64,000 nucleotides of DNA, from contig NZ_JAAQTO010000002.1 of assembly GCF_011742165.1 (NCBI RefSeq), positions 1 to 64,000 on the forward strand, in the 5' to 3' direction. A program made the position numbers and the translations under genes. This document shows positions 1 to 64,000 of the stretch, in pieces (position 1 is the stretch's first letter; each line of letters starts with the position of its first letter). The notes below the pieces were generated by a model, which did no database searches, was not told the DNA's origin, and saw only the letters and a list, made by a program, of their open reading frames with translations. This DNA comes from Billgrantia bachuensis (GTDB taxonomy: Bacteria; Pseudomonadota; Gammaproteobacteria; Pseudomonadales; Halomonadaceae).

Positions 1-131
1 ATCGTATCTCCCCTGTGGTGAATGGTGTGAGCGGTGCTGGCGGGGCCGGCTGCGGAACTTCGAAGGGTGCCGATTTTCGCACGCCATGCCGCCAAGGCAA
101 AGCGCAAAAGCCTCGCTGCGTCAGGAGGCTA

Positions 132-159
132 TTGACCACGGTCGATTCTCGCGTAGAAT
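132..159 (+). promoter_or_regulatory. sigma70-type promoter of the tRNA operon
   Basis: A TTGACC -35 box (132-137) and a TAGAAT -10 box (154-159) are separated by 16 bp. They lie about 55 bp upstream of the first tRNA. No competing gene lies in 1-213, so this is the likely start of the four-tRNA transcript. Confidence 0.6.
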
Positions 160-213
160 ACGCAGCGCTCGGTGAGGCCCGATATAGGGCGTCGAGGGCC
201 GTGCGAAGGCCGG

Positions 214-290
214 CGGGGTGTAGCGCAGTCTGGTAGCGCGCCTGCTTTGGGAGCAGGATGTCGGGGGTTCGAATCCCTCCACCCCGACCA
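214..290 (+). tRNA. tRNA-Pro (anticodon UGG)
   Basis: A 77-nt cloverleaf with a paired acceptor stem (CGGGGTG with CACCCCG), an anticodon loop reading TTTGGGA (anticodon TGG), a GGTTCGAATCC T-arm and an encoded 3' CCA. It is the first gene of a tRNA cluster upstream of tig, an arrangement also known in pseudomonads. Confidence 0.97.
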
Positions 291-357
291 CAACCTTTTG
301 TTTATGCTGAGAAAAAAGCAAATCGGGGTTGCGGTCGGACGCCATGGAACGTAGAAT

Positions 358-434
358 GCGCCCATAGCTCAACCGGATAGAGCAACGGCCTTCTAAGCCG
401 TAGGTTGCAGGTTCGAGTCCTGCTGGGCGTGCCA
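358..434 (+). tRNA. tRNA-Arg (anticodon UCU)
   Basis: A 77-nt cloverleaf with encoded CCA. The anticodon loop is CTTCTAA, giving anticodon TCT, which reads the rare AGA/AGG codons. The acceptor stem GCGCCCA pairs with TGGGCGT, with a G-T pair at the first position. It lies 67 nt after tRNA-Pro in the same orientation. Confidence 0.97.
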
Positions 435-476
435 GTCTGGCGTGGAAGTGACCTTCGGTTCGAGCAGTGTCGATAT

Positions 477-552
477 GGTGGATGTAGCTCAGTGGTAGAG
501 CCCCGGATTGTGGCTCCGGTGGTCGTGGGTTCGATCCCCATCATCCACCCCA
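477..552 (+). tRNA. tRNA-His (anticodon GUG), copy 1
   Basis: The 76-nt span includes the extra 5' G(-1) that marks tRNA-His, placed opposite the discriminator C, plus an encoded CCA. The anticodon loop ATTGTGG carries GTG. The gene is identical in sequence to the second copy at 586-661. Confidence 0.96.
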
Positions 553-585
553 TTCGACTTCCTTACGTGGTTCCCGGTTTGCAAT

Positions 586-661
586 GGTGGATGTAGCTCA
601 GTGGTAGAGCCCCGGATTGTGGCTCCGGTGGTCGTGGGTTCGATCCCCATCATCCACCCCA
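586..661 (+). tRNA. tRNA-His (anticodon GUG), copy 2
   Basis: An identical second copy of the histidine tRNA, 33 nt after the first, again with G(-1), discriminator C and encoded CCA. The identity extends only two bases to either side of the gene, which points to a recent tandem duplication or to gene conversion. Confidence 0.96.
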
Positions 662-663
662 TT

Positions 664-935
664 GCACCGTTTTCTTTACTCAGCTCGTTTTCCCGTCTCC
701 CTCTTCTTGTATGCCTCGAACGGCTCATTCCGCTCGGGTGTCGCCTGATGTGCTATCGGTGCCATTCATGTCGAGAGGACAGGGTAGCGCCATCAACTTT
801 GCCCGCTGCCCTTGTAAAATGCCCGGGCGCCCCAATCCTGTAGGCGTAACGCTTGCCAGCGTCGGGCGGGATTCTTAGAATCTCTCTTTTACATTCACGC
901 TTCCCAAGAACGCCCCAGTCGGTAGAGGACCATTC
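664..935 (+). other. spacer between tRNA operon and tig
   Basis: No gene or convincing terminator hairpin is seen here. A TAAAAT hexamer at 815-820 could be a -10 element for tig, but no good -35 sequence accompanies it. The tig promoter is therefore not resolved. Confidence 0.3.
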
Positions 936-2282
936 ATGCAAGTTTCCGTCGAAACGACCTCCCAGATCGAGCGCCGTGTCACGTTCCAAGTGCCCGCCGC
1001 CGAGGTCGACGAGGCCGTCGAAGCCCGCCTCAAGGACACGGCGAAGAACATTCGCCTCAACGGTTTCCGTAAGGGCCGGGTACCTATGTCCGTGGTGCGC
1101 CAGCGTTATGGCCGCGGCGTGCGCGACGAGGTCGTGGGCGAGCTGATGCGTGAGCGCTATGTGCGTGCGATCACCGAGCAGAACCTCAATCCGGCCGGTT
1201 TCCCGAGCATCGAGCCCAAGGTCGATGAAGAGGGCAAGGACCTCGAGTTCGTGGCTTCCCTCGAAATCTACCCGGAGATCGAACTTGCCTCGATCGAGGG
1301 CACCGAAGTCGAGCGTCCTGTCGTTGAGGTCAGCGACGCCGACCTCGAGGAGATGATCGAGACCCTGCGCAAGCAAAATGCCTCCTGGGAGGAGGTCGAT
1401 CGCGCCGCCGAAGAGGGCGATCAGGTCAAGCTCGACTTCCAGGGCTTCCTCGGTGACGAGCCCTTCGAGGGTGGCAGTGCCGAGGGGCATGAGCTGGTGC
1501 TGGGCTCCGGCAATTTCATCCCCGGCTTCGAGGAGCAGCTCGTCGGCGCTCAGGCGGGCGAGGAGAAGGAGATCAAGGTCACCTTTCCCGAGGATTACCA
1601 GGCAGAGCATCTGGCCGGTCAGGAAGCTACCTTCAAGGTCAAGGTGCATGCCGTGAAGGGCCAGGTCCTTCCCGAAATCGACGATGAGTTCATCAAGCGC
1701 TTTGGCGTGGAAGACGGCGACATCGAGAAATTCCGCGCCGAAGTAAAGAAGAACATGGCGCGTGAAGCCAAGCAGGCCGTCGACAACCGGATCAAGCAGC
1801 AGGTTCTCGAAGCACTGAAAAAGGCCAACGATGTGCCTGTGCCCCAGGCTTTGGTGCAGCAGGAGACCGATACACTCAAACGTCAGGCGGCCCAGCAGTT
1901 CGGCCTGGGAGAGGATTTCGACGTCTCCCAGTTGCCCAACGAGCTGTTCTCAGAGCAGGCCAAGGGGCGCGTCCAGGTCGGCCTGCTGTTGGCCGAAGTG
2001 ATCAAGCAGGGCGAGCTGGATGCCAGCGACGACGAGATTCGCGCCAAGGTCGAGGAGCTTGCCGAGCAGTACCAGGAGCCGCAGCAAGTCATTGACTATT
2101 ATATGGGCAACGACCAGCTCAAGACTCAGGTCAAGTCGGCTATTCTCGAAGAGAAGGCTGTCGACAAGCTGTTGCAGCAGGCTACCGTCAAGAACGTGGA
2201 GATGAGCTACCAGCAGGCGCTTGCCGCTGCCCAGCAGCAGGGTGAGCAGGCCGAAGAGGGCGAGGAAGAAGCCAACAGCTGA
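936..2282 (+). CDS. tig: trigger factor (ribosome-bound chaperone / prolyl isomerase)
   Basis: This 448-aa protein has the trigger factor layout. The N-terminal ribosome-binding domain carries the GFRKGRVP signature at residues 43-50, which docks on ribosomal protein L23 in the family. An FKBP-type isomerase domain follows at roughly residues 155-245 ([13 protein letters not shown] is visible), and the rest is the helical substrate-cradling domain. The length matches the E. coli protein (432 aa) apart from a Glu-rich tail. The ATG at 936 is the natural start because the ribosome-binding signature sits at its usual distance. The protein folds nascent chains in the cytoplasm. The neighbours clpP, clpX and lon on the same strand match the classic gammaproteobacterial order. 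Confidence 0.97.
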
Positions 2283-2377
2283 TACGGTGGCAAGGCCCGA
2301 TCTGTCGGTCGCCGAAGGGCGAACGGCAGGTCGGTCGAGAGGCGCTTCCATTCATCGGATGCAAGGACATCACACTG

Positions 2378-2998
2378 ATGAGCAACGAGTTCGAGACCCG
2401 AAACGCCGGCGGCCTGGTGCCGATGGTGGTTGAGCAGAGCGCACGCGGCGAGCGGGCCTACGATATCTACTCCAGGCTGCTGAAGGAGCGTGTGATCTTT
2501 CTGGTGGGGCCGGTGGAGGATCACATGGCCAACCTGATCGTGGCGCAACTGCTGTTCCTTGAGTCCGAGAATCCGGACAAGGACATCCACCTCTATATCA
2601 ATTCTCCTGGCGGCGCCGTTACCGCCGGGATGTCGATTTATGACACCATGCAGTTCGTCAAGCCCGATGTCTCCACCGTGTGCATCGGCCAGGCGGCCAG
2701 CATGGGGGCGTTGCTGCTGGCTGGCGGCGCTGCAGGCAAGCGCTACTCGCTGCCCCACTCACGGATGATGATTCACCAACCGTTGGGCGGCTACCAGGGC
2801 CAGGCGGCAGATATCGAGATTCATACCCGCGAGATACTGGGTATCCGGGACAAGCTCAACCGTATCCTTGCCCATCATACCGGTCAGGATATCGAGACGA
2901 TCGCCCGGGATACGGACCGCGACAACTTCATGAGCGGCACTCAGGCAGTGGAATATGGTCTGATCGACGCCGTACTGGATAAGCGGCCCACATCCTGA
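2378..2998 (+). CDS. clpP: ATP-dependent Clp protease proteolytic subunit ClpP
   Basis: A 206-aa serine protease subunit that forms the tetradecameric chamber fed by ClpX or ClpA. The catalytic triad is visible: Ser108 in QAASMGA, His133 in MIHQPLGG and Asp182 in DRDNF. These align with Ser111, His136 and Asp185 of the E. coli precursor. The first dozen or so residues would be a cleaved propeptide by analogy with E. coli. It lies 95 nt after tig and 77 nt before clpX on the same strand. I see no sigma32-type promoter directly before it, so it may depend on read-through from tig or on a promoter I cannot recognise. Confidence 0.97.
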
Positions 2999-3035
2999 TA
3001 GCGTGAAATCAAGCACGCTTCAACTAAGTGATTAG

Positions 3036-3056
3036 CGGCGGCCGGCCCGGCCGCCG
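3036..3056 (+). other. GC-rich hairpin between clpP and clpX
   Basis: A near-perfect inverted repeat, CGGCGGCCGG against CCGGCCGCCG, forms a very GC-rich stem with a minimal loop. It is not followed by a T-run, so it is unlikely to be a full terminator. It ends 19 nt before the clpX ATG and could modulate processing, partial termination or clpX translation. Confidence 0.6.
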
Positions 3057-3075
3057 AAGTGACAGAGGTACGCGA

Positions 3076-4353
3076 ATGGCCGACGGCAAAGGCAAGGACG
3101 AAGGCGGCAAGCTGCTCTACTGCTCGTTCTGTGGCAAGAACCAGAACGAGGTGCGCAAGCTGATTGCCGGTCCGTCCGTCTATATCTGCGACGAGTGTGT
3201 CGACCTGTGCAACGACATCATTCGCGAGGAAGTTCTCGATGCCGATGCCGAGAGCGATGAGGAGCGTCTGCCCGTTCCCCGCGAGATTCGTCGCACCCTG
3301 GACGAATACGTCATCGGCCAGGACCGCGCCAAGACGGTGCTGTCCGTGGCCGTCTATAACCACTACAAGCGTCTTCGCGCCGGCATCAAGGGCGATGACG
3401 TGGAACTCGGCAAGTCCAACATTCTGCTGATCGGGCCTACCGGTAGCGGCAAGACGCTGCTGGCGGAGACAATGGCGCGGCTGCTCAATGTGCCCTTCAC
3501 CATCGCCGACGCCACTACGCTCACCGAAGCGGGCTATGTCGGAGAGGACGTCGAGAACATCATTCAGAAGCTGTTGCAGAAGTGCGACTACGATGTGGAG
3601 AAGGCCCAGCGAGGCATCGTCTACATCGACGAGATCGACAAGATCTCGCGCAAGTCGGATAACCCCTCGATCACCCGTGATGTCTCGGGCGAGGGCGTGC
3701 AGCAGGCGCTGCTGAAGCTCATCGAGGGCACTACGGCTTCCGTTCCGCCGCAGGGGGGGCGCAAGCATCCGCAGCAGGAGTTCCTCCAGGTCGATACCGG
3801 CAACATCCTGTTCATCGTCGGCGGTGCCTTCGCCGGCCTCGATAAGGTCATTCGTGATCGTGCCGAGAAGGGTGGCATCGGCTTCAGCGCAGAGGTGAAG
3901 AGCAAGGACGAGACCAAGGGCGTAGGCGACCTGCTCGCCGACGTCGAGCCGGAGGATCTGGTCAAGTTCGGCCTGATTCCCGAGTTCGTCGGGCGTCTGC
4001 CGGTCATTGCCACGCTGACCGAGCTCAGCGAGGATGCTCTGATCCAGATTCTCACCGAGCCCAAGAACTCTCTGGTCAAGCAGTATGCCCGTCTGTTCGA
4101 CATGGAGGGGGTCGAGCTCGAGTTTCGCGAGGATGCGCTGCGCGCCGTAGCGAAGAAGGCCATGGCGCGCAAGACCGGTGCTCGTGGGTTACGCTCCATC
4201 CTCGAGTCGGTACTGCTCGATACCATGTACGAGATCCCATCCATGGAGGGGGTATCCAAGGTGGTCATCGATGCGTCGGTCATCGCCGGTGACAGCGAGC
4301 CGCTGCTGATCTATTCGCAGCAGGACCAGCGGGTGGACGGCACTGACGGTTGA
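3076..4353 (+). CDS. clpX: Clp protease ATP-binding subunit ClpX
   Basis: A 425-aa AAA+ unfoldase that delivers tagged substrates to ClpP. The N-terminal zinc-binding domain has four cysteines (C16, C19, C38, C41). The AAA+ module follows with Walker A GPTGSGKT at 120-127, the GYVG pore loop at 153-156 and Walker B YIDEID at 183-188. The frame stays open upstream to 3028, but the ATG at 3076 is preceded by an AGAGG ribosome-binding site and gives the family length (E. coli 424 aa). Transcription ends at the hairpin at 4385-4414. Confidence 0.97.
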
Positions 4354-4384
4354 GGCCAGGCGGCCTTGGCTGCCTGCCCAAGAC

Positions 4385-4414
4385 GAAAAGGGGTCGCTCG
4401 GGCGGCCCCTTTTC
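4385..4414 (+). terminator. rho-independent terminator after clpX
   Basis: The arms GAAAAGGGG (4385-4393) and CCCCTTTTC (4406-4414) pair perfectly around a 12-nt loop. The run of T residues lies within the 3' arm. The position, about 30 nt after the clpX stop, fits termination of the clpP-clpX transcript. Confidence 0.7.
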
Positions 4415-4434
4415 ACGTTCGCCAGCGCATTCCC

Positions 4435-4461
4435 CTTGCAATGGTGGCGGCGCGCCCCCAT
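4435..4461 (+). promoter_or_regulatory. sigma32-type (heat-shock) promoter of lon
   Basis: CTTGCA (4435-4440, consensus CTTGAA) is followed after 15 bp by CCCCAT (4456-4461), the characteristic sigma32 -10 core. It lies 42 bp before the lon ATG, directly after the clpX terminator. Sigma32 control of lon is established in E. coli, and the match here is by eye. Confidence 0.65.
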
Positions 4462-4503
4462 CCCCCTTGTTATCTATCGATTTCTGTTTGAGGAACGTCT
4501 GCG

Positions 4504-6906
4504 ATGCAGCAGAACGCCGTTCAGACCTTGAGTCTGCCCCTACTACCTCTGCGCGACGTGGTCGTATATCCGCAGATGGTGATCCCGCTGTTCGTCGGGC
4601 GCGAGAAGTCAATCCAGGCGCTCGACGCCGCGATGGCATCCGACAAGCGTGTATTGCTCGTCGCTCAACGCGAAGCCGGGCAGGATGACCCCGGTACCGA
4701 CGACCTCTTCACCATTGGCACCGTTGCCGAGATTATGCAGCTTCTCAAGCTGCCCGATGGCACCGTCAAAGTGCTGATCGAGGGGGTTTCTCGCGCCGAT
4801 CTGCGAGAAGTCCATCATACCGACGGCCACAGCATGGCCGAGGCCGTGCTGCGCGACAGCGAGCCGCTGAGCGAACGCGAGCAGGAGGCGCTGGTTCGGG
4901 TGCTGCTCAACCAGTTCGAGCAGTACGTCAAGCTGTCCAAGAAGGTGCCCAACGAGGTGCTCAATTCGCTCTCCGGCATCGAGGACCCGAGCCGTCTGGT
5001 TGACACCATCTGCGCTCACCTCTCGCTCAAGATCCAGGACAAGCAGCAGCTGCTTGAGATGGATCGTGTGCGCGAGCGCATCGAACACCTGATGGCGCTG
5101 ATCGAGTCTGAGATCGACCTGCTGCAGGTGGAAAAGCGCATACGCTCCCGGGTCAAGGACCAGATGGAGAAGTCGCAGCGCGAGTATTACCTCAACGAGC
5201 AGATGAAGGCCATCCAGAAAGAGATGGGCGAGCTCGAGAACGTGCCCAACGAAGCCGAGAAGTACGAAAAGGCGATCGAGGAGTCGGGCATGCCCAAGGA
5301 GGCACGCGACAAGGCGGTTCAAGAACTGGGCAAGCTCAAGATGATGTCGCCGAGTTCTGCCGAGGCCACGGTCGTGCGCTCCTACCTGGACTGGCTGATC
5401 TCGGTGCCGTGGAAGAAACGCACCCGGGTCAAGCATGACTTGGTACACGCCCACAGGGTGCTGGACGAAGACCACTATGGGCTCGACGAGGTCAAGGAAC
5501 GCATCCTCGAGTACCTCGCCGTGCAGAAGCGTGTGAAGAAGCTCAAGGGGCCCGTGCTGTGCCTGGTCGGTCCGCCGGGGGTGGGCAAGACCTCGCTGGG
5601 ACAGTCGATTGCACGGGCCACCAATCGCAAGTACGTGCGCCTGGCGCTGGGTGGCGTGCGCGACGAATCGGAGATTCGCGGGCATCGCCGTACCTACATC
5701 GGCTCGCTGCCGGGCAAGCTGATTCAGCGTATGAGCAAGGCCGAGGTCAAGAATCCGCTGTTCCTGCTCGACGAGGTCGACAAGATCGGCATGGACCATC
5801 GTGGCGACCCCGCCTCGGCGCTGCTGGAGGTGCTCGATCCGGAGCAGAACGACAAGTTCAACGATCATTATCTCGAGCTTGATTACGACCTCTCCGAAGT
5901 GATGTTCATCTGTACCGCCAATTCGATGAACATTCCCGGACCCTTGCTCGATCGCATGGAGGTCATCCGCCTGCCCGGTTATACCGAGGACGAAAAGCTC
6001 GCCATTGCTCGGCGCTACCTGGTACCCAAGCAGCTCAATGCCAACGGTTTCAAGGAAGATGAGCTCGCGTTCTCCGACGAATCGCTGCTCGAGTTGATCC
6101 GCTACTTTACCCGCGAGGCGGGGGTGCGTGAGCTCGAGAGGCAGATCGCCAAGGTGTGCCGCAAGGTGCTGCGCGAGCGGCTCGAGTACGAGGGCAAAGG
6201 GGCTCAGGCGCCAGCGCTGCTCTCCGCGGCAGACATCGAGGCCTACGCCGGTGTGCGCCGGTACAGCTATGGCCTGGCCGACAAGGAGGACCAGGTAGGG
6301 CGCGTGACCGGCCTGGCCTGGACATCGGTGGGTGGAGAGCTGCTCAATATCGAGTCGGTCGTCACTCCGGGCAAGGGGCGCATCAACAAGACCGGCTCGC
6401 TGGGTGACGTGATGAAGGAGTCCGTCAGTGCGGCCCACACCGTCGTACGTGCCCGTGCTGCGACGCTGGGCATCGACCCGGAGCGCTTCGAGAAGGAAGA
6501 CCTGCATATCCACGTGCCTGAGGGCGCGACGCCCAAGGATGGTCCTAGTGCAGGTATCGCCATGGTCACCGCCATGGTGTCGGCTTATACCGGACGGCCA
6601 ATACGCTGCGACCTTGCCATGACCGGAGAAGTGAACCTGCGTGGCGAAGTGATGCCGATCGGTGGGCTAAAGGAGAAATTGCTGGCGGCACGGCGCGGTG
6701 GTATAAAGATCGTGCTCATTCCGGAAGAGAACCGCCGGGACCTCAAGGAGGTGCCGGATAATATCAAGGATGCGCTGGATGTCCGGCCCGTCCGCTGGAT
6801 CGACGAAGTGCTGGAGTCGGCCCTTGCCGAAAGGACCGGTAATGGTGGGGAAGAATCACGAACGGAAGATTCGGCTTCTTCTTCCAGCATGATCAGTACG
6901 CATTAA
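4504..6906 (+). CDS. lon: ATP-dependent Lon protease (LonA)
   Basis: An 800-aa LonA protease with the N-terminal substrate-binding LAN domain, an AAA+ domain with Walker A GPPGVGKT near residue 357, and a C-terminal serine-lysine peptidase. The catalytic dyad is Ser682 in DGPSAGIAM and Lys725 in [10 protein letters not shown], 43 residues apart as in E. coli (Ser679, Lys722). Lon degrades misfolded and short-lived regulatory proteins in the cytoplasm. The gene has its own heat-shock-type promoter and is followed by an inverted repeat at 6921-6949, so it is probably monocistronic. The Ser-rich tail (residues 780-800) goes slightly past the usual family end. Confidence 0.98.
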
Positions 6907-6920
6907 CGATAATTGCTGTG

Positions 6921-6949
6921 TCATACTCGGGTGCAGAACCCGAGTATGA
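6921..6949 (+). terminator. hairpin after lon
   Basis: A perfect 11-bp inverted repeat (TCATACTCGGG / CCCGAGTATGA) with a 7-nt loop starts 15 nt after the lon stop. No T-run follows, so termination efficiency is uncertain. It may mainly protect the mRNA 3' end. Confidence 0.5.
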
Positions 6950-6971
6950 CGCGGTTTGGCGCCGCAGTTGC

Positions 6972-7001
6972 TTGACACCTCTTTTGCAGCATTGCTATAA
7001 A
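6972..7001 (+). promoter_or_regulatory. strong sigma70 promoter of hupB
   Basis: A consensus TTGACA (6972-6977) and TATAAA (6996-7001) are separated by 18 bp. This is among the best sigma70 matches in the window and fits a highly expressed nucleoid protein. It predicts a leader of roughly 75 nt before the GTG start at 7084. Confidence 0.75.
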
Positions 7002-7083
7002 CTGCCAGCCATGCTGTGATCGAGTTGCCGGGCGAAAGGTACGCCGATTAGAGCCATTTTCTGAAACAGTCAAGGGGTGAAGT

Positions 7084-7356
7084 GTGAACAAATCCGAGCT
7101 GATCGAAGCCATCGCCGCGTCTGCCGATATTCCCAAGGCCGCTGCGTCTCGCGCACTGGATGCCATGGTCGACACGGTCTCAGAAAGTCTCAAGAAAGGT
7201 GACAGTGTGTCTCTCGTCGGATTTGGTACTTTCTCGGTGAAAGAGCGTGCCGCCCGTACAGGCCGCAATCCGCAGACAGGCCAGCCGATCCAGATCAGCG
7301 CAGCCAAGGTGCCGACTTTCAAGGCCGGCAAGGCGCTCAAGGACTCCGTGAACTGA
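7084..7356 (+). CDS. hupB: DNA-binding protein HU-beta
   Basis: A 90-aa HU/IHF family protein. The residues [11 protein letters not shown] at the N-terminus, the [21 protein letters not shown] core with the DNA-intercalating arm (Pro in RNPQTG), and the C-terminal [12 protein letters not shown] are typical of HupB. HU dimers bend and compact DNA. The start codon is GTG, preceded by AAGGGGTGA, and no ATG lies at the conserved N-terminus. The gene sits between lon and ppiD as in E. coli, and is bounded by its own strong promoter and a strong terminator at 7420-7452. Confidence 0.97.
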
Positions 7357-7419
7357 GTCAACGGATTATTTGCGCCGAAGGCCCGAAAGCGGGCGAAGCC
7401 ACTCGGCAGCAAACGATCA

Positions 7420-7452
7420 GGCGCACCGCTTCGGCGGTGCGCCTTCTTTTTT
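7420..7452 (+). terminator. rho-independent terminator after hupB
   Basis: A perfect 10-bp GC-rich stem (GGCGCACCGC / GCGGTGCGCC) with a TTCG tetraloop is followed by TTCTTTTTT. This is a textbook intrinsic terminator, 63 nt after the hupB stop. Confidence 0.9.
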
Positions 7453-7517
7453 CGTCTCGGCAACGCCGTCCCCTTCTGGACGAGCAGGGCTGTCGTGATG
7501 GCCCGCGGCGACCCGTC

Positions 7518-7532
7518 GCCGTATAATACGGC
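7518..7532 (+). promoter_or_regulatory. candidate ppiD promoter -10 within a palindrome
   Basis: A perfect TATAAT at 7522-7527 sits in the centre of the inverted repeat GCCGTATAATACGGC, 36 nt before the ppiD ATG. No good -35 box lies at the correct spacing. The promoter may need an activator, or the palindrome may be an operator that overlaps the -10. Confidence 0.45.
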
Positions 7533-7568
7533 GCCACAGCCAGCCAATAATCAGCAATCGAGGCCTGC

Positions 7569-9386
7569 ATGCTGCAAAGTATTCGTGACCGCTCCAGAAG
7601 CTGGGGCGCCAAGATCATCGTAGGGGCCGTGGTGGTAACCATGGCGCTGTTCGGTGTCGAGTCCCTGGTGGGGCTGTTCGGCGGTGGTGGTGACGAGGTC
7701 GCCAAGATCAACGGCGAGACCATCACCCGCCAGGAGCTGGAAATGGAAGTGCAGCGTGCGATCCGTTCCGGTCAGGTACCTCCAGAGCAGGAGCGGGCTC
7801 TGCGTGGCCAGGTGCTCGACGAGATGATCGGTGAACGCCTGTTGCTCGCTTTCGCCGAAGACGGTGGGCTTTATCTCTCTGACGAGCAGCTCGACCAGGT
7901 GATCGTGACGTTACCCGAGTTCCAAGATCAGAGCGGTCGTTTCGATACCGATCTGTTCCGTAACCGCCTGGCGAGTGCCGGCTTCACGCCGACCTCGTTC
8001 CGGGCGGCGCTACGCGTCGACCTGAAGCGCCAGCAACTTCAGCAAGGGCTCGCGGTCAGTGATTTCGTTCTCGAAAGCGAGCGTGAAGCCCTGGCATCGC
8101 TGCAACGTCAGGTACGCAGTTTCCGCTATCACACACTTTCGGCGGCGGATCTCGCTGAGCCCGTTCAAGTCAGCGAAGCCGAGCTGGAGGCTCATTACCA
8201 GGAGAACCGCGAGAGTTATCAGCGCCCTGAGCAGGTTCGACTCGAGTACGTCATCGTCGACCGCCAGGAGATGGCCGAGCAGGTCGAGGTTGAGGAAGAG
8301 GCGATACGCCAGGCGTGGGAAGAGCGTGGTAGGGATGCCGACCGCCGTGTGTCGCATATCATGGTCACTTTCGATGGCGAGCGCAGCCGCGATGAAGCGA
8401 TTGCGCGCCTTGAAGAGGTGCGTGAGCGCTTGGCTGAGGGGGAGTCGTTCGACGAGCTGGCCCTCGAATACTCAGATGACCCCTCAACGGCCGAGCAGGG
8501 TGGCGATCTAGGAGTGATCAGCCGCGGTTTCTTCGGCGATGCCTTCGACGAAGCTGCCTTCGCGCTCGCACCAGGCCAGGTATCGAGTATCGTCGAGACC
8601 GATAATGGCCTGCATCTGATCAAGGTGACTGGATTGGATCAAGCGCCGTTGGAGGAAGTGCGCGACGATATCGCACGTGAGCTGGCTCTCGACCAAGTGG
8701 CCGATGTATTCAATCGCCGGGTCCAGGCGCTCATCGACGAGAGTTTCGCGGCCGACGATCTGGCCAGCGTAGCCGAGAGCCAGGAGCTCGAGCTGCATGA
8801 AAGTGAGTGGGTGTCACGAGAGGGTGGCGACGGGGTGCTTTCCGAACCCGGCGTCATGAGCGAGGCCTTCAGTAAGGATGTGTTGATCGAAGGTTTCAAC
8901 AGTGAAGTCATCGAGCTCGACGAGGATCGCCGCATGGTGCTGCGCGTGGCCGAACATCGCGAGGCCACCGTGCTGCCGCTCGATGAGGTGCGCGATCGAG
9001 TGGCGGCTTCCGTAGAGCAGCGCAAGCAGCGCGAAGCGTTACTTGACCTGGCTCGAGAGCAGGTCGAGCGTCTGCGTGCCGGCGAGGTGCTCGAACTCGA
9101 CTGGCAGCAGGTGGAGCGGGCGACCCGGCAGCAGGCCGACGTGCCACAGGCTATCGTGCAGGCTGCCTTCCGGCTTCCCCGCCCCGAGGGGGATGAGACT
9201 GTCTTTGGCCATACCGGCAACCAGGAGCGAGTCACCGTGATTGCGTTGGATAGCGTCGAGCCTGGTGAAGCAGACGAACAGACGGAAGCTTTCGTGGCGC
9301 GCATGGCGGAACAGTTGCGTGCCCAGGCTGCCATTCAGGGCTTGAGAAACCACCTGCGAGAGACGGCCGAGGTCGAGCGGTATTGA
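7569..9386 (+). CDS. ppiD: periplasmic folding chaperone / peptidyl-prolyl isomerase PpiD
   Basis: A 605-aa protein with one N-terminal membrane segment (about residues 16-36) that would anchor it in the inner membrane and leave the rest in the periplasm. A SurA-like N-terminal chaperone region follows. A parvulin (PpiC-type) domain lies at about 257-355, recognisable by SHIMVTF and by DLGVISRGFFGDAFDEAAFAL, and a C-terminal chaperone extension completes it. The length is close to E. coli PpiD (623 aa). PpiD assists folding of secreted and outer-membrane proteins near the Sec translocon. It follows hupB as in E. coli and ends at a very long hairpin (9398-9433). Confidence 0.93.
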   Translation: MLQSIRDRSRSWGAKIIVGAVVVTMALFGVESLVGLFGGGGDEVAKINGETITRQELEMEVQRAIRSGQVPPEQERALRGQVLDEMIGERLLLAFAEDGGLYLSDEQLDQVIVTLPEFQDQSGRFDTDLFRNRLASAGFTPTSFRAALRVDLKRQQLQQGLAVSDFVLESEREALASLQRQVRSFRYHTLSAADLAEPVQVSEAELEAHYQENRESYQRPEQVRLEYVIVDRQEMAEQVEVEEEAIRQAWEERGRDADRRVSHIMVTFDGERSRDEAIARLEEVRERLAEGESFDELALEYSDDPSTAEQGGDLGVISRGFFGDAFDEAAFALAPGQVSSIVETDNGLHLIKVTGLDQAPLEEVRDDIARELALDQVADVFNRRVQALIDESFAADDLASVAESQELELHESEWVSREGGDGVLSEPGVMSEAFSKDVLIEGFNSEVIELDEDRRMVLRVAEHREATVLPLDEVRDRVAASVEQRKQREALLDLAREQVERLRAGEVLELDWQQVERATRQQADVPQAIVQAAFRLPRPEGDETVFGHTGNQERVTVIALDSVEPGEADEQTEAFVARMAEQLRAQAAIQGLRNHLRETAEVERY

Positions 9387-9397
9387 TCGCTTGGCAA

Positions 9398-9433
9398 CCC
9401 AAAGAAAAGGGGCGCTGGCCCCTTTTCTTTGGG
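9398..9433 (+). terminator. long hairpin terminator after ppiD
   Basis: A perfect 16-bp stem (CCCAAAGAAAAGGGGC with its complement) and a 4-nt loop begin 11 nt after the ppiD stop. The 3' arm itself contains a CCCCTTTTCTTT tract that can serve as the terminator U-run. Confidence 0.8.
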
Positions 9434-9438
9434 TGAGT

Positions 9439-9455
9439 ATTTATACCGTTATCTT
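9439..9455 (+). repeat. 17-bp repeat shared with 60693-60709, copy 1
   Basis: ATTTATACCGTTATCTT occurs here and identically, in the same orientation, at 60693-60709. Both copies are AT-rich intergenic sites in an otherwise GC-rich window. The function is unknown, and a shared protein-binding site is one possibility. Confidence 0.5.
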
Positions 9456-9499
9456 GCACGCTTTCAGCTCATGTCCCAGGCTGGAGGTAAATGTTATGC

Positions 9500-9520
9500 A
9501 TGTTATGCTATAACAATTTC
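9500..9520 (+). promoter_or_regulatory. Zur-like operator upstream of the COG0523 GTPase
   Basis: The stretch ATGTTATGCTATAACA plus ATTTC closely follows the Zur palindrome of gammaproteobacteria as I remember it (ATGTTATAATATAACAT). Only the two central bases differ over the first 16 positions. The inverted repeat core GTTAT-GCT-ATAAC is at 9502-9514. It ends 13 bp before the gene start, where a repressor could block transcription when zinc is ample. Confidence 0.65.
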
Positions 9521-9533
9521 CGACGGAGCTATC

Positions 9534-10586
9534 ATGAGCACAGCACCTCTCACTGGGATTCCTGTCCATCTCTTTACCGGCTTCCTTGGCAGCGGCAAGA
9601 CCACACTGATTCGCCGCTTGATCGAGCAGAAGCCGAAGGAGGAGCGCTGGGCGGTTCTGGTCAATGAGTTTGGCCAGATCGGCATCGACCAGGCCATGTT
9701 TGAGGCCCGTGACGATGTCATCGTGAAGGGGCTGCCCGGGGGCTGTCTGTGCTGCCAGCTGGCCTTTGTGCTACAGGCTACCCTGGTCAATCTGCTGCAC
9801 CGCCACCGGCCCGACCGGCTCATCATCGAGCCGTCCGGGCTCGGTCATCCTGCCGGTCTGCTCGATGTGCTGCGCGGAGAGGCCTTTGCCAATATCCTCG
9901 AACTGCGCGATGTCGTCGTGCTGCTCGATCCTGCCCGGCTCGACGATCCCCGCGCACGTGAGCATGAAACGTTCAACGACCAACTGGCCATGGCCGATGC
10001 AGTCGCATTGACCAAGAGCGATCGGGCAACACCTGAGCAGTTGACGGCAGCTCTACATCACGCCGAGTCATTGTGGCCAGCCAAGAAGTGGGTGACCGAG
10101 GTTGCCCACGGCGAACTGCCGATTTCCCTGCTGTTGATGAGTGGTCGTCACCGGGAGGGGGCGCCGCACAGCGTGAGCAGCGGGCACGATTCACTTCGCG
10201 ATGCGGCTCGACAGGTGGTAGTCCTGGATGGCTTCGACGAGGCTACGCCTCAGCCTGGAAAGCCGCTACAGCAGAGCGGCATGGCGCTTGGCTATCGTAC
10301 CCTGAGCTGGCGTTGGAGTGCCGAGGACGTCTTCGACCTCGACTGCTTGACCCAGGTGCTGGACCGCTTGCCATCCAGGCTGCGGCTGAAGGGAGTCTTG
10401 CATACCGATACGGGCTGGAGGCTGTACAACCGCGGAGACGGGGCGGCGAGCCTTACCACCAGTGCCTGGCGCAAGGACTCACGCCTGGAGTTGATCGCTG
10501 AAGCGGAACACATGCCGCCAAGCGAAGAGACTCTTGCTGCCCTTCAGGCGTGCCGTCTGCAGGGGCGGAAGGGCGAGGTGCAGTAA
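9534..10586 (+). CDS. CobW/COG0523-family GTPase, probable zinc metallochaperone
   Basis: A 350-aa G3E-family GTPase. Walker A GFLGSGKT is at residues 16-23, the family CxCC metal-binding motif GGCLCCQ is at 69-75 (C71, C73, C74), and a guanine-specificity TKSD motif lies near residue 160. A C-terminal CobW_C domain follows. COG0523 proteins deliver metals to target enzymes, and those under Zur control act in zinc scarcity. The Zur-like box just upstream supports the zinc role over a cobalamin role. No cobalamin or nitrile hydratase genes are nearby. The ATG at 9534 follows CGGAG and puts the GTPase fold at the N-terminus, although the frame is open further upstream. The gene converges on lpxH. 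Confidence 0.88.
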   Translation: MSTAPLTGIPVHLFTGFLGSGKTTLIRRLIEQKPKEERWAVLVNEFGQIGIDQAMFEARDDVIVKGLPGGCLCCQLAFVLQATLVNLLHRHRPDRLIIEPSGLGHPAGLLDVLRGEAFANILELRDVVVLLDPARLDDPRAREHETFNDQLAMADAVALTKSDRATPEQLTAALHHAESLWPAKKWVTEVAHGELPISLLLMSGRHREGAPHSVSSGHDSLRDAARQVVVLDGFDEATPQPGKPLQQSGMALGYRTLSWRWSAEDVFDLDCLTQVLDRLPSRLRLKGVLHTDTGWRLYNRGDGAASLTTSAWRKDSRLELIAEAEHMPPSEETLAALQACRLQGRKGEVQ

Positions 10587-10603
10587 GTAGTAAGTCGATG
10601 AGA

Positions 10604-11365
10604 CTACAGCGCGAACTGGCGCAGTACCGGGTCGCCGTCGGGGCCGATCTCGACTTCCCAGCCCTGGCCTGGCTGCCAGTCGCCCAGCACGATACGACGC
10701 GCGGGTTGCTCGTCGACTTCGAGTTCGTGAACGGCGGGGCGGTGAGTGTGGCCATGGATCAACGTCGTCACACCATGATCGCGCATGGTACGCACGACCT
10801 CTTCGGGCGTTACGTCCATGATGTCATCGGCCTTGTTGGACGTCGCTTCCCCCGACTGCTGGCGCAAGCTGGCGGCCAGCTTGATACGTTCGTCCAGCGG
10901 CATGGCGAGTATCTGTTCCTGCCAGGCCGGGTTGCGGGCCTGGCTGCGAAAGGCCATATAGGCCTCGTCGCGGGTGCACAGACTGTCGCCGTGCATGAGC
11001 AGGACCGGCTCGTCGGCGAAACGCAACACAGCCGGGTCGGTGACGAGCTTGGCGCCGGCCGCAGCAGCGAAGCGATGACCGAGCAGGAAGTCGCGGTTGC
11101 CGTGCATCAGGTAGATGGCCGTGCCGGCATCTGCCAGCTTGCGCAGTGCACCTGCCACGCGTATGGCCAGCGCAGCGTTGCCGCTGGGGTCCTGGTCGAC
11201 ATGATCGAGCAGGTCGTCACCAATCCAGGCTTCGAAGAAGTCACCCAGGATGTAGAGTGCAGCGGCGTCTTGGGCGCGCCTGTCGAGCCAGCCGAGAAAG
11301 CCTTCGGTGACGTCGGGAGCGCTGGGGTGCAGATGCAGATCGGAAATCAGCAGGGTGGTGGTCAT
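10604..11365 (-). CDS. lpxH: UDP-2,3-diacylglucosamine diphosphatase LpxH
   Basis: A 253-aa calcineurin-like metallophosphoesterase. The metal-binding motifs are visible in order: D9-x-H11 in [18 protein letters not shown] from residue 41, GNRD near 125, and two later histidine motifs including IHGHTHRP. LpxH hydrolyses UDP-2,3-diacylglucosamine to lipid X and UMP, the fourth step of lipid A synthesis, at the inner face of the cytoplasmic membrane. The length is close to the 240 aa of E. coli. It lies downstream of ppiB on the same strand, and the E. coli chromosome also has ppiB-lpxH in this order. Confidence 0.95.
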
Positions 11366-11456
11366 GGCCGTGTCTCATTGGCTCGGGTCGAACGAAAGGG
11401 CTCGCACAGAGCCTCGCGGCTGCACGCCCTTGCGCAGGGCGTGCAGACAGGTGGGT

Positions 11457-11966
11457 TCAGCTGTCGCTGGACTCGTCCTTGATATAGGCACGCTTGATGA
11501 TCACGTCCTCGGCGGGTACGTCGGCGTGCATGCCGCGGCGCGTGGTTTCCACTGCCGTGATGCGCTCGATCACGTCCATGCCCTCGACTACCTCGCCGAA
11601 CACGCAGTAGCCCCAGCCCTGGATCGACTTGCCGCTATGGTTGAGGAAATCGTTGTCGGCCACGTTGATGAAGAACTGCGCGGTGGCGGAGTGGGGGTCC
11701 TGGGTGCGGGCCATGGCCAGGGTGCCGGTAAGATTCTTCAGCCCGTTGTCGGCTTCGTTTTCGATCGGGTCGCGTGTGGGCTTCTGGTTGAAGTCCTGGT
11801 CGAAGCCACCGCCCTGGATCATGAAGCCCGGGATGACGCGATGGAAGAGCGTGCCGTCGAAGTGCCCGTCGCGCACATACTGCTCGAAATTGGCTGCGGT
11901 CTTGGGCGCCTGGTCATGGTTGAGGGCAATGGCGATGTCGCCGAAGCTGGTCTCGAGAATAATCAT
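11457..11966 (-). CDS. ppiB: cytoplasmic cyclophilin-type peptidyl-prolyl isomerase
   Basis: A 169-aa cyclophilin with the motifs [13 protein letters not shown] (active-site Arg), GTLAMAR and [15 protein letters not shown]. There is no signal peptide, so this is the cytoplasmic PpiB type. A TTG at 11984 could extend the protein by six residues, but the ATG at 11966 has AGGAAA just upstream and matches the family N-terminus ([11 protein letters not shown]). It is transcribed towards lpxH with a 91-nt gap, and divergently from glnS. Confidence 0.95.
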
Positions 11967-11996
11967 CGAAGTTTTCCTGTCCAAAAGGAGCGCGCC

Positions 11997-12027
11997 TTGG
12001 CGCCGTGCATGGGCGTGGCGTTATAAT
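11997..12027 (+). promoter_or_regulatory. candidate glnS promoter
   Basis: A perfect TATAAT at 12022-12027 has a weak TTGGCG (11997-12002) 19 bp upstream. The spacing is longer than ideal. It lies about 95 bp before the glnS start in the ppiB-glnS divergent region. Confidence 0.45.
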
Positions 12028-12120
12028 AGCGGTTTTGCATCGATGCGCGAAGCGCGTCGGGCCATCGTATCCGAGGCCCTTTTCCGATTCGCGATCCAAC
12101 CAGAGGTTTGCCGCAACGAC

Positions 12121-13800
12121 ATGAGCACCGAAAACGCCAGTGCGCCGAATTTCATTCGTAACCAGATCCACGACGAGATCGAGGCCGGCCGTGCCGGCAA
12201 GGTCGTCACTCGCTTCCCGCCGGAGCCCAACGGCTTCCTGCATGTGGGGCACGCCAAGTCGATCTGTCTGAACTTCGGACTGGCCGAGCAGTTTGGTGGG
12301 GATTGTCACCTGCGCTTCGACGATACCAATCCGGCCAAGGAAGAGCAGGCCTACATCGATGCCATCAAGGCGGACGTCAGCTGGCTCGGCTTCGAGTGGG
12401 CCGGTTCGGTGCGCTATGCCTCCGATTACTTCGATCAGCTCTACGCCTGGGCGCAGCACCTGATTCGCGAGGGCAAGGCCTACGTCGACGACCTCTCGCC
12501 CGACGAGATCCGCGAGTACCGCGGTACCCTGACCGAGCCCGGCAGGCCGAGCCCATATCGTGATCGTAGCGCCGAGGAGAGTCTCGATCTGCTCGAGCGC
12601 ATGCGTGCTGGCGAGTTCAACGAAGGTGAGCGGGTGCTGCGGGCCAGGATCGACATGGCTTCGCCTAACATCAACCTGCGCGACCCGATCCTCTACCGTA
12701 TTCGCCACGCCCATCACCATCAGACCGGCGACAAGTGGAAGATCTACCCCTCCTACGATTTCACTCACGGTCAGTCGGATGCCATCGAGGGCGTGACCCA
12801 CTCGATCTGCACGCTGGAGTTCGAGGATCACCGTCCGCTCTACGAGTGGTTCCTCGACAACCTGCCGGTGCCGGCCAAGCCGCGTCAGATCGAGTTCGCG
12901 CGGCTCAACATGAACTACACCCTCACGTCCAAGCGCAAGCTCAAGCTGCTGGTGGACGAGGGCATCGTCGACGGCTGGGACGACCCGCGCATGCCGACCA
13001 TTTCCGGCATGCGCCGGCGCGGCTATACGCCGGCTTCCATCCGCAAGTTCTGCGAGATGATCGGCGTGACCCGTGCCGACGGCGGCCTGGTCGACATCGC
13101 CATGCTGTATCACGCCATCCGTTCCGACCTAGAGGACAACGCGCCGCGGGCCATGTGCGTGCTGAAGCCTCTCAAGGTGGTGCTGACCAACGTTGCCGAG
13201 GACTTCGAGGAGGTCTACGAGGTGCCGGGGCATCCGGCGCGTGACGACATGCCGGTACGCCGGGTGCCGTTCACGCGCGAACTCTATATCGACCAGGACG
13301 ACTTCATGGAGGAGCCGCCGAAGAAGTTCTTCCGCCTGGCCCCGGGGCAGGAGGTGCGCCTGCGCAACTCCTACGTGATCCGCTGCGACGAGGTGGTCAA
13401 GGACAGCGCCGGCGAGATCGCCGAGCTGCGCTGCTCGGTAGATTTCGATACCCTCGGCAAGAACCCCGAAGGGCGCAAGGTCAAGGGCGTGATCCACTGG
13501 GTCAGCGCGGCCCATGCGGTACCCATGGAGGTGCGCCTCTACGACAACCTGTTCCTGGTCGAGCAACCGGACAAGGACAAGGATGCCGACTTCCTCGAGC
13601 ATCTCAACCCCGAATCGCTGCAGGTCTGCCAGGCCATGGGCGAGCCGAGCCTGGCCGATGCGGCCCCCGAATCGCGCTTCCAGTTCGAGCGCGTAGGCTA
13701 CTTCTGTGCCGACCGCCACGCTTGTCGCGACGGCAAGCGGGTATTCAACCGTACCGTTGGACTCAAGGACAGTTGGGCAAAGATACAGAAGAAGGGCTGA
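12121..13800 (+). CDS. glnS: glutaminyl-tRNA synthetase
   Basis: A 559-aa class I synthetase that charges tRNA-Gln directly (E. coli 554 aa). The HIGH motif is HVGH at residues 41-44 within [15 protein letters not shown]. The KMSKS-like loop is LTSKRKL, in the form usual for GlnRS, and an anticodon-binding beta-barrel region follows. The frame remains open far upstream, over ppiB on the other strand. The ATG at 12121 aligns with the family N-terminus. cysS starts one base after its stop codon, so the two synthetase genes are almost certainly one transcript. Confidence 0.97.
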
Positions 13801-13801
13801 C

Positions 13802-15211
13802 ATGCAGATTTACAATACGCTGACGCGGCGCAAGGAGACATTCACACCGATCGAGCCGGGCAAGGTGCGAATGTACGTTTGCGGCATGACCGTCTACGAC
13901 TACTGCCACCTGGGCCATGCCCGGGTGATGGTGGCGTTCGACGTGGTGACCCGCTATCTGCGCTGGCGTGATTATGACGTCACCTACGTGCGCAACATCA
14001 CCGACATCGATGACAAGATACTCAAGCGCGCCGACGAGAATGGCGAGAGCATCGCTGCGTTGACCGAGCGAATGATCGATGCCATGCACGAGGACGAGGC
14101 ACGCCTCGGTGTGCTGCGCCCGGATCAGGAGCCGCGTGCCACCGGGCACGTGCCCGAGATCATCGCCATGGTCAAGACGTTGATCGACAAGGGGTACGCC
14201 TACCCGGCCGTCAACGGCGACGTCTACTACCGGGTACGCAAGTTCGAGGGGTACGGCAAGCTCAACAATCGCAACCTCGACGAGATGCGCGCGGGCGCGC
14301 GGGTGGGGGTCGATGAGCATAAGGAGGACCCGCTCGACTTCGTACTGTGGAAGGCGGCCAAGCCGGGAGAGGCGAGCTGGCCCTCGCCATGGGGCGAAGG
14401 ACGCCCCGGTTGGCACATCGAGTGCTCGGCGATGTCGACCTGCTGCCTGGGCGAAACCTTCGACATTCATGGCGGCGGGCCGGACCTGACCTTCCCGCAC
14501 CACGAGAACGAGATCGCCCAGTCCGAGGCGGCCACCGGCAAGCCCTACGTGAATACCTGGATGCACGCCGGCGCGGTGCGAGTGGACCAGGAGAAGATGT
14601 CCAAGTCATTGGGCAATTTCTTCACCATCCGCGAGGTGCTCGAGGTTCACGACCCCGAGGTGGTGCGCTACCTGCTGGTGGCGAGCCACTATCGCAGCCC
14701 GATCAACTATGCCCCGGATTCGCTGGCCGAGGCGCGCAAGTCGCTGGAGCGGTTCTATACCGCTCTCGCAGGGCTGGACCTGGAGAGCGGAGAGCAGCCT
14801 GGCCAAAGTCAGGTCGACGGCCGCTTCGCGGAGCGCTTCACCGCCGCCATGGATGACGATTTCAATACGGCCGAGGCGCTCTCGGTGCTGTTCGAGCTGG
14901 CGCGTGAACTGAACCGTGCAAAGAAAGAGGCACCGGCTCTCGCGCCAGGCCTGGCACATGAGCTGCGCCGCCTGGGTGGTGTGCTGGGGCTGTTCGACCA
15001 GGATCCGCAGGCCTTTCTCAAGGGCGACCAGGCGGCGCTGCCGCTGTCCGAAACCGAGATTGAGGCGCGCATCGCCCAGCGGGCCGCAGCCAAGCAGGCC
15101 AGGGACTTCGCCAAGGCCGATGCTATTCGCGACGAACTCGCCGCACTCGGCATCGTGCTCAAGGACGCGCGCGAGGGCACGAGCTGGATCTTCGAATCGC
15201 CCAGACAGTGA
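13802..15211 (+). CDS. cysS: cysteinyl-tRNA synthetase
   Basis: A 469-aa class I synthetase. The zinc ligand Cys27 is in YVCGMTVYD, the HIGH motif is HLGH at 36-39 and the KMSKS motif is intact (KMSKSLGNF). Further zinc ligands are visible in ECSAMS and FPHHENE. The usual length is about 460 aa. The ATG at 13802 lies one nucleotide after the glnS stop. The intrinsic terminator at 15231-15254 closes the glnS-cysS unit. Confidence 0.97.
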
Positions 15212-15230
15212 GACCGTTCGTATCGTCATT

Positions 15231-15254
15231 CGCCCGGCCTCGGCCGGGCGTTTT
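15231..15254 (+). terminator. rho-independent terminator between cysS and DUF1853 gene
   Basis: CGCCCGGC and GCCGGGCG pair perfectly around CTCG and are followed by TTTT. It lies between convergent genes, ending 9 nt before the DUF1853 stop, and mainly serves cysS. Confidence 0.8.
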
Positions 15255-15263
15255 CGTTCGTAC

Positions 15264-16253
15264 TCAGGTGACGGGGCGTGGGCGCGGAGGCAGCGGTATC
15301 TGCAGTGGCCAGCTGTCATCCACGACGAAAAGACGGCGATGCCGGTTGGCTGGGCCGCTAGGGGCGAGCAGCGCGATCTGAACCGGAGAGGCGGGGCGCG
15401 AAAAGTGCTGCGCCAGGCGGGCTTCGACGTCGCGCAGTGGCAGGAATGCCTCGTCCCGTGGCAGTGCCAGCCAGTGTGGTTTTACCAGCCAGGCGGCGCG
15501 AGTCTGGCGTGCCAGGCCATCGCGCAGCCGCCGCCAATCGCGCCAGTACAACCAATGGCCGCGTAGGTGCTCGGGCGCTGCCTCGTGTGGCGGGGGGATG
15601 GGCGACTGCCAAGGGTAGAAGAGCACGCCCGGGATCGCCAACTGGGGCCGGATGTTGGCCTCGGGAGCGGGGCCGATATCGCGTGGTTGGGTATGCTGCC
15701 GGATCGTCAGGCGGGTCTCGAGCCGCTCGGTCAAGCGCAGTTGATGACGATCCAGGTGCTCGCGCTTGGTGGCCAGGCTGTCGGCGCCGCCGGGGCCGAT
15801 CCAGCGTGCTTGATCATTGACCGCTCCGGGGCCTTCCGCTAGTCCCAGATAAAACTTGATGGCCACTTCGAGGTGCACTGGCGTCGGGTCGTCGCGTCGC
15901 CGATAGAGCAGGTCGAGCTCGCCCAGTGTGCGCTTGCCTTGATGTATGCGCAGGTTATTGGCCAGCAGGCGGGTATCTGGGGCAGTATCGAGCAGATACT
16001 GCCACAGGCGTTCATGGTAATGCCCCATGCGGCCATCGACGGTACTGCCCACACGACGTTCCAACGCCTGAGGTGTGGCTTCGAGTTCGTCGAAATAGGC
16101 GTGCAAGCGATGCTCCGTCAGGCCCAGGGTCGCGCGGGTGGGGCGCCCGGGCCAGGGAGTGGCGAGCAGGTCGGGGGCCAGCACGATCCAGGCCAGATCG
16201 CGCACCAGCGGATGATGGCAGCGGGCAAGCAGGGCGGCATCGTCCTCGGACAT
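15264..16253 (-). CDS. DUF1853 family protein
   Basis: A 329-aa soluble protein that resembles the DUF1853 family, which has no established function. It has no signal peptide or membrane segment. The conserved-looking middle stretch includes RLWQYLLDT, LGELDLLYR and HLEVAIKFYLG. The acidic residues and lysine in GELDLL...HLEVAIKFY resemble the D...ExK arrangement of PD-(D/E)xK nuclease folds, which is my inference and untested. It is divergent from osmF across a 93-bp promoter region and convergent with cysS. The ATG at 16253 is the first reasonable start. Confidence 0.75.
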   Translation of the reverse strand: MSEDDAALLARCHHPLVRDLAWIVLAPDLLATPWPGRPTRATLGLTEHRLHAYFDELEATPQALERRVGSTVDGRMGHYHERLWQYLLDTAPDTRLLANNLRIHQGKRTLGELDLLYRRRDDPTPVHLEVAIKFYLGLAEGPGAVNDQARWIGPGGADSLATKREHLDRHQLRLTERLETRLTIRQHTQPRDIGPAPEANIRPQLAIPGVLFYPWQSPIPPPHEAAPEHLRGHWLYWRDWRRLRDGLARQTRAAWLVKPHWLALPRDEAFLPLRDVEARLAQHFSRPASPVQIALLAPSGPANRHRRLFVVDDSWPLQIPLPPRPRPVT

Positions 16254-16286
16254 GGTGGGGATGTGGCTCCGCGTTGAGATCCGGGT

Positions 16287-16316
16287 CTGACAGTCAAACT
16301 GTACACGCCTTATACT
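16287..16316 (+). promoter_or_regulatory. promoter and palindrome upstream of osmF
   Basis: CTGACA (16287-16292) and TATACT (16311-16316) are separated by 18 bp, 30 bp before the osmF ATG. The perfect palindrome ACAGT-CAA-ACTGT (16290-16302) sits between them and would be a natural operator. In E. coli the osmF operon depends on sigmaS, and TATACT also fits a sigmaS -10. Confidence 0.55.
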
Positions 16317-16346
16317 CTACTGACATTCACAACGGATGGTGGTGAT

Positions 16347-17258
16347 ATGAAACGCTCCTTGTCCGGCCTGGCGGCGCTGGCTGCCGGTTCTCTGCTGCTC
16401 GCAACCGTTGCGCAGGCCAATGATCCGGTAACGGTCGCCTCCAAAATCGATACCGAGGGCTCGGTATTGGGTCAATTGATCATTCAACGACTGCAGCAGG
16501 GCGGGATCGAAACCGAAGATAGGCTGCAGCTCGGCGCCACGAACATCGTGCGCCAGGCGTTAATGAGCGGTGAGATCGACCTCTATCCCGAATACACCGG
16601 AAACGGTGCCTTCTTCTTCGACATGGCCGACAGCGACGTCTGGCACGATGCCGAGCGTGCCTTTGATACGGTACGTGAGCGAGATGCCGAGAATGGCCTG
16701 GTATGGCTGACGCCGGCACAGGCCAACAATACCTGGGCCATGAGCGTGCGCGGTGATCTGGCCCGCGAGCATGGCCTCGAAACCCTCGAGGATCTGGCCG
16801 AGTACCTCGACGACGGGGGGGAATTCAAGTTTGCCGCCAGTGCCGAGTTCGTCGAGTCGGAGCAGGCGCTGCCGGCCTTCCAGCAGGCCTATGGCTTCGA
16901 GCTTTCGCAGGATCAGTTGCTGGTGTTGTCCGGTGGCAATACCGCCGCCACCATGCGTGCCGCCGCGCAGCAGACCAGCGGCGTGAATGGCGCCATGACC
17001 TACGGCACCGATGGCGGCCTCAAAGCGTTGGATCTGGTAGTACTGGAGGATACGCTCGGCGTGCAGCCGGTCTACCAGCCAGCGCCAGTGGTGCGACAGG
17101 AGGTGCTCGATGCGCACCCGGAGATCGCCGAGCTTCTCGAACCATTGTTCCAGTCGCTCGACCTCGAGACGCTACAGGAGCTCAATGGCCTGGTGGCGGT
17201 GGAGGGCCTCGACCCGAGCCAGGTCGCCGAAGAGTATCTGACCGGCCTGCAGGACTGA
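16347..17258 (+). CDS. osmF: osmoprotectant ABC transporter, periplasmic binding protein (OsmF/YehZ type)
   Basis: A 303-aa substrate-binding protein with a signal peptide, probably cleaved after AQA at residue 24. The mature part has OpuAC-family features (ASKIDTEGSVLGQLI, GEIDLYPEYTGNG, TYGTDGGL). Length and gene order match E. coli osmF-yehY-yehX-yehW exactly (E. coli OsmF 305 aa). The E. coli system transports glycine betaine with low affinity and is induced by osmotic stress and stationary phase. The true ligand in this organism, probably betaine, choline or a relative, is inferred only. Confidence 0.88.
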   Translation: MKRSLSGLAALAAGSLLLATVAQANDPVTVASKIDTEGSVLGQLIIQRLQQGGIETEDRLQLGATNIVRQALMSGEIDLYPEYTGNGAFFFDMADSDVWHDAERAFDTVRERDAENGLVWLTPAQANNTWAMSVRGDLAREHGLETLEDLAEYLDDGGEFKFAASAEFVESEQALPAFQQAYGFELSQDQLLVLSGGNTAATMRAAAQQTSGVNGAMTYGTDGGLKALDLVVLEDTLGVQPVYQPAPVVRQEVLDAHPEIAELLEPLFQSLDLETLQELNGLVAVEGLDPSQVAEEYLTGLQD

Positions 17259-17261
17259 CGC

Positions 17262-18428
17262 GTGGGTGAGGGCAGGCAACGTACCAACTGGGTACTGTTG
17301 AGTCTGATGCTGTCCGCCGTGGCTGCGTGGCTCACACTCGATGCAGTGAGCGTGGCGCCCAATCGGATCGTGCCCGGTTCCGCCTATACGGCACGGGAAG
17401 TCATGGACGGCTGGCCGGCTCTGCTGTTGGCCCTGCCGATGCTCGCCGTAGCGGTGCTGGCCTGGCAACCGACCCGCAAGGGGCTGCGGTTGGCGCTGGT
17501 GGCCGTGGTGGCGCTGTTGACGCTGTTGCCGCTGTGGCTTTCGGCGGCGACGGCGGTCCTGGTGGAGTCCGACATGCCCCGGGCGCGTGTCGGCATCGGC
17601 TCCGCCTTGTGGCTGTTGCTGTTCCTGCTGCTGCTGGCGCTGATCGAGCTGCGCACGCGGCTGGGGCTATCGCGGCCCATGGGCTGGCTGCTGTTGGTGC
17701 CGATGGGAGCGGGTTGGTGGCTGGCGCTCACACTATGGCTGGAGCCGCTGGCACTGCTGCGCGAGTACCAGGCCCGCAGTGATCAGTTCATCACTGCCCT
17801 GGCCATGCATCTGGTACTGGTTGGCGCCGCGGTAGGCGCCAGCCTGGTGCTGGCCTCGTTGCTGGCCTTGGCCATGCGTCGGCATGCCGGTATCAGGCGA
17901 GCAGGATTCGGCGTGCTCAACTTCCTTCAAACCATTCCCAGCCTGGCATTGTTCGGTCTGCTGCTGGCACCGCTCGCCTGGCTCGGCTCCCGCATCGACT
18001 GGTTATCAGCCATCGGCGTGAGCGGCATCGGCTGGGCGCCGGCTTTCCTGGCACTGCTCGGCTACAGCCTGCTGCCGATGGTGCGCAACATACACGTAGC
18101 GCTGGAAGAGGTGGACCCGGCAGTGGTCGAGTCGGCCCGCGGCATGGGCATGAACCGAAGTCAGGTGTTCCTGCAGGTGCGCCTTCCGCTGGCCTTGCCG
18201 GTGGTGCTCGAAGGGATACGCATCACCACGGTCCAGGCTATCGGTCTCACGGCGGTGGCGGCGCTGATCGGTGCCGGGGGGCTTGGGACCTTCATCTTCC
18301 AGGGGCTGGGGCAGGCGGCCATGGACATGGTCTTGCTCGGTGCCTTGCCGATCATCGGTCTGGCGCTGATGGCCGACGCGCTGTTCGGTTCCCTGAGTGA
18401 ACGTCTTCGTCCCGGAGGGGCCGCATGA
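17262..18428 (+). CDS. yehY: osmoprotectant ABC transporter permease (YehY type)
   Basis: A 388-aa permease. The first half has several hydrophobic segments outside the usual ABC permease fold. The second half (about 170-388) is a standard OpuCB-like permease with the coupling-loop motif ESARGMGMNRSQVFLQVRLPLALP. This extended architecture and length match E. coli YehY (385 aa), not the short OpuCB type. It starts at GTG (17262), three bases after the osmF stop, and overlaps yehX by ATGA. Confidence 0.88.
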   Translation: MGEGRQRTNWVLLSLMLSAVAAWLTLDAVSVAPNRIVPGSAYTAREVMDGWPALLLALPMLAVAVLAWQPTRKGLRLALVAVVALLTLLPLWLSAATAVLVESDMPRARVGIGSALWLLLFLLLLALIELRTRLGLSRPMGWLLLVPMGAGWWLALTLWLEPLALLREYQARSDQFITALAMHLVLVGAAVGASLVLASLLALAMRRHAGIRRAGFGVLNFLQTIPSLALFGLLLAPLAWLGSRIDWLSAIGVSGIGWAPAFLALLGYSLLPMVRNIHVALEEVDPAVVESARGMGMNRSQVFLQVRLPLALPVVLEGIRITTVQAIGLTAVAALIGAGGLGTFIFQGLGQAAMDMVLLGALPIIGLALMADALFGSLSERLRPGGAA

Positions 18429-19366
18429 TCGAATTGTTCGACGTGACCAAGCGCTTCGGCAACGACACCGCCGTCGACGGAATCTCGCTGCGCATCGAGA
18501 AGGGCGAGCTGTGCGCGCTGGTCGGTACTTCGGGCTGCGGCAAGTCGACCACCCTGCGCATGATCAACCGGCTGATCGAGCACGATGGAGGCGAAATCCA
18601 TCTGGACGGCCAGCCGGTGCGCAACTTCGACGAGGTGACGCTTCGCCGGCGCATCGGCTACGTCATCCAGAGTACCGGTCTGTTTCCGCACTGGACGGTA
18701 GCTCGCAATATTGGCCTGGTACCGCGCCTGCTCAAGTGGCCCAAGGGGCGTGTGCGTGAGCGTGTCGAGGAACTGATGCAACTGTTGGGGTTGCCGGTAG
18801 CGGAATTCGCCGACAAGTACCCACGCCAGCTCTCCGGCGGCCAGGCGCAGCGTGTGGGCGTGGCCCGGGCGCTGGCCGCAGACCCCGATATCCTGCTGAT
18901 GGACGAGCCGTTCGGCGCGCTGGATCCCATCACCCGTGAGACATTGCAGCATGAAATGCGTGAGCTGCAGGCGCGGCTGCACAAGACCATCGTCTTCGTC
19001 ACTCATGACATGGACGAGGCGCTGGCACTGGCCGACCGGCTGGTGGTGATGCACCAGGGCCGGGTCGTGCAGCAGGGCAGACCGATCGAGCTGCTGCACG
19101 ACCCGGTCAATCCCTTCGTCGAATCGCTGCTGGGTGGCATGGACCGCGGCCTCAAGGAGGCGGCGCTGATCCGCGTCAGTGAGCGCATGCTGCCGCTGGG
19201 GCCGCGCCTGCTGGCCAGCGAGCGGATTGCCTATGGCGCGTCGCTGAGCCAGGCCCTGTCGGTCATGCTGTGGCACCAGGTGGATCGCCTGACGGTAGTC
19301 GACGAGGAGGACATTCCCATCGGCGAGTTGTCGCTGCGCCGCCTGCTCGGGGCCAAGGCGTCATGA
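18425..19366 (+). CDS. yehX: osmoprotectant ABC transporter ATP-binding protein (YehX type)
   Basis: A 313-aa ABC ATPase with Walker A GTSGCGKST (about residues 35-43), the signature LSGGQAQRVG, Walker B ILLMDEPFGALDP and the H-loop VTHDMDEA. The C-terminal extension of some 80 residues resembles a degenerate CBS-type region found in this subfamily. It energises the YehY/YehW permeases. It overlaps both neighbours by four bases (ATGA), which points to tight translational coupling. Confidence 0.9.
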   Translation: MIELFDVTKRFGNDTAVDGISLRIEKGELCALVGTSGCGKSTTLRMINRLIEHDGGEIHLDGQPVRNFDEVTLRRRIGYVIQSTGLFPHWTVARNIGLVPRLLKWPKGRVRERVEELMQLLGLPVAEFADKYPRQLSGGQAQRVGVARALAADPDILLMDEPFGALDPITRETLQHEMRELQARLHKTIVFVTHDMDEALALADRLVVMHQGRVVQQGRPIELLHDPVNPFVESLLGGMDRGLKEAALIRVSERMLPLGPRLLASERIAYGASLSQALSVMLWHQVDRLTVVDEEDIPIGELSLRRLLGAKAS

Positions 19367-20130
19367 AGCCCGCATCGCTCACCGGCAACCGTCTCACACC
19401 CTTGGCTCGCCAGCGCCTGTGGCTGGCGCCATTGGTCTGGCTGGCCCTGTTGCTGTTGCTGGCAGCGGGCATGGGGCAGCTCGAGTGGCTGTTCCGCCTG
19501 GTCGAGCCGGACATGCGGGAGGTCATCTATCGGCGGGCCGGCTTCTTCTCATTGCTGGGGCAACACATCCTGGTGGTGGGTGCTGCCTCGCTGCTGGCGG
19601 TCGTGCTGGGCGTGGGAGCGGCGATAGCCGTCACCCGACCCGCCGGTCGAGACTTCCTGCCCCTGGTGTCGCAACTCGCCTCTATCGGCCAGACTTTTCC
19701 TCCCGTTGCCGTGCTGGCTCTGGCCGTGCCGGCGCTGGGTTTCGGCACGCTACCGATCATCGTTGCGCTGTTGCTGTATGGCTTGCTGCCGATCGTGCGC
19801 AACACTCTGGCCGGCATTGCCAGCATCGACCTCGACGTGCACGAGGCGGCCCGGGGCATGGGCATGACCGCCGGGCAGGTACTGCGCCAGGTCGAGCTGC
19901 CATTGGCGGCCCCCGTCATTCTTGCCGGAATACGCACCTCGGTAACCATCAATATTGCCACCGCGGCGTTGGGAGCAACCGTGGGGGCGAGCAACCTTGG
20001 CGATCCGATCATCTCGGGCATCGTCAACGGCAACACTGCCTACATCCTTCAAGGGGCGCTGCTGATCGGGCTGCTGGCGATCGCCGTGGATAGCGTTTTC
20101 GAGCGTCTCATTCCCGGTAACCCAGGTTGA
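19363..20130 (+). CDS. yehW: osmoprotectant ABC transporter permease (YehW type)
   Basis: A 255-aa OpuCB-like permease with about six membrane segments and the coupling motif EAARGMGMTAGQVLRQVELPLAAP, which ATP-binding subunits contact. It is close to E. coli YehW (243 aa). The frame stays open upstream, but the ATG at 19363 overlaps the yehX stop and gives the correct N-terminus. It is the last gene of the four-gene importer. Confidence 0.9.
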   Translation: MKPASLTGNRLTPLARQRLWLAPLVWLALLLLLAAGMGQLEWLFRLVEPDMREVIYRRAGFFSLLGQHILVVGAASLLAVVLGVGAAIAVTRPAGRDFLPLVSQLASIGQTFPPVAVLALAVPALGFGTLPIIVALLLYGLLPIVRNTLAGIASIDLDVHEAARGMGMTAGQVLRQVELPLAAPVILAGIRTSVTINIATAALGATVGASNLGDPIISGIVNGNTAYILQGALLIGLLAIAVDSVFERLIPGNPG

Positions 20131-20221
20131 CATGGCGAGTTCGTCTGCTGATATCGGGCCTGGCAGTTCATTCGTCGTATAAACGGAGGTTGACTAGCAA
20201 AATAGGTGCGTTTAGGTTCAT

Positions 20222-20238
20222 CTTACGTTAACGTCAAC
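20222..20238. promoter_or_regulatory. ACGTTAACGT palindrome upstream of the BCKDH genes
   Basis: A perfect 10-bp palindrome, ACGTTAACGT (20225-20234), lies inside CTTACGTTAACGTCAAC, 114 bp before the E1-alpha start. A TTGACT hexamer at 20190-20195 could be a -35 element. From memory, ACGT-containing inverted repeats resemble sites of the MerR-family regulator LiuR, which controls branched-chain amino acid catabolism. That link is tentative. Confidence 0.4.
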
Positions 20239-20351
20239 CTTCCAGCGTTGGCGATCTGCTGGAGTGACCCTCTGGCAGACGGCTACATTAGAGTCAACAC
20301 TGCCCTCACGAGGGGCGGCACTCCTCCTGCCATTACCCAAGGACCAGGAAG

Positions 20352-21578
20352 ATGACAACAACACACGACGTGCACACGCCGAGCTTCATGACCGGCGATG
20401 AGTTCAACATTCCCACCTTCCGCCTGCTGCAACAGGATGGCTCCCTGTTCGAGGGCGCCGAAGCGCCTGAGCTCGATGAGGAAAAGGCGCTGAAGATCTA
20501 CCGCGCCATGCTCGTCACCCGCGTGCTCGACGAGCGCATGATGGCGGCGCAGCGCCAGGGCCGGCTGTCGTTCTACATGCAATGCACCGGCGAGGAGGCA
20601 GCGGTCATCGGTGCCACCGCGGCGCTGGACGATGCCGACATGATCATGGCCCAGTATCGCGAGCAGGGAGCGCTGGTCTATCGCGGCTTCAGCTACGACG
20701 AGTTCATGAACCAGCTGTTCGGCAACGAGCTCGACTACGGCAAGGGCAGGCAGATGCCGATCCACTACGGTTCGCGCAAGCTGCACTACATGACCATCTC
20801 CTCGCCGCTGGCGACCCAGATTCCCCAGGCTACCGGCTACGCCTATGGCCAGAAGCTGGCCGGCGAGGGGCATTGCACCATTACCTTCTTCGGCGAGGGT
20901 GCGGCTTCCGAGGGGGATTTTCACGCCGCGCTCAACATGGCCTCGGTGCACAAGGTGCCGGTGATCTTCTTTTGCCGCAACAACGGCTATGCGATCTCGA
21001 CGCCGGCCAGCGAGCAGTTCGCCGCCGACGGCATAGCCCCACGCGCCTTCGGCTATCGCATGCACGTGATCCGTGTCGACGGTAACGACGTGCTGGCGGT
21101 GTACCGCGCTACACAGGATGCACGCAAGATCGCCGTGGAGATGAACCAGCCTGTGCTGATCGAGGCCATGACCTATCGGCTCGCGGCTCACTCTTCTTCC
21201 GACGACCCTTCCGGCTACCGCTCTCGCAAGGAAGAGGAGGCCTGGCGGGAGAAGGACCCGATCCTGCGCATGCAGCGCTGGCTGATCGATCTTGGCTGGT
21301 GGAGCGAAGAGCAGGAGAAGGAGCTGCAGGACAGCCTGCGTCGCGAGGTGCTCGAAACCATGAAGCGTGCCGAGAAGCGCCCGCCCCCGCCCCTCGAGAG
21401 CCTGGTCACGGATGTCTATGCCGACGTGACACCGGCGCTGCAGCGGCAGCTCGACGCCCTCAAGACCCATATTCGCAAGCACCCCGATGCCTACCCGAAG
21501 GGGGCGAGTTCCCTCGACCCCGGCGTCCAGGCGCCGGGCAGCGACCACAAGTCCAGCGATGAACAGGGAGGAGCCTGA
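20352..21578 (+). CDS. bkdA1: branched-chain 2-oxoacid dehydrogenase E1 component, alpha subunit
   Basis: A 408-aa thiamine diphosphate-dependent decarboxylase subunit. The TPP-binding motif runs from GEG at 181-183 to NN at 210-211. The E1-alpha family landmarks YREQG (102-106) and [17 protein letters not shown] are present. With E1-beta it decarboxylates the 2-oxoacids of Val, Leu and Ile and passes the acyl group to lipoyl-E2. The loop at residues 280-290 ([11 protein letters not shown]) matches the loop that holds the regulatory phospho-serine of mitochondrial BCKDH. Such a loop is common in bacterial homologues, so conservation alone does not prove phosphorylation. Downstream genes are E1-beta, E2 and a protein kinase. 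No E3 gene is present. Confidence 0.92.
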
Positions 21579-21579
21579 C

Positions 21580-22557
21580 ATGCCCAGGATGAACATGCTT
21601 CAGGCAATCAACAACGCGCTGGACATCGCCATGGCCGAAGACGAAAAGGTGCTCTGCTTCGGCGAGGACGTCGGTGTGTTCGGCGGCGTGTTTCGTGCCA
21701 CCAGTCATCTGCAGGAGAAGTACGGTCGTAACCGCTGCTTCAACACGCCGTTGGTGGAGCAGGGCATCATCGGTTTCGCCAACGGCCTGGCGGCCCAGGG
21801 CTCGGTGCCGGTGGCCGAGATCCAGTTTGCCGACTACATCTTTCCGGCCTTCGACCAGATCGTCAACGAGACCGCCAAGTTCCGCTTCCGCTCAGGCGAT
21901 CTGTTCAACGTCGGCGGGCTGACCATACGCGCGCCATATGGCGGCGGTATCTCCGGCGGGCTCTATCACTCTCAATCACCCGAGGCCTACTTCGCGCATA
22001 CGCCGGGGTTGAAGGTCGTAGTGCCGCGCAACCCCTACCAGGCCAAGGGGCTGCTGCTGTCGGCCATCCGCGATCCCGATCCGGTGGTCTTCTTCGAGCC
22101 CAAGCGGCTCTATCGCGCCTCGGTCGGCGAGGTGCCGGAAGAGGACTACCAACTGCCCATCGGCGAGGCCGAAGTCACCAAGGAGGGCAGCGATATCACC
22201 GTGCTCGGTTGGGGCGCGCAGATGGAAGTGATCGACAAGGCCGTGGAGTTGGCCGAGAAGGCGGGCATCTCCTGCGAGGTGATCGATCTTCGCAGCATCC
22301 TGCCTTGGGACGAGGACACCGTGGTCGAATCGGTGCTCAAGACGGGCCGGTTGTTGATCACCCACGAAGCGCCGCGTACCGGCGGTTTCGCCGGCGAGAT
22401 CGCCGCTACCATCCAGGAGCGCTGCTTCCTGTACCTGGAGTCGCCCATCGAACGGGTGACCGGGCTGGATACGCCTTTCCCGCTGACGCTGGAGAAGGAG
22501 TATCTGCCCGATCACTTGAAAATTTTCGAAGCGATCAAGGCATCCGTGGCGTTCTGA
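21580..22557 (+). CDS. bkdA2: branched-chain 2-oxoacid dehydrogenase E1 component, beta subunit
   Basis: A 325-aa transketolase-like subunit with [28 protein letters not shown] and the C-terminal transketolase domain containing DLRSILPWD and [11 protein letters not shown]. It pairs with E1-alpha to form the active site. The ATG at 21580 lies one base after the E1-alpha stop, with AGGGAGGAG upstream. The frame is open further upstream, but those codons overlap E1-alpha. Confidence 0.93.
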
Positions 22558-22584
22558 CGCCCGATATCAGGACAGGAGAAGACA

Positions 22585-24234
22585 ATGAGCGATTTCATGC
22601 TGCCCGATATCGGTGAAGGTATCGTGGAGTGCGAAGTGGTCGAATGGCGCATCGACGAAGGCGACGAGATCGCCGAAGACCAGCCCGTGGTCGAGGTAAT
22701 GACAGACAAGGCGCTGGTCGAGATCACCGCCCCGGAGGCTGGGCGCGTCACCAGGTTGTATGTGGCGAAGGGCGAGATCGCCAAGGTGCATGCCCCGCTA
22801 TTCGCCTATGAGGCGACGGGCGAGGAAGGCCTCGAGACACCTCCTCGTCCTGCTGCGCGGGAAGAGGACGAAGTGGCGAGCCCCGCGGCCGAAGCGCCTC
22901 CCCCTGGCGCGTCGAGTGCTGCACCTACGCCCGCAGCTGCCGTCAGGACGAAGGACTTCATCCTGCCCGATATCGGCGAGGGCATCGTCGAGTGCGAGGT
23001 GGTTGAGTGGCGCGTGGCCGAGGGCGAGCACATCGAAGAGGACCAGCCGCTGGTCGATGTGATGACCGACAAGGCAATGGTCGAGATCACCGCTCCCGAG
23101 GCGGGCACCGTCAGCAAGCTCTACGTACCCAAGGGCGAGATAGCCAAGGTACATGCGCCACTGTTCGCCTATACACCCAGCCATGCAGAGCCGAGCGAAA
23201 GCCCGGCGGCCGGCAGCGAGACATCTCGCCCGGAAAGCCTGGCGGAAGTGCCTTCCGTCTCCTCCGTGGCCAGCGGCGGCCGAGGGCCTTACGGGCGTAT
23301 CCCGGCGAGCCCCGCGGTGCGACGCCTGGTACGCGAGCACGGCCTGTCGCTCGAGGCGATTGCCGGCTCAGGCAAGGACGGCCGCGTACTCAAGGAGGAC
23401 GTGCTGCGCTTTCTTGAAAGCGGCCCGCGCGAAGACGGCCAGCTCGAGCACGATCGGCAGCGCAGTGAGCGGCCCGCGAGCTATTCCCGGCCCAGCGATG
23501 CGGTCAAGCCGCCGAGACGTGATGACGGCGAAATACGCGTCGAGCCGATTCGCGGCGTGCGTGCGGTAATGGCTCGGCGCATGGTCGAGTCGGCCAGCAC
23601 CATCCCGCATTTCCAGTATGGCGAGGAGATCGATGTCACTGAACTTCTGACCCTGCGTGAGCGACTGAAACCGGTGGCCGAGGCGCAGCAGGTTCGTCTG
23701 ACGCTGATGCCGTTCTTCATGAAAGCGCTGGCCTTGGCGGTTCGTGAGGAGCCGATCCTCAATGCACGGCTAAACGCCGAGGTGACCGAGATCCACTACC
23801 TGCCTTCGGTCAACGTGGGCATGGCGGTGGACAGCCGATCAGGGCTGATCGTGCCCAACGTCAAGCATGTCGAACAGCGTAGCGTGCTCGACGTGGCCCG
23901 CGAGATCCAACGTCTCACCGCAGATGCCCGCGACGGCAGGGTGGCACAGGAGGACCTCAAGGGCGGAACCATCAGCGTCTCCAACATCGGGGCGCTCGGC
24001 GGTACCTATGCGGCACCGATCATCAATGCTCCGGAATTGGCCATCGTCGCCATCGGCAAGAGCCAGTGGCTGCCGCGCTTCGACGAGCGCGGCGAGGTGA
24101 CGAGGCGGGCAATCATGACGGTGACCTGGGCGGGCGACCATCGGGTGATCGACGGCGGCACCATCGCCCGCTTCTGCAACGCCTGGAAGGGCTACCTCGA
24201 AGCGCCGGAGACCATGCTACTTCACCTAGGCTGA
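22585..24234 (+). CDS. bkdB: branched-chain 2-oxoacid dehydrogenase E2 (dihydrolipoyl acyltransferase), two lipoyl domains
   Basis: A 549-aa E2 core. Two lipoyl domains are present: residues 1-77 with the lipoylated lysine Lys42 in TDKALVEI, and 122-197 with Lys163 in TDKAMVEI. They are nearly identical and joined by an Ala/Pro-rich linker. The E1/E3-binding domain follows at about 237-276 (RIPASPAVRRLVREHGL). The acyltransferase domain has the catalytic HRVID (His519, Asp523). Branched-chain E2 proteins usually carry a single lipoyl domain, so the second appears to be a duplication. The protein forms the structural core of the complex in the cytoplasm. The kinase gene begins 9 nt after its stop. 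Confidence 0.93.
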   Translation: MSDFMLPDIGEGIVECEVVEWRIDEGDEIAEDQPVVEVMTDKALVEITAPEAGRVTRLYVAKGEIAKVHAPLFAYEATGEEGLETPPRPAAREEDEVASPAAEAPPPGASSAAPTPAAAVRTKDFILPDIGEGIVECEVVEWRVAEGEHIEEDQPLVDVMTDKAMVEITAPEAGTVSKLYVPKGEIAKVHAPLFAYTPSHAEPSESPAAGSETSRPESLAEVPSVSSVASGGRGPYGRIPASPAVRRLVREHGLSLEAIAGSGKDGRVLKEDVLRFLESGPREDGQLEHDRQRSERPASYSRPSDAVKPPRRDDGEIRVEPIRGVRAVMARRMVESASTIPHFQYGEEIDVTELLTLRERLKPVAEAQQVRLTLMPFFMKALALAVREEPILNARLNAEVTEIHYLPSVNVGMAVDSRSGLIVPNVKHVEQRSVLDVAREIQRLTADARDGRVAQEDLKGGTISVSNIGALGGTYAAPIINAPELAIVAIGKSQWLPRFDERGEVTRRAIMTVTWAGDHRVIDGGTIARFCNAWKGYLEAPETMLLHLG

Positions 24235-24243
24235 GGCCGGTTC

Positions 24244-26085
24244 ATGTCCCAGGCGCCGCTGCAGCAGTTCTACATTCCGGAAGAGCAGTCGATCTACCTG
24301 CTCAGCCACGACGATGCGCGCAAGCTCAAGGAGTGGGTGGCGCTGTGTCAGGCCCAGCTCGAACAGTTGGGCTATCGGGATATCGAACTGATCGGCAAGG
24401 GCGCCTATGGCTTCGTCTTCGCCGGGATCACCGCCCACGACGAGGAGTACGTGTTCAAGTTCACCCGGGTCAACCTGCCCCAGCAGTTGCAGGATCGCCT
24501 CGAGGAGGAGGCGTTCATGCTGGAGCAGGTGGAACACTCCCGGGTGCCGCGGCTGATCGCCTTCCAGCGGGTGCGCAACCAGTCGATCCTTGTGATGCAG
24601 CGTGCCCCGGGCATCAACCTGGAAGAGGTTTCGCTACGGGAAGGACGTCTCTCGCCGCGCCTGGTGGTGCGCATCGCCGACCAGCTCGCCGACATCCTGC
24701 GCAGCCTGCGGCGCGAAACGGGGCCGGCGGGACGCCCCATCGTGCATGGCGACATCAAGCCGTCGAACCTGGTCTTCGACGCCGGTCGCGAGGCGGTGGC
24801 GCTGATCGACTGGGGCTCGTCGGTATTCGCCCAGCTCGACGCCAACCAGCAGTTCGTGTCGGCCAACGTGATGGAGCTGATGTCGGACAACCTGCAGCAG
24901 ACCAATGCGCGTCTTGGCGACGTCTACTTCATCGGCGAGGAGCAGCTGAACGGCGCATTGTCGTCGCCGCGCTTCGACGAACAGGGCGCTGCCGGCACTC
25001 TCTACGCGCTGGCCTCGGCGCAGTCGTGCCGCTTCGGTCATCGCGCCATTCCCGCCACCTCCCTGGGCCTGCCCATGGAGTTTGCCCGCATGCTCGATGG
25101 CATGCTCGATCCCGACCCGCGCGTGAGGCTGCGCGCCGGGGATCACTTCATTCGCGAGATGCCGCGCCTGGCACGGGTGGTGATGATCGACCTGCCGGAA
25201 GCCGCGGAATCGCCGCTGGTGCCGACCTGGGTACGACCCTCGGCGCGCGAGATCGATACCGTGGTGTACAGCTCGCGCAAGGCTTTCCTGCGCGAGGAGG
25301 GCGGCCGCGAGACGCTCAACGACGTCAATGACGTCCAGCTCGACCGCTACTACAAGAACTTCATGCAGGGCATGGGCGAGACCGAGAAAGCATTCCTTGC
25401 AGCAGTGAGCCGCCTGGGCAAGTATCCTGTGGTAGGCGGGCTCGCCGTGCGCTGGGAAGCCGATGGCGTCTATATCGACACCTCGTTGAATCTGCACGAC
25501 ACCAGGCTCAAGTCGGCTTTCGTCGCCGCCGTCAATAACATGGTCAATCTGGCCCGCGCCATCTATCGCCAGGGCATCTTCAAGAGCTGCTTGTTCAACG
25601 CCCGCGATACCCTGCACCTGGATCGAGAAAGCCCGGCGCATCCCTTCGTCGTCGAGCCCGGCATGCAGCTGCGCTACGAGGTCAGCGCGGTACCCGAACT
25701 GGAGGATCGCAGCCGCCTGCACAGCTATTTTGAGGACGGGCCCGATCCCGAGGAATTCCTGGTCCTGCCGGAGACGATCATTACCTCGCTGGAAGCCCTC
25801 AACGAGATCCATCACACCGGTATGATCATCTTCGAGGCGTTGCCCCAACACCTCAAGATTCATAGTTACTATCGCCTGCTCGACCCCTCCCGCGAGGCGG
25901 AGTTCCGCGATCGTCTCGAGGACATCCTGGCGGCGGTGGGCCTGATCGAAGGGCTCGGTGTCTCCGGCTTCATGAAGATGCCCTACAAGGACACGCGCTT
26001 CTTCGCCCATGTCGAACGCCAGCCCGAGCGCTACTACCCGCGTAATCCACGCGAAGAGATCCATCATGACGGCGCCCGAGGCTAG
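24244..26085 (+). CDS. Hanks-type serine/threonine protein kinase with unassigned C-terminal half
   Basis: A 613-aa soluble protein. Residues about 40-320 form a eukaryote-like kinase: glycine loop GKGAYGFVF (51-59), ATP-anchoring Lys72, a catalytic loop HGDIKPSN (168-175, with Asp170 and Asn175) and DWG (189-191) in place of DFG. The key catalytic residues are kept, so it should be active. The HGD and DWG variants are reminiscent of atypical kinases. Residues about 330-613 match nothing I recognise, and no membrane segment or PASTA repeat is seen. The gene begins 9 nt after bkdB on the same strand, so it is probably co-transcribed with the dehydrogenase genes. Its substrate is unknown, and E1-alpha is an obvious candidate. 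Confidence 0.8.
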   Translation: MSQAPLQQFYIPEEQSIYLLSHDDARKLKEWVALCQAQLEQLGYRDIELIGKGAYGFVFAGITAHDEEYVFKFTRVNLPQQLQDRLEEEAFMLEQVEHSRVPRLIAFQRVRNQSILVMQRAPGINLEEVSLREGRLSPRLVVRIADQLADILRSLRRETGPAGRPIVHGDIKPSNLVFDAGREAVALIDWGSSVFAQLDANQQFVSANVMELMSDNLQQTNARLGDVYFIGEEQLNGALSSPRFDEQGAAGTLYALASAQSCRFGHRAIPATSLGLPMEFARMLDGMLDPDPRVRLRAGDHFIREMPRLARVVMIDLPEAAESPLVPTWVRPSAREIDTVVYSSRKAFLREEGGRETLNDVNDVQLDRYYKNFMQGMGETEKAFLAAVSRLGKYPVVGGLAVRWEADGVYIDTSLNLHDTRLKSAFVAAVNNMVNLARAIYRQGIFKSCLFNARDTLHLDRESPAHPFVVEPGMQLRYEVSAVPELEDRSRLHSYFEDGPDPEEFLVLPETIITSLEALNEIHHTGMIIFEALPQHLKIHSYYRLLDPSREAEFRDRLEDILAAVGLIEGLGVSGFMKMPYKDTRFFAHVERQPERYYPRNPREEIHHDGARG

Positions 26086-26104
26086 GTACGGGCACCCGTC
26101 ACAT

Positions 26105-27409
26105 TTAGCGGGTCATGGTCTGCGGCAGGTAAAGGGCGATCTCGGGAAACAGGTGCATCAGCGCGATCGCGACCAGCATCAGCAGGAAGAAGGGTAGCGT
26201 GGCCCTGGTGATGGTCAGGATGTCCTTGCCCGTCAGGCCCTGGATCACGAACAGGTTGAAGCCCACCGGCGGCGTGATCTGCGACATCTCGACCACGATG
26301 ACGAGATAGATGCCGAACCAGATCAGGTCGAAGCCGGCGGCGCTCACCAGCGGCATGATGATGGCAGTGACCAGCAGGATCAGCGAGATGCCGTCGAGGA
26401 AGCAACCCATCACCAGCAGCAGCAGGGTCAGCGCGACCAGCAGCATGGTCGGCGACAGGCCCATCTCGCCGATGGCGCGGGCCAGTTGCATCGGTACCTG
26501 GGTAAAGCCCATGGCCGAGGTCAGGAACGAAGCCGCGGCGATGATGAAGGCAATCATGCAGGCGGTACGGACGGCGGCGAATAGCGAATCCCTGAAGATG
26601 CCGGCATCGAAGCTGCCGTTCCAGCGCGCGATCAGCATCGATAGCACGACGCCGACCGCGGCCGCCTCGGTGGGCGAGGCGAGCCCGCCGTAGATCGAGA
26701 CGATGATGCCGCCGATCAGCAACAGAATCGGTACGAGTTCCAGTGTCTGGTGCAGCTTCTTGGCCAGCGGCAGTCCGGATTCGTCCTGGCCCGTGAGGCC
26801 AAGGCGGTTGCCGCGGAACAGCGACCAGACCACCAGATAACTCATGAATAGTGCCAGAATCATCAGCCCCGGGCCGATGCCGGCCATGAACAGCCGCGAG
26901 ATCGACTGCTCGGTGACCACGCCATAGACGATCAGCACGATCGAGGGAGGAATCAGCAGGCCCAGCGTGGAGGCGCTGGCCAGGGTGCCGATGGCCATAT
27001 TGCTATCGTAGCCACGACGCTCCAGCTCGGGCAGGGTCATCTTGCCCACCGTGGCGCAGGTGGCCGCCGATGAACCGCACACGGCGGCGAACATGCCGCT
27101 GCCGATGATGTTGGTGTGCAGCAGGCGTCCTGGCACGCGGTTGAGCCATGGCGACAGACCGCGGAACATATTGTCGGCGAGTCCCGAGCGGAACAGGATC
27201 TCGCCCATCCAGATGAACATCGGCAGGGCCGTCAGGTCCCAGCCGTAGCTGGCGCCCCAGAAGTCGGAGGCGAGTATCGGGCCTGGCGCAAAAGGGCTGA
27301 AGAAGGCCAGCGCGATCCAGGCGGTACCGATCAGGGCGAAGGCGATCCACACCCCGCTGCCCAGCAGGATCGCCAGCGTGAGGATAGTGGCCAGGCTGAG
27401 TGTCAGCAC
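26105..27409 (-). CDS. dctM: TRAP transporter large permease (DctM type)
   Basis: A 434-aa protein with about 12 hydrophobic segments, the ion-coupled transmembrane core of a tripartite ATP-independent periplasmic transporter. Family motifs include SGSSAATCATVG-like and LASASTLGLLIPPS stretches and ITPPVGFNLFVI. It starts at GTG (27409) with GGAG eight bases upstream. It is the last gene of the VOC-LysR-dctP-dctQ-dctM unit on the minus strand and converges on the kinase gene. Confidence 0.92.
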   Translation of the reverse strand: MLTLSLATILTLAILLGSGVWIAFALIGTAWIALAFFSPFAPGPILASDFWGASYGWDLTALPMFIWMGEILFRSGLADNMFRGLSPWLNRVPGRLLHTNIIGSGMFAAVCGSSAATCATVGKMTLPELERRGYDSNMAIGTLASASTLGLLIPPSIVLIVYGVVTEQSISRLFMAGIGPGLMILALFMSYLVVWSLFRGNRLGLTGQDESGLPLAKKLHQTLELVPILLLIGGIIVSIYGGLASPTEAAAVGVVLSMLIARWNGSFDAGIFRDSLFAAVRTACMIAFIIAAASFLTSAMGFTQVPMQLARAIGEMGLSPTMLLVALTLLLLVMGCFLDGISLILLVTAIIMPLVSAAGFDLIWFGIYLVIVVEMSQITPPVGFNLFVIQGLTGKDILTITRATLPFFLLMLVAIALMHLFPEIALYLPQTMTR

Positions 27410-27440
27410 GTGACGTTACTCCGTATTGTTGAGGCGCGAC

Positions 27441-28004
27441 TCAGTGAGTTTCGCTGTCGTCGGTAGCGGTCGCTTCACGGAAGCGGTCCGGTTCGCGAAT
27501 GGCGATCCGCAGCGTCTGTACCAGTGCCTCAGCCAGCGCCAGACACAGCAGGCCGACACCGGTGGCCAGCACCGTCTGGGGAATCCACAGTGGGATCGAC
27601 AGGAAGCCCGAGGAGACGTCATTGAAGTCGCGGCTTTCGCGGGCGAGTTCCACCAATCCATAGCCGAGCAGCAAACTGAGGGCGAGCGCCACCAGCAGGC
27701 AGAAGACCTCGAACCAGGCGCGCAGCACCGAGGGCAAGCGGCCGATCAGCAGCGTCACGCGAATGTGCGCGTGATGGACGAAGGTGTAGGCGAGGCCCAG
27801 GAAGGCTGCACCGACAAGCAGATAGGCGGCGATTTCCGACAGGCCGGTGATGCCGAAACCGAGACGACGCATGCCGGCCAGCACCAGCAGGGCGTCGACC
27901 AGGCGGAAGGTGACCTGCAGGGCAACCAGGGCGCAGATCGCCACCATACAGGCGGCCGCGCCCCAGGCACCCAGGCGGTAAAGTGCGTTGAACTTGAAAG
28001 TCAT
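27441..28004 (-). CDS. dctQ: TRAP transporter small permease (DctQ type)
   Basis: A 187-aa protein with four predicted membrane helices and the DctQ pattern of a charged loop after helix 2 (YTFVHHAHIRVTLLIGRLP). It partners the large permease. The frame is open upstream into the dctP region, but the ATG at 28004 gives a normal membrane N-terminus. It lies 64 nt after dctP and 31 nt before dctM. Confidence 0.88.
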   Translation of the reverse strand: MTFKFNALYRLGAWGAAACMVAICALVALQVTFRLVDALLVLAGMRRLGFGITGLSEIAAYLLVGAAFLGLAYTFVHHAHIRVTLLIGRLPSVLRAWFEVFCLLVALALSLLLGYGLVELARESRDFNDVSSGFLSIPLWIPQTVLATGVGLLCLALAEALVQTLRIAIREPDRFREATATDDSETH

Positions 28005-28068
28005 GGCAGTGCCTCGAGGCGAACTGGAGAGGCGTGGCGGCAGCCCACCACGCCTTGTCTCTGCGGGA

Positions 28069-29052
28069 TCAGTTGCCGCGCTGCTGCTGATACTCCTCGA
28101 GCACCTGCATGGATTGCTCGCCGGCACGCTCCTGCCATGAGGAGAACAGCTGATTGCCCGCCTCCTGCAGGGCGGCGGCCACTTCCTCGTTAGGCTCGGA
28201 GACGGTGATGCCGTTCTCCTGCAGCGCCTCGAGACTGGCCTGGTTGTCGTCACGACTCATCTGCCAGCCGCGCTCCTCGGCACGCGCGGCCGCTTCCAGC
28301 AGCGCTTCCTGCGTGGCCTCGTCGAGGCGATCGAAGGCGCGCTGGTTGACGAAAACGATGTTTTTCGGCAGCCACAGGTTGGCGTCGGTGTAGTGGGAGA
28401 CGTAGTCCCACGCGGTCATCGAATTGCCGGTGGAGCTCGAGGTGATCATGGCGTCCACCCGGCCGGTGCTGAAGGCGGTGGGGATGTCCGACTCCTCGGT
28501 CTCGGTGGGGCTGCCGCCAAGGTTGTCGACGAAACGCTGGGTATTGATGTTCGGCGCGCGCACCCGCAGGCCCTTGAACTGCTCCGGGTCGTTCAGCTCG
28601 AAATCGGTGTAGATGCCCTGAGCCGGCCAGGCGACGGCATACAGCGGCATCATGCCCTGGTTGGCGAACAGCTCACTGATGAGCGGCTTGGTGGTCTGCC
28701 ACAGCTGATAGGCTTCATCGTAGCTGCCGGCCACGCCCGGCAGGGTGTCGACTTCGAAGATCGGATCCTCGTTGGACAGAGTCGAGAGGAAGACCTCACC
28801 GGCCTCGACGGTGCCGCGGCGCACCGAGGGTTTGATCTCGCCGTGGGCCACCAGCGAGCCACCGCTGTGCACGTTGATGGTCAGTTCGCCATTCGTGGCT
28901 TCCGCGACGTCCTCGGCAAATTGCTTCACGTTCTTGGTATGGAAGCTGGCATCGCCATAAGGTGTCGCCATGGTCCATTCGGCGGCGGTGGCCGCAGCGG
29001 AAAGGCTGCAGGCGGTCGCCAGCAGCAGGGAACGGGACAGGATCTTGTTCAT
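28069..29052 (-). CDS. dctP: TRAP transporter substrate-binding protein (DctP type)
   Basis: A 327-aa periplasmic binding protein with a signal peptide cleaved around residue 24 (AAATAA followed by EWTMAT). The family arginine that contacts the substrate carboxylate is likely the one in LRVRAPN, and the helix with STGRVDAMITSS is typical. The ligand is an organic acid of unknown identity. The ATG at 29052 is chosen for the signal peptide, because the longer frame has no sensible N-terminus. The gene lies 35 nt after the LysR gene and opposite the pxpABC operon, so 5-oxoproline or a precursor is a plausible ligand. Confidence 0.9.
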   Translation of the reverse strand: MNKILSRSLLLATACSLSAAATAAEWTMATPYGDASFHTKNVKQFAEDVAEATNGELTINVHSGGSLVAHGEIKPSVRRGTVEAGEVFLSTLSNEDPIFEVDTLPGVAGSYDEAYQLWQTTKPLISELFANQGMMPLYAVAWPAQGIYTDFELNDPEQFKGLRVRAPNINTQRFVDNLGGSPTETEESDIPTAFSTGRVDAMITSSSTGNSMTAWDYVSHYTDANLWLPKNIVFVNQRAFDRLDEATQEALLEAAARAEERGWQMSRDDNQASLEALQENGITVSEPNEEVAAALQEAGNQLFSSWQERAGEQSMQVLEEYQQQRGN

Positions 29053-29087
29053 TATCTTCTCTCTTGTTGGATTTCTGAGGGTGGTGG

Positions 29088-30065
29088 TCATGTTGCCAGT
29101 GGGTGTGTCGTGGGGCGTTCTGGCCGCACCCAACGGCCGGGAAAATCGCTGTGCGCCATGTCGTCTCGGCGTGCCCTTGCGTAGCGTTCGGCGCACTCCT
29201 GGGCCAGCAGCCCAACGCTACGACAGAAGCGTGGATGGCTGGCCGGACGCCATATCACGTCGTAGTGCATGTCGGGCAGCGCACTTGGCAGTTCCAGGCG
29301 GTACAGCTTGCCGCTGCGCCACTCGTCCAGCACGGTGGCGACGGGAAGAGCACCGATGCCAAGCCCCTCCATGGTCATTCGCACAATGGTCATCAGAGTG
29401 CTCACGCTGTGAATGCGTGGATGCTCCAGCCCCTGCCGTGCCAGGTACTCGATCAGTTCCTCATAGGGTCGCGCCTTCTTGCCGAAGGAGATGAAAGGCA
29501 ACCCGACCAGCCAGCTGTCGGGGCGGGCAGTCAGCATCTCGACATGATCCGGTGAGACGAACATGCCCATCTCGTAGGGGCTGAGCGATACCTGATCGAC
29601 GCGCTCAGGATCGAGATAACCGTTCATGGCCAGCAGGATATCGAGGTCATTGCCGGCCAGCCGCTGGTTGAGCGCCGGAGAATAGTCGACGCTCAGCTCG
29701 ATGGTGAGCCGCGGATAACGCTGCGTCAGGCCGCGCATGAAATCGGGCAGCCAGCTATGGGCGATGGTCTCGATGGCGCCCAGGCGCAGGGGGGCGGAGT
29801 AGGTCTCCTCGTCGTCGAAGAGTCTCAGTGCTTCGTCGCGCTGTTGCAGCAACCGCTCCGCATGCACAAAGAACTCGCGGCCGCGCATGGTAGGCTGGAT
29901 GGGTCTGGCCGAGCGCTCCAGCAGCACCTCTCCGACGCTGCCCTCCAGGCGCGAGATGCGCTCCGAGATCGAGGGCTGCGTCAGGTGCAGGCGTTCCGCC
30001 GCCTTGCGGAAGGAGCCCAGCCTGACCGCCCAGACGAAAGCCTCCAGCTCTTTGAAATCAAGCAT
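29088..30065 (-). CDS. LysR-family transcriptional regulator
   Basis: A 325-aa LTTR with the N-terminal winged helix-turn-helix (residues 1-60, FRKAAERLHLTQPSISERISRLE) and a C-terminal ligand-binding domain. It lies between a VOC gene (11 nt upstream) and dctPQM (35 nt downstream) on the same strand. It probably controls this unit and perhaps the divergent pxpABC promoter, although LysR genes are more often divergent from their targets. The co-inducer cannot be told from sequence. Confidence 0.93.
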   Translation of the reverse strand: MLDFKELEAFVWAVRLGSFRKAAERLHLTQPSISERISRLEGSVGEVLLERSARPIQPTMRGREFFVHAERLLQQRDEALRLFDDEETYSAPLRLGAIETIAHSWLPDFMRGLTQRYPRLTIELSVDYSPALNQRLAGNDLDILLAMNGYLDPERVDQVSLSPYEMGMFVSPDHVEMLTARPDSWLVGLPFISFGKKARPYEELIEYLARQGLEHPRIHSVSTLMTIVRMTMEGLGIGALPVATVLDEWRSGKLYRLELPSALPDMHYDVIWRPASHPRFCRSVGLLAQECAERYARARRDDMAHSDFPGRWVRPERPTTHPLAT

Positions 30066-30076
30066 GACGGAGCCGG

Positions 30077-30514
30077 TCAGGCCTTCTTGAACAGCTGTTC
30101 TTCACGGTTCTTGAAGGCCTTGAACTCAAGGGCATTACCGGAAGGATCGTAGAAGAACATGGTGGCCTGCTCGCCGGCTTCGCCCTTGAAGCGGATATAG
30201 GGCTCGATCACGAACTCCACGCCGTGATCCCGCAGCTTTTGGGCCAGGTTTTCCCAGGCCTCCATTTCCAGCACCACACCGAAATGCGGCACCGGCACCC
30301 CGTGGCCATCGACGGGGTTCTTGTGGCTGGAAACCGGATTATCCCTCAGGGCCGGATTGAGATGGCAGACGAACTGATGTCCGAAGAGATTGAAGTCCAC
30401 CCAGCTGTCCGATGAGCGCCCTTCGGGGCAGCCGAGGAAGTCGCCGTAGAAGCGGCGTGCCTCATCGATATCGTGAACCTGAATGGCCAGGTGAAAAGGA
30501 TCTTTGACCGCCAT
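30077..30514 (-). CDS. VOC-family (glyoxalase/dioxygenase fold) protein
   Basis: A 145-aa protein with two beta-alpha-beta-beta-beta modules of the vicinal oxygen chelate fold. Likely metal ligands are His8 (PFHLAIQV), the histidine in VPHFGVVLE, and the glutamate in NALEFKAF. The fold covers glyoxalases, extradiol dioxygenases and isomerases, so the reaction is not identifiable. The ATG at 30514 has AAAAGGAG upstream. It is the first gene of the VOC-LysR-TRAP unit, so it may act on the imported compound. Confidence 0.8.
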   Translation of the reverse strand: MAVKDPFHLAIQVHDIDEARRFYGDFLGCPEGRSSDSWVDFNLFGHQFVCHLNPALRDNPVSSHKNPVDGHGVPVPHFGVVLEMEAWENLAQKLRDHGVEFVIEPYIRFKGEAGEQATMFFYDPSGNALEFKAFKNREEQLFKKA

Positions 30515-30560
30515 GAGGGTGACTCCTTTTGTTGACGTTATAGGGCCTCGACTCTTTTCA

Positions 30561-30589
30561 TTGATAATCCCCGAAAGGGACGAGGTCAA
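30561..30589 (-). promoter_or_regulatory. candidate promoter of the VOC-LysR-TRAP operon
   Basis: On the minus strand, TTGACC (30589-30584) and TATCAA (30566-30561) are separated by 17 bp, about 47 bp before the VOC ATG. The -10 box is a partial match. Confidence 0.4.
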
Positions 30590-30626
30590 CCATTTTTCCA
30601 CTAAATAACAATATGATAGAAGCTGT

Positions 30627-30641
30627 CGATACGGAGTATCG
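30627..30641. promoter_or_regulatory. palindromic operator candidate in the VOC/pxpA divergent region
   Basis: A perfect inverted repeat, CGATAC-GGA-GTATCG, ends 10 bp upstream of the pxpA -35 box and lies about 40 bp upstream of the opposing VOC promoter. That position suits a regulator acting on both promoters, for example the LysR or GntR protein encoded nearby. Confidence 0.45.
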
Positions 30642-30651
30642 TGAAAAACGA

Positions 30652-30681
30652 TTGGCAATGAAAAAAGACGCTTCATATAGT
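30652..30681 (+). promoter_or_regulatory. sigma70 promoter of pxpABC
   Basis: TTGGCA (30652-30657) and TATAGT (30676-30681) are separated by 18 bp, 51 bp upstream of the pxpA ATG. Confidence 0.55.
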
Positions 30682-30732
30682 GGAACACGCTACAAGAATA
30701 GACGTTTGACACTGCTTGACACAGGAGTCGTC

Positions 30733-31485
30733 ATGGCCGTTCCCCTACTCAACTGCGACATGGGCGAAAGCTTCGGCAACTACTCGCTGGGGCTCGACAG
30801 TGAGGTCATGCCTCATGTCGATTGCGCCAATATTGCCTGCGGCTTCCACGCCTCGGATCCGCATGTGATGCGCCGCACGGTACGGCTTGCAGTGGAGCAT
30901 GGAGTCAGGGTGGGGGCGCATCCGGCTTATCCCGACCTGATGGGGTTCGGACGCCGTTCCATGGCCTGCTCTCCCGCGGAAGTCGAGGACATGGTGCTCT
31001 ACCAGATGGGTGCGCTCGCCGGCATTTGCCAGGCGGAGGGGACCACCATTCGCTACGTCAAGCCGCATGGCGCGCTGTACAACGACATGGCTCGCGATCC
31101 CGAGCTGTTGCGTGCCGTCATGCGGGCGGTGCGCAGCTACGATCCAGGCCTGCCGCTGATGCTGATGGCCACGGCCGACCCCGAGCCGAGCCGGCGTCTG
31201 GCGGAGGAAGAGGGCATCGCCATCTGGTTCGAGACCTTTGCCGACCGGGCCTACGATGCCAACGGCCATCTCGTCTCACGCCGCCTGCCGGGAGCGGTGC
31301 ACCATGACCAGAAGGTTATCGTCGAACAAGCGGTGCGCCTGGCCAGGGGCGAATCGCTGCGCTCAGCGGATGGCACCGAGCTCGAGCTGCCCTGCGACAC
31401 CCTTTGCGTACACGGCGACAATCCCGAGTCGGTGGCTGCGGTACGAGCCATTCGCGAGGCCTTCGAAGCGTTGAAGACGACGTGA
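30733..31485 (+). CDS. pxpA: 5-oxoprolinase subunit A (LamB/YcsF family)
   Basis: A 250-aa LamB/YcsF protein with the signature [13 protein letters not shown] at the N-terminus and [12 protein letters not shown]. With PxpB and PxpC it forms the bacterial ATP-dependent 5-oxoprolinase that opens 5-oxoproline (pyroglutamate) to glutamate. The frame is open upstream, but the ATG at 30733 sits behind CAGGAG and matches the family start. It overlaps pxpB by four bases. Confidence 0.93.
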
Positions 31486-32192
31486 CGATTCGGCCGCGCA
31501 TCGAGCCGGCCGCCATGGATGTGCTCATGGTGCGCCTGTTCGACACCATCGACGAGGAGAACATGCCTTGGCTCCTCGCTGCCGATCGGGCGCTTCGCGA
31601 GGCGTTTGGGTCGTGGCTGATCGATCTCGTGCCTTCCTACACCACGCTGATGCTGCACTACGACTGCCTGTGCCTGACGCATGCTGAGGCGCTGCAGCGC
31701 ATCGAGCGCGCACTCGAAGGGCTGGAGCCGGCCGGTGCCGGGCTGGGCCAGCGCCACGAAATCCCGGTTTGGTATGACCCCAGCGTCGGCCCGGAGCTGG
31801 TGCGTGTGGCCGAGCGGGCGGGGCTGACTATCGATGAGATCGTGCGGCGTCACTGCGATCGCGACTACCGTGTCTTCGCGCTTGGCTTCGCGCCCGGCTA
31901 CGGCTTCATGGGGCTGGTGGAAGAGGCTCTGGCCACGCCGCGGCTGAATACGCCGCGGCGCAGGGTACCCGCCGGCAGCGTCGCCATTGCCGAGCGCCAG
32001 ACCGCCATCTACCCGCTGCAGTCACCGGGTGGTTGGAACATCCTGGGTCGCACCGCCGTGCCGCTGTTCGAGCATGCTCGTCGCGGCGAGCCACTACTGC
32101 TGCCGGGCGACCGGGTGCGCTTTGCGGCGATTTCTCGTGATGAGTTCGAGCGCCAGGGCGGCGACACCACACCGCTGGAGAGCGCTTCATGA
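31482..32192 (+). CDS. pxpB: 5-oxoprolinase subunit B (KipI family)
   Basis: A 236-aa KipI-like protein with the family motifs [35 protein letters not shown] and [15 protein letters not shown] start at 31482 overlaps the pxpA stop (GTGA). An ATG at 31515 is an alternative that would remove 11 residues. It forms a complex with PxpC. The pxpA-pxpB-pxpC order with overlapping ends is the standard 5-oxoprolinase operon. Confidence 0.92.
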
Positions 32193-33136
32193 ATCATGCT
32201 GTGTCTCGTGCTCTACGCGTCGTGCAGGAGGGGCCCCTGGCGCTCGTCGTGGACGGTGGACGCTTCGGCGTGCGCCACCTGGGCGTGACCCAGGGCGGCG
32301 CCGCCGACTGGATCTCTTTCTATTGGGCCAACTGGCTGCTGGGCAATGCAGCGGATGCCGCTGCGCTGGAGATCGTGATCGGTGGCGGTCTGACGCTGGA
32401 GGCGGAGCAGGATGCGACACTGGCCTTGGCGGGGGCAGATCTCGGGGCCCGTCTCGACGACAGTCCGCTCGCACCCGGTGCGACCTTTCGCATCGCCGCT
32501 GGGCAACGCCTGACCTTTAGCCAGCCGCGGCAGGGCCTGCGAGCCTATCTGGCCGTGCCAGGCGGGTTCGATGTGCCGGAGGTGCTGGGTAGCCGCAGCG
32601 CTACGGCACGGGAGCAACTGGGCGGACATCTGGGTGACGGCAGCGCGTTGAGAAACGGGAATCGGCTCGAATGGAGCGGGCAGCAAGCGCCGGAGCGTCG
32701 TCTGCCGTTCGACCCGGCCAAAGGCATCACTCTGGTGGGGCGGCAACTGGCGCTGGTACCCGGCTCGCAGATCGGTCATTTCACCGGCGTGAGTCTCTAT
32801 CGTGCCTTCAATGCGCCGTGGCGCATTGACGACCGAGCTGACCGCATGGGGGTCAGGTTGCGCGGGCCCGAGCTGCACTGCCGGTTGGGTAGCATGATCT
32901 CCGAGGGGATTCCTCTCGGAGCAGTGCAGGTGCCGCCGGACGGACAGCCCATCGTATTGCTCAACGACCGCCAGACCATTGGCGGTTACCCACGCCTGGG
33001 GGCGCTGACTCCGTTGTCAACTGCGTGCCTGGCACAGTGCCTGCCCGGGGAAGAAGTGAGACTGGTGGCCACGTCCAGCGAGCAAGCGCTGGCGAGGCAT
33101 CGAAGCTGCTTGAATGAGCTCCACCGAAACGGATGA
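32189..33136 (+). CDS. pxpC: 5-oxoprolinase subunit C (KipA family)
   Basis: A 315-aa KipA-like (biotin-dependent carboxyltransferase-type) protein. Visible motifs are RHLGVTQGGAADWISFYWAN, YLAVPGGFDVPEVLGSRS, NAPWRIDDRADRMGVRLRG and the C-terminal DRQTIGGYPRLGAL. It completes the PxpABC enzyme. The ATG overlaps the pxpB stop (ATGA). Its stop codon abuts that of the convergent ribbon-helix-helix gene with no spacing. Confidence 0.93.
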   Translation: MNHAVSRALRVVQEGPLALVVDGGRFGVRHLGVTQGGAADWISFYWANWLLGNAADAAALEIVIGGGLTLEAEQDATLALAGADLGARLDDSPLAPGATFRIAAGQRLTFSQPRQGLRAYLAVPGGFDVPEVLGSRSATAREQLGGHLGDGSALRNGNRLEWSGQQAPERRLPFDPAKGITLVGRQLALVPGSQIGHFTGVSLYRAFNAPWRIDDRADRMGVRLRGPELHCRLGSMISEGIPLGAVQVPPDGQPIVLLNDRQTIGGYPRLGALTPLSTACLAQCLPGEEVRLVATSSEQALARHRSCLNELHRNG

Positions 33137-33358
33137 TCAGGCGCCCAGCCCGCTCTCGCGCAGCAACTGGTCGAGGGCAGGGCGATGGCTGGCTAGCGGG
33201 GCGCTGACGGCCTCCTCCAGCAAAAACTGAGCTTCCAGGTCGTGCATGCCCATCGCGAGGCAGCTCTCGATCAGTTCCCCCTTGCTCTTGCCGGTACGCT
33301 GGGCAAGTCTCTCGAGGCGGGATTCGATGTCGCGGGAAAACCGCAGCAGGTGTGGCAT
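33137..33358 (-). CDS. small ribbon-helix-helix (CopG-like) DNA-binding protein
   Basis: A 73-aa protein with an N-terminal RHH pattern (LLRFSRDIESRLERLAQRTGKSKGELIESCL), followed by a short C-terminal tail. Such proteins are dimeric DNA binders, often antitoxins. No toxin-sized gene sits beside it, because the upstream 149 bp to the GntR gene hold no convincing frame. It may be an orphan antitoxin or a stand-alone regulator. A GGGAGGGTAAC sequence lies directly before the ATG at 33358. Confidence 0.7.
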   Translation of the reverse strand: MPHLLRFSRDIESRLERLAQRTGKSKGELIESCLAMGMHDLEAQFLLEEAVSAPLASHRPALDQLLRESGLGA

Positions 33359-33507
33359 GTTACCCTCCCTCGGCCCTGCGTCAATCAGGCCGGCTCTTCT
33401 GGTTTACTTTCAAAATAAGCCGATGCGTTCGGCCTGTCACCTACCATTCTGGCGACAGCGCATGACAGGATGGTGACGAAGGCAGAGAGACCGAGAAGAG
33501 GGGCGTG

Positions 33508-34197
33508 TCAGGCCAGGCCGCGGCGGGTCATCACTTCGGTGATGATCGGAACCGGAGTCATCAGGTGCTCACGCATCATCTCGGCGGCGCGTGCGGCCTG
33601 ACGCTCGAGTATCACCTCGACCAGAGCGGCATGCTCCTGACGCTTACGCTCCAGCGCCTCCTCGGAAAATACCGTCTCGCGCAACCACAGGTGTCGGTAG
33701 CGCTCGACCTGATCGAACAGACTGTCGCGTACCTGCAGCAGATGGGGCGAGCGACAGCCGCTCACGATCGCCGTATGGAAGGCCTTGTGCCGTGCATCCC
33801 AGACATCCAGCAGCTCGTCGGGGGAGTTCACTTCCATGACCTTTGACAGGGTATGCGCCTTGGCCAGGATGTCGGCCTCCCAGCCGTCGTCGCCGCGCTC
33901 GATGGCAAGCTTGAGCAGCAGCCCTTCGAGATGGGCGCGGGCATCGTAGAGATCGTTGAGTTCGGCCAGCGACATGGGGGCGACCCGGTAGCCACGCTGG
34001 CTGATGGCCACTACCAGGCGCTCGGCGACGAGCTGGGAGAGGGCTTCGCGCAGTGGGCCGATACCTAGCCCGTAGCGCTCCTTGAGCCGGCTCATCAATA
34101 GCTTTTCGCCGGGCCGGAACACACCGCGAATGATGTCGTGCTTGAGCCAGCTGTAGGCGCTGATACCGAGATTCTGGCGTGGCGTATCCATCGTCAT
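33508..34197 (-). CDS. GntR-family regulator, FadR subfamily (FCD domain)
   Basis: A 229-aa regulator with an N-terminal winged helix (residues about 12-75, LKERYGLGIGPLREALSQLVAERLV) and an all-helical FCD effector domain with likely metal-binding histidines (DARHKAFHTAIVSG). FCD regulators usually sense small organic acids. The ATG at 34197 follows AGGGAA; in-frame starts up to 34236 are less convincing. It is not obviously co-transcribed with its neighbours. The adjacent pxpABC operon is a plausible target. Confidence 0.85.
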   Translation of the reverse strand: MTMDTPRQNLGISAYSWLKHDIIRGVFRPGEKLLMSRLKERYGLGIGPLREALSQLVAERLVVAISQRGYRVAPMSLAELNDLYDARAHLEGLLLKLAIERGDDGWEADILAKAHTLSKVMEVNSPDELLDVWDARHKAFHTAIVSGCRSPHLLQVRDSLFDQVERYRHLWLRETVFSEEALERKRQEHAALVEVILERQAARAAEMMREHLMTPVPIITEVMTRRGLA

Positions 34198-34305
34198 GGT
34201 CGTTGTTCCCTTGAAGTTGCCGAGCATGATAACCAATCGCTAACGTTGCTGGTAATCGCTCGACGTTCTGCCAAGTCTCTATGCCTTCAAGTGGTCTGGT
34301 ACAGC

Positions 34306-34920
34306 TCAGCGCCGATCGATCTGCGCTGCAGTCCAGTCGACCAGACCGCGTGCCAGCCTGTCCGCCGCCATGCCGAAGGCGTCGACCACGTCGGGGATGG
34401 CCTCACTCTCCGCGCGCTGTTGCTGGACGAAGCGACGGCTGGCCAAGATTCGCTGCGAGCGGGTGTCGATCAGCCTGACGTCGAGGCGCAGCGTTGCCAC
34501 GGGCAGGTCGTCTTGGTATTCGCTGTGAAAGGTGCGCAGGTCGCTGAGCAGTTCCGTGTCGGCCGACACGGCACTGTCGTCATGCACCAGGTGCATGATG
34601 CGCCCATCATCCTGAAAGGCATCGAGCAGGCGGTTGCGGATGAGCTGTGGCATGCCGTCGGCCCAACGTGAACCTTCGTAGGCTCGTGGCTGGTTGGGCA
34701 ACGGGACGACAAGAATTCGCGAGCCATCGAGCAGGCCGGTGGCACGCGGGGTTGCCAGACGCAGTGTCGCTTCGATTCGCTCGTCCGTTTGAGGTGCTGG
34801 ATCGAGGCTGCGAGCGGGCAGTTCATACAGTACGATCGGGGTGCGCTCCGGCACCAGGCCGCAGCCGAACAGTGACAGAAGGACTGCCATCACTGCTGGC
34901 AGTGGCAAGCGATGCCTCAT
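34306..34920 (-). CDS. ABC-type transport auxiliary lipoprotein (PqiC-like)
   Basis: A 204-aa protein with a lipoprotein signal peptide (lipobox cysteine at residue 20 in LFGC). The rest resembles the PqiC/ABC_trans_aux family (YELPARSL at the start, RILVVPLPNQPRAYEG, WADGMPQLIRNRLLDAF). It is probably anchored in the outer membrane and completes an MCE-type lipid transport system. It overlaps the MCE gene by four bases (ATGA) and is the last gene of the operon. Confidence 0.85.
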   Translation of the reverse strand: MRHRLPLPAVMAVLLSLFGCGLVPERTPIVLYELPARSLDPAPQTDERIEATLRLATPRATGLLDGSRILVVPLPNQPRAYEGSRWADGMPQLIRNRLLDAFQDDGRIMHLVHDDSAVSADTELLSDLRTFHSEYQDDLPVATLRLDVRLIDTRSQRILASRRFVQQQRAESEAIPDVVDAFGMAADRLARGLVDWTAAQIDRR

Positions 34921-35855
34921 GGGCTGAACTCCTCGACGCGATCGCGTCCCAGCAGAAAGGCGCGCGGGTTATCCTCCAGGCGACGCATCAGACGGTTCAG
35001 CGAAGAGAGCGTGTCGCGTAGTTCCAGGGTCGCCGGTCCCAAGCCCTGCACGCCACGCAAGCCGCTCTCCAGTGCCCCTTGGTTGTCCTCCAACAGTGAT
35101 TCCAGGCTTTGGGCGGTGCGTGCCAGGCTGGCAGTGACCTGGCGGGCGTCCACCAGCATGCCTTCCGCATGGCCCTGCATCATGCCGCCGGTACGGTTGG
35201 CTAGCGCACGAATTTCGGTGAGTGCTCGAGCGGCTTCCTGGGATACTTCGTTCAGGCGTTCGGCCAGATTTCCGGGCGCGTCGCCGAGACTGGCTAGCTG
35301 GGCCGTGGTGCGCTCCAGGTTGGCCAGTATCCGTTCGACGTTGTGCACGTTCTCTTCCGAAAGCACCGCCTCCAAACGCGAAAGCACGCGATTGACGTTG
35401 CCCAGCAGCTCCTCGCTGTCGCTGAGCATGGCGCTCAGCGGCGACTGGTCGGCGGTGATGCGTGGTGGCCGGTCGCCTTGGGTAACCAGCAGAGGGCTAT
35501 CCGGGGCGCCTCCATGCAACTGGATGGACATGCTGCCGGTGATGTTGGCCAGGGCCAGGCGTGCCCGGGTATCCTGCCGGATCGGCACCTGGCTTTCGAC
35601 GCGAATCAACGCCAGAACGTTGCGAGGGTCGGCGGGATCGAGGTGCAGGCTGTCTACCTCTCCGACCCGAACGCCGCTGTACTCCACGGCGTTGCCTTCC
35701 GACAGGCCGCTGACGCCATGATGAAAAAGAACTTCATACTGGGTATAGGTCTGGTCGCGGGTACTCTGGTTCAGCCAGAGCGCGAACAGTGCCCCGCCGA
35801 TGGCCGCCAGTACGACGAAAAGGCCGATGACGACGTGGTGTGCGCGGGTCTCCAT
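34917..35855 (-). CDS. MCE-family periplasmic lipid-binding protein (MlaD/PqiB-like)
   Basis: A 312-aa protein with one N-terminal membrane helix (about 8-28) and an MCE domain (about 40-120, FHHGVSGLSEGNAVEYSGVRVGEVDSLHLD). A long helical C-terminal part follows (about 150-300) with many Leu/Glu/Ala heptads. It is longer than E. coli MlaD (183 aa), so it may form an extended needle-like helical bundle. It is anchored in the inner membrane and faces the periplasm. It overlaps the ATPase gene by one base. Confidence 0.9.
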   Translation of the reverse strand: METRAHHVVIGLFVVLAAIGGALFALWLNQSTRDQTYTQYEVLFHHGVSGLSEGNAVEYSGVRVGEVDSLHLDPADPRNVLALIRVESQVPIRQDTRARLALANITGSMSIQLHGGAPDSPLLVTQGDRPPRITADQSPLSAMLSDSEELLGNVNRVLSRLEAVLSEENVHNVERILANLERTTAQLASLGDAPGNLAERLNEVSQEAARALTEIRALANRTGGMMQGHAEGMLVDARQVTASLARTAQSLESLLEDNQGALESGLRGVQGLGPATLELRDTLSSLNRLMRRLEDNPRAFLLGRDRVEEFSP

Positions 35856-36661
35856 CAGCGTCTCTCCCCCTGCGGTGACGAATGGTGTCTTGCCGCCAGG
35901 CTGGCGGCCCGGCCTCTGGGGCCGTGGAAATAGTCGCGTATCCAGGGGTCGTCGGTGGCTTCTACCGTGGCCAATGAATCGGCCACCAGGACTCGCTTGT
36001 CGGCGATGACGGCGACCCGGTCGCAGCTCGAGTACAGCGTATCGAGATCGTGCGTGACCAGAAAGACGCTGAAGCCCAGCGCATCGCGCAGGGTCATGAT
36101 CAAGCGGTCGAAGGCGGCGGCACCGATCGGGTCGAGCCCGGCGGTGGGCTCGTCGAGGAACAGCACTTCGGGATCGAGGGCCAAGGCGCGAGCGAGCGCG
36201 GCACGTTTGACCATGCCGCCGGAGAGTTCCGCCGGGTTTAACCGGGCGGCCTCGGGCGGCAGCCCCGCAAGCGCCAGCTTGACCCGTGCCAGGCGCTCGG
36301 CGTCGGACCGCGACAGGCCGGCGTGCTCGAACAGCGGCAGAGCCACGTTCTCCTGCAAATTGAGCGAGGAGAACAGAGCGCCGCGCTGGAACAGCACACC
36401 GAAGCGGCGCTCGATCTGGGTTCGCTGGGCGGAAGGCAGGCGCTGCAGGTCTTTGCCGAAAACGCGGATGCTGCCGCCGTCGGGCTGCTTGAGCCCGACG
36501 ATGCTGCGAAGCAGAACCGACTTGCCGGTACCGGAGCCGCCCACCACGCCAAGAATCTCACCACGCCGTATGTCCAGGTCGAGCCCTTCGTGAACCACAT
36601 GATCGCCGAAGCGATTGACCAGGCTGCGTATCTCGACGATGGCTTCTCCCGTCTGATTCAC
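35855..36661 (-). CDS. MlaF-like ABC transporter ATP-binding protein
   Basis: A 268-aa ATPase with Walker A GGSGTGKS, the signature LSGGMVKRAALARAL and Walker B VLFLDEPTAGLDP. The SGGM variant is characteristic of MlaF-type lipid transporters. The GTG at 36661 overlaps the permease stop (GTGA) and has GGAG upstream. A TTG three bases earlier is an alternative start. Confidence 0.92.
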   Translation of the reverse strand: MNQTGEAIVEIRSLVNRFGDHVVHEGLDLDIRRGEILGVVGGSGTGKSVLLRSIVGLKQPDGGSIRVFGKDLQRLPSAQRTQIERRFGVLFQRGALFSSLNLQENVALPLFEHAGLSRSDAERLARVKLALAGLPPEAARLNPAELSGGMVKRAALARALALDPEVLFLDEPTAGLDPIGAAAFDRLIMTLRDALGFSVFLVTHDLDTLYSSCDRVAVIADKRVLVADSLATVEATDDPWIRDYFHGPRGRAASLAARHHSSPQGERR

Positions 36662-37779
36662 CAACCCATCTCCATGAAAAACAGCGCGGCGAGCGCATCG
36701 AGCAGAATTACCATGAAGATCGATTGCACCACGCTGGAGGTGGTGTGCTCACCAACCGATTGGGCGCTGGCGCCGGCCTTGAAGCCTTCCAGGCAACCGA
36801 TCACGGCGATGACGAAGGCGAACAGTGGCGCCTTGCCGATGCCCACCAAAAAATGCTCCAGCGGAATGTCGCGCTGGAGAATGGTGAGGAACTGAGTGGA
36901 GGTGATGTCGAGGGCCATGGCACATACCACCGCCCCTCCCAGCATGCCGCTGAGCATGCCGATCAGGGCCAGGATCGGCAAGCTGATCATCATCGCCAGT
37001 ACCCTGGGTAGCACCAGCATTTCCATGGGGTCGAGCCCCTGGGCGCGCAGCGCATCGAGTTCCTCGTTGGCTTTCATCGAGCCGATCTGCGCGGTGAAGG
37101 CACTGGCGGTGCGGCCGGCCAGCAAGATTGCCGCCAGAAGTATGCCGAACTCGCGTAGGAAGGAGTAGGTCACCAGATTGACGGTGTAGATGGTTGCGCC
37201 GAAATCGCGCAGTACGGTGGCGCCGAGGAAGGCCACCACCGCGCCGACCAGAAAGGTGAGCAGGGCCACTATGGGAATGGCGTTGAGCCCGGTCTGCTGA
37301 ACGTGTGCCGACAGCGAGGTGATTCGCCAGCGCCAGGGAGTGAATAACGTTTTCAGCAACGTGCTCAGCGTCAGCCCGATGAAGGCAACGAGCCTGAGCT
37401 GCTGTCTTGCGAGCAGCTCGGCGACCTGACCAAGCCCCGCCAGTGCCGCGAGCGGGTTGCCGCGAGGCACTGGCGGTGCAAACAGAGGATTGCGATTGGC
37501 ATCGGCGACGGCCTTGAGCAAGGCCTGCCGTTCAGCGGGCAGGTTCGGCGCCCATTGGGCGATCTCGCGCACGCTGTCGGGACCCAGCAGGTCGACCAGC
37601 AGGGCAGCGCCGGAGGTGTCCAGCTCGCCGAGTCTCTGCAGGTCGATCGATTCAACCTCGTGGACCTTGGCCACGGCCTCCCGCAGCCTGGCATAGTGTG
37701 GCAGTGTCCAGTCGCCAACGGCGCTCAGACGATGGGCATCCTGCTCCAGCATGCCGGGACGCGAAGCAGTGTCGGGCAT
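36658..37779 (-). CDS. MlaE-like ABC transporter permease with N-terminal STAS domain
   Basis: A 373-aa fusion. Residues about 15-100 look like a STAS domain (VESIDLQRLGELDTSGAALLVDLL), and residues about 115-373 are an MlaE-type permease (GATVLRDFGATIYTVNLVTYSFLREFG, FTAQIGSMKANEELDALRAQGLDPME). In the E. coli Mla system the STAS protein MlaB is separate and binds the ATPase. Here the fused STAS domain presumably plays that part. The ATG at 37779 is chosen because the frame upstream lacks conserved sequence. It is the first gene of the four-gene lipid transport operon on the minus strand. Confidence 0.9.
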   Translation of the reverse strand: MPDTASRPGMLEQDAHRLSAVGDWTLPHYARLREAVAKVHEVESIDLQRLGELDTSGAALLVDLLGPDSVREIAQWAPNLPAERQALLKAVADANRNPLFAPPVPRGNPLAALAGLGQVAELLARQQLRLVAFIGLTLSTLLKTLFTPWRWRITSLSAHVQQTGLNAIPIVALLTFLVGAVVAFLGATVLRDFGATIYTVNLVTYSFLREFGILLAAILLAGRTASAFTAQIGSMKANEELDALRAQGLDPMEMLVLPRVLAMMISLPILALIGMLSGMLGGAVVCAMALDITSTQFLTILQRDIPLEHFLVGIGKAPLFAFVIAVIGCLEGFKAGASAQSVGEHTTSSVVQSIFMVILLDALAALFFMEMGW

Positions 37780-37883
37780 GGCGAGTCGTCCATCTCTTCG
37801 TGAAAATGGTGCCCTTGGGCATCTCACCATCACTATATCGTCATACGCCGTTAGGCGACAGCGATCGCTGGCCGCTACCGCTG

Positions 37884-38699
37884 CTACTGGCCATTGCCGT
37901 GCTGCAATTCGGCGAGGATGCGCCTTGCCACTTCCTTGAGCCGCGGCCCCAGGTTGTCGACCATGATCGAGTGGCCGAGCCGGTGCGCGGCACCACCGCA
38001 GTTGATGGCCATGACCTCGGCGCCATCCTCGAGAATGAGCGGGGTGGCAACGGCGCTGATCTGGGATTGCCAATCACCTTCGGAAAGGCAGAAGCCATAG
38101 CGGGCATAATCTTCCTGGCTGCGCCGTATGCCCTTCTCGAGTGCGGGCCAATCGTTCCCATGCGCCTTGGCGAGTTCTACCAGCACCGCCTCGCGGCGCG
38201 CCTCCGGAAGGCCGCATAGCCAGGCTCGGCCAATTGCCGTGGTCGCCATCGGTAGCCGCGAGCCCACGTCGAGGCGCACGATCAGCGGGCCGCTGCCATG
38301 ACAGCTCTCGATGTACAAGATGTCGTTCTTGTCTGCCGCCCCCAGGCTGACGTTGCAGTCCGTGGCCTCGGCAAACTGCTGCATGAAGGGGCGTGCGATT
38401 TCGCGAATGCCCTGGCTTGCCAGGAAGCGATAGCCCAGCGCCAGGATGCCCGGCCCCAGGCGGTACTTCTCCAGCCGGGTATTGTGACGCAGGTAGCCGA
38501 GCTGGGTCAGCGTGTAGGTCAAGCGTGACACCGTCGGCCGTGGAATGCCGGTGCGACTGGAGAGTTCCGCATTGCCCAGGTACTCCTCGCCGGTACCAAA
38601 AGCGCGCAGCAATTGCAGGCCTCGGGCCAGGGCAGTGACGAAGTTGCGATCCTTGGCCGGAGCCTCCTGGTCGTCTTCCAGCGGTGCGGGCTTGTTCAT
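37884..38699 (-). CDS. IclR-family transcriptional regulator
   Basis: A 271-aa regulator with an N-terminal winged helix (about 20-85, ARGLQLLRAFG and LSSRTGIPRPTVSRLTYTL) and a C-terminal IclR effector domain (AVATPLILEDGAEVMAINCGG). This is the PcaR/PobR-like layout often tied to aromatic or dicarboxylic acid catabolism. The ATG at 38699 has AGGGAA upstream. It sits downstream of the thiolase on the same strand with a 93-nt gap. It is the natural candidate to bind the repeated 19-bp motif at 41578, 41663 and 51084. Confidence 0.92.
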   Translation of the reverse strand: MNKPAPLEDDQEAPAKDRNFVTALARGLQLLRAFGTGEEYLGNAELSSRTGIPRPTVSRLTYTLTQLGYLRHNTRLEKYRLGPGILALGYRFLASQGIREIARPFMQQFAEATDCNVSLGAADKNDILYIESCHGSGPLIVRLDVGSRLPMATTAIGRAWLCGLPEARREAVLVELAKAHGNDWPALEKGIRRSQEDYARYGFCLSEGDWQSQISAVATPLILEDGAEVMAINCGGAAHRLGHSIMVDNLGPRLKEVARRILAELQHGNGQ

Positions 38700-38792
38700 G
38701 GAAATTCCCTGTGGCAAACGTTTGGCGAAGTATCGCATATCGCCCCGAATCGGGTCCGTTGGCGACAGCGCCGCGGGATAACGCACGGTCGG

Positions 38793-40001
38793 CTAGGCAT
38801 CCAGTCTCTCCAGGATACAGGCGATGCCCTGGCCGACACCGATGCACATGGTCACCAGGGCGTAGCGGCCTCCGCTCGCCTCCAGTTGACGCAGGGCGGT
38901 CAGGGCCAGGCGGGCGCCGGAGGCACCCAGCGGATGACCGATGGCGATGGCGCTGCCGTTGGCGTTGAGGCGCTCGTCCTCGGCGGCGATGCTCAACTGC
39001 TCGACGCAGCCCAGGACCTGCACGGCGAAGGCCTCGTTGATCTCGATGACGTCCATCTGCTCCAAGGCGAGTCCGGCTCGCTCCAGCGCCTTGCGACTGG
39101 CCGGGACGGGGCCCAGGCCCATCACCCGCGGCGGCACGCCGGCCACGGCGCTGGCGACGATACGCGCCCGCGGCGCGATACCGGCACGTTCACCGGCCGC
39201 CAGGCTGCCGACGATCAGCGCCGCAGCGCCGTCGTTGAGTCCCGAGGCGTTGCCGGCCGTGACCACGCCGCCCTCGAACAGCGGACCGAGCCGCGCCAGT
39301 TTGTCGACATCGGTGCCCGGGCGCGGATGCTCGTCGCGATCCACGCTCAGCGGCGGCTGCTTGCGGCCCTGAGGAACCTCGACGGTGAGCAGCTCGTTGT
39401 CATAGAACCCGCGGGCCTGGGCCGCGGCGTAGCGCGCTTGGGAGCGTGCGGCGAAGGCATCGCTGGCGTCGCGCCCGATGCCGAGCTCATGGGCCACGTT
39501 GTCGGCGGTCTCCGGCATGCTGTGGCTACCGTACTCGCGGACGATCCAGGGGTTGGGAAAGCGCGAGCCGATCACGGTGTCATACATCGGCTGGTTTCGG
39601 GCGAAGGGTGACTCGGCCTTGCCCAGCACATAGGGCGCGCGGGACATCGACTCGACTCCGCCGGCGAGGAACAGCTCACCCTCGCCGAGGCGCGTGGCGC
39701 GGGCGGCGTCGATTACCGCCGCCAGGCCGCTGCCGCACAGCCGGTTGACTGTCTGAGCCGCGATCTCCACCGGCAAGCCGGCCACCAGTCCGGCATGGCG
39801 AGCCACGTTGCGCGAGTCCTCGCCGGCCTGATTGGTGCAGCCGGCCAGCACTTCCTCGTAGGCCTCGGCAGCGAAGGCGTTGCGCTCAACGAGTGCCTTG
39901 AGCACGTGACCCAGCAGGTCGTCGGGACGGATCCCTGCCAGGCTGCCGCCATGCCGGCCGAAGGGGGTGCGCAGGCCATCGAAGATATAGGCGTCTTGCA
40001 T
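38793..40001 (-). CDS. acetyl-CoA acyltransferase, beta-ketoadipyl-CoA thiolase (PaaJ/PcaF) type
   Basis: A 402-aa thiolase. The nucleophile is Cys89 (NRLCGSGL), the histidine lies in AIGHPLGASGA, and the second cysteine is in TMCIGVGQG. The N-terminal stretch VLAGCTNQAGEDSRNVARHAG and the GVESMSRAPYVLGKA motif closely resemble E. coli PaaJ. This suggests cleavage of 3-oxoadipyl-CoA or a similar 3-oxoacyl-CoA, although chain-length specificity cannot be settled by eye. The ATG at 40001 follows AAGGAG. It is 20 nt downstream of the dehydrogenase gene and co-transcribed with it. Confidence 0.9.
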   Translation of the reverse strand: MQDAYIFDGLRTPFGRHGGSLAGIRPDDLLGHVLKALVERNAFAAEAYEEVLAGCTNQAGEDSRNVARHAGLVAGLPVEIAAQTVNRLCGSGLAAVIDAARATRLGEGELFLAGGVESMSRAPYVLGKAESPFARNQPMYDTVIGSRFPNPWIVREYGSHSMPETADNVAHELGIGRDASDAFAARSQARYAAAQARGFYDNELLTVEVPQGRKQPPLSVDRDEHPRPGTDVDKLARLGPLFEGGVVTAGNASGLNDGAAALIVGSLAAGERAGIAPRARIVASAVAGVPPRVMGLGPVPASRKALERAGLALEQMDVIEINEAFAVQVLGCVEQLSIAAEDERLNANGSAIAIGHPLGASGARLALTALRQLEASGGRYALVTMCIGVGQGIACILERLDA

Positions 40002-40021
40002 GAAGAGTCTCCTTGGATGCC

Positions 40022-41551
40022 TCAAGCCGACGTCAGCGGCAGGCCGAGACTGGCACGGCGGCGCAGCCAGGGGCTGGCGCGATAGCGCGGATCGCCGGTG
40101 GCAGCCAGCATGTTGTCGAGAACGGTGAGGATGCGGCGACTGCCATAGTGGTCGCCCATGGCTAGCGGCCCGTAGGGGTAGCCGAGCCCCAGTTCCACGG
40201 CGCGATCGATGGTCGTCGGCTCGGCCACGCCCTGCTGGGCGATCTCGCTGCCGACGTTGACGATGCAGGCCACCACGCGCTGCAGCACGAACCCGTTGCT
40301 GTCGTCCAAGGCACTGACCGGCGTGTCGTCGTGGCCAAGCAGAGCCATGGCGGCGTCGCGGTATTCCGTGTGGGTAGTCGGCGTGGTCATCAGCGAGCGG
40401 CGCTTGTCGAGACCGGCCAGCATGTCTACGGCCACGCAGCGCTCGGCCGGCAGGCCCAGGCGCAGGGCGCAGCCGGTGGCATCCTCGCCCAACGGGGCGA
40501 GCAGACACAGCGCATCCTGAGAGGGGGCCTCGCCGTTCTCCAGCGGCCAATCGGCAGCTTGCACCAGAGTGACCAGCGCCTGCCGAGCATCCGTCTCCTC
40601 GGCGCCGATCCATACCGGTCGCGGATCGGCCTCGGGCAGTGGCGGCTCCTCGGGCACCTGCGGCTTGCCGTCGACGTAGCGGTAGAAGCCTTCGCCGCTC
40701 TTGCGCCCGAGCAGGCCGGCGGTCAGCCGCTGGCGGGTCAGTGGCGAAGGGCGAAAACGCGGTTCTTCATAGTACTGGTGATAAATCGACTCCATCACCG
40801 CATGGGAGACGTCGAGCCCGGTGAGGTCGAGCAGGGCGAACGGCCCCATGCGAAAGCCGCCCTGATCGACCAGGATGCGGTCGATGGTGGCGGGGTTGGT
40901 GACCCTTTCGCCGAGGATGCGTAGCGCCTCGGTGCCGTAGGCGCGACCGGCGTGGTTGACCAGGAACCCCGGCGTATCGGTGGCACGGGCGGTGAAGTGG
41001 CCCATCGCATGGCCCAGCGCCTCGACGTTGTCGGCCACATCATCAGCGGTGCGCAGCCCCGGAATCACCTCGACGATCTTCATCAGCGGCACGGGATTGA
41101 AGAAGTGGAAGCCGATCACCCGTTCAGGGTGGCGGCAGGCCGAGGCGATGGCAGTCACCGAAAGCGAGGAGGTATTGGTGGCCAGTACCGCACGGTCGTC
41201 GAGTATCTCCTCGAGCTCGGTGAAGAGAGCCTGCTTGGCCTCGAGCTTCTCGACGATGGCCTCGACGACGATGTCGCACTCGGCAAGCTCAGCAAGACTG
41301 GTGGCTCCCTTCAGGCTGGACCGATAGAGCTCGGCATCGGCTTCGCTCAAGCGCTGCTTTTCTACGCCGCGTGACCACATGCCTCCGATGAATTCCTGGG
41401 CTTCGGCTACGGCCCCTTCGCGCAGGTCGTGGAGATAGACGGTCAAGCCGGCCTGGGCGGCGATCTGGGCGATACCCCGGCCCATGGCGCCAGTGCCGAC
41501 GATACCCAGCGTATGGAAGGGGGAGCGGGGCGGCGATATGCCATTCGACAT
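40022..41551 (-). CDS. 3-hydroxyacyl-CoA dehydrogenase, PaaH type
   Basis: A 509-aa dehydrogenase. The NAD-binding motif GIVGTGAMGRGIAQIAAQAG is at the N-terminus. The catalytic region has ATNTSSLSVT and RVIGFHFFNPVPLMKIVEVI. Two C-terminal helical domains follow, as in PaaH (475 aa) and unlike the shorter FadB2. It oxidises 3-hydroxyacyl-CoA to the 3-oxo form and feeds the thiolase immediately downstream. The ATG at 41551 is preceded by GAGAGGACG. The divergent promoter region to the acyl-CoA dehydrogenase carries two copies of the shared operator motif. Confidence 0.92.
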   Translation of the reverse strand: MSNGISPPRSPFHTLGIVGTGAMGRGIAQIAAQAGLTVYLHDLREGAVAEAQEFIGGMWSRGVEKQRLSEADAELYRSSLKGATSLAELAECDIVVEAIVEKLEAKQALFTELEEILDDRAVLATNTSSLSVTAIASACRHPERVIGFHFFNPVPLMKIVEVIPGLRTADDVADNVEALGHAMGHFTARATDTPGFLVNHAGRAYGTEALRILGERVTNPATIDRILVDQGGFRMGPFALLDLTGLDVSHAVMESIYHQYYEEPRFRPSPLTRQRLTAGLLGRKSGEGFYRYVDGKPQVPEEPPLPEADPRPVWIGAEETDARQALVTLVQAADWPLENGEAPSQDALCLLAPLGEDATGCALRLGLPAERCVAVDMLAGLDKRRSLMTTPTTHTEYRDAAMALLGHDDTPVSALDDSNGFVLQRVVACIVNVGSEIAQQGVAEPTTIDRAVELGLGYPYGPLAMGDHYGSRRILTVLDNMLAATGDPRYRASPWLRRRASLGLPLTSA

Positions 41552-41577
41552 GATGACGTCCTCTCTGGTCGTGTTTT

Positions 41578-41596
41578 TGTTTCGCATAGCAAAACA
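41578..41596. promoter_or_regulatory. 19-bp inverted repeat, operator site 1 (dehydrogenase/thiolase side)
   Basis: TGTTTCGC-ATA-GCAAAACA is an almost perfect palindrome (7 of 8 arm positions) 27 bp upstream of the 3-hydroxyacyl-CoA dehydrogenase start. The same motif recurs at 41663-41681 and 51084-51102, each matching 15 of 19 positions in the best orientation. Confidence 0.65.
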
Positions 41597-41662
41597 TGAT
41601 TTTGTTTTATTGACCGCCATCCTAGGCTATGCAACAGTGCCTGACAATAAAAAGCGATCTTT

Positions 41663-41681
41663 CGTTCTGCTATGCGAAATT
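41663..41681. promoter_or_regulatory. 19-bp inverted repeat, operator site 2 (acyl-CoA dehydrogenase side)
   Basis: CGTTCTGC-TAT-GCGAAATT matches the reverse complement of site 1 at 15 of 19 positions and lies 68 bp upstream of the acyl-CoA dehydrogenase ATG. A shorter match, GGCTATGC, occurs at 41626-41633 between sites 1 and 2. Confidence 0.6.
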
Positions 41682-41749
41682 TGGGCAGATGAAGCCCGAC
41701 ATTTCAAGGCCCCGGCCAGGATTCGCCTGCCACTTCGTGAGGACATGCC

Positions 41750-42901
41750 ATGATTCGCGATCCCGAACTGCTCGATCAGCTCATCGATACCATTTCCCGC
41801 TTCGTGCGCGAGCGCTTGATTCCCAATGAAGCGCGGCTGGCGGATGAGGACGCCGTACCGACCGAGCTGCTGGTGGAAATGAAGGAAATCGGCCTGTTCG
41901 GTTTGTCGATACCCGAGGAGTTCGGTGGTCTGGGCCTGACCATGGAGGAGGAGGCGCTGGTGGCGATGGAACTCGGCAAGACCTCGCCGGCCTTCCGCTC
42001 GGTCTTCGGCACCAACAATGGTATCGGCGCCCAGGGCATCCTGATCGACGGAACGCCGGAGCAGAAGGCCAGGTACGTGCCGCGCCTGGCCACCGGCGAG
42101 CTACTCAGCGCCTTTTGCCTCACCGAGCCCGATTCCGGCTCCGATGCCGCCAGTCTGCGTACCACTGCAGTACGCGACGGCGACCATTATGTGCTCAACG
42201 GCACCAAGCGCTTCATCACCAACGGCCCCGAAGCCGACGTCTTCACGGTGATGGCGCGAACCGACCCGAGCAACAAGGGCGCCGGTGGCATCACTGCCTT
42301 CATCGTCGAAGGCGATACCCCGGGGCTCAAGCGCGGGCCGGCCGACAAGAAGATGGGCCAGAAGGGCGCGCACACCTGTGACATCATCTTCGAGGACTGC
42401 CGGGTGCCGGCCGCAAACATTATCGGCGGACGCGAAGGGCAGGGCTTCAAGACCGCGATGAAGGTGCTCGACCGCGGCCGTCTGCATATCTCGGCGGTGT
42501 GCGTGGGCGTAGCCGAACGGCTGGTCGAGGAGTCGCTCAACTACGCCATCGAACGCAAGCAGTTCGGCGTGCCGCTGGCCGAGCATCAGCTGGTCCAGGC
42601 GATGCTCGCCGACAGCAAGACCGAGGCCTATGCCGGCCGTAGCATGGTGCTCGATGCCGCGCGGCGCAAGGACACCGGCGAGAACGTATCGACGCTGGCG
42701 TCCTGCTGCAAGCTGTTCTGCGCCGAGATGGTGGGGCGCGTCGCCGACCGTGCGGTGCAGGTGCATGGCGGCGCCGGCTATATTGCCGAATACGCGGTGG
42801 AACGCTTCTACCGTGACGTGCGCCTGTTCCGCATCTATGAAGGCACCACCCAGATCCAGCAACTGGTGATCGCCCGCAACATGGTGCGGGAGGTGAGCTG
42901 A
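41750..42901 (+). CDS. acyl-CoA dehydrogenase
   Basis: A 383-aa flavoprotein. Motifs include LTEPDSGSDAASL (FAD contact), the KRFITNGPEADVFTVMART region, FEDCRVPAANIIG, and the C-terminal YEGTTQIQ with the catalytic glutamate. It introduces the trans-2 double bond in the acyl-CoA made by the adjoining ligase and passes electrons to ETF. The ATG at 41750 has GTGAGGA upstream. It is the first gene of a tightly overlapping operon with ligase, thioesterase and membrane protein. The substrate is unknown. Confidence 0.92.
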   Translation: MIRDPELLDQLIDTISRFVRERLIPNEARLADEDAVPTELLVEMKEIGLFGLSIPEEFGGLGLTMEEEALVAMELGKTSPAFRSVFGTNNGIGAQGILIDGTPEQKARYVPRLATGELLSAFCLTEPDSGSDAASLRTTAVRDGDHYVLNGTKRFITNGPEADVFTVMARTDPSNKGAGGITAFIVEGDTPGLKRGPADKKMGQKGAHTCDIIFEDCRVPAANIIGGREGQGFKTAMKVLDRGRLHISAVCVGVAERLVEESLNYAIERKQFGVPLAEHQLVQAMLADSKTEAYAGRSMVLDAARRKDTGENVSTLASCCKLFCAEMVGRVADRAVQVHGGAGYIAEYAVERFYRDVRLFRIYEGTTQIQQLVIARNMVREVS

Positions 42902-44523
42902 TGGCTCTCGAAGGTGGGCTGACGGCTCTCTCGGCGCCACGTCGGGCGCCGGACGAGAAGATCTTCGGTCGCTTGGCGAGCAACCTGGTGGCCGAGCTGC
43001 CCGAGCGACTCAGCACCCGGGTGCTGGACAACGCCGAGCGCCTGGCCGGCCAGCCGGCGCTGGTCGACGGCGAGGTGCGCTGGAGCTATGCCGAACTGGG
43101 ACGCGAGATCCGTGCCGCCGCCGAGTGGCTCGACACGCTGGGCATCCGTCCCGGCGATCGCATCATGACGGTGAGCGAAAACGGCCGGGCCCAGGTCGTG
43201 CTGCTGCTGGCGGCCAGCGAGCGCAACGTGTGGGTAGCCATCGTCAATTCACGGCTCTCGGCCCAGGAAGTCGACGCCATCCGCAACAACTGCCAGCCGC
43301 GCCGGGTGTTCTATACCAGCGAGGCCTCGTCAGACGCCGAGTCCCATGGCGAGCGGCACGGCGCCGAGGCGTTCGAGCATCCGTCGCTGGGCCGGCTGCG
43401 GCTGGCGCCACTGGCTGATGTCGATCCCGAGCCGGTCGCGGCCAGCGGTGCCGACCAGGTCGCGGCGATGATCTATACCTCGGGCACCACCGGCACGCCC
43501 AAGGGCGTGATGCTGACCCATCGGGGCATCCTGTATATCGCCTCGCTCTCAGGCGGCATGCGGCATCTCGGCGAGGGCGAACGGGTCTATGCCGTGTTGC
43601 CGATGTCGCACGTGTTCGGCCTGTCGTCGGTGTGCCTAGGCTCGCTCTACAACGGCGCCTGCCTCTACACCGTGCCGCGCTTCGACGCCGCCGTCATGCT
43701 CGAGACGCTGGAGCGTGAGCGCATCACCGTGCTGCAGGGCGTGCCGGCGATGTTCGCGCGCACACTGGAATTCCTGCGTCGCGAGGAGCGATCGCTCGTC
43801 GCTCCCGCGCTGCGCTACATCTCGGCCGGCGGCTCACCACTCGACGGCGATCTCAAGCGCCGGGTCGAGGCGCTGTTCGGCCTCACCCTGCACAACGGCT
43901 ACGGTCTCACCGAGGCGAGCCCGACCATCAGCCAGACCCGCATCGACGATCGCTTCGACAGCAATACCGTGGGGCGCATACTGCCGCTGCTGGAGTATCG
44001 CCTCGAACCGCTGGGTGATGCCGGCGAGGACGAACCGGACCATGCAGGAGTCGGTGAGCTGTGGGTGCGTGGTCCCAACGTGATGAAAGGGTATTTTCGC
44101 CAGCCGGCGGCGACGCGCGCCTGCCTCACCGAAGAGGGGTGGCTGAACACCGGCGACATCGCCCGCTTCGATGAAAACGGGCAACTCTATATCGTCGGTC
44201 GCAGCAAGGAGCTGATCATCCGCTCCGGTTTCAATATCTATCCGCCCGACGTCGAGGCGGTGATCAACGAACACCCCGACGTCACCCTGTCGGCGGTAGT
44301 GGGGCGCCAGGTGGACGGCAACGAAGAGGTGGTCGCCTTCGTCCAGTGCGAGCCCGGCGCCCGCGTCGAGGTGAGTGAGCTAAAGGCTTTCATCGCCGAG
44401 CGCCTGGCCCCGTACAAGCGGCCCACGCAACTGGTGCTGATGGATGCGCTGCCGGCCACCGCCAGCGGCAAGATCCTCAAGGGTCGCCTGCGCGAACTAG
44501 CCAGCCGGGAGGGCACGGCATGA
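42901..44523 (+). CDS. AMP-dependent acyl-CoA ligase
   Basis: A 540-aa ANL-superfamily enzyme. The phosphate-binding loop YTSGTTGTPKG, the LHNGYGLTEASP motif, the LNTGDIARFDENGQLYIVGRSKELI hinge region and the C-terminal catalytic lysine in PATASGKILKGRL are all intact. It activates a carboxylic acid to its CoA ester at the expense of ATP. The start overlaps the dehydrogenase stop by one base (TGATG). It is probably the entry step for the acid imported by the TAXI-TRAP system at 47797-51053. Confidence 0.92.
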   Translation: MALEGGLTALSAPRRAPDEKIFGRLASNLVAELPERLSTRVLDNAERLAGQPALVDGEVRWSYAELGREIRAAAEWLDTLGIRPGDRIMTVSENGRAQVVLLLAASERNVWVAIVNSRLSAQEVDAIRNNCQPRRVFYTSEASSDAESHGERHGAEAFEHPSLGRLRLAPLADVDPEPVAASGADQVAAMIYTSGTTGTPKGVMLTHRGILYIASLSGGMRHLGEGERVYAVLPMSHVFGLSSVCLGSLYNGACLYTVPRFDAAVMLETLERERITVLQGVPAMFARTLEFLRREERSLVAPALRYISAGGSPLDGDLKRRVEALFGLTLHNGYGLTEASPTISQTRIDDRFDSNTVGRILPLLEYRLEPLGDAGEDEPDHAGVGELWVRGPNVMKGYFRQPAATRACLTEEGWLNTGDIARFDENGQLYIVGRSKELIIRSGFNIYPPDVEAVINEHPDVTLSAVVGRQVDGNEEVVAFVQCEPGARVEVSELKAFIAERLAPYKRPTQLVLMDALPATASGKILKGRLRELASREGTA

Positions 44524-44945
44524 GCGAGCTTTCTCACCCGCCGACGATGGGCTATTTCGAACTGCTCGGCATGCGCGTGGTGGAGTGGTCGGAGGGCATC
44601 GCCGTGGTCGAGCTGGTGGCGGACGAGCGCCATCTCAATCGCAGCGGTATCGTGCATGGCGGCGTGCTCGGCTCCATGCTCGACAGCGCGCTCAGTCTGG
44701 CCGGGCTTCATTGCGAGATACCTGGGCGAGTGCGTCGCGGCATGACGCTTTCGCTTGCGACCACCTTCGTCGGACCCGCCGGTCCCGGCGTGCTGCGGGC
44801 CACCGGCAGGGTGCGTGGCGGCGGACGCAAGGTCTACATGGCCAGCGGCGAAATCATCGATGCCCAGGGTCAGCTGCTGGCGATGGCCGAAGGTGCGTTT
44901 CGGCGCCGCAGCGGCAGCGAGTCACCCGAGGGCATTGCCGAGTGA
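44520..44945 (+). CDS. PaaI-type hotdog-fold acyl-CoA thioesterase
   Basis: A 141-aa hotdog protein with the PaaI-like motif LNRSGIVHGGVLGSMLDSALSLAG, in which HGG plus a downstream Asp form the active site. Such enzymes hydrolyse stalled or dead-end CoA esters and recycle CoA, as PaaI does in phenylacetate catabolism. It overlaps the ligase gene by four bases (ATGA) and the membrane protein gene by four (GTGA). Confidence 0.88.
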   Translation: MSELSHPPTMGYFELLGMRVVEWSEGIAVVELVADERHLNRSGIVHGGVLGSMLDSALSLAGLHCEIPGRVRRGMTLSLATTFVGPAGPGVLRATGRVRGGGRKVYMASGEIIDAQGQLLAMAEGAFRRRSGSESPEGIAE

Positions 44946-46330
44946 CAGCGGCGCGTCAGCGCACCGGCCTGCTGGCGCTGGTCACGCTGGCTACCCTGGC
45001 CCACCTCGTTTCCGGCAGCATCGTCCCGCAAGCCGTTGGCGTGCTTGCGCTGTTGGCCTACCTGGTCTCCCTGCGGGGCAGATTGACGGCCATAGCCCGT
45101 GCTCTGCTCGTTGCAGCCGCGGTGATGACGCTGGCCGCGTTATGGCACGCCGATGCCCCCGGTCGGTTGCTTTTCGAGGCCGCCGGCCGCTTCGCCTTCT
45201 TTGCCACCTTCGTGGTGGCGCTGAGCCTGCTGCGCCTGCCGGCCTATCGTTCACGGCTCGTGCGCCGCTGCGGCCGGGCCATGCTGCTGCAGCCCCCGGG
45301 GCGCCGCTATCCGATTCTTTCCATCGGCTCCGCCCTGTTCGGTGTCATTCTCAACATCGGCGTGCTCAATCTGTTCGCCGCGATGATCGAGAAGAGCAAT
45401 ACCCTGGTGGCGGCCCAAGGCCGTGCCTGGGTCCAGCAGGCGCGACAGCGGCGGATGATGCTGGCCTTGCTGCGCGGCTTCGCCCTGGCACCCTTGATCT
45501 CGCCGATGGGCATCGGGGTAGCGGTAGTGCTCTCCAACTTGCCCGAGCTGCGCTGGCTCGACCTGGCGCCCTACGTGATCGGGGCCGCCCTGGTCATCTT
45601 CCTGGTAGGGTGGGGTATCGACCACTTCACTGGCCCGCATCCCGTCGCCCGCAAGGCGGCGCTGCCCGCACCGTCCCTGGCACCGCTCGGTCGGTTTTGC
45701 CTGCTGCTGGTGGGGATCGTCTCACTGGTGTTTCTGCTGGCATGGGCGCTAGACGTCCGCTTGCCCATTGCCGCCTTGCTCGGGGCGCCGCTTGGCGCAC
45801 TGGCCTGGTTGGCCTGGCAGCGCCGTCGGCTGGGTGCGCTGGGGATTCCCGCGGCATTCGTCAGCCTGCAGCGCCAACTGCCCTGGCTGCTGACGCCCAG
45901 CGCCAACGAAGTGGTGGTGCTGGGCGCGGCGGGGTACCTGGGCCATCTGTGCGTCAGCCTGATCGATGTAGAGAGCCTGGGGCCGCTCATGGCGTTGTTG
46001 GGTTCCCTGGGCGCGGCGAACGCCGTGCTGGCCATGCTGATGGTGGTCGTGCTCGCCCAGGTGGGGATCAATCCGATCGTTACCGTCACCCTGCTGGTCG
46101 GACTGCTCCCCACGCTGCCCATTGACGGCCTGTCGCCCGCCATAACGGGGGCCTCCCTGATGGTAGGGTGGGCGCTGGCCTTGATGTCATCGCCGATGAC
46201 GGCCTCGATGTTGATCCTGTCGCGCTTCACCGGCGTGGCATCGACCCGCATCGGCTATCGTTGGAATGCGCGTTTCCTGCTGGCCTGCATTCCGCTGTTG
46301 TCGGCCTGGTTTCTGATTGCACCATGGTGA
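44942..46330 (+). CDS. polytopic membrane protein of unknown function
   Basis: A 462-aa protein with about 11-12 hydrophobic segments and no signal peptide. I do not recognise the family with confidence. The two halves each contain a long loop followed by polar-interrupted helices (ALAPLISPMGIGVAVVLSNL and GLSPAITGASLMVGWALALMSSPMTASM). This is reminiscent of the ion-transporter superfamily that includes TRAP DctM and ArsB/NhaB proteins. The start is GTG, overlapping the thioesterase stop (GTGA), so translation is coupled to the catabolic operon. A role in transport of the pathway substrate or product is an inference from position. Confidence 0.65.
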   Translation: MTAARQRTGLLALVTLATLAHLVSGSIVPQAVGVLALLAYLVSLRGRLTAIARALLVAAAVMTLAALWHADAPGRLLFEAAGRFAFFATFVVALSLLRLPAYRSRLVRRCGRAMLLQPPGRRYPILSIGSALFGVILNIGVLNLFAAMIEKSNTLVAAQGRAWVQQARQRRMMLALLRGFALAPLISPMGIGVAVVLSNLPELRWLDLAPYVIGAALVIFLVGWGIDHFTGPHPVARKAALPAPSLAPLGRFCLLLVGIVSLVFLLAWALDVRLPIAALLGAPLGALAWLAWQRRRLGALGIPAAFVSLQRQLPWLLTPSANEVVVLGAAGYLGHLCVSLIDVESLGPLMALLGSLGAANAVLAMLMVVVLAQVGINPIVTVTLLVGLLPTLPIDGLSPAITGASLMVGWALALMSSPMTASMLILSRFTGVASTRIGYRWNARFLLACIPLLSAWFLIAPW

Positions 46331-46360
46331 TGGGGTCTTGCCCGATGCCTCCGAGTGCCT

Positions 46361-47788
46361 TCAGGCACGCTCGCTATCAAGGCGCAAGATGGCCTGGCGG
46401 TGGGGTCCGCCCAGGTGGCGCGGGTAGCCGAGTGCCTCGATGGCGAGCAGGTCGATATCGCTCTCGCGGTAGGCCCAGCCGCGCTCGGCCAGCATCAGGC
46501 TCGCCGCCTCCATCGCCGCGTGTGGGTTGACGCCATCGTCGCGGGCCGCGCTGCTCAGAGTGGCCAACAGGCTGCCTTGGCGGCTCACCACGACTGCCTG
46601 GCGTAGCGCCTTCAGCGCGTTGGCCGTGGCCTGCTGCTGCGTGGCGTCGGCGCGCAGCGCGACCAGCTCCGCCAGGCCAGCTGCATCAGGCGTGACCAAG
46701 GCCAGGTCGGCGTCGATGGAATCGAGGTCGGCCGCCTCCACGCTCGACAGCAGGGCGATGTGCAGGCAGTGGGCGGGACAGGCCGGAGCGGCTCCGGGGG
46801 CAACGATGCAGGCTTGAGTATCTCCATCGGGGTGCTCGGTAAGCTTGATGCCGGCGCGCTCGGCGGCGCCCCGCAGGCGGGCGAATAGCGGATGCTCACC
46901 GAGCAGGGCGATGCAGGTCGGCTCGGGCGCCTCGCCGGCGCCGGGCACCTTGTGCGGGGAGCGGGCAGCGAAGAAGGCGTGAATCAACCCGGCGCGCTGG
47001 GGCGAATCCATGCAGGCAAGGAACAGCTCGCGCTCGCGGCGCAGGCCGTCGGCGAGGCTTCCTTCGCTGCTCGCGGCGATGGCGTCGATACAGCGGAAGG
47101 GCGAGAAGAGCTCCGGCACCTCGGCCATAAGCTTCGCACGATAGCGTTCGACAGCCTCGTGATCGGCCGCGGGTGGCGGAAGTTCGCCGGTGACGCGCGG
47201 CGTTCGCCTGCCGTCGAGCACGTCGCGTGCCGCTGCCAGCCCAGCCTCGATCGGATCGTCGACTTCGAGCACGGCATCGACGATACCGAGCTTGAGCGCC
47301 TCGTCGGTGGAGGCGAACCGCCCGCTGGTAATCAGGTCCAGCGCCGCCTCGATGCCGGCGAGCCGTGGCAGGCGCTGGGTGCCGCCGGCGCCGGGCAGCA
47401 GCCCCAGCTTGACCTCGGGCAGGCCGACCTTGGTGCCGGGCAGCGCCACGCGTAGCTGGCAGCCCAGCGCCACCTCGAGCCCGCCGCCGAGCGGCGTGCC
47501 GTGCAGGGCGGCGACGATGGGCTTGGCGCTGGCTTCGAGGTGGGCGATCACCTCGGGCAGGATCGGCGCCTGGGGTGGTTTGCCGAACTCGCGGATGTCG
47601 GCACCGGCAATGAAGGTGCGGCCGCGGGCGACGAGCACCAGGACGCGGGCCTCGGTGTCCTCGTTGCCCTGGGCGACGGCCTCCACCAGGCCTTGGCGCA
47701 CGGCCTGGCCCAGGGCGTTGACCGGTGGATTGTCGATGGCGATCACGCCGATGTCGCCGTGACGATGGTAGCTGACGGGAGACGTCAT
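46361..47788 (-). CDS. FadJ-like enoyl-CoA hydratase with eroded 3-hydroxyacyl-CoA dehydrogenase part
   Basis: A 475-aa protein. Residues 1-190 are an intact crotonase domain (FIAGADIREF oxyanion-hole segment, GGGLEVALGCQLRVA and GLPEVKLGLLPGAGGTQRLPRL with the two catalytic glutamates). The linker (LRRERELFLACMDSPQRAGLIHAFFA) and the C-terminus (IEALGYPRHLGGPHRQA) resemble those of FadB/FadJ-type multifunctional enzymes of about 700 aa. The Rossmann domain between them is short and lacks GxGxxG, and its HFFNP motif is gone. It should work as a hydratase only, and the PaaH-like protein at 40022 can supply the missing step. The ATG at 47788 has TGAGGAA upstream; an ATG at 47800 is an alternative start. 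Confidence 0.8.
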   Translation of the reverse strand: MTSPVSYHRHGDIGVIAIDNPPVNALGQAVRQGLVEAVAQGNEDTEARVLVLVARGRTFIAGADIREFGKPPQAPILPEVIAHLEASAKPIVAALHGTPLGGGLEVALGCQLRVALPGTKVGLPEVKLGLLPGAGGTQRLPRLAGIEAALDLITSGRFASTDEALKLGIVDAVLEVDDPIEAGLAAARDVLDGRRTPRVTGELPPPAADHEAVERYRAKLMAEVPELFSPFRCIDAIAASSEGSLADGLRRERELFLACMDSPQRAGLIHAFFAARSPHKVPGAGEAPEPTCIALLGEHPLFARLRGAAERAGIKLTEHPDGDTQACIVAPGAAPACPAHCLHIALLSSVEAADLDSIDADLALVTPDAAGLAELVALRADATQQQATANALKALRQAVVVSRQGSLLATLSSAARDDGVNPHAAMEAASLMLAERGWAYRESDIDLLAIEALGYPRHLGGPHRQAILRLDSERA

Positions 47789-47796
47789 GCGGTTCC

Positions 47797-49821
47797 TCAT
47801 GAATCGATGGGTGAGGTCAGACGCGACGCGCGTTGCCCGGCCCGGCGCTGGCTCCAGCGAGACAGCACGACGGCGGGAATGAGGGCGGCCAGCGCGATGG
47901 CGAACAGCTCAAGCTGGGAGAGCGGTACCATGCCGCCGCCCGGCAGGGCAAGCATGAGGCCGGCCAGCAGTACCAGGGCGCGCGCAATGCACTCCGAGAC
48001 GATGCCGGTACCCAACCGACCCACCCCGATCAAATAGCCCTGCATGGCCGAGGCGAACAGCACGATGCCCACCAGCGCCTGGACGAATACCAGGCCGATC
48101 TGGAGCGGCTCGCCCTGCATGATCAGCGCCGGGTTGAGCACGAACAGGAACGGGATGAAGTAGATCACGCTGCCCAGGCGCATGGCCTGCAGGCCGGTAG
48201 CCATGGGGCGCGCGCCGGCCACGGTGGCGGCGGCGAAGGCGCCGAGCGCGACGGGAGGCGTGATGAAGCTGAGCATGCCCCAGTAGAGGATGAACATGTG
48301 CACCGCCATGGGATCGAGCCCGCCGCCCTGGATCAGAGCGGGTGCCAGCGCCACGGCAAGGAAGATGTAGGCGGCGGTGACGGTCATGCCGATACCCAGC
48401 ACGAAGCTGGTCAGCGCGCCCATGATCAGCAGCAGCGGCACGCTGCCCCCGGCGATATGAATGAAGTCGTTGGCGATGGTGCCGGATAGCCCGGTCATCG
48501 ACAGTGCGCCGACCAACATGCCGACGCCGGCGAGGATGGCGACCAGTTCGGCGAACAGCTTGGCCGCCGAGGAGAGCGATTCGCCTAGCTCGCGCAGCCC
48601 CCAGCGGTTACGGGGAGAGAACTGGTTGAGCACCAGCAGCAGGGCAGTGGCGTAGAACGGTGCCACGGCTTCGCGCTGCATGATCAACAGCATCCACACG
48701 AGCAGGGCGAAGACGAAGATGAAATACCACCCCTGCTTGAGGGTATGCCACAGGGAAGGCAGTTCCTCGGCGGGCAGGCCCTTGATGTCGTGGCGCGCGG
48801 CGTAGGCATCGATCTGGATGAACAGACCGAGAAAATAGAGGATCGAGGGAATGACCGCGGCCAGCGCCACGGCGGCGTAGGGTACGTCGAGGAACATCGC
48901 CATGACGAAGGCGGTGGCGCCCATGACGGGGGGCATCAACACCCCGCCGGTGGAGGCGCAGGCCTCGACGCCGCCGGCGAACGAGCGGCCCATGCCGATG
49001 CGGCGCATGGCGGGAATCGTCAGCACGCCGGTGGTCAGTACGTTGCTGATCACGCTGCCGCTCATCGAGCCCATCAGCCCGCTGGAGAAGATCGAGACCT
49101 TGGCGGGCCCGCCACGCACGTGGCCCAGCAGGGCGAAAGCGAGGTCGATGAAGAACTTGCCGCCACCGCTCTTCTGCAGCACCACGCCGAAGAGCAGAAA
49201 GCCGATCACCAGGCCGGCGAAGGCCTGCAGCGGTACCCCCATGATGCTCTCGGTGCTCATGGTGTGGTACATGGCGGTCTGCTCCAGGGTGGAAGGAAAC
49301 GCCTGGATCGGCCCGGGCACTATGTCCGCCACCAGTGGGTAGAGCGAGAACGTCGCGGCGATCACGGCGATGGGCCAGCCCCCGGCGCGACGAGCCGCCT
49401 CGATGATCAGCAGCCACCAGGCATAGCTGGCGATGATCGCGGCGTCGGGAGCGGCAAAGGCCCAGCCGCGCTCGAGGATAGACTCGGCGTGATAGACGAA
49501 ATAGCCACCCACGATCAGCGTCAAAAGGCTCAGCGCATAGTCGTACCACGGCACCGGACGGTACTGTCGCGACGAGGTGATCGGCCACAGCAGATAGACC
49601 AGCGGCAGCAGCAGAGCCACCACGGCATAATAGAATTGGGTCTCCAGGCCGGTAACGAAGCGCAGCCAGCCAAGATTGAACAGGTAATCCAGGGTCATCA
49701 TCATCAGCGCCACCGTCACGGCGCCGGGAAGCCAGCGCAGGACGGTGGGCAGCGGGCGCACGTGGGTGACCTTTTCCTTGAGCTGGCTTGATGACTCGGG
49801 GGGCGAGGGGGCGGTGGTCAT
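47797..49821 (-). CDS. TRAP transporter fused permease (DctQM fusion, TAXI type)
   Basis: A 674-aa membrane protein in which the small (4TM) and large (12TM) TRAP permeases are fused, the arrangement that goes with TAXI-type binding proteins. Motifs include SSGLMGSMSGSVISNVLTTGVLTIPAM, VEACASTGGVLMPPVMGATAFVMA and a repeat of the same fold near GMLSFITPPVALGAF. It imports an organic acid with an ion gradient. It lies 71 nt after the TAXI binding-protein gene and just before the hydratase gene, all on the minus strand. Confidence 0.92.
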   Translation of the reverse strand: MTTAPSPPESSSQLKEKVTHVRPLPTVLRWLPGAVTVALMMMTLDYLFNLGWLRFVTGLETQFYYAVVALLLPLVYLLWPITSSRQYRPVPWYDYALSLLTLIVGGYFVYHAESILERGWAFAAPDAAIIASYAWWLLIIEAARRAGGWPIAVIAATFSLYPLVADIVPGPIQAFPSTLEQTAMYHTMSTESIMGVPLQAFAGLVIGFLLFGVVLQKSGGGKFFIDLAFALLGHVRGGPAKVSIFSSGLMGSMSGSVISNVLTTGVLTIPAMRRIGMGRSFAGGVEACASTGGVLMPPVMGATAFVMAMFLDVPYAAVALAAVIPSILYFLGLFIQIDAYAARHDIKGLPAEELPSLWHTLKQGWYFIFVFALLVWMLLIMQREAVAPFYATALLLVLNQFSPRNRWGLRELGESLSSAAKLFAELVAILAGVGMLVGALSMTGLSGTIANDFIHIAGGSVPLLLIMGALTSFVLGIGMTVTAAYIFLAVALAPALIQGGGLDPMAVHMFILYWGMLSFITPPVALGAFAAATVAGARPMATGLQAMRLGSVIYFIPFLFVLNPALIMQGEPLQIGLVFVQALVGIVLFASAMQGYLIGVGRLGTGIVSECIARALVLLAGLMLALPGGGMVPLSQLELFAIALAALIPAVVLSRWSQRRAGQRASRLTSPIDS

Positions 49822-49892
49822 GGCGGCGTCCGTGAATCGGAAGAAGGGCGGCGACGCCGCCCCGAGGTCAGGCTTCTACCTGCAGACTCAGA

Positions 49893-51053
49893 TCACTCGA
49901 AGACCGGATCGAAGCCGGCATCGGTGAGCGCCTGTGCGCGGGCCTGCATCCAGGCGTCGCGGAACTCTTCTTCATCGTCGGGAGCACCCTCGAGGAAGGT
50001 GTTCCACGTATCGAGCAGCAGCTCCTGGCGCTCGATCAGAGAGTCCTGGTGGGCCTGCATCTCGTCGGTCCACTCGCCGATCTCCTTGTAGTATTCGACC
50101 ACGGCATCATGGAAGGGCAGCACCCAAGTCAGGTCCTGATGCTCGAAGGCGTAGCCCACGGCACCCGGTGCGGCATCCTTGTACTCTTCGTAGTTCTCCT
50201 GCAGCGCCTTGATCAGACCGTAGGCCACCTTGTCGTCGAGATCCTGGTTGGCCACCACGATCGGATAGGGGTAACTGGCGCTGGGCACGGGGTTGTCGGC
50301 GCTGACATCGCCGGCCCCGGCGGTCACTTCGTGAGGCTGGAAGTATGGGGCTACCGCCAGCATGCGCTCCCAGCCATCGGCGTCGTCGGGGTCGAGCACC
50401 GGCCAGCTGATTCCTCTAGGGCTGCTGGCGAGCTGCTGGGCGGGTGGTGTCACGGTGGTGGTGAAGGAAGCATCCACGTCGCCGGCAATGATGCCATCGA
50501 AGGATCGCGCATAGCCGGGATAGTCGACGCGTTCCACGTCGTCCCACGTCAGGCCGCCGAAGGCCAGGTAGGCTTCGGTACCCTTGTTGAGGGCATCATC
50601 GCCGCGAATGTAGGCGATGCGCTTGCCGGCGAGGTCCGCCGGCGTTTCCACGCCAAGATCTCCGGCCACGGCCAGCGACAGGCCGAAGGAGGCGGTGGAG
50701 GTGGTGATCACTCGGATGGGCTGCGGCCCCCAGTCGCGGTCGGCGAACATGAGCACGCCCTCGGCGCCGTAGTAACTGGCGATACCGCAGGCGCACAGAT
50801 CGACGCGCCCCTGCTTCAGCGGGGTCATGCGCGACACGTCGTTGTCACCGGGCAGGACGCGGACAGAGGTGCCGTATTGATTCTGCAACATGTTGCCGAT
50901 GGCCACCGCCTGAGCATAGCCGCTGGAGTTGGTTCCGTAAGCGGTCCAGGCCATGGTACCGGGCAGTTCGATCTCGTTGGCCTGGACCACGCTGGCAGAG
51001 AGCAGCGAGAGCGGAAGTGCGGCAAGAACGAGAGAACGGGACAGCTGGCGCAT
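49893..51053 (-). CDS. TAXI-family TRAP transporter substrate-binding protein
   Basis: A 386-aa periplasmic protein with a signal peptide cleaved near residue 25 (VVQA followed by NEIEL). The mature part resembles TAXI receptors (TNSSGYAQAVAIGNMLQNQYG, VDLCACGIASYYGAEG, LAGKRIAYIRGDDALNKG). Known TAXI ligands include glutamate and other carboxylates, but no ligand can be assigned here. It is the first gene of the operon, with a clear promoter (51124-51152) and a copy of the shared operator downstream of that promoter. GGAG precedes the ATG. Confidence 0.9.
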   Translation of the reverse strand: MRQLSRSLVLAALPLSLLSASVVQANEIELPGTMAWTAYGTNSSGYAQAVAIGNMLQNQYGTSVRVLPGDNDVSRMTPLKQGRVDLCACGIASYYGAEGVLMFADRDWGPQPIRVITTSTASFGLSLAVAGDLGVETPADLAGKRIAYIRGDDALNKGTEAYLAFGGLTWDDVERVDYPGYARSFDGIIAGDVDASFTTTVTPPAQQLASSPRGISWPVLDPDDADGWERMLAVAPYFQPHEVTAGAGDVSADNPVPSASYPYPIVVANQDLDDKVAYGLIKALQENYEEYKDAAPGAVGYAFEHQDLTWVLPFHDAVVEYYKEIGEWTDEMQAHQDSLIERQELLLDTWNTFLEGAPDDEEEFRDAWMQARAQALTDAGFDPVFE

Positions 51054-51083
51054 GGGTGGCTCCTGTGCTGTTGAAGTGATTGT

Positions 51084-51102
51084 TGTTTTGCTATGCGGTA
51101 TT
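51084..51102. promoter_or_regulatory. 19-bp inverted repeat, operator site 3 (TAXI-TRAP side)
   Basis: TGTTTTGC-TAT-GCGGTATT matches the reverse complement of site 1 at 15 of 19 positions, with the left half and centre identical over 11 bases. It lies between the predicted promoter and the TAXI gene, where a bound repressor would block transcription. Confidence 0.6.
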
Positions 51103-51123
51103 CAGTTCCGAAAACTGCATTCG

Positions 51124-51152
51124 ATACTAGGAACCCCCGGCGACGGTGTCAA
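51124..51152 (-). promoter_or_regulatory. sigma70 promoter of the TAXI-TRAP operon
   Basis: On the minus strand, a perfect TTGACA (51152-51147) and TAGTAT (51129-51124) are separated by 17 bp. Transcription would start near 51117, about 65 bp before the TAXI ATG and just ahead of operator site 3. Confidence 0.6.
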
Positions 51153-51298
51153 CGCATGCTCACCGTTGAGATGTGACTTGCTTTTCGCAGTGCGGAATCA
51201 GGCTTGGTGAAAATTAAAAACAAGAAGTAAAAGAGGATGTTGTCGAAAGTCAGGCTGGTCAGGAAAACGAAACCTTCGACCATGGTATGACGGCTCGA

Positions 51299-53011
51299 TT
51301 ATTCCGGAGGGCGAGAGAGCTCGCGCCAGGCGGCATAGCTGCTGAGGAAAACCCGCCCGGTCATGTCGTCGAGAAAGTCGCTGCGCTTGAGCTGGTCCAT
51401 GACCGGCCCCTTCACCTCGGCCAGGTGCAGCATGACGCGTGAGTCATTGAGACGGGCATTGATGGCATCCAGGCTCTCGAGGGCCGAGGCGTCGATCAGG
51501 TTTACCGCCGAGCAGATCAGTACTACGTGCTCGAGTTCGGGCCGCGTTGCCACCAGGTCGTAGACGGTATCCTCCAGGTATCGGGCATTGGCGAAGTAGA
51601 GGCTCTCGTCGATGCGCAGCAGCGCTAGGTGACTGGCGGTCTCGGTGTCGTGACGCTCGACGTTGCGGAAGTGCTCGGTGCCCGAAATCCGTCCCACCAG
51701 CGCGCTGTGGGGGCGGCTGGTGCGGTAGAGGAACAGACCGATGGAGAGCGTGACGCCGCCAAGAATGCCGGCTTCGACGCCCTCGACCAGGGTCAGCAGG
51801 ATGGTGAGGGCCATGGCCGAGAAATCGCTGCGTGAATAGCGCCAGGTCTGGCGAATCATGGGTACGTCGATCAGGGTGATGATCGACACCGTGATGGTAG
51901 CCGCGAGGGTGGCAATGGGTAGGTAATGGAGCGCAGGAGTGAGGAACAGCGTCACCGCTCCAATACCGAACATGGCGAACAGGCCGGCCAACGGCGTCTG
52001 CGCGCCGGCGTCATGGTTGATTACCGTCCGCGTCAGGCCACCGCTGACGGGCATGCCGGCCGTGAATGCCGCCGCCAGATTGGTGCCGCCAAGAGCCAGC
52101 AGCTCCTGGTTGGGCGAGATGCGCTCACGCCGACGAGCGGCAAGCATCTGGCCCATGGACACGGACTCGACGAAGCCGACGATGCTGATCAGTAGCGCCG
52201 GTACCAGCAGGGCCTGCCACAGTGTGGCATCGAAGCCGGGTAGGGTCAGCGGTGGCAGGCCCTGTGGGATGTCGCCGATCACGGTCACGCCGCGCTGCTC
52301 GAGCCCCCAGTGCCATGTTGCCAGCGTGGTAACCAGCACGGCGAAGACTGGCCCGGCCCGGGTCAGCAGGTCGGCCAGTTGTCCGGACAGACCGAGCCGA
52401 CGCAGGCTGGCTCGGCCGAACTGGCGCATCAGCAACAGGAAGAGAAGGCTCCCCAGGCCGATGGCTAGGGTGGGCAAGTGCAGTTGGGGAAAATTCTGTA
52501 CCAGCTCCGCCAAGCGCGGCAGCAGTTCCCGGGCGGCCAGCTCGATGCCGAGCAGGTGGCCGATTTGACTGGCGGCGATGAGGATGCCCGAGGCCGAGAG
52601 GAAGCCGCCGATCACCGGGTGACTGAGGAAATTGGCCACGAAGCCCATGCGCAGCAGCCCCATGATGATCAGGATGGCACCCGACAGCAGGGAGAGCACC
52701 AGCGCGGCTTGCAGATACTCATTCGTGCCCGGCGTGGCAACGCCGGAGAGTGCCGCACCGGTCATCAGCGCGATGATGGCGACCGGCCCTACGGCCAGGG
52801 TGCGACTGGTGCCGAGCAATGCGTAGGCCAGCGCCGGAAGCAGGCTGGCATAGAGCCCGACGACGGCCGGCAGGCCGGCGAGTACGGCATAAGCCAAGGA
52901 CTGTGGTATCACCATTACGGTGACGATGAAACCTGCCAACAGATCGGCAGCGCCGAGGCGGCGGTTGTAGTGAGGCAGCCAGGTGAGGATCGGCAGGTAG
53001 CGTTTGAGCAT
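51299..53011 (-). CDS. SulP-family anion transporter with C-terminal STAS domain
   Basis: A 570-aa protein with the SulP signature near the N-terminus (VTVMVIPQSLAYAVLAGLPAVVGLYAS), about 12-14 membrane segments to residue 430, and a cytoplasmic STAS domain (about 440-560, including DASALESLDAINARLND). Family members carry sulfate, bicarbonate or dicarboxylates. It is divergent from metY, a sulfur assimilation gene, which makes sulfate plausible but not proven. The ATG at 53011 is a clean start. Confidence 0.9.
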   Translation of the reverse strand: MLKRYLPILTWLPHYNRRLGAADLLAGFIVTVMVIPQSLAYAVLAGLPAVVGLYASLLPALAYALLGTSRTLAVGPVAIIALMTGAALSGVATPGTNEYLQAALVLSLLSGAILIIMGLLRMGFVANFLSHPVIGGFLSASGILIAASQIGHLLGIELAARELLPRLAELVQNFPQLHLPTLAIGLGSLLFLLLMRQFGRASLRRLGLSGQLADLLTRAGPVFAVLVTTLATWHWGLEQRGVTVIGDIPQGLPPLTLPGFDATLWQALLVPALLISIVGFVESVSMGQMLAARRRERISPNQELLALGGTNLAAAFTAGMPVSGGLTRTVINHDAGAQTPLAGLFAMFGIGAVTLFLTPALHYLPIATLAATITVSIITLIDVPMIRQTWRYSRSDFSAMALTILLTLVEGVEAGILGGVTLSIGLFLYRTSRPHSALVGRISGTEHFRNVERHDTETASHLALLRIDESLYFANARYLEDTVYDLVATRPELEHVVLICSAVNLIDASALESLDAINARLNDSRVMLHLAEVKGPVMDQLKRSDFLDDMTGRVFLSSYAAWRELSRPPE

Positions 53012-53069
53012 CCCGTCTCTTCGCGTCAGGGTGGGAGAGTGACCAGACTAAACGATATTGGTGGATGGG

Positions 53070-53100
53070 TTGAGTCTTGGTTAGCATCGGTTGATATAAA
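53070..53100 (+). promoter_or_regulatory. candidate metY promoter
   Basis: TTGAGT (53070-53075) and TATAAA (53095-53100) are separated by 19 bp, 34 bp before the metY ATG. The long spacer suggests an activator is needed. Confidence 0.4.
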
Positions 53101-53134
53101 ACCCGAACGATTCGTCAACCTCACAGGACACGCC

Positions 53135-54409
53135 ATGAAGCCCGAGACCATCGCTCTGCACCACGGCTACGCCCCCAATGACCAGCACGCCGTGGCGGTA
53201 CCGATTCATCAAACCACCTCGTTCTCCTTCGACAGCGCCCAGCATGCCGCCGACCTGTTCGACCTCAAGGTCGAAGGAAACATCTATTCACGCATCATGA
53301 ATCCGACATGTGCCGTACTCGAGCAGCGTATCGCTGCGCTGGAGGGCGGGATTGCCGGTCTGGCGGTGGCCTCGGGCATGGCTGCGATCACCTATGCGAT
53401 CCAGACCATCGCCGAGGCCGGCGACAACATCGTCTCGATCAGCGAGCTATATGGCGGCACCTACAACCTCTTTGCTCACACGCTGCCGCGACAGGGCATC
53501 GAGGTGCGTTTCGCCGACAAGGACGATATCGACGGCATCGAGTCGCTGATCGATGCACGCACCAAGGCGGTATTCTGCGAGAGCGTCGGCAATCCCTCCG
53601 GCAGCGTGGTCGACATGGCAAGGCTGACGGAGGTCGCCCATCGCCACGGTGTGCCCGTGATCGTCGACAATACTGTGCCCACGCCTTTCCTGTGGCGGCC
53701 GATCGAGCACGGTGCCGATATCGTCATCCACTCCGCGACCAAGTACATCGGCGGGCACGGCACGACAGTGGGTGGGGTGATCGTCGATTCAGGCAAGTTT
53801 CCTTGGGCCGATCAACCGCAACGCTTCCCGCTGCTCAACGAGCCGGACGTTTCCTATCATGGTGTGAGCTATACCCGAGACGTGGGCGAGGCGGCCTTTA
53901 TCGCCCGGGCTCGGGTGGTGCCGCTGCGCAACATGGGGGCGGCACTCTCCGCCCAGGCGGCGTGGAACCTGCTGCAGGGGCTGGAAACGCTGGCACTGCG
54001 CATCGAGCGCATTTGCGACAACGCTCAGCGAGTGGCCGAATACCTGGAAGGGCACCCGTCGGTCACCTGGGTGCAGTATGCCGGGCTTCCGGGCCACAAG
54101 GATCATGCCTTGGCCCATCGCTACATGGATGGGCACGCCTCGGGCATTCTCAGCTTCGGCATTCAGGGTGGTCGCGATGCAGGGGCGCGCTTCTACGATG
54201 CTTTGAACATGATCCTGCGCCTGGTAAACATCGGCGACGCCAAGACCTGTTCATCGATTCCGGCCTCGACCACTCACCGCCAACTGAGTGACGACGAACT
54301 CGTCGCCGCCGGCGTGACGCCCGATATGGTGCGGCTCTCTATCGGTATCGAGCACGTCGATGACATCATTGCCGACCTGGAGCAGGCACTGGCTGCCAGC
54401 CAGAGCTGA
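53135..54409 (+). CDS. metY: O-acetylhomoserine (thiol)-lyase / sulfhydrylase
   Basis: A 424-aa PLP enzyme of the Cys/Met metabolism family. The PLP-binding lysine is in HSATKYIGGHGT, with SGMAAITYAIQTIAEAGDNIVS and SIGIEHVDDIIADLEQAL at the usual places. The N-terminal signature (HHGYAPNDQHAVAVPIHQTTSF) and length match O-acetylhomoserine sulfhydrylase better than methionine gamma-lyase (about 398 aa). It makes homocysteine from O-acetylhomoserine and sulfide. The frame is open far upstream across sulP, but the ATG at 53135 with AGGA upstream fits the family. The downstream spacer to the chemoreceptor gene is 206 nt and holds only a weak hairpin (54421-54439). Confidence 0.9.
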   Translation: MKPETIALHHGYAPNDQHAVAVPIHQTTSFSFDSAQHAADLFDLKVEGNIYSRIMNPTCAVLEQRIAALEGGIAGLAVASGMAAITYAIQTIAEAGDNIVSISELYGGTYNLFAHTLPRQGIEVRFADKDDIDGIESLIDARTKAVFCESVGNPSGSVVDMARLTEVAHRHGVPVIVDNTVPTPFLWRPIEHGADIVIHSATKYIGGHGTTVGGVIVDSGKFPWADQPQRFPLLNEPDVSYHGVSYTRDVGEAAFIARARVVPLRNMGAALSAQAAWNLLQGLETLALRIERICDNAQRVAEYLEGHPSVTWVQYAGLPGHKDHALAHRYMDGHASGILSFGIQGGRDAGARFYDALNMILRLVNIGDAKTCSSIPASTTHRQLSDDELVAAGVTPDMVRLSIGIEHVDDIIADLEQALAASQS

Positions 54410-54570
54410 GAATCCGCTGGCGTCTCGCAGCGGGAGACGTCCGGCGTTGCAGTTGCATCGTATCGAAGAGGAGAGCGCGCTGGCCAAAGAGGCACTATCG
54501 GCCACTCGAGATAGGACTTGAGTAGCGCTTTCGTCTGTCAGGCGAAAGTGGTGATGCGAACTTCGCTTAC

Positions 54571-54598
54571 ATAAAGTTAATCTTCGCAGACACCTATA
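54571..54598 (+). promoter_or_regulatory. sigma28 (FliA)-like promoter of the chemoreceptor gene
   Basis: TAAAGTTA (54571-54578) and ACCTATAA (54591-54598) resemble the flagellar sigma28 elements TAAAGTTT and GCCGATAA, with a spacer one base longer than ideal. It lies 17 bp before the ATG, which would give a very short leader, so the call is tentative. Confidence 0.4.
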
Positions 54599-54615
54599 AC
54601 AAAGAGACGACACGC

Positions 54616-56208
54616 ATGCGGATACTGATGCTCCTGCTGGCCGCGGTTGCGCTTGCCGCCGGCTTTTTGATCGGCTACCGAGGCGGCGCCGAATGGCAGG
54701 CGCTCCTCTCCGTGGGGTTGGCGTCGCTCGCGGGTGCAATGCTCGCGTTGAGTGGTCTGGCCGCGATCTATCGCGCGAGTGCCGCTTCATTGGCCAACGA
54801 CCGTTTCCATGTCTGGCTACCCGCTTCCCGCGACTATCTCTCGCTGCGGCGCATGGCGCATGGCCTGATTCGTCAGGCCAGCACCACGGCGATCGCTTCC
54901 GCCGAGGTTTCTCACCATGCCGATCGAATGGACCAGCGCCTGGAGCGGCAGGAGCAGACCGTTCGCGAAGCCTCCTCGAGCATGGCGGCAATCACCTCGG
55001 CGATCGAGCAGGTTGCGGCCAGCGCTTCCAACGTGGCCACACTGGCCAGCCGCTCGCGTGATGCCAGCCATGTCAGTCGCGAGTCGTTGGGACAGGTGAT
55101 CGATGAAATGCAAGCCTTGGCCGAGCGCTCCGAAGAGGCGCTGGAACTGCTCAACATATTGAGCCAGAAGGCGGACAGCGTGCGTCACGTGACCTCGCTG
55201 ATCGAAGAGATTGCCGAGCAGACCAATCTACTTTCCCTCAATGCCTCGATCGAAGCCGCCCGGGCCGGCGAGCATGGACGAGGCTTTGCGGTGGTGGCCG
55301 GTGAGGTGCGTCAGCTCGCTGGGCGTACTGCCGATGCCACGCGCAACGTCGAAGCGCTGGTGGGGGATATCGGCGACAGCAGCCATCGCGTGGTCGATAC
55401 CATCGGGCATCTGATGCAGCGCGTTGGCGACCGGGCCAAGGAGATGAGCAAGGTCGGCGAGCAACTTACCGAGATGACGGGCCATTTCGATCAGGTGGAA
55501 GGCGAGATTCGCTCCATCGCCGAGTCCATGGAGGATACCAACCGGCACTCCCAGCGCGTGGCCGGTACCCTGGGCACGCTGGAGGAGGACGCCGAGCAGG
55601 GCAATCGCGACATGCACGGCCTGGCGAGCCAGGCTCGTGCCCTGATGGAGGGCGCCGAAGCCGTCGATGCGGCACTCGCCCAGCAGCGCCTCGAAGGTCG
55701 CCATCAACAGATGTTCGAGGCCGCACGACAAGCGGCAATCAAGATCGGCGCGATGCTCGATTCAGCGCTCAAGCATGGCGAACTGGACGAGCAGACTCTC
55801 TTTCATGCCCAGTACACGCCAATTCCGGGAACCAACCCGGTGCAGTACGAGACCGGTTTCGTGCATTACACCGACGAGAACTTCCCGGCCGTGCAGGAGC
55901 CGCTGCTGGAGCGATTGGGCGTGGCTTATGCCATCGGTATCGACCGCCGCGGCTACATTCCTACGCATAACGTACAAAGCAGCAAGCCGCCTACCGGTGA
56001 CTACGAGCACGACCTGAAGTTCTGTCGCAACCGGCGCATCTATGAAGATACCACCGGTCAACGCTGCGGAACCCACGAGCAGACATTGCTATTGCAGACC
56101 TACAAGCGCGACACCGGCGAGATCATGCACGACCTCTCCGTCCCCATCTACGTGGGTGGCAAGCACTGGGGCGGGTTCCGTGTCGGCTACAAGCCCGAGA
56201 CGGCGTAA
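54616..56208 (+). CDS. methyl-accepting chemotaxis protein with C-terminal sensor-like domain
   Basis: A 530-aa chemoreceptor. Two membrane helices lie at the N-terminus (about 4-20 and 33-53) with almost no periplasmic loop. The signalling domain follows, with the conserved hairpin tip ([35 protein letters not shown], near residues 200-234). A further domain of about 150 residues (near 375-530) comes after it. It contains [12 protein letters not shown], a Cys/His-rich [19 protein letters not shown] segment and a closing [18 protein letters not shown], the last resembling Cache/PAS-type sensor ends. Sensing is therefore probably cytoplasmic, and the Cys residues might bind a metal or cofactor. 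No che genes are adjacent. Confidence 0.88.
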
Positions 56209-56238
56209 CCCTTCGAGCGCTGGCGCGGTTTCGCCGTG

Positions 56239-57177
56239 TCAGCGCTGCTCTGGCGCTGATGCGGTGCCGGCTGGCGCCAATGGCGAGCGTGTCCGGGTAC
56301 TCCAGGCCGACCAGGAGTAGAGCGCCAGGCTAGCCCAGATCAGTACAAAGGTGGCTAGCTGCACCGGCGAGAGCGGCTCGTGAAACACCAACAGTGCGAT
56401 GAAGAACTGGATGGAGGGGTTGAGGTACATCAGGAACCCCAGCGTAGCGAGACGCAGGCGTCGAGCCGCCCCGGCGAAGGCCAGCAACGGCAAGGCAGTG
56501 ATCACACCGCTTGCCACCAGCAGCAGCGACACGCGAAACCCGCCCAGGAAGTGTGAGAGGTCGTTTGCGCTGAGCCAGGCGAGAGCCATCAACCCTAGCG
56601 GCAGCAACAGCAGGGTTTCCACGAAGAGACCTGAGAGCCCGTCGAGAGGTACCTGCTTGCGCAGCAGGCCATAGGTGCCGAAGCTCAGCGCCAGCGTCAG
56701 ACTGATCCAGGGCAGCTCACCCAGCAACATCAGCTGGATGGCGATGGCCATGCCGGCCAGCAAGACGGCAATGCGCTGCAGCCCGGCCATGGCCTCGCGC
56801 AGCACCAGCATGCCCAGTGCAACGTTGACCAAGGGCGTGAGGAAGTAGCCGAGGCTGGCCTGGAACACCTGACGGGTCTCGACGGCATAGATATAGAGCC
56901 CCCAGTTGATAGCGATCAGCACGGCGCAGCCAAGCACACGGCCCAGGCGCCTGGGCTGGGTGAATGCCTTGCGGATGGGAGCCCAGCGCTTGAGCAGAGT
57001 GACCAGCCCGACCAGGAACAGGCACGACCAGATGATGCGATGTATCAGCACCTCGTAGGCGGGTATGCCTTCGAACAAGGCAAAGAACAGGGGAAAGCAG
57101 CCCCACATGACGTAGGCGGCCAGACCGAAGCCGACGCCACGTGCGGCTTCGCGATCACTCATGAACTGCAGGGACAT
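56239..57177 (-). CDS. rarD: EamA-family transporter RarD
   Basis: A 312-aa drug/metabolite superfamily protein with ten predicted membrane helices and RarD motifs (YVMWGCFPLFFALFEGIPAYEVLIHRIIWS, NWGLYIYAVETRQVFQASLGYFLTPLVNV). Substrates of RarD are not firmly known. Three in-frame starts (GTG 57186, ATG 57177, ATG 57162) are possible. 57177 is chosen because AGAGTGA lies upstream. It converges on the chemoreceptor gene with a 30-nt gap. Confidence 0.9.
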   Translation of the reverse strand: MSLQFMSDREAARGVGFGLAAYVMWGCFPLFFALFEGIPAYEVLIHRIIWSCLFLVGLVTLLKRWAPIRKAFTQPRRLGRVLGCAVLIAINWGLYIYAVETRQVFQASLGYFLTPLVNVALGMLVLREAMAGLQRIAVLLAGMAIAIQLMLLGELPWISLTLALSFGTYGLLRKQVPLDGLSGLFVETLLLLPLGLMALAWLSANDLSHFLGGFRVSLLLVASGVITALPLLAFAGAARRLRLATLGFLMYLNPSIQFFIALLVFHEPLSPVQLATFVLIWASLALYSWSAWSTRTRSPLAPAGTASAPEQR

Positions 57178-57334
57178 GCCGGTCACTCTGAAGAATTAAG
57201 GCTACAATTTAGCAGCCTATTGAACTCGGCTCCATGGTCCCGGCGTCGTTTCGCAAGCGCGCAAGCAGGCTGACGTCTTTGCCAGCCTGAGTTAGGCTGA
57301 TGCGATAGACGAGTAACCGCAAGGGAACCACTCC

Positions 57335-58150
57335 ATGAGCGATTTGCGTACGACCCTGGTCCAGTGCGACCTGCGCTGGGAAGATCCTCAGGCCAACTGT
57401 CGCATGCTCGAAGAACAACTGGGCGAGCTCGATGGTGGCGAGACCGATCTCATCGTGCTGCCCGAAATGTTCTCCACCGGCTTTACCATGAACTCCCGCG
57501 AGATGGCCGAGCCCATGGAGCAAAGCCGCGCCGCTGCATGGCTGACCGAACAGGCATGCAAGCGCAAGTGCGTCGTGACCGGTAGTGTGGCGATCGTCGA
57601 GGATGGCCGCTACTACAACCGCCTGATCTGGGCGAGACCGGACGGCAGCCGGGTCTGCTACGACAAGCGGCACCTGTTCCGCATGGCCGGCGAGCATGAA
57701 CGCTACTCCATGGGCCACGACCGGGTAATCGTGACGCTGAAGGGATTCCGCATCCTGCTCAGCGTCTGCTACGACCTGCGTTTCCCGGTATGGATGCGCC
57801 AGAGCCCAGGGCCCGACGAGCACTTCGAGTACGATGCTCTGCTGTGCGTCGCCAACTGGCCGGCGCCACGGCGACATCCATGGCGAATCCTGCTGCAAGC
57901 ACGGGCGATCGAGAACCTGTGCCCAGTCATCGGCGTCAACCGCGTCGGCGAGGATGCCAATGGGATGCGCTACTCCGGTGACTCCATGCTGGTGGATTAC
58001 AAAGGCGAAGCGATCATCGACGAGCCGCGCGATACCGTATTCATCAAGACCGGAACGCTTTCCCGCGCCGACCTCGATGCCTTCCGCGAGAAATTTCCCG
58101 CCTGGCGCGACGCCGACCATTTCACGCTAGCCGTCGGAGTCGGGTACTGA
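57335..58150 (+). CDS. nitrilase-family omega-amidase (YafV type)
   Basis: A 271-aa carbon-nitrogen hydrolase with the catalytic triad Glu44 (LPEMFSTGF), Lys111 (YDKRHLF) and Cys145 (SVCYDLRFP). The surrounding motifs match YafV/NIT2-like omega-amidases, which hydrolyse 2-oxoglutaramate or 2-oxosuccinamate in metabolite repair. Its stop overlaps the start of rsuA by one base (TGATG), so the two are co-transcribed. Confidence 0.88.
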   Translation: MSDLRTTLVQCDLRWEDPQANCRMLEEQLGELDGGETDLIVLPEMFSTGFTMNSREMAEPMEQSRAAAWLTEQACKRKCVVTGSVAIVEDGRYYNRLIWARPDGSRVCYDKRHLFRMAGEHERYSMGHDRVIVTLKGFRILLSVCYDLRFPVWMRQSPGPDEHFEYDALLCVANWPAPRRHPWRILLQARAIENLCPVIGVNRVGEDANGMRYSGDSMLVDYKGEAIIDEPRDTVFIKTGTLSRADLDAFREKFPAWRDADHFTLAVGVGY

Positions 58151-58851
58151 TGCGCCTTGACCGCTTTCTGGCGGAAACCACGCAACTGACTCGCAGTCTG
58201 GCCAAGAAGGCGCTGCATCGCGGTGAAGTCAGCGTCAACGGAGTGGTCATCAAGCAACCAGCCAGCCAAGTGGAAGTGACCGACCGAGTGGAGTGGGACG
58301 GGCAGCCGCTGGCTTTGGTCGGCCTGCGCTACGTGATGCTCAACAAACCAGCCGACGTTGAGTGCAGCGCCCGGCGCGGGCTCTATCCTCGCGCCGTCGA
58401 CCTCATCGATCTGCCCAAGGCCGAGCGCCTGCAGACGGTGGGGCGGCTCGACGTCGATACCACCGGGTTGGTGCTGCTAACCGACGATGGCCAGTGGTCG
58501 CACCGGGTGAGCTCACCGCGCAAGCGCTGCGCCAAGGTTTATCTCGCCACCTTGGCCGAACCGCTCGCAGACGAGGCATTGGCCGCCGCCGCCCAGCACT
58601 TCGCCGAGGGAATGCTGCTCGAGGGGGAGGATAAACCGACGCTACCTGCAGAACTGGTGATGCGGAGCAGCTACGAGGCCGAGCTGACCCTGTACGAAGG
58701 ACGTTATCATCAGGTCAAGCGCATGTTTGCCGCCATCGGCAATCACGTCACGATGCTGCATCGCGAATCGGTGGGGCCGCTGTCGCTAGGGAATCTAGCT
58801 GTGGGGGAGTGGCGCGAGTTGAGCGACGATGAGGTGGCGATGTTTACTTGA
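58150..58851 (+). CDS. rsuA: 16S rRNA pseudouridine(516) synthase
   Basis: A 233-aa RsuA-family enzyme with an N-terminal S4 RNA-binding domain (residues 1-60) and the catalytic Asp101 in GRLDVDTTGL. C-terminal GRYHQVKRMFAAIGNHV is typical. It converts U516 of 16S rRNA to pseudouridine, by analogy with E. coli RsuA (231 aa). It overlaps the nitrilase stop and converges on the diguanylate cyclase gene with one base between stop codons. Confidence 0.93.
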   Translation: MRLDRFLAETTQLTRSLAKKALHRGEVSVNGVVIKQPASQVEVTDRVEWDGQPLALVGLRYVMLNKPADVECSARRGLYPRAVDLIDLPKAERLQTVGRLDVDTTGLVLLTDDGQWSHRVSSPRKRCAKVYLATLAEPLADEALAAAAQHFAEGMLLEGEDKPTLPAELVMRSSYEAELTLYEGRYHQVKRMFAAIGNHVTMLHRESVGPLSLGNLAVGEWRELSDDEVAMFT

Positions 58852-58852
58852 G

Positions 58853-60598
58853 TCAGGTGGACGGCTCATAGGTTTCGCTACGGTCTCGGCCACGATGTTT
58901 GGCCCGGTAGAGTGCCTGATCGGCCAGGCGAATCAATTCGATCGGGTCGTCGGCATGTGCCGGATAGTTGGCGATGCCGCAGGAGAGGCTGACGCAGCCG
59001 AGCACTTCGCCGCCATGAAGAAAGCGTTGCCGACGCATGGAGTCCAGTAATCGCTCGACCGCTTCGCTGGCCTGCTGTGCCGTGGCGCCAGGCATTACCA
59101 CGACAAACTCCTCGCCACCCAGGCGGCAGACAACGTCGGCCTCGCGGAAGTGTTCGCCGATCAGCCGTGCCGAATCCACCAGTACCGCGTCGCCGGCCTC
59201 GTGCCCGTACAGGTCATTGAAATGCTTGAAATGATCGATATCGAGCATAACCAGGGTCAACGTCGAGCCGCGCCGGGCGATGGCCGCCTCATGAGCGAAG
59301 AACTCGTCGAAGTGACGGCGGTTCTTCAAGCCGGTCAGAGGGTCTTGATAGGAGAATGCCCGCAGCTGTTCGACCATGTGCTGCAGATCCTGTGTGCGAT
59401 CGGCAACCTGTCGTTCGAGGTGCTGGTTCAGCTCGACCAGTTCTCGCTGAGTAAGGGCGTAGTGGCGCAGTGAAATCGCCACTATGGCGAGACTGAAGCC
59501 CAGTGCACCCAGGCTGACCGGAATTCGTTGCCACGGCAGCAGGCCATGGGCAACCGCCATGTCGAGCAGCAACAACAAGGCGAACAGGCCATAGGCCGCG
59601 ATGATCAGCCGCTGCTCTCCGTTGAGCTGCTTGAGGCGTGTGGCGATGAGGACGAACAGCACCGGCAAGCTGATGGCCAAGAGAGCATCGTAAGGTGGAA
59701 AGGTGCTGGAGAGGTTGATGACGCCACTCAGGGCCAGGCCCAGAGCCAGCGTCAGGTAGCCAAGGTGAAGTTGCCACAGGCGCCGAATCCAGCGCGAATG
59801 ATGGTTCGAGAACCAGGATTCGAGCAAGAGGCCGATGCCCACCGGAAGTGCGTAGTACCCAGCCGCCGCCAGATAGTTCCATAACAGCGGGGTCGCCATC
59901 AGCAGCTGGCTGGCCTGGGTCTCGGCCAGGATCATCACGCCCGAGGCGAGCGAAAAGAGCCCAATACCGACAAAAGTCTGGCGGCGCTGGTGAATCATCG
60001 CAAAGCCTCCGGCCAAGAGTGCAAGCAATAGGCAGAAGGCGCTGACCATCAGGTCGGTTGCCGAGCGATTCATGATCATGGCGAAGAACTCGGGACGGTC
60101 CATCAGACGGACTTCACCCCACAGTCCGATATCGGTGTAGTTGGAGTAGACCCGGAAGGTGAGCTGGCGACCGGCGAAGTTCTCGGGCAGGCTGATCGCA
60201 TGCCAGGGCCAGCCGATGAAAGGTCCTTCGCCACGAGCGTCGAAAGTACCGTGTTGGTAGATCAGTTCGGTATCCAGATAGGCTTGGGCAATCAGGTCGA
60301 TGCTGTAGATATAAAGAATCGGGTCACGCCAATTACCCTCGGGCAGGGTGATTCGAAACCACACATGTCGATTCCCTTCGCGGCCGGGTGGGTTGGAGGG
60401 GAAGTCGATGGGTTGCCAGTTAGCCGCCGTTCCTGATTCGACGAGCCACGCCGGTGTGCCGTCGTCGAGCCGAGGTGAGTCCCCCCAGCGATATTCCCAG
60501 CCCGCTTCGAGATCCACGGGCGATGCAGTCGCTACGACAGGTAACGTGAACAACACCAGTAGCGCGGATAGCCGCAGCAGGTGGACAAGACAGCTCAT
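58853..60598 (-). CDS. 7TMR-DISM diguanylate cyclase
   Basis: A 581-aa membrane sensor with a signal peptide (cleaved near ATA-SPV), a periplasmic carbohydrate-binding-like DISM domain (about 30-185), seven membrane helices (about 190-390), a short coiled coil and a C-terminal GGDEF domain. The active-site motif is GGEEF (near residue 495). An RxxD inhibitory site (READ) lies five residues upstream, so it should make c-di-GMP and be product-inhibited. The signal sensed is unknown. The ATG at 60598 gives a better signal peptide than the GTG at 60613. Confidence 0.9.
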   Translation of the reverse strand: MSCLVHLLRLSALLVLFTLPVVATASPVDLEAGWEYRWGDSPRLDDGTPAWLVESGTAANWQPIDFPSNPPGREGNRHVWFRITLPEGNWRDPILYIYSIDLIAQAYLDTELIYQHGTFDARGEGPFIGWPWHAISLPENFAGRQLTFRVYSNYTDIGLWGEVRLMDRPEFFAMIMNRSATDLMVSAFCLLLALLAGGFAMIHQRRQTFVGIGLFSLASGVMILAETQASQLLMATPLLWNYLAAAGYYALPVGIGLLLESWFSNHHSRWIRRLWQLHLGYLTLALGLALSGVINLSSTFPPYDALLAISLPVLFVLIATRLKQLNGEQRLIIAAYGLFALLLLLDMAVAHGLLPWQRIPVSLGALGFSLAIVAISLRHYALTQRELVELNQHLERQVADRTQDLQHMVEQLRAFSYQDPLTGLKNRRHFDEFFAHEAAIARRGSTLTLVMLDIDHFKHFNDLYGHEAGDAVLVDSARLIGEHFREADVVCRLGGEEFVVVMPGATAQQASEAVERLLDSMRRQRFLHGGEVLGCVSLSCGIANYPAHADDPIELIRLADQALYRAKHRGRDRSETYEPST

Positions 60599-60692
60599 GT
60601 GAGGCGTTACCACTATCCATGACGGGCACGAGGCCCAAGTATAAGGTAAAGGCGACTGCAGAGCGCGTTCGGCATTCTTAGGTCCTTCAATG

Positions 60693-60709
60693 ATTTATAC
60701 CGTTATCTT
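60693..60709 (+). repeat. 17-bp repeat shared with 9439-9455, copy 2
   Basis: An identical second copy of ATTTATACCGTTATCTT, in the AT-rich spacer between the diguanylate cyclase start and the end of yejF. Read on the minus strand, it lies about 95 bp upstream of the cyclase ATG and could belong to that promoter. Confidence 0.5.
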
Positions 60710-60745
60710 TTTTTAGCGGAAAAACTTGTTTTACCCTCTACATAA

Positions 60746-62344
60746 TTAACTCTGAGCAGCAAGGCCTGCTGCATTGACCAATGCTCGTGTGTAGTCGCTG
60801 GTAGGGGCGGAAAGCAGTGTTTGGCAGTCCCCTTGTTCCACCAGTTCACCATCCTTCAACACCAACACGCGATGGGCCATGGCACGCACCACGGCCAGGT
60901 CATGGCTGATGAAGAGAAAACTCAATCCTCGGCGAGCCTGAAGGTCGCGCAGCAGTTCGACGAGCTGCTTCTGCACTGTGCGATCCAATGCCGAGGTGGG
61001 CTCATCGAGCACCACAAGCGCTGGTTCCAGAATCAGCGCTCGGGCTACGGCGATACGCTGGCGCTGGCCGCCGGAAAACTCATGCGGATAGCGTGCCGCA
61101 CAGTCTGCGGGCAGGCCCACCTCCAGGATGGCGGCTTGGACGCGTTTCTTCACTTCGTCGTCGGCAAGCTCAGGGTAGTGGAAACGCAGGCCTTCGCTGA
61201 TGATGTCGGATACCGGCATGCGTGGCGACAACGAACCATAGGGATCCTGGAAGACTACCTGGATGCGGCGCCTACGCTTGCGCAGGGCATTGCCGGTAAG
61301 GCGGTCGAGCCGTTCACCGTCGAGTTCGATCTCGCCGCGACTCTCCACTAGCCTCAGCAGTGCCATGGCGAGGGTGGTCTTGCCGGAGCCGGATTCTCCG
61401 ACGATTCCCAGTGTCTCACCCGGTGCCAGGTGCAAGTCGATCGGCTTCACCGCTTCGAAGGCGGGAGGACGCCTGGCGAACAGGCGCTTGGGCCGCTGGA
61501 AGCTTACTGCAACCCCGCGTGCCTCGAGCAACGCCTGGGTTGAGGAGACGGGCGCCGGCCGCCCGGCCGGCTCGGCATCCAGTAGCGTTCGCGTATAGGC
61601 ACTGCGTGGTGCGGCAAAGACCTCGCCGACGGGGCCCGTCTCCTGCTCGATACCGTCATAGAGCACGCAGATGCGGTCGGCGTGGCGCCGCACCAGGTTG
61701 AGGTCGTGCGTAATGAAGAGCATGCCCATGCCATGCCGGTCGCGCAGCTCGGCGAGCAGGGCCAGGATCTCCTGCTGCACGGTGACGTCGAGCGCCGTGG
61801 TAGGCTCATCGGCGATCAGCAGCTCAGGATCGTTGGCGATGGCCATGGCGATCATGACGCGCTGACGCTGACCGCCCGAGAGCTGGTGCGGCCAGGCATC
61901 GAGCAGCTCATCGGGACGCGGCAGCTTGACCTGTTCGAGCAGTTGCCGAGTTCGCTCCCGGGCGGCGCGCCCCGACAGCCCTTGATGCAGGCGCAGCGTC
62001 TCGCCAATCTGCTTGGCCACGGTATGCAATGGGTTGAGCGAGGTCATCGGCTCCTGGAACACGAAGCCAACGCGACCGCCTCGCAGTGCCTGCCATTCCC
62101 GTTTCTTGAGGGTGGTGAGGTCGGTGTCACCCAACCAGCGCCCACCAGTAACCTGGGCATTGTCTGGCAGCAGGTTCATGGTGCCGAGGGCCGAGACTGA
62201 CTTGCCGGAGCCTGATTCACCGACCAGTGCCAGGGTTTCGCCGCGCCGCACTTCCAAAGTCAGTTCGCGCAGGACCGGTTTGCCATCGAAGGCAATCGAG
62301 AGCTTGTCGAGGCGCAGCAAGGGTTGGGAACGAGTGTCATGCAT
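60746..62344 (-). CDS. yejF: microcin C/oligopeptide-type ABC transporter, ATP-binding protein YejF
   Basis: A 532-aa protein with two fused ABC ATPase domains. Walker A motifs are [11 protein letters not shown] and [11 protein letters not shown], signatures are [10 protein letters not shown] and [10 protein letters not shown], and Walker B motifs are [13 protein letters not shown] and [13 protein letters not shown]. The length matches E. coli YejF (529 aa). It powers uptake of peptides and, in E. coli, of microcin C. It overlaps yejE by eight bases and is the last gene of the operon. Confidence 0.92.
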
Positions 62345-63422
62345 TGGGCTGGGTCCTGGTCAGCGGCGTGGCGCTGGATGCGTGCTGAATATGTCGTGGA
62401 TCGAAAGCGTCACGCAGCCCTTCACCGATGAAGACCAGCAGCGAGAGCATCAGTGACAGGCTGACGAAGGCAGTAATGCCAAGCCAGGGCGCATGCAGAT
62501 TGTTCTTGCCTTGGGCCACCAGTTCACCCAGCGAGGGCGAGCCTGGCGGGAGACCGAAACCGAGGAAGTCGAGTGCCGTCAGCGTGGTGATGGCTCCGGT
62601 GAACAGGAACGGGATGAAGGTGAGGGTGGCCACCATGGCGTTGGGCAGCACGTGACGCCACATGATCAGCCGTGACGGCAGCCCCATGGCCTTGGCGGCA
62701 CGCACGTACTCGAGGTTGCGGGCACGCAGGAACTCGGCGCGCACCACGTCCACCAGGCCAAGCCACGAGAACAACAGCATGATCCCCAATAGCCACCAGA
62801 AGCCGGGCTGAACAAAGCTGGCCAGGATAATCAGCAGGAACAGTACCGGCAACCCGGACCAGATCTCGGTCAGGCGTTGCCCGATCAGATCGGTCTTGCC
62901 ACCGAAGTATCCCTGAATGCCGCCGATGATCACGCCCATTACCAGCGAACTCCCGGTCAGCACCAGGGCGAAGAACACCGACAGGCGAAAACCGTATATC
63001 ACGCGCGCCAGTACGTCGCGGCCTTGATCGTCCGTGCCCAGCCAGTGCCGCGAATCAGGAGGCGAGGGGGATGGACGCATCATCTGCATGTCCAGTGTCT
63101 GGTAGGAGAAGGGAATCAACGGCCATATGGTCGAAGCGTCCTTCTCGAGCTGCTCGCGAATGAAGGGGTCGTGATAATCGGTGCGGGTGGGCAGAAAACC
63201 GCCGAATTCCGTCTCGGGGTAATCCACCAATAGCGGCACGTACCACTCGCCGTCGTAGTGCATGACGATGGGCTTGTCGTTGGCGATCAGCTCGGCGCCC
63301 AGGCTCACCACGAACAGCGCAAGGAAGATCCATAGTGAGACCCTGGCACGCCGGTTGCGGCGAAAGACTTCGATGCGACGACGCGCGATGGGGGAGAGCT
63401 TTGAAGTGAACGCAAATGCCAT
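62337..63422 (-). CDS. yejE: microcin C/oligopeptide-type ABC transporter permease YejE
   Basis: A 361-aa OppC-type permease with one N-terminal helix, a large periplasmic loop (about 45-150, FLPTRTDYHDPFIREQLEKD) and five further helices. The coupling motif is VRAAKAMGLPSRLIMWRHVLPNA. It pairs with YejB. The length and the periplasmic loop match E. coli YejE (341 aa). The gene starts four bases after the yejB stop. Confidence 0.92.
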   Translation of the reverse strand: MAFAFTSKLSPIARRRIEVFRRNRRARVSLWIFLALFVVSLGAELIANDKPIVMHYDGEWYVPLLVDYPETEFGGFLPTRTDYHDPFIREQLEKDASTIWPLIPFSYQTLDMQMMRPSPSPPDSRHWLGTDDQGRDVLARVIYGFRLSVFFALVLTGSSLVMGVIIGGIQGYFGGKTDLIGQRLTEIWSGLPVLFLLIILASFVQPGFWWLLGIMLLFSWLGLVDVVRAEFLRARNLEYVRAAKAMGLPSRLIMWRHVLPNAMVATLTFIPFLFTGAITTLTALDFLGFGLPPGSPSLGELVAQGKNNLHAPWLGITAFVSLSLMLSLLVFIGEGLRDAFDPRHIQHASSATPLTRTQPNA

Positions 63423-63426
63423 CGGC

Positions 63427-64000
63427 TCAGGACTCCCGTGTCTCGAAATCGATGCGCGGATCTACCCACACGTAGGTGAGATCGGAAACCAGCTTGAGGA
63501 TCAACCCGATCAGCGTATACAGGAACAGCGTGCCGAAGATTACCGGATAGTCGCGCTGCATCACCGCCTCGAAGCCGAGTAGCCCGAGCCCCTCCAGCGA
63601 GAAAATCACCTCGATCAGTAGCGAACCGGTGAAGAATATCGTCACCAAGGCGCCGGGCAGGCCGGCAATGATGATCAGCATGGCATTGCGGAACACGTGG
63701 CCATAGAGCGTACGGCTGTCGCTGGCGCCCTTGGCTCGTGCTGTCAGCACGTATTGTTTGTGAATCTCGTCGAGGAAGCTGTTCTTGGTCAGCATGGTCA
63801 GGGTGGCAAAGCTGCCGATGGTCATGGCCGTAACCGGCAGGGTGATATGCCAGAAGTAGTCCTTGACCTTGCCCCAGGTGGAAAGCTCACCGAAATCCGG
63901 CGAGGTCAGCCCTCGCAGGGGGAAAAGGTCCCAGTAGCTGCCGCCGGCAAAAAGCACGATCAACAGGATGGCGAACAGGAACCCGGGAATGGCGTAGCCG
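63427..64000 (-). CDS. yejB: microcin C/oligopeptide-type ABC transporter permease YejB, C-terminal part
   Basis: A minus-strand reading frame that runs off the right edge of the window, leaving about 191 codons of the C-terminal part. The visible coupling region [25 protein letters not shown] and the end [29 protein letters not shown] are those of a YejB/OppB-type permease. The start, and presumably yejA, lie beyond position 64000. Confidence 0.9.

Follow-up and report, generated by a model that had tools for sequence, protein, structure and literature searches.

Introduction

In mitochondria, the branched-chain 2-oxoacid dehydrogenase complex (BCKDH) is known to be controlled by phosphorylation, and the kinase responsible, BCKDK of the PDK family, has the histidine-kinase (GHKL) fold. 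Among bacterial systems, PknG, GarA and OdhI control 2-oxoglutarate dehydrogenase in Actinobacteria via an FHA protein, while the gene for AceK, the isocitrate dehydrogenase kinase/phosphatase, is the 3'-most of a metabolic operon. No report of a bacterial BCKDH kinase was present among the matches listed in the open-access PMC literature, and such a kinase may therefore be undescribed so far.

We analyzed a 64,000-nucleotide stretch of Billgrantia bachuensis DNA (the window), in which the gene for a Hanks-type protein kinase directly follows those for a BCKDH. Like BCKDK, this kinase would act on BCKDH, and, among proteins of solved structure, the E1-alpha encoded beside it comes nearest to that of a BCKDH; unlike BCKDK, it is a Hanks kinase rather than a GHKL protein. 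With Hanks-type Ser/Thr kinases of the PknA/StkP type it shares the glycine loop, the catalytic lysine, the HxD loop with its lysine and asparagine, the metal-binding aspartate and the protein-kinase fold. It differs from them in two motifs, with HGD where they have HRD and DWG where they have DFG, in having no transmembrane segment that could be recognized by eye, and in possessing a C-terminal half of ~290 residues without a known family together with a tie to one metabolic operon. Its gene position and size are similar to those of AceK, but its kinase domain is N-terminal, and no AceK chain was found among the 60 sequence and 50 fold matches listed for it. As in the PknG system, a bacterial Hanks kinase would control a 2-oxoacid dehydrogenase, but none of the 4 proteins of this operon has a Pfam match to FHA. 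Based on the comparisons discussed below, we assign a probability of about 0.6 to the reading in which the 613-residue protein is a Ser/Thr protein kinase dedicated to BCKDH, which it tunes through phosphorylation, and has a fold unrelated to that of mitochondrial BCKDK.

Results

A kinase gene downstream of BCKDH genes

The genes for E1-alpha, E1-beta, E2 and the kinase follow one another in this order, all on the + strand (Table 1). E1-beta begins 1 nt past the E1-alpha stop codon, and 9 nt separate the E2 stop (24232-24234) from the kinase ATG. Both the coordinates and the alignment described below confirmed the sequence-only reading that a kinase with intact K72, D170 and N175 starts at this distance past E2. 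The same reading had the kinase occupying the usual position of the E3 gene, which is correct as a gene arrangement and says nothing on function; by eye, no open frame between or directly after the 4 operon genes looks like one for E3. A phosphatase gene was likewise not evident within the operon. A scan of promoters and terminators found no promoter, and terminators no more often than expected by chance. In 60 of 75 named loci, a palindrome of the form ACGTWWACGT, the candidate operator of Table 1, is located no more than 350 nt ahead of the E1-alpha gene; it occurs 62 times in total across 80 loci (1.22 Mb), and once in the 64-kb window.

Table 1. Features of the kinase-bearing BCKDH operon in the window
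Feature	Position	Strand	Basis or remark
E1-alpha, BCKDH (408 aa), mitochondrial-like	20352..21578	+	PF00676 338.7 bits
E1-beta, BCKDH (325 aa)	21580..22557	+	PF02779 and PF02780
E2, BCKDH (549 aa): two lipoyl domains, E3-binding domain, acyltransferase domain	22585..24234	+	PF00364 twice, PF02817, PF00198
Hanks-type protein kinase (613 aa)	24244..26085	+	PF00069 62.8 bits, catalytic residues, Foldseek matches to protein kinases
Kinase parts: conserved N-terminal tail (residues 5-25), kinase domain (about 40-310), C-terminal half without assigned family (about 320-606)			
Kinase C-terminal half, residues 334-604	25243..26055	+	low-confidence model: two alpha-beta-beta-alpha-beta units
GAGG, Shine-Dalgarno-like motif of the kinase	24233..24236	+	sequence; overlaps the E2 stop codon
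Palindrome ACGTTAACGT, candidate operator	20225..20234	.	117 nt ahead of the E1-alpha start codon

The best solved structure for E1-alpha was 1dtw, the alpha subunit of a branched-chain alpha-keto acid dehydrogenase, at 410 bits, compared to 238 bits for the next kind. The composition of a BCKDH complex was likewise found, with E1-alpha, E1-beta, and an E2 bearing lipoyl, E3-binding and catalytic domains. At 2 loci where the kinase lies elsewhere (L138 and L140), the E1-E2 genes come after those for HMG-CoA lyase and biotin carboxylase, the latter call having been tested in one genome and made by eye in the other, as in leucine breakdown. The complex of this operon is thus BCKDH, an activity predicted from the similarity of E1-alpha to 1dtw and from these leucine-catabolism neighbors.

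Kinase domain and C-terminal half

Residues K72, E89, H168, D170, K172, N175, D189 and G191 were invariant in 138/138 aligned kinase rows, which represent 110 distinct sequences and exclude one damaged copy (G105, see below) and two contig-end fragments. The complete Hanks-type (ePK) catalytic set (K72, E89, D170, N175 and D189) is therefore present throughout, E89 being by its position the probable alpha-C glutamate. The HRD arginine and the DFG phenylalanine are missing, as all 138 rows read HGD and DWG; non-RD kinases count as Hanks kinases, and we did not treat this deviation as excluding the predicted membership.

The Pkinase profile (PF00069) matched with 62.8 bits against a cut-off of 31.7, the alignment covering only positions 1-152 of its 263. 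Since the APH profile (PF01636) also exceeded its own cut-off (40.6 versus 23.2 bits), and the HGD and IDWG motifs resemble those of APH enzymes, we considered whether the protein might instead be an APH-type small-molecule kinase acting on a metabolite or cofactor of the pathway. This appears quite improbable: APH was not the best match, scoring below Pkinase, and the D-I-K-P-S-N loop, with the lysine characteristic of Ser/Thr kinases, was invariant or nearly so in the 138 rows (I171 in 137). Furthermore, the 60 matches listed for a PDB profile search were all protein kinases, as were the 50 Foldseek matches listed for the full-length model (E 4.7e-10 to 2.5e-8), a poor model with a mean pLDDT of 52, of which only parts of residues 22-190 are well predicted. 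Domains of PDK/BCKDK (BCDHK_Adom3 and HATPase) gave no Pfam match to the kinase protein up to E 1; a separate search of its own genome with PF10436 gave no match, but its controls gave none either, which makes that result uninformative. Taken together, these findings indicate that the 613-residue protein is a Hanks-type protein kinase, with phosphotransfer to protein as its predicted activity.

The C-terminal half gave no family match when searched alone against Pfam, and those of 25 relatives gave no more than isolated weak matches, the strongest of them to DUF4417 (0.0007) in a single member. Modeled as a fragment it fared better than the full-length protein (pLDDT 62 and pTM 0.60, compared to a full-length pLDDT of 52), the alignments used for these models being shallow because they held only sequences from the window and related loci. 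The 2 units of the fragment model align with each other at an hhalign probability of 58.7% one way round and 25.8% the other. In fold searches, nothing matched this half with confidence (lowest Foldseek E 0.11, highest Z 4.7). An ACT-like reading was considered, and we do not claim it.

The serine loop of E1-alpha

The serine loop sits at E1-alpha residues 280-290, and S281 aligns opposite the first serine of HSTSDD in the solved-structure match; the BCKDH E1-alpha of that structure is the one that BCKDK phosphorylates. The sequence-only reading had offered this loop as weak support for control by the kinase. We rejected it as evidence, as S281 and S283 are invariant irrespective of kinase presence, being kept in 145/145 E1-alpha rows from genomes with the kinase and in 13/13 from genomes without it. 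Since the loop serines persist in these 13 genomes, in which no kinase was found, it is not the kinase that holds the loop. Beside the loop, the 13 kinase-less genomes displayed A279 to G in 7 and R330 to K in 9, differences that cannot be told from shared descent. Sites L277, A279, S291 and R330 were also considered as linked to kinase loss and were rejected, as the supported branches offered no more than 4 independent pairs, too few for any test to reach significance.

Co-occurrence of the kinase with one E1-alpha clade

A GTDB-wide scan identified 264 stretches encoding a relative of the kinase, of which the best 80 constitute our named loci. The earlier reading had named a kinase family lying mostly away from bkd genes as the result that would count against it. 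Instead, the kinase was preceded by E2 in 79 of the 80 named loci, and within 300 nt in 74 of these 79, an arrangement that is not due to chance.

We measured co-occurrence in 4 partly overlapping draws of genomes. Kinase and E1-alpha were concordant in 150/151 genomes of the family draw (both in 113, neither in 37, kinase only in 1) and in 385/390 genomes of the order draw (both in 49, neither in 336, kinase only in 1, E1-alpha only in 4); 16 genomes of the latter whose only E1-alpha is 39-44% identical have no kinase. The f6 draw of 22 genomes contained no discordant case (both in 12, neither in 10), while the 94 genomes of the f185 draw comprised 74 with both, 2 with the kinase only, 9 with E1-alpha only and 9 with neither. 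The genome survey that the earlier reading had called for thus found a full kinase without an E1-alpha of the clade in 1/151, 1/390, 0/22 and 2/94 genomes, respectively. Fisher values overstate the association, because genomes share descent; kinase-loss events number only 4 to 7. In f185 the dependence was one-sided, as for a dedicated regulator: 2/76 kinase genomes were without an E1-alpha of the clade, compared to 9/83 E1-alpha genomes without the kinase.

With respect to individual genomes, the kinase of the family's kinase-only genome (G131) lies 2 kb from the contig start, and one of the ten f6 genomes scored as having neither gene (G457) carries a 68-residue kinase relic. The G105 kinase (34% identical, 3 stops) was rejected as a natural loss because E2 and the kinase sit inside an 11-kb block of strand-asymmetric substitutions; G105 was counted as having the kinase.

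Most of the co-occurrence comes from linked genomes, in which one deletion removes everything, as would be expected if the kinase had an unrelated function and stayed by the bkd genes through joint operon inheritance. Such hitch-hiking is nevertheless very improbable, as the tie outlasts linkage: in f6, 9 of the 12 pairs were unlinked and stood against 10 double absences, in 18/74 f185 genomes with both genes these were on different contigs, on opposite strands or separated by more than 12 kb, and 5 distant pairs were found in genus g3 of f1. Linkage changed at least 8 times on the E1-alpha tree. The association thus survives gene separation. It involves a single clade of E1-alpha, and BCKDH can persist after loss of the kinase; none of these three points was part of the earlier reading.

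Co-occurrence alone is unable to separate BCKDH from its pathway. The kinase might serve branched-chain amino acid metabolism more widely; its substrate would then be another enzyme, for example a further one dependent on thiamine diphosphate, or else a transporter or transcription factor, and BCKDH would be only the best pathway marker. Consistent with this, the kinase of G065 and G042 starts 4 nt after a gene for an acetolactate-synthase-like thiamine enzyme (in G065, 326.9 bits to TIGR00118, below the cut-off of 538) while E1-alpha is on another contig, and in G348 the kinase is located some 1 kb beyond genes resembling LivG/LivF, which serve the uptake of branched-chain amino acids. We consider this explanation unlikely, given that the usual neighbor is E2, that the kinase lies within 4 kb downstream of E1-alpha in 44/74 f185 genomes, and that neighbors vary among the other unlinked loci inspected, including phosphoglycerate dehydrogenase (L122), UshA (L121) and diguanylate cyclase (L127); neighbors at the remaining unlinked loci were judged by eye. 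In G345, which has the kinase and no E1-alpha of the clade, the kinase misses its first 32 residues. Taken together, the 79/80 loci and the co-occurrence support the view that the kinase serves the dehydrogenase or its pathway. To this extent the earlier proposal that it may regulate the dehydrogenase stands; the serine loop lends it no support.

Discussion

The kinase is carried by many marine and salt-loving bacteria, nearly always together with BCKDH, even where the genes are far apart. Matches were found in 6/369 genomes of the class draw, one of them cut by a contig end, and in 16/299 of the phylum draw, all within the class of the window; 25 stretches of viral contigs contained no relative, and plasmids gave no match.

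In the reading that we favor, a dedicated kinase of BCKDH would probably be made from the same mRNA as the complex, or from its own locus where the genes have separated. It would phosphorylate a BCKDH subunit, most likely E1-alpha, with E2 or E1-beta as possible alternatives, and phosphorylation would lower the flux of branched-chain 2-oxoacids on demand of a signal read by the C-terminal half, which may act in docking or sensing. The near-obligate tie to one E1-alpha clade, which persists even between distant genes, suggests that a separate BCKDH switch evolved in bacteria.

A more specific version is rather doubtful. Here the 2 alpha-beta-beta-alpha-beta units would form a tandem sensor domain of a new kind, whose ligands might be branched-chain amino acids or oxo acids, and the kinase would phosphorylate the mitochondrial-like E1-alpha at the serine loop used by BCKDK, possibly also dephosphorylating it in the manner of AceK, which would make it a second, independently evolved and convergent BCKDH switch built on an unrelated kinase fold.

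If the favored reading is true, culturable halophiles would provide a bacterial model of BCKDH regulation, and a likely substrate would be assigned for a large kinase family, with relatives in 264 stretches. The locus would likewise offer a test case in which one enzyme is regulated convergently by 2 kinase folds.

Operon structure and identity of the complex

The coordinates and residues on which the sequence-only reading built its proposal of a co-transcribed Hanks-type kinase agree with the window sequence, and the four genes are tabulated below. Genes named by eye as glycine-betaine-type ABC transporter genes lie upstream of the operon, and TRAP transporter genes, likewise named by eye, converge on it from the downstream side.

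Genes of the bkd-kinase operon in the window
Gene	Coordinates	Strand	Gap after preceding gene
E1-alpha	20352-21578	+	
E1-beta	21580-22557	+	1 nt
E2	22585-24234	+	27 nt
Kinase (613 aa)	24244-26085	+	9 nt

The complex carries the Pfam domains E1_dh, transketolase halves, two lipoyl, E3-binding and acyltransferase, and its scores against the NCBIfam PDH models were all under the cut-offs. The solved structure nearest to its E1-alpha was the branched-chain alpha-keto acid dehydrogenase alpha subunit 1dtw with its variants (410 bits), followed by 1um9 (238 bits), 2bp7 and 1qs0 (224 bits) and mitochondrial PDH E1-alpha (154 bits). Of these, 1dtw is human, 1um9 is from Thermus, and 2bp7 and 1qs0 are from Pseudomonas putida; the E1-alpha of mitochondrial BCKDH (branched-chain 2-oxoacid dehydrogenase complex) reaches 410 bits, whereas the bacterial E1-alphas of solved structure reach at most 238 bits. 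At two relatives' loci with the kinase elsewhere in the genome (L138 and L140), E1-E2 is preceded by genes for HMG-CoA lyase and biotin carboxylase (the latter tested for L138, by eye for L140), the neighbours that a leucine-breakdown complex would be expected to have. Taken together, the structure ranking and the leucine-breakdown neighbours indicate that the window complex is a BCKDH of the mitochondrial-like kind.

Gene order was compared in the best 80 of 264 relatives, a set of named loci biased to close relatives. In 79 of these 80, an E2 gene, complete or truncated at a contig end, precedes the kinase in the same orientation. The intervening gap is <300 nt in 74 of the 79 and 725 to 2725 nt in the other 5, of which the 4 inspected (L055, L068, L078 and L079) hold other open frames between E2 and kinase. 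At a Halomonas ramblicola locus (L048:7001-8842) the kinase occupies its usual site before the TRAP genes, and no E1 or E2 match was found within 7 kb upstream of it.

The palindrome ACGTTAACGT is located upstream of E1-alpha, at window positions 20225-20234. Of 75 named loci, 60 carry the pattern ACGTWWACGT ahead of E1-alpha, and it is rare in the remainder of these loci (62 occurrences in total in 1.22 Mb). This distribution makes the palindrome a likely candidate operator, whose binder may be a repressor of the LiuR/MerR type.

Features of the kinase

The kinase matched Pfam Pkinase over profile positions 1-152 with 62.8 bits (cut-off 31.7), and the Foldseek matches listed for it were protein kinases, the query model being good in parts only. 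Of 140 loci, 3 were dropped, and the other 137 were aligned with the window. In the resulting 138 rows, which comprise 110 distinct sequences with identities to the window down to 52%, residues G51, G53, K72, E89, H168, G169, D170, K172, P173, S174, N175, D189, W190 and G191 were identical in every row. Conservation comparable to that of the kinase domain extends to residues 1-25 (mean 0.86) and to the larger part of the C-terminal half (means of 0.74-0.94 in 25-residue steps from 326 to 600). Matches to MAD6 (45 bits, cut-off 460) and PglW (41 bits, cut-off 990), both defence kinases, are weak, fall far short of the cut-offs and look like general kinase similarity.

The C-terminal half alone had no Pfam match, its counterparts in 25 relatives gave scattered weak Pfam matches only, and a profile of it found nothing convincing in the PDB (best E 0.13). 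A fragment model (pLDDT 62, pTM 0.60) predicts two alpha-beta-beta-alpha-beta units, and a fold search with it returned no confident match. Aligned together, the two units gave an hhalign probability of 58.7% over 63 columns, and 25.8% with query and template exchanged, a hint, no more, of internal duplication. In addition to the full-length kinase gene, one genome possesses a second, partial copy of its C-terminal part (G889:C4:11687-12223; residues 425-603, 55%).

Co-occurrence of kinase and E1-alpha

A match >500 bits counted as this kinase, and the same threshold defined this E1-alpha in the family and order draws; in family f6 all E1-alpha matches listed exceeded 530 bits, and in family f185 E1-alpha was defined by identity >=57% (>=477 bits). 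Among 151 genomes of the family draw, 113 possess both genes, 37 neither, 1 the kinase only and 0 E1-alpha only. In the kinase-only genome (G131) the kinase begins 2063 bases into its contig, and upstream genes would be off the contig. The order draw (390 genomes) gave 49 with both, 336 with neither, 1 with the kinase only (G345) and 4 with E1-alpha only (G287, G487, G507 and G518). Kinase searches of the class and phylum draws found it in 6/369 genomes (one, G881, cut by a contig end) and in 16/299, the latter all within the window's class; these draws overlap partly. Fisher values of 1.5e-34 (family), 2.2e-56 (order), 1.1e-5 (f6, unlinked only) and 2.1e-6 (f185) are a guide only, given shared descent. 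The survey that the sequence-only reading had called for did not refute it: the pairing of kinase and BCKDH is real and strongly conserved.

The 113 include G105, though its damaged kinase scores 311 bits. This genome contains an ~11 kb block with T at ~4% on one strand (G105:C8 ~99.5-110.8 kb; L130:7510-18001 and the start of L159), with sharp bounds and normal sequence around. Compared with three relatives, 23-24% of T is kept, A, C and G replacing it about equally, while 42-43% of G (otherwise A or C), 63-64% of C and 83-87% of A are kept. The block reflects either strand-asymmetric hypermutation or an assembly artefact.

Pairing of unlinked genes

Kinase and E1-alpha were present in the same 12 of 22 f6 genomes searched, the other 10 having neither, and in 9 of the 12 the genes are on different contigs or >49 kb apart. 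Presence is mixed within the f6 genera g111 and g69, and concordant in every genome. In five genomes of f1 genus g3, likewise, both are present, either 17-28 kb from each other or on separate contigs. One of the 10 f6 genomes with neither gene retains a 68-aa kinase remnant (L154, G457:C1:675789-675992), which we read as a trace of joint loss of the two genes.

In f185 (94 genomes), 74 possess both genes, 2 the kinase only (assemblies 84 and 85% complete), 9 E1-alpha only (2 of them, G1192 and G1223, in assemblies 85% complete or in 800 contigs) and 9 neither. The kinase lies <=4 kb downstream of E1-alpha in 44 of the 74 and 4-12 kb downstream in 12; in the remaining 18 it is more distant, oppositely oriented (2) or on a separate contig (6), some of the last being fragmented assemblies. 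On the E1-alpha tree (93 rows; linkage unset in 15), linkage changes at least 8 times and kinase presence 7 times, 4 of the latter forced by supported branches.

Specificity and proposed role

None of the 16 order genomes with only a 39-44%-identical E1-alpha has this kinase; a seventeenth genome (G324) has both E1-alpha types together with the kinase. Likewise, 102 of the 390 order genomes have weak kinase matches only (E 2.5e-10 to 9.5e-4; the G457 relic, 6e-16), like other Hanks kinases, and this E1-alpha is in 0 of the 102. Thus, the pairing is specific to one BCKDH clade and does not extend to bkd genes or Hanks kinases at large. The dependence is also one-sided, the kinase needing BCKDH and BCKDH having no need of the kinase, which is the pattern of a dedicated regulator. 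We infer that the kinase phosphorylates the BCKDH complex, E1-alpha being the likeliest subunit.

Genes adjacent to unlinked kinases, inspected in f6 (G506, G405, G328, G490, G307, G423 and G348) and f1 genus g3 (G054, G065, G042 and G002), were mostly varied, including phosphoglycerate dehydrogenase (L122), UshA (L121) and diguanylate cyclase (L127). In G065 and G042 (L135:6476-10010 and L136:6127-9646) the gene of an acetolactate-synthase-like thiamine enzyme, itself preceded by an FAD-binding dehydrogenase gene, lies 4 nt before the kinase; the G065 gene, the one tested, scored 326.9 bits to TIGR00118, under the cut-off of 538. In G348 the kinase lies ~1 kb past genes whose best matches were LivG and LivF models, under their cut-offs. 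These neighbours fit a tie of the kinase to branched-chain amino acids, but are also compatible with a target that is not BCKDH.

Returning to phosphorylation of E1-alpha, its serine loop (280-290), raised in the sequence-only reading as weak evidence, lends no support. S281, aligned with the mitochondrial site, is present in the window and is invariant also in 13/13 genomes without the kinase; its presence is therefore uninformative on its use. At position 291, the counterpart of the second site in mitochondria, the 145 rows with kinase have S (126), T (17) or L (2), compared to S (2), T (9), N (1) or G (1) in the 13 rows without it, a difference that descent may explain.

Hanks kinases regulating a metabolic complex are a known kind, of which the window kinase would be a variant. 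Among the open-access PMC matches listed, none described a bacterial BCKDH kinase, which is weak evidence of novelty. The kinase is probably a novel regulator of an enzyme central to catabolism, and the resemblance of this E1-alpha to the mitochondrial one may be relevant to how the mitochondrial enzyme arose.
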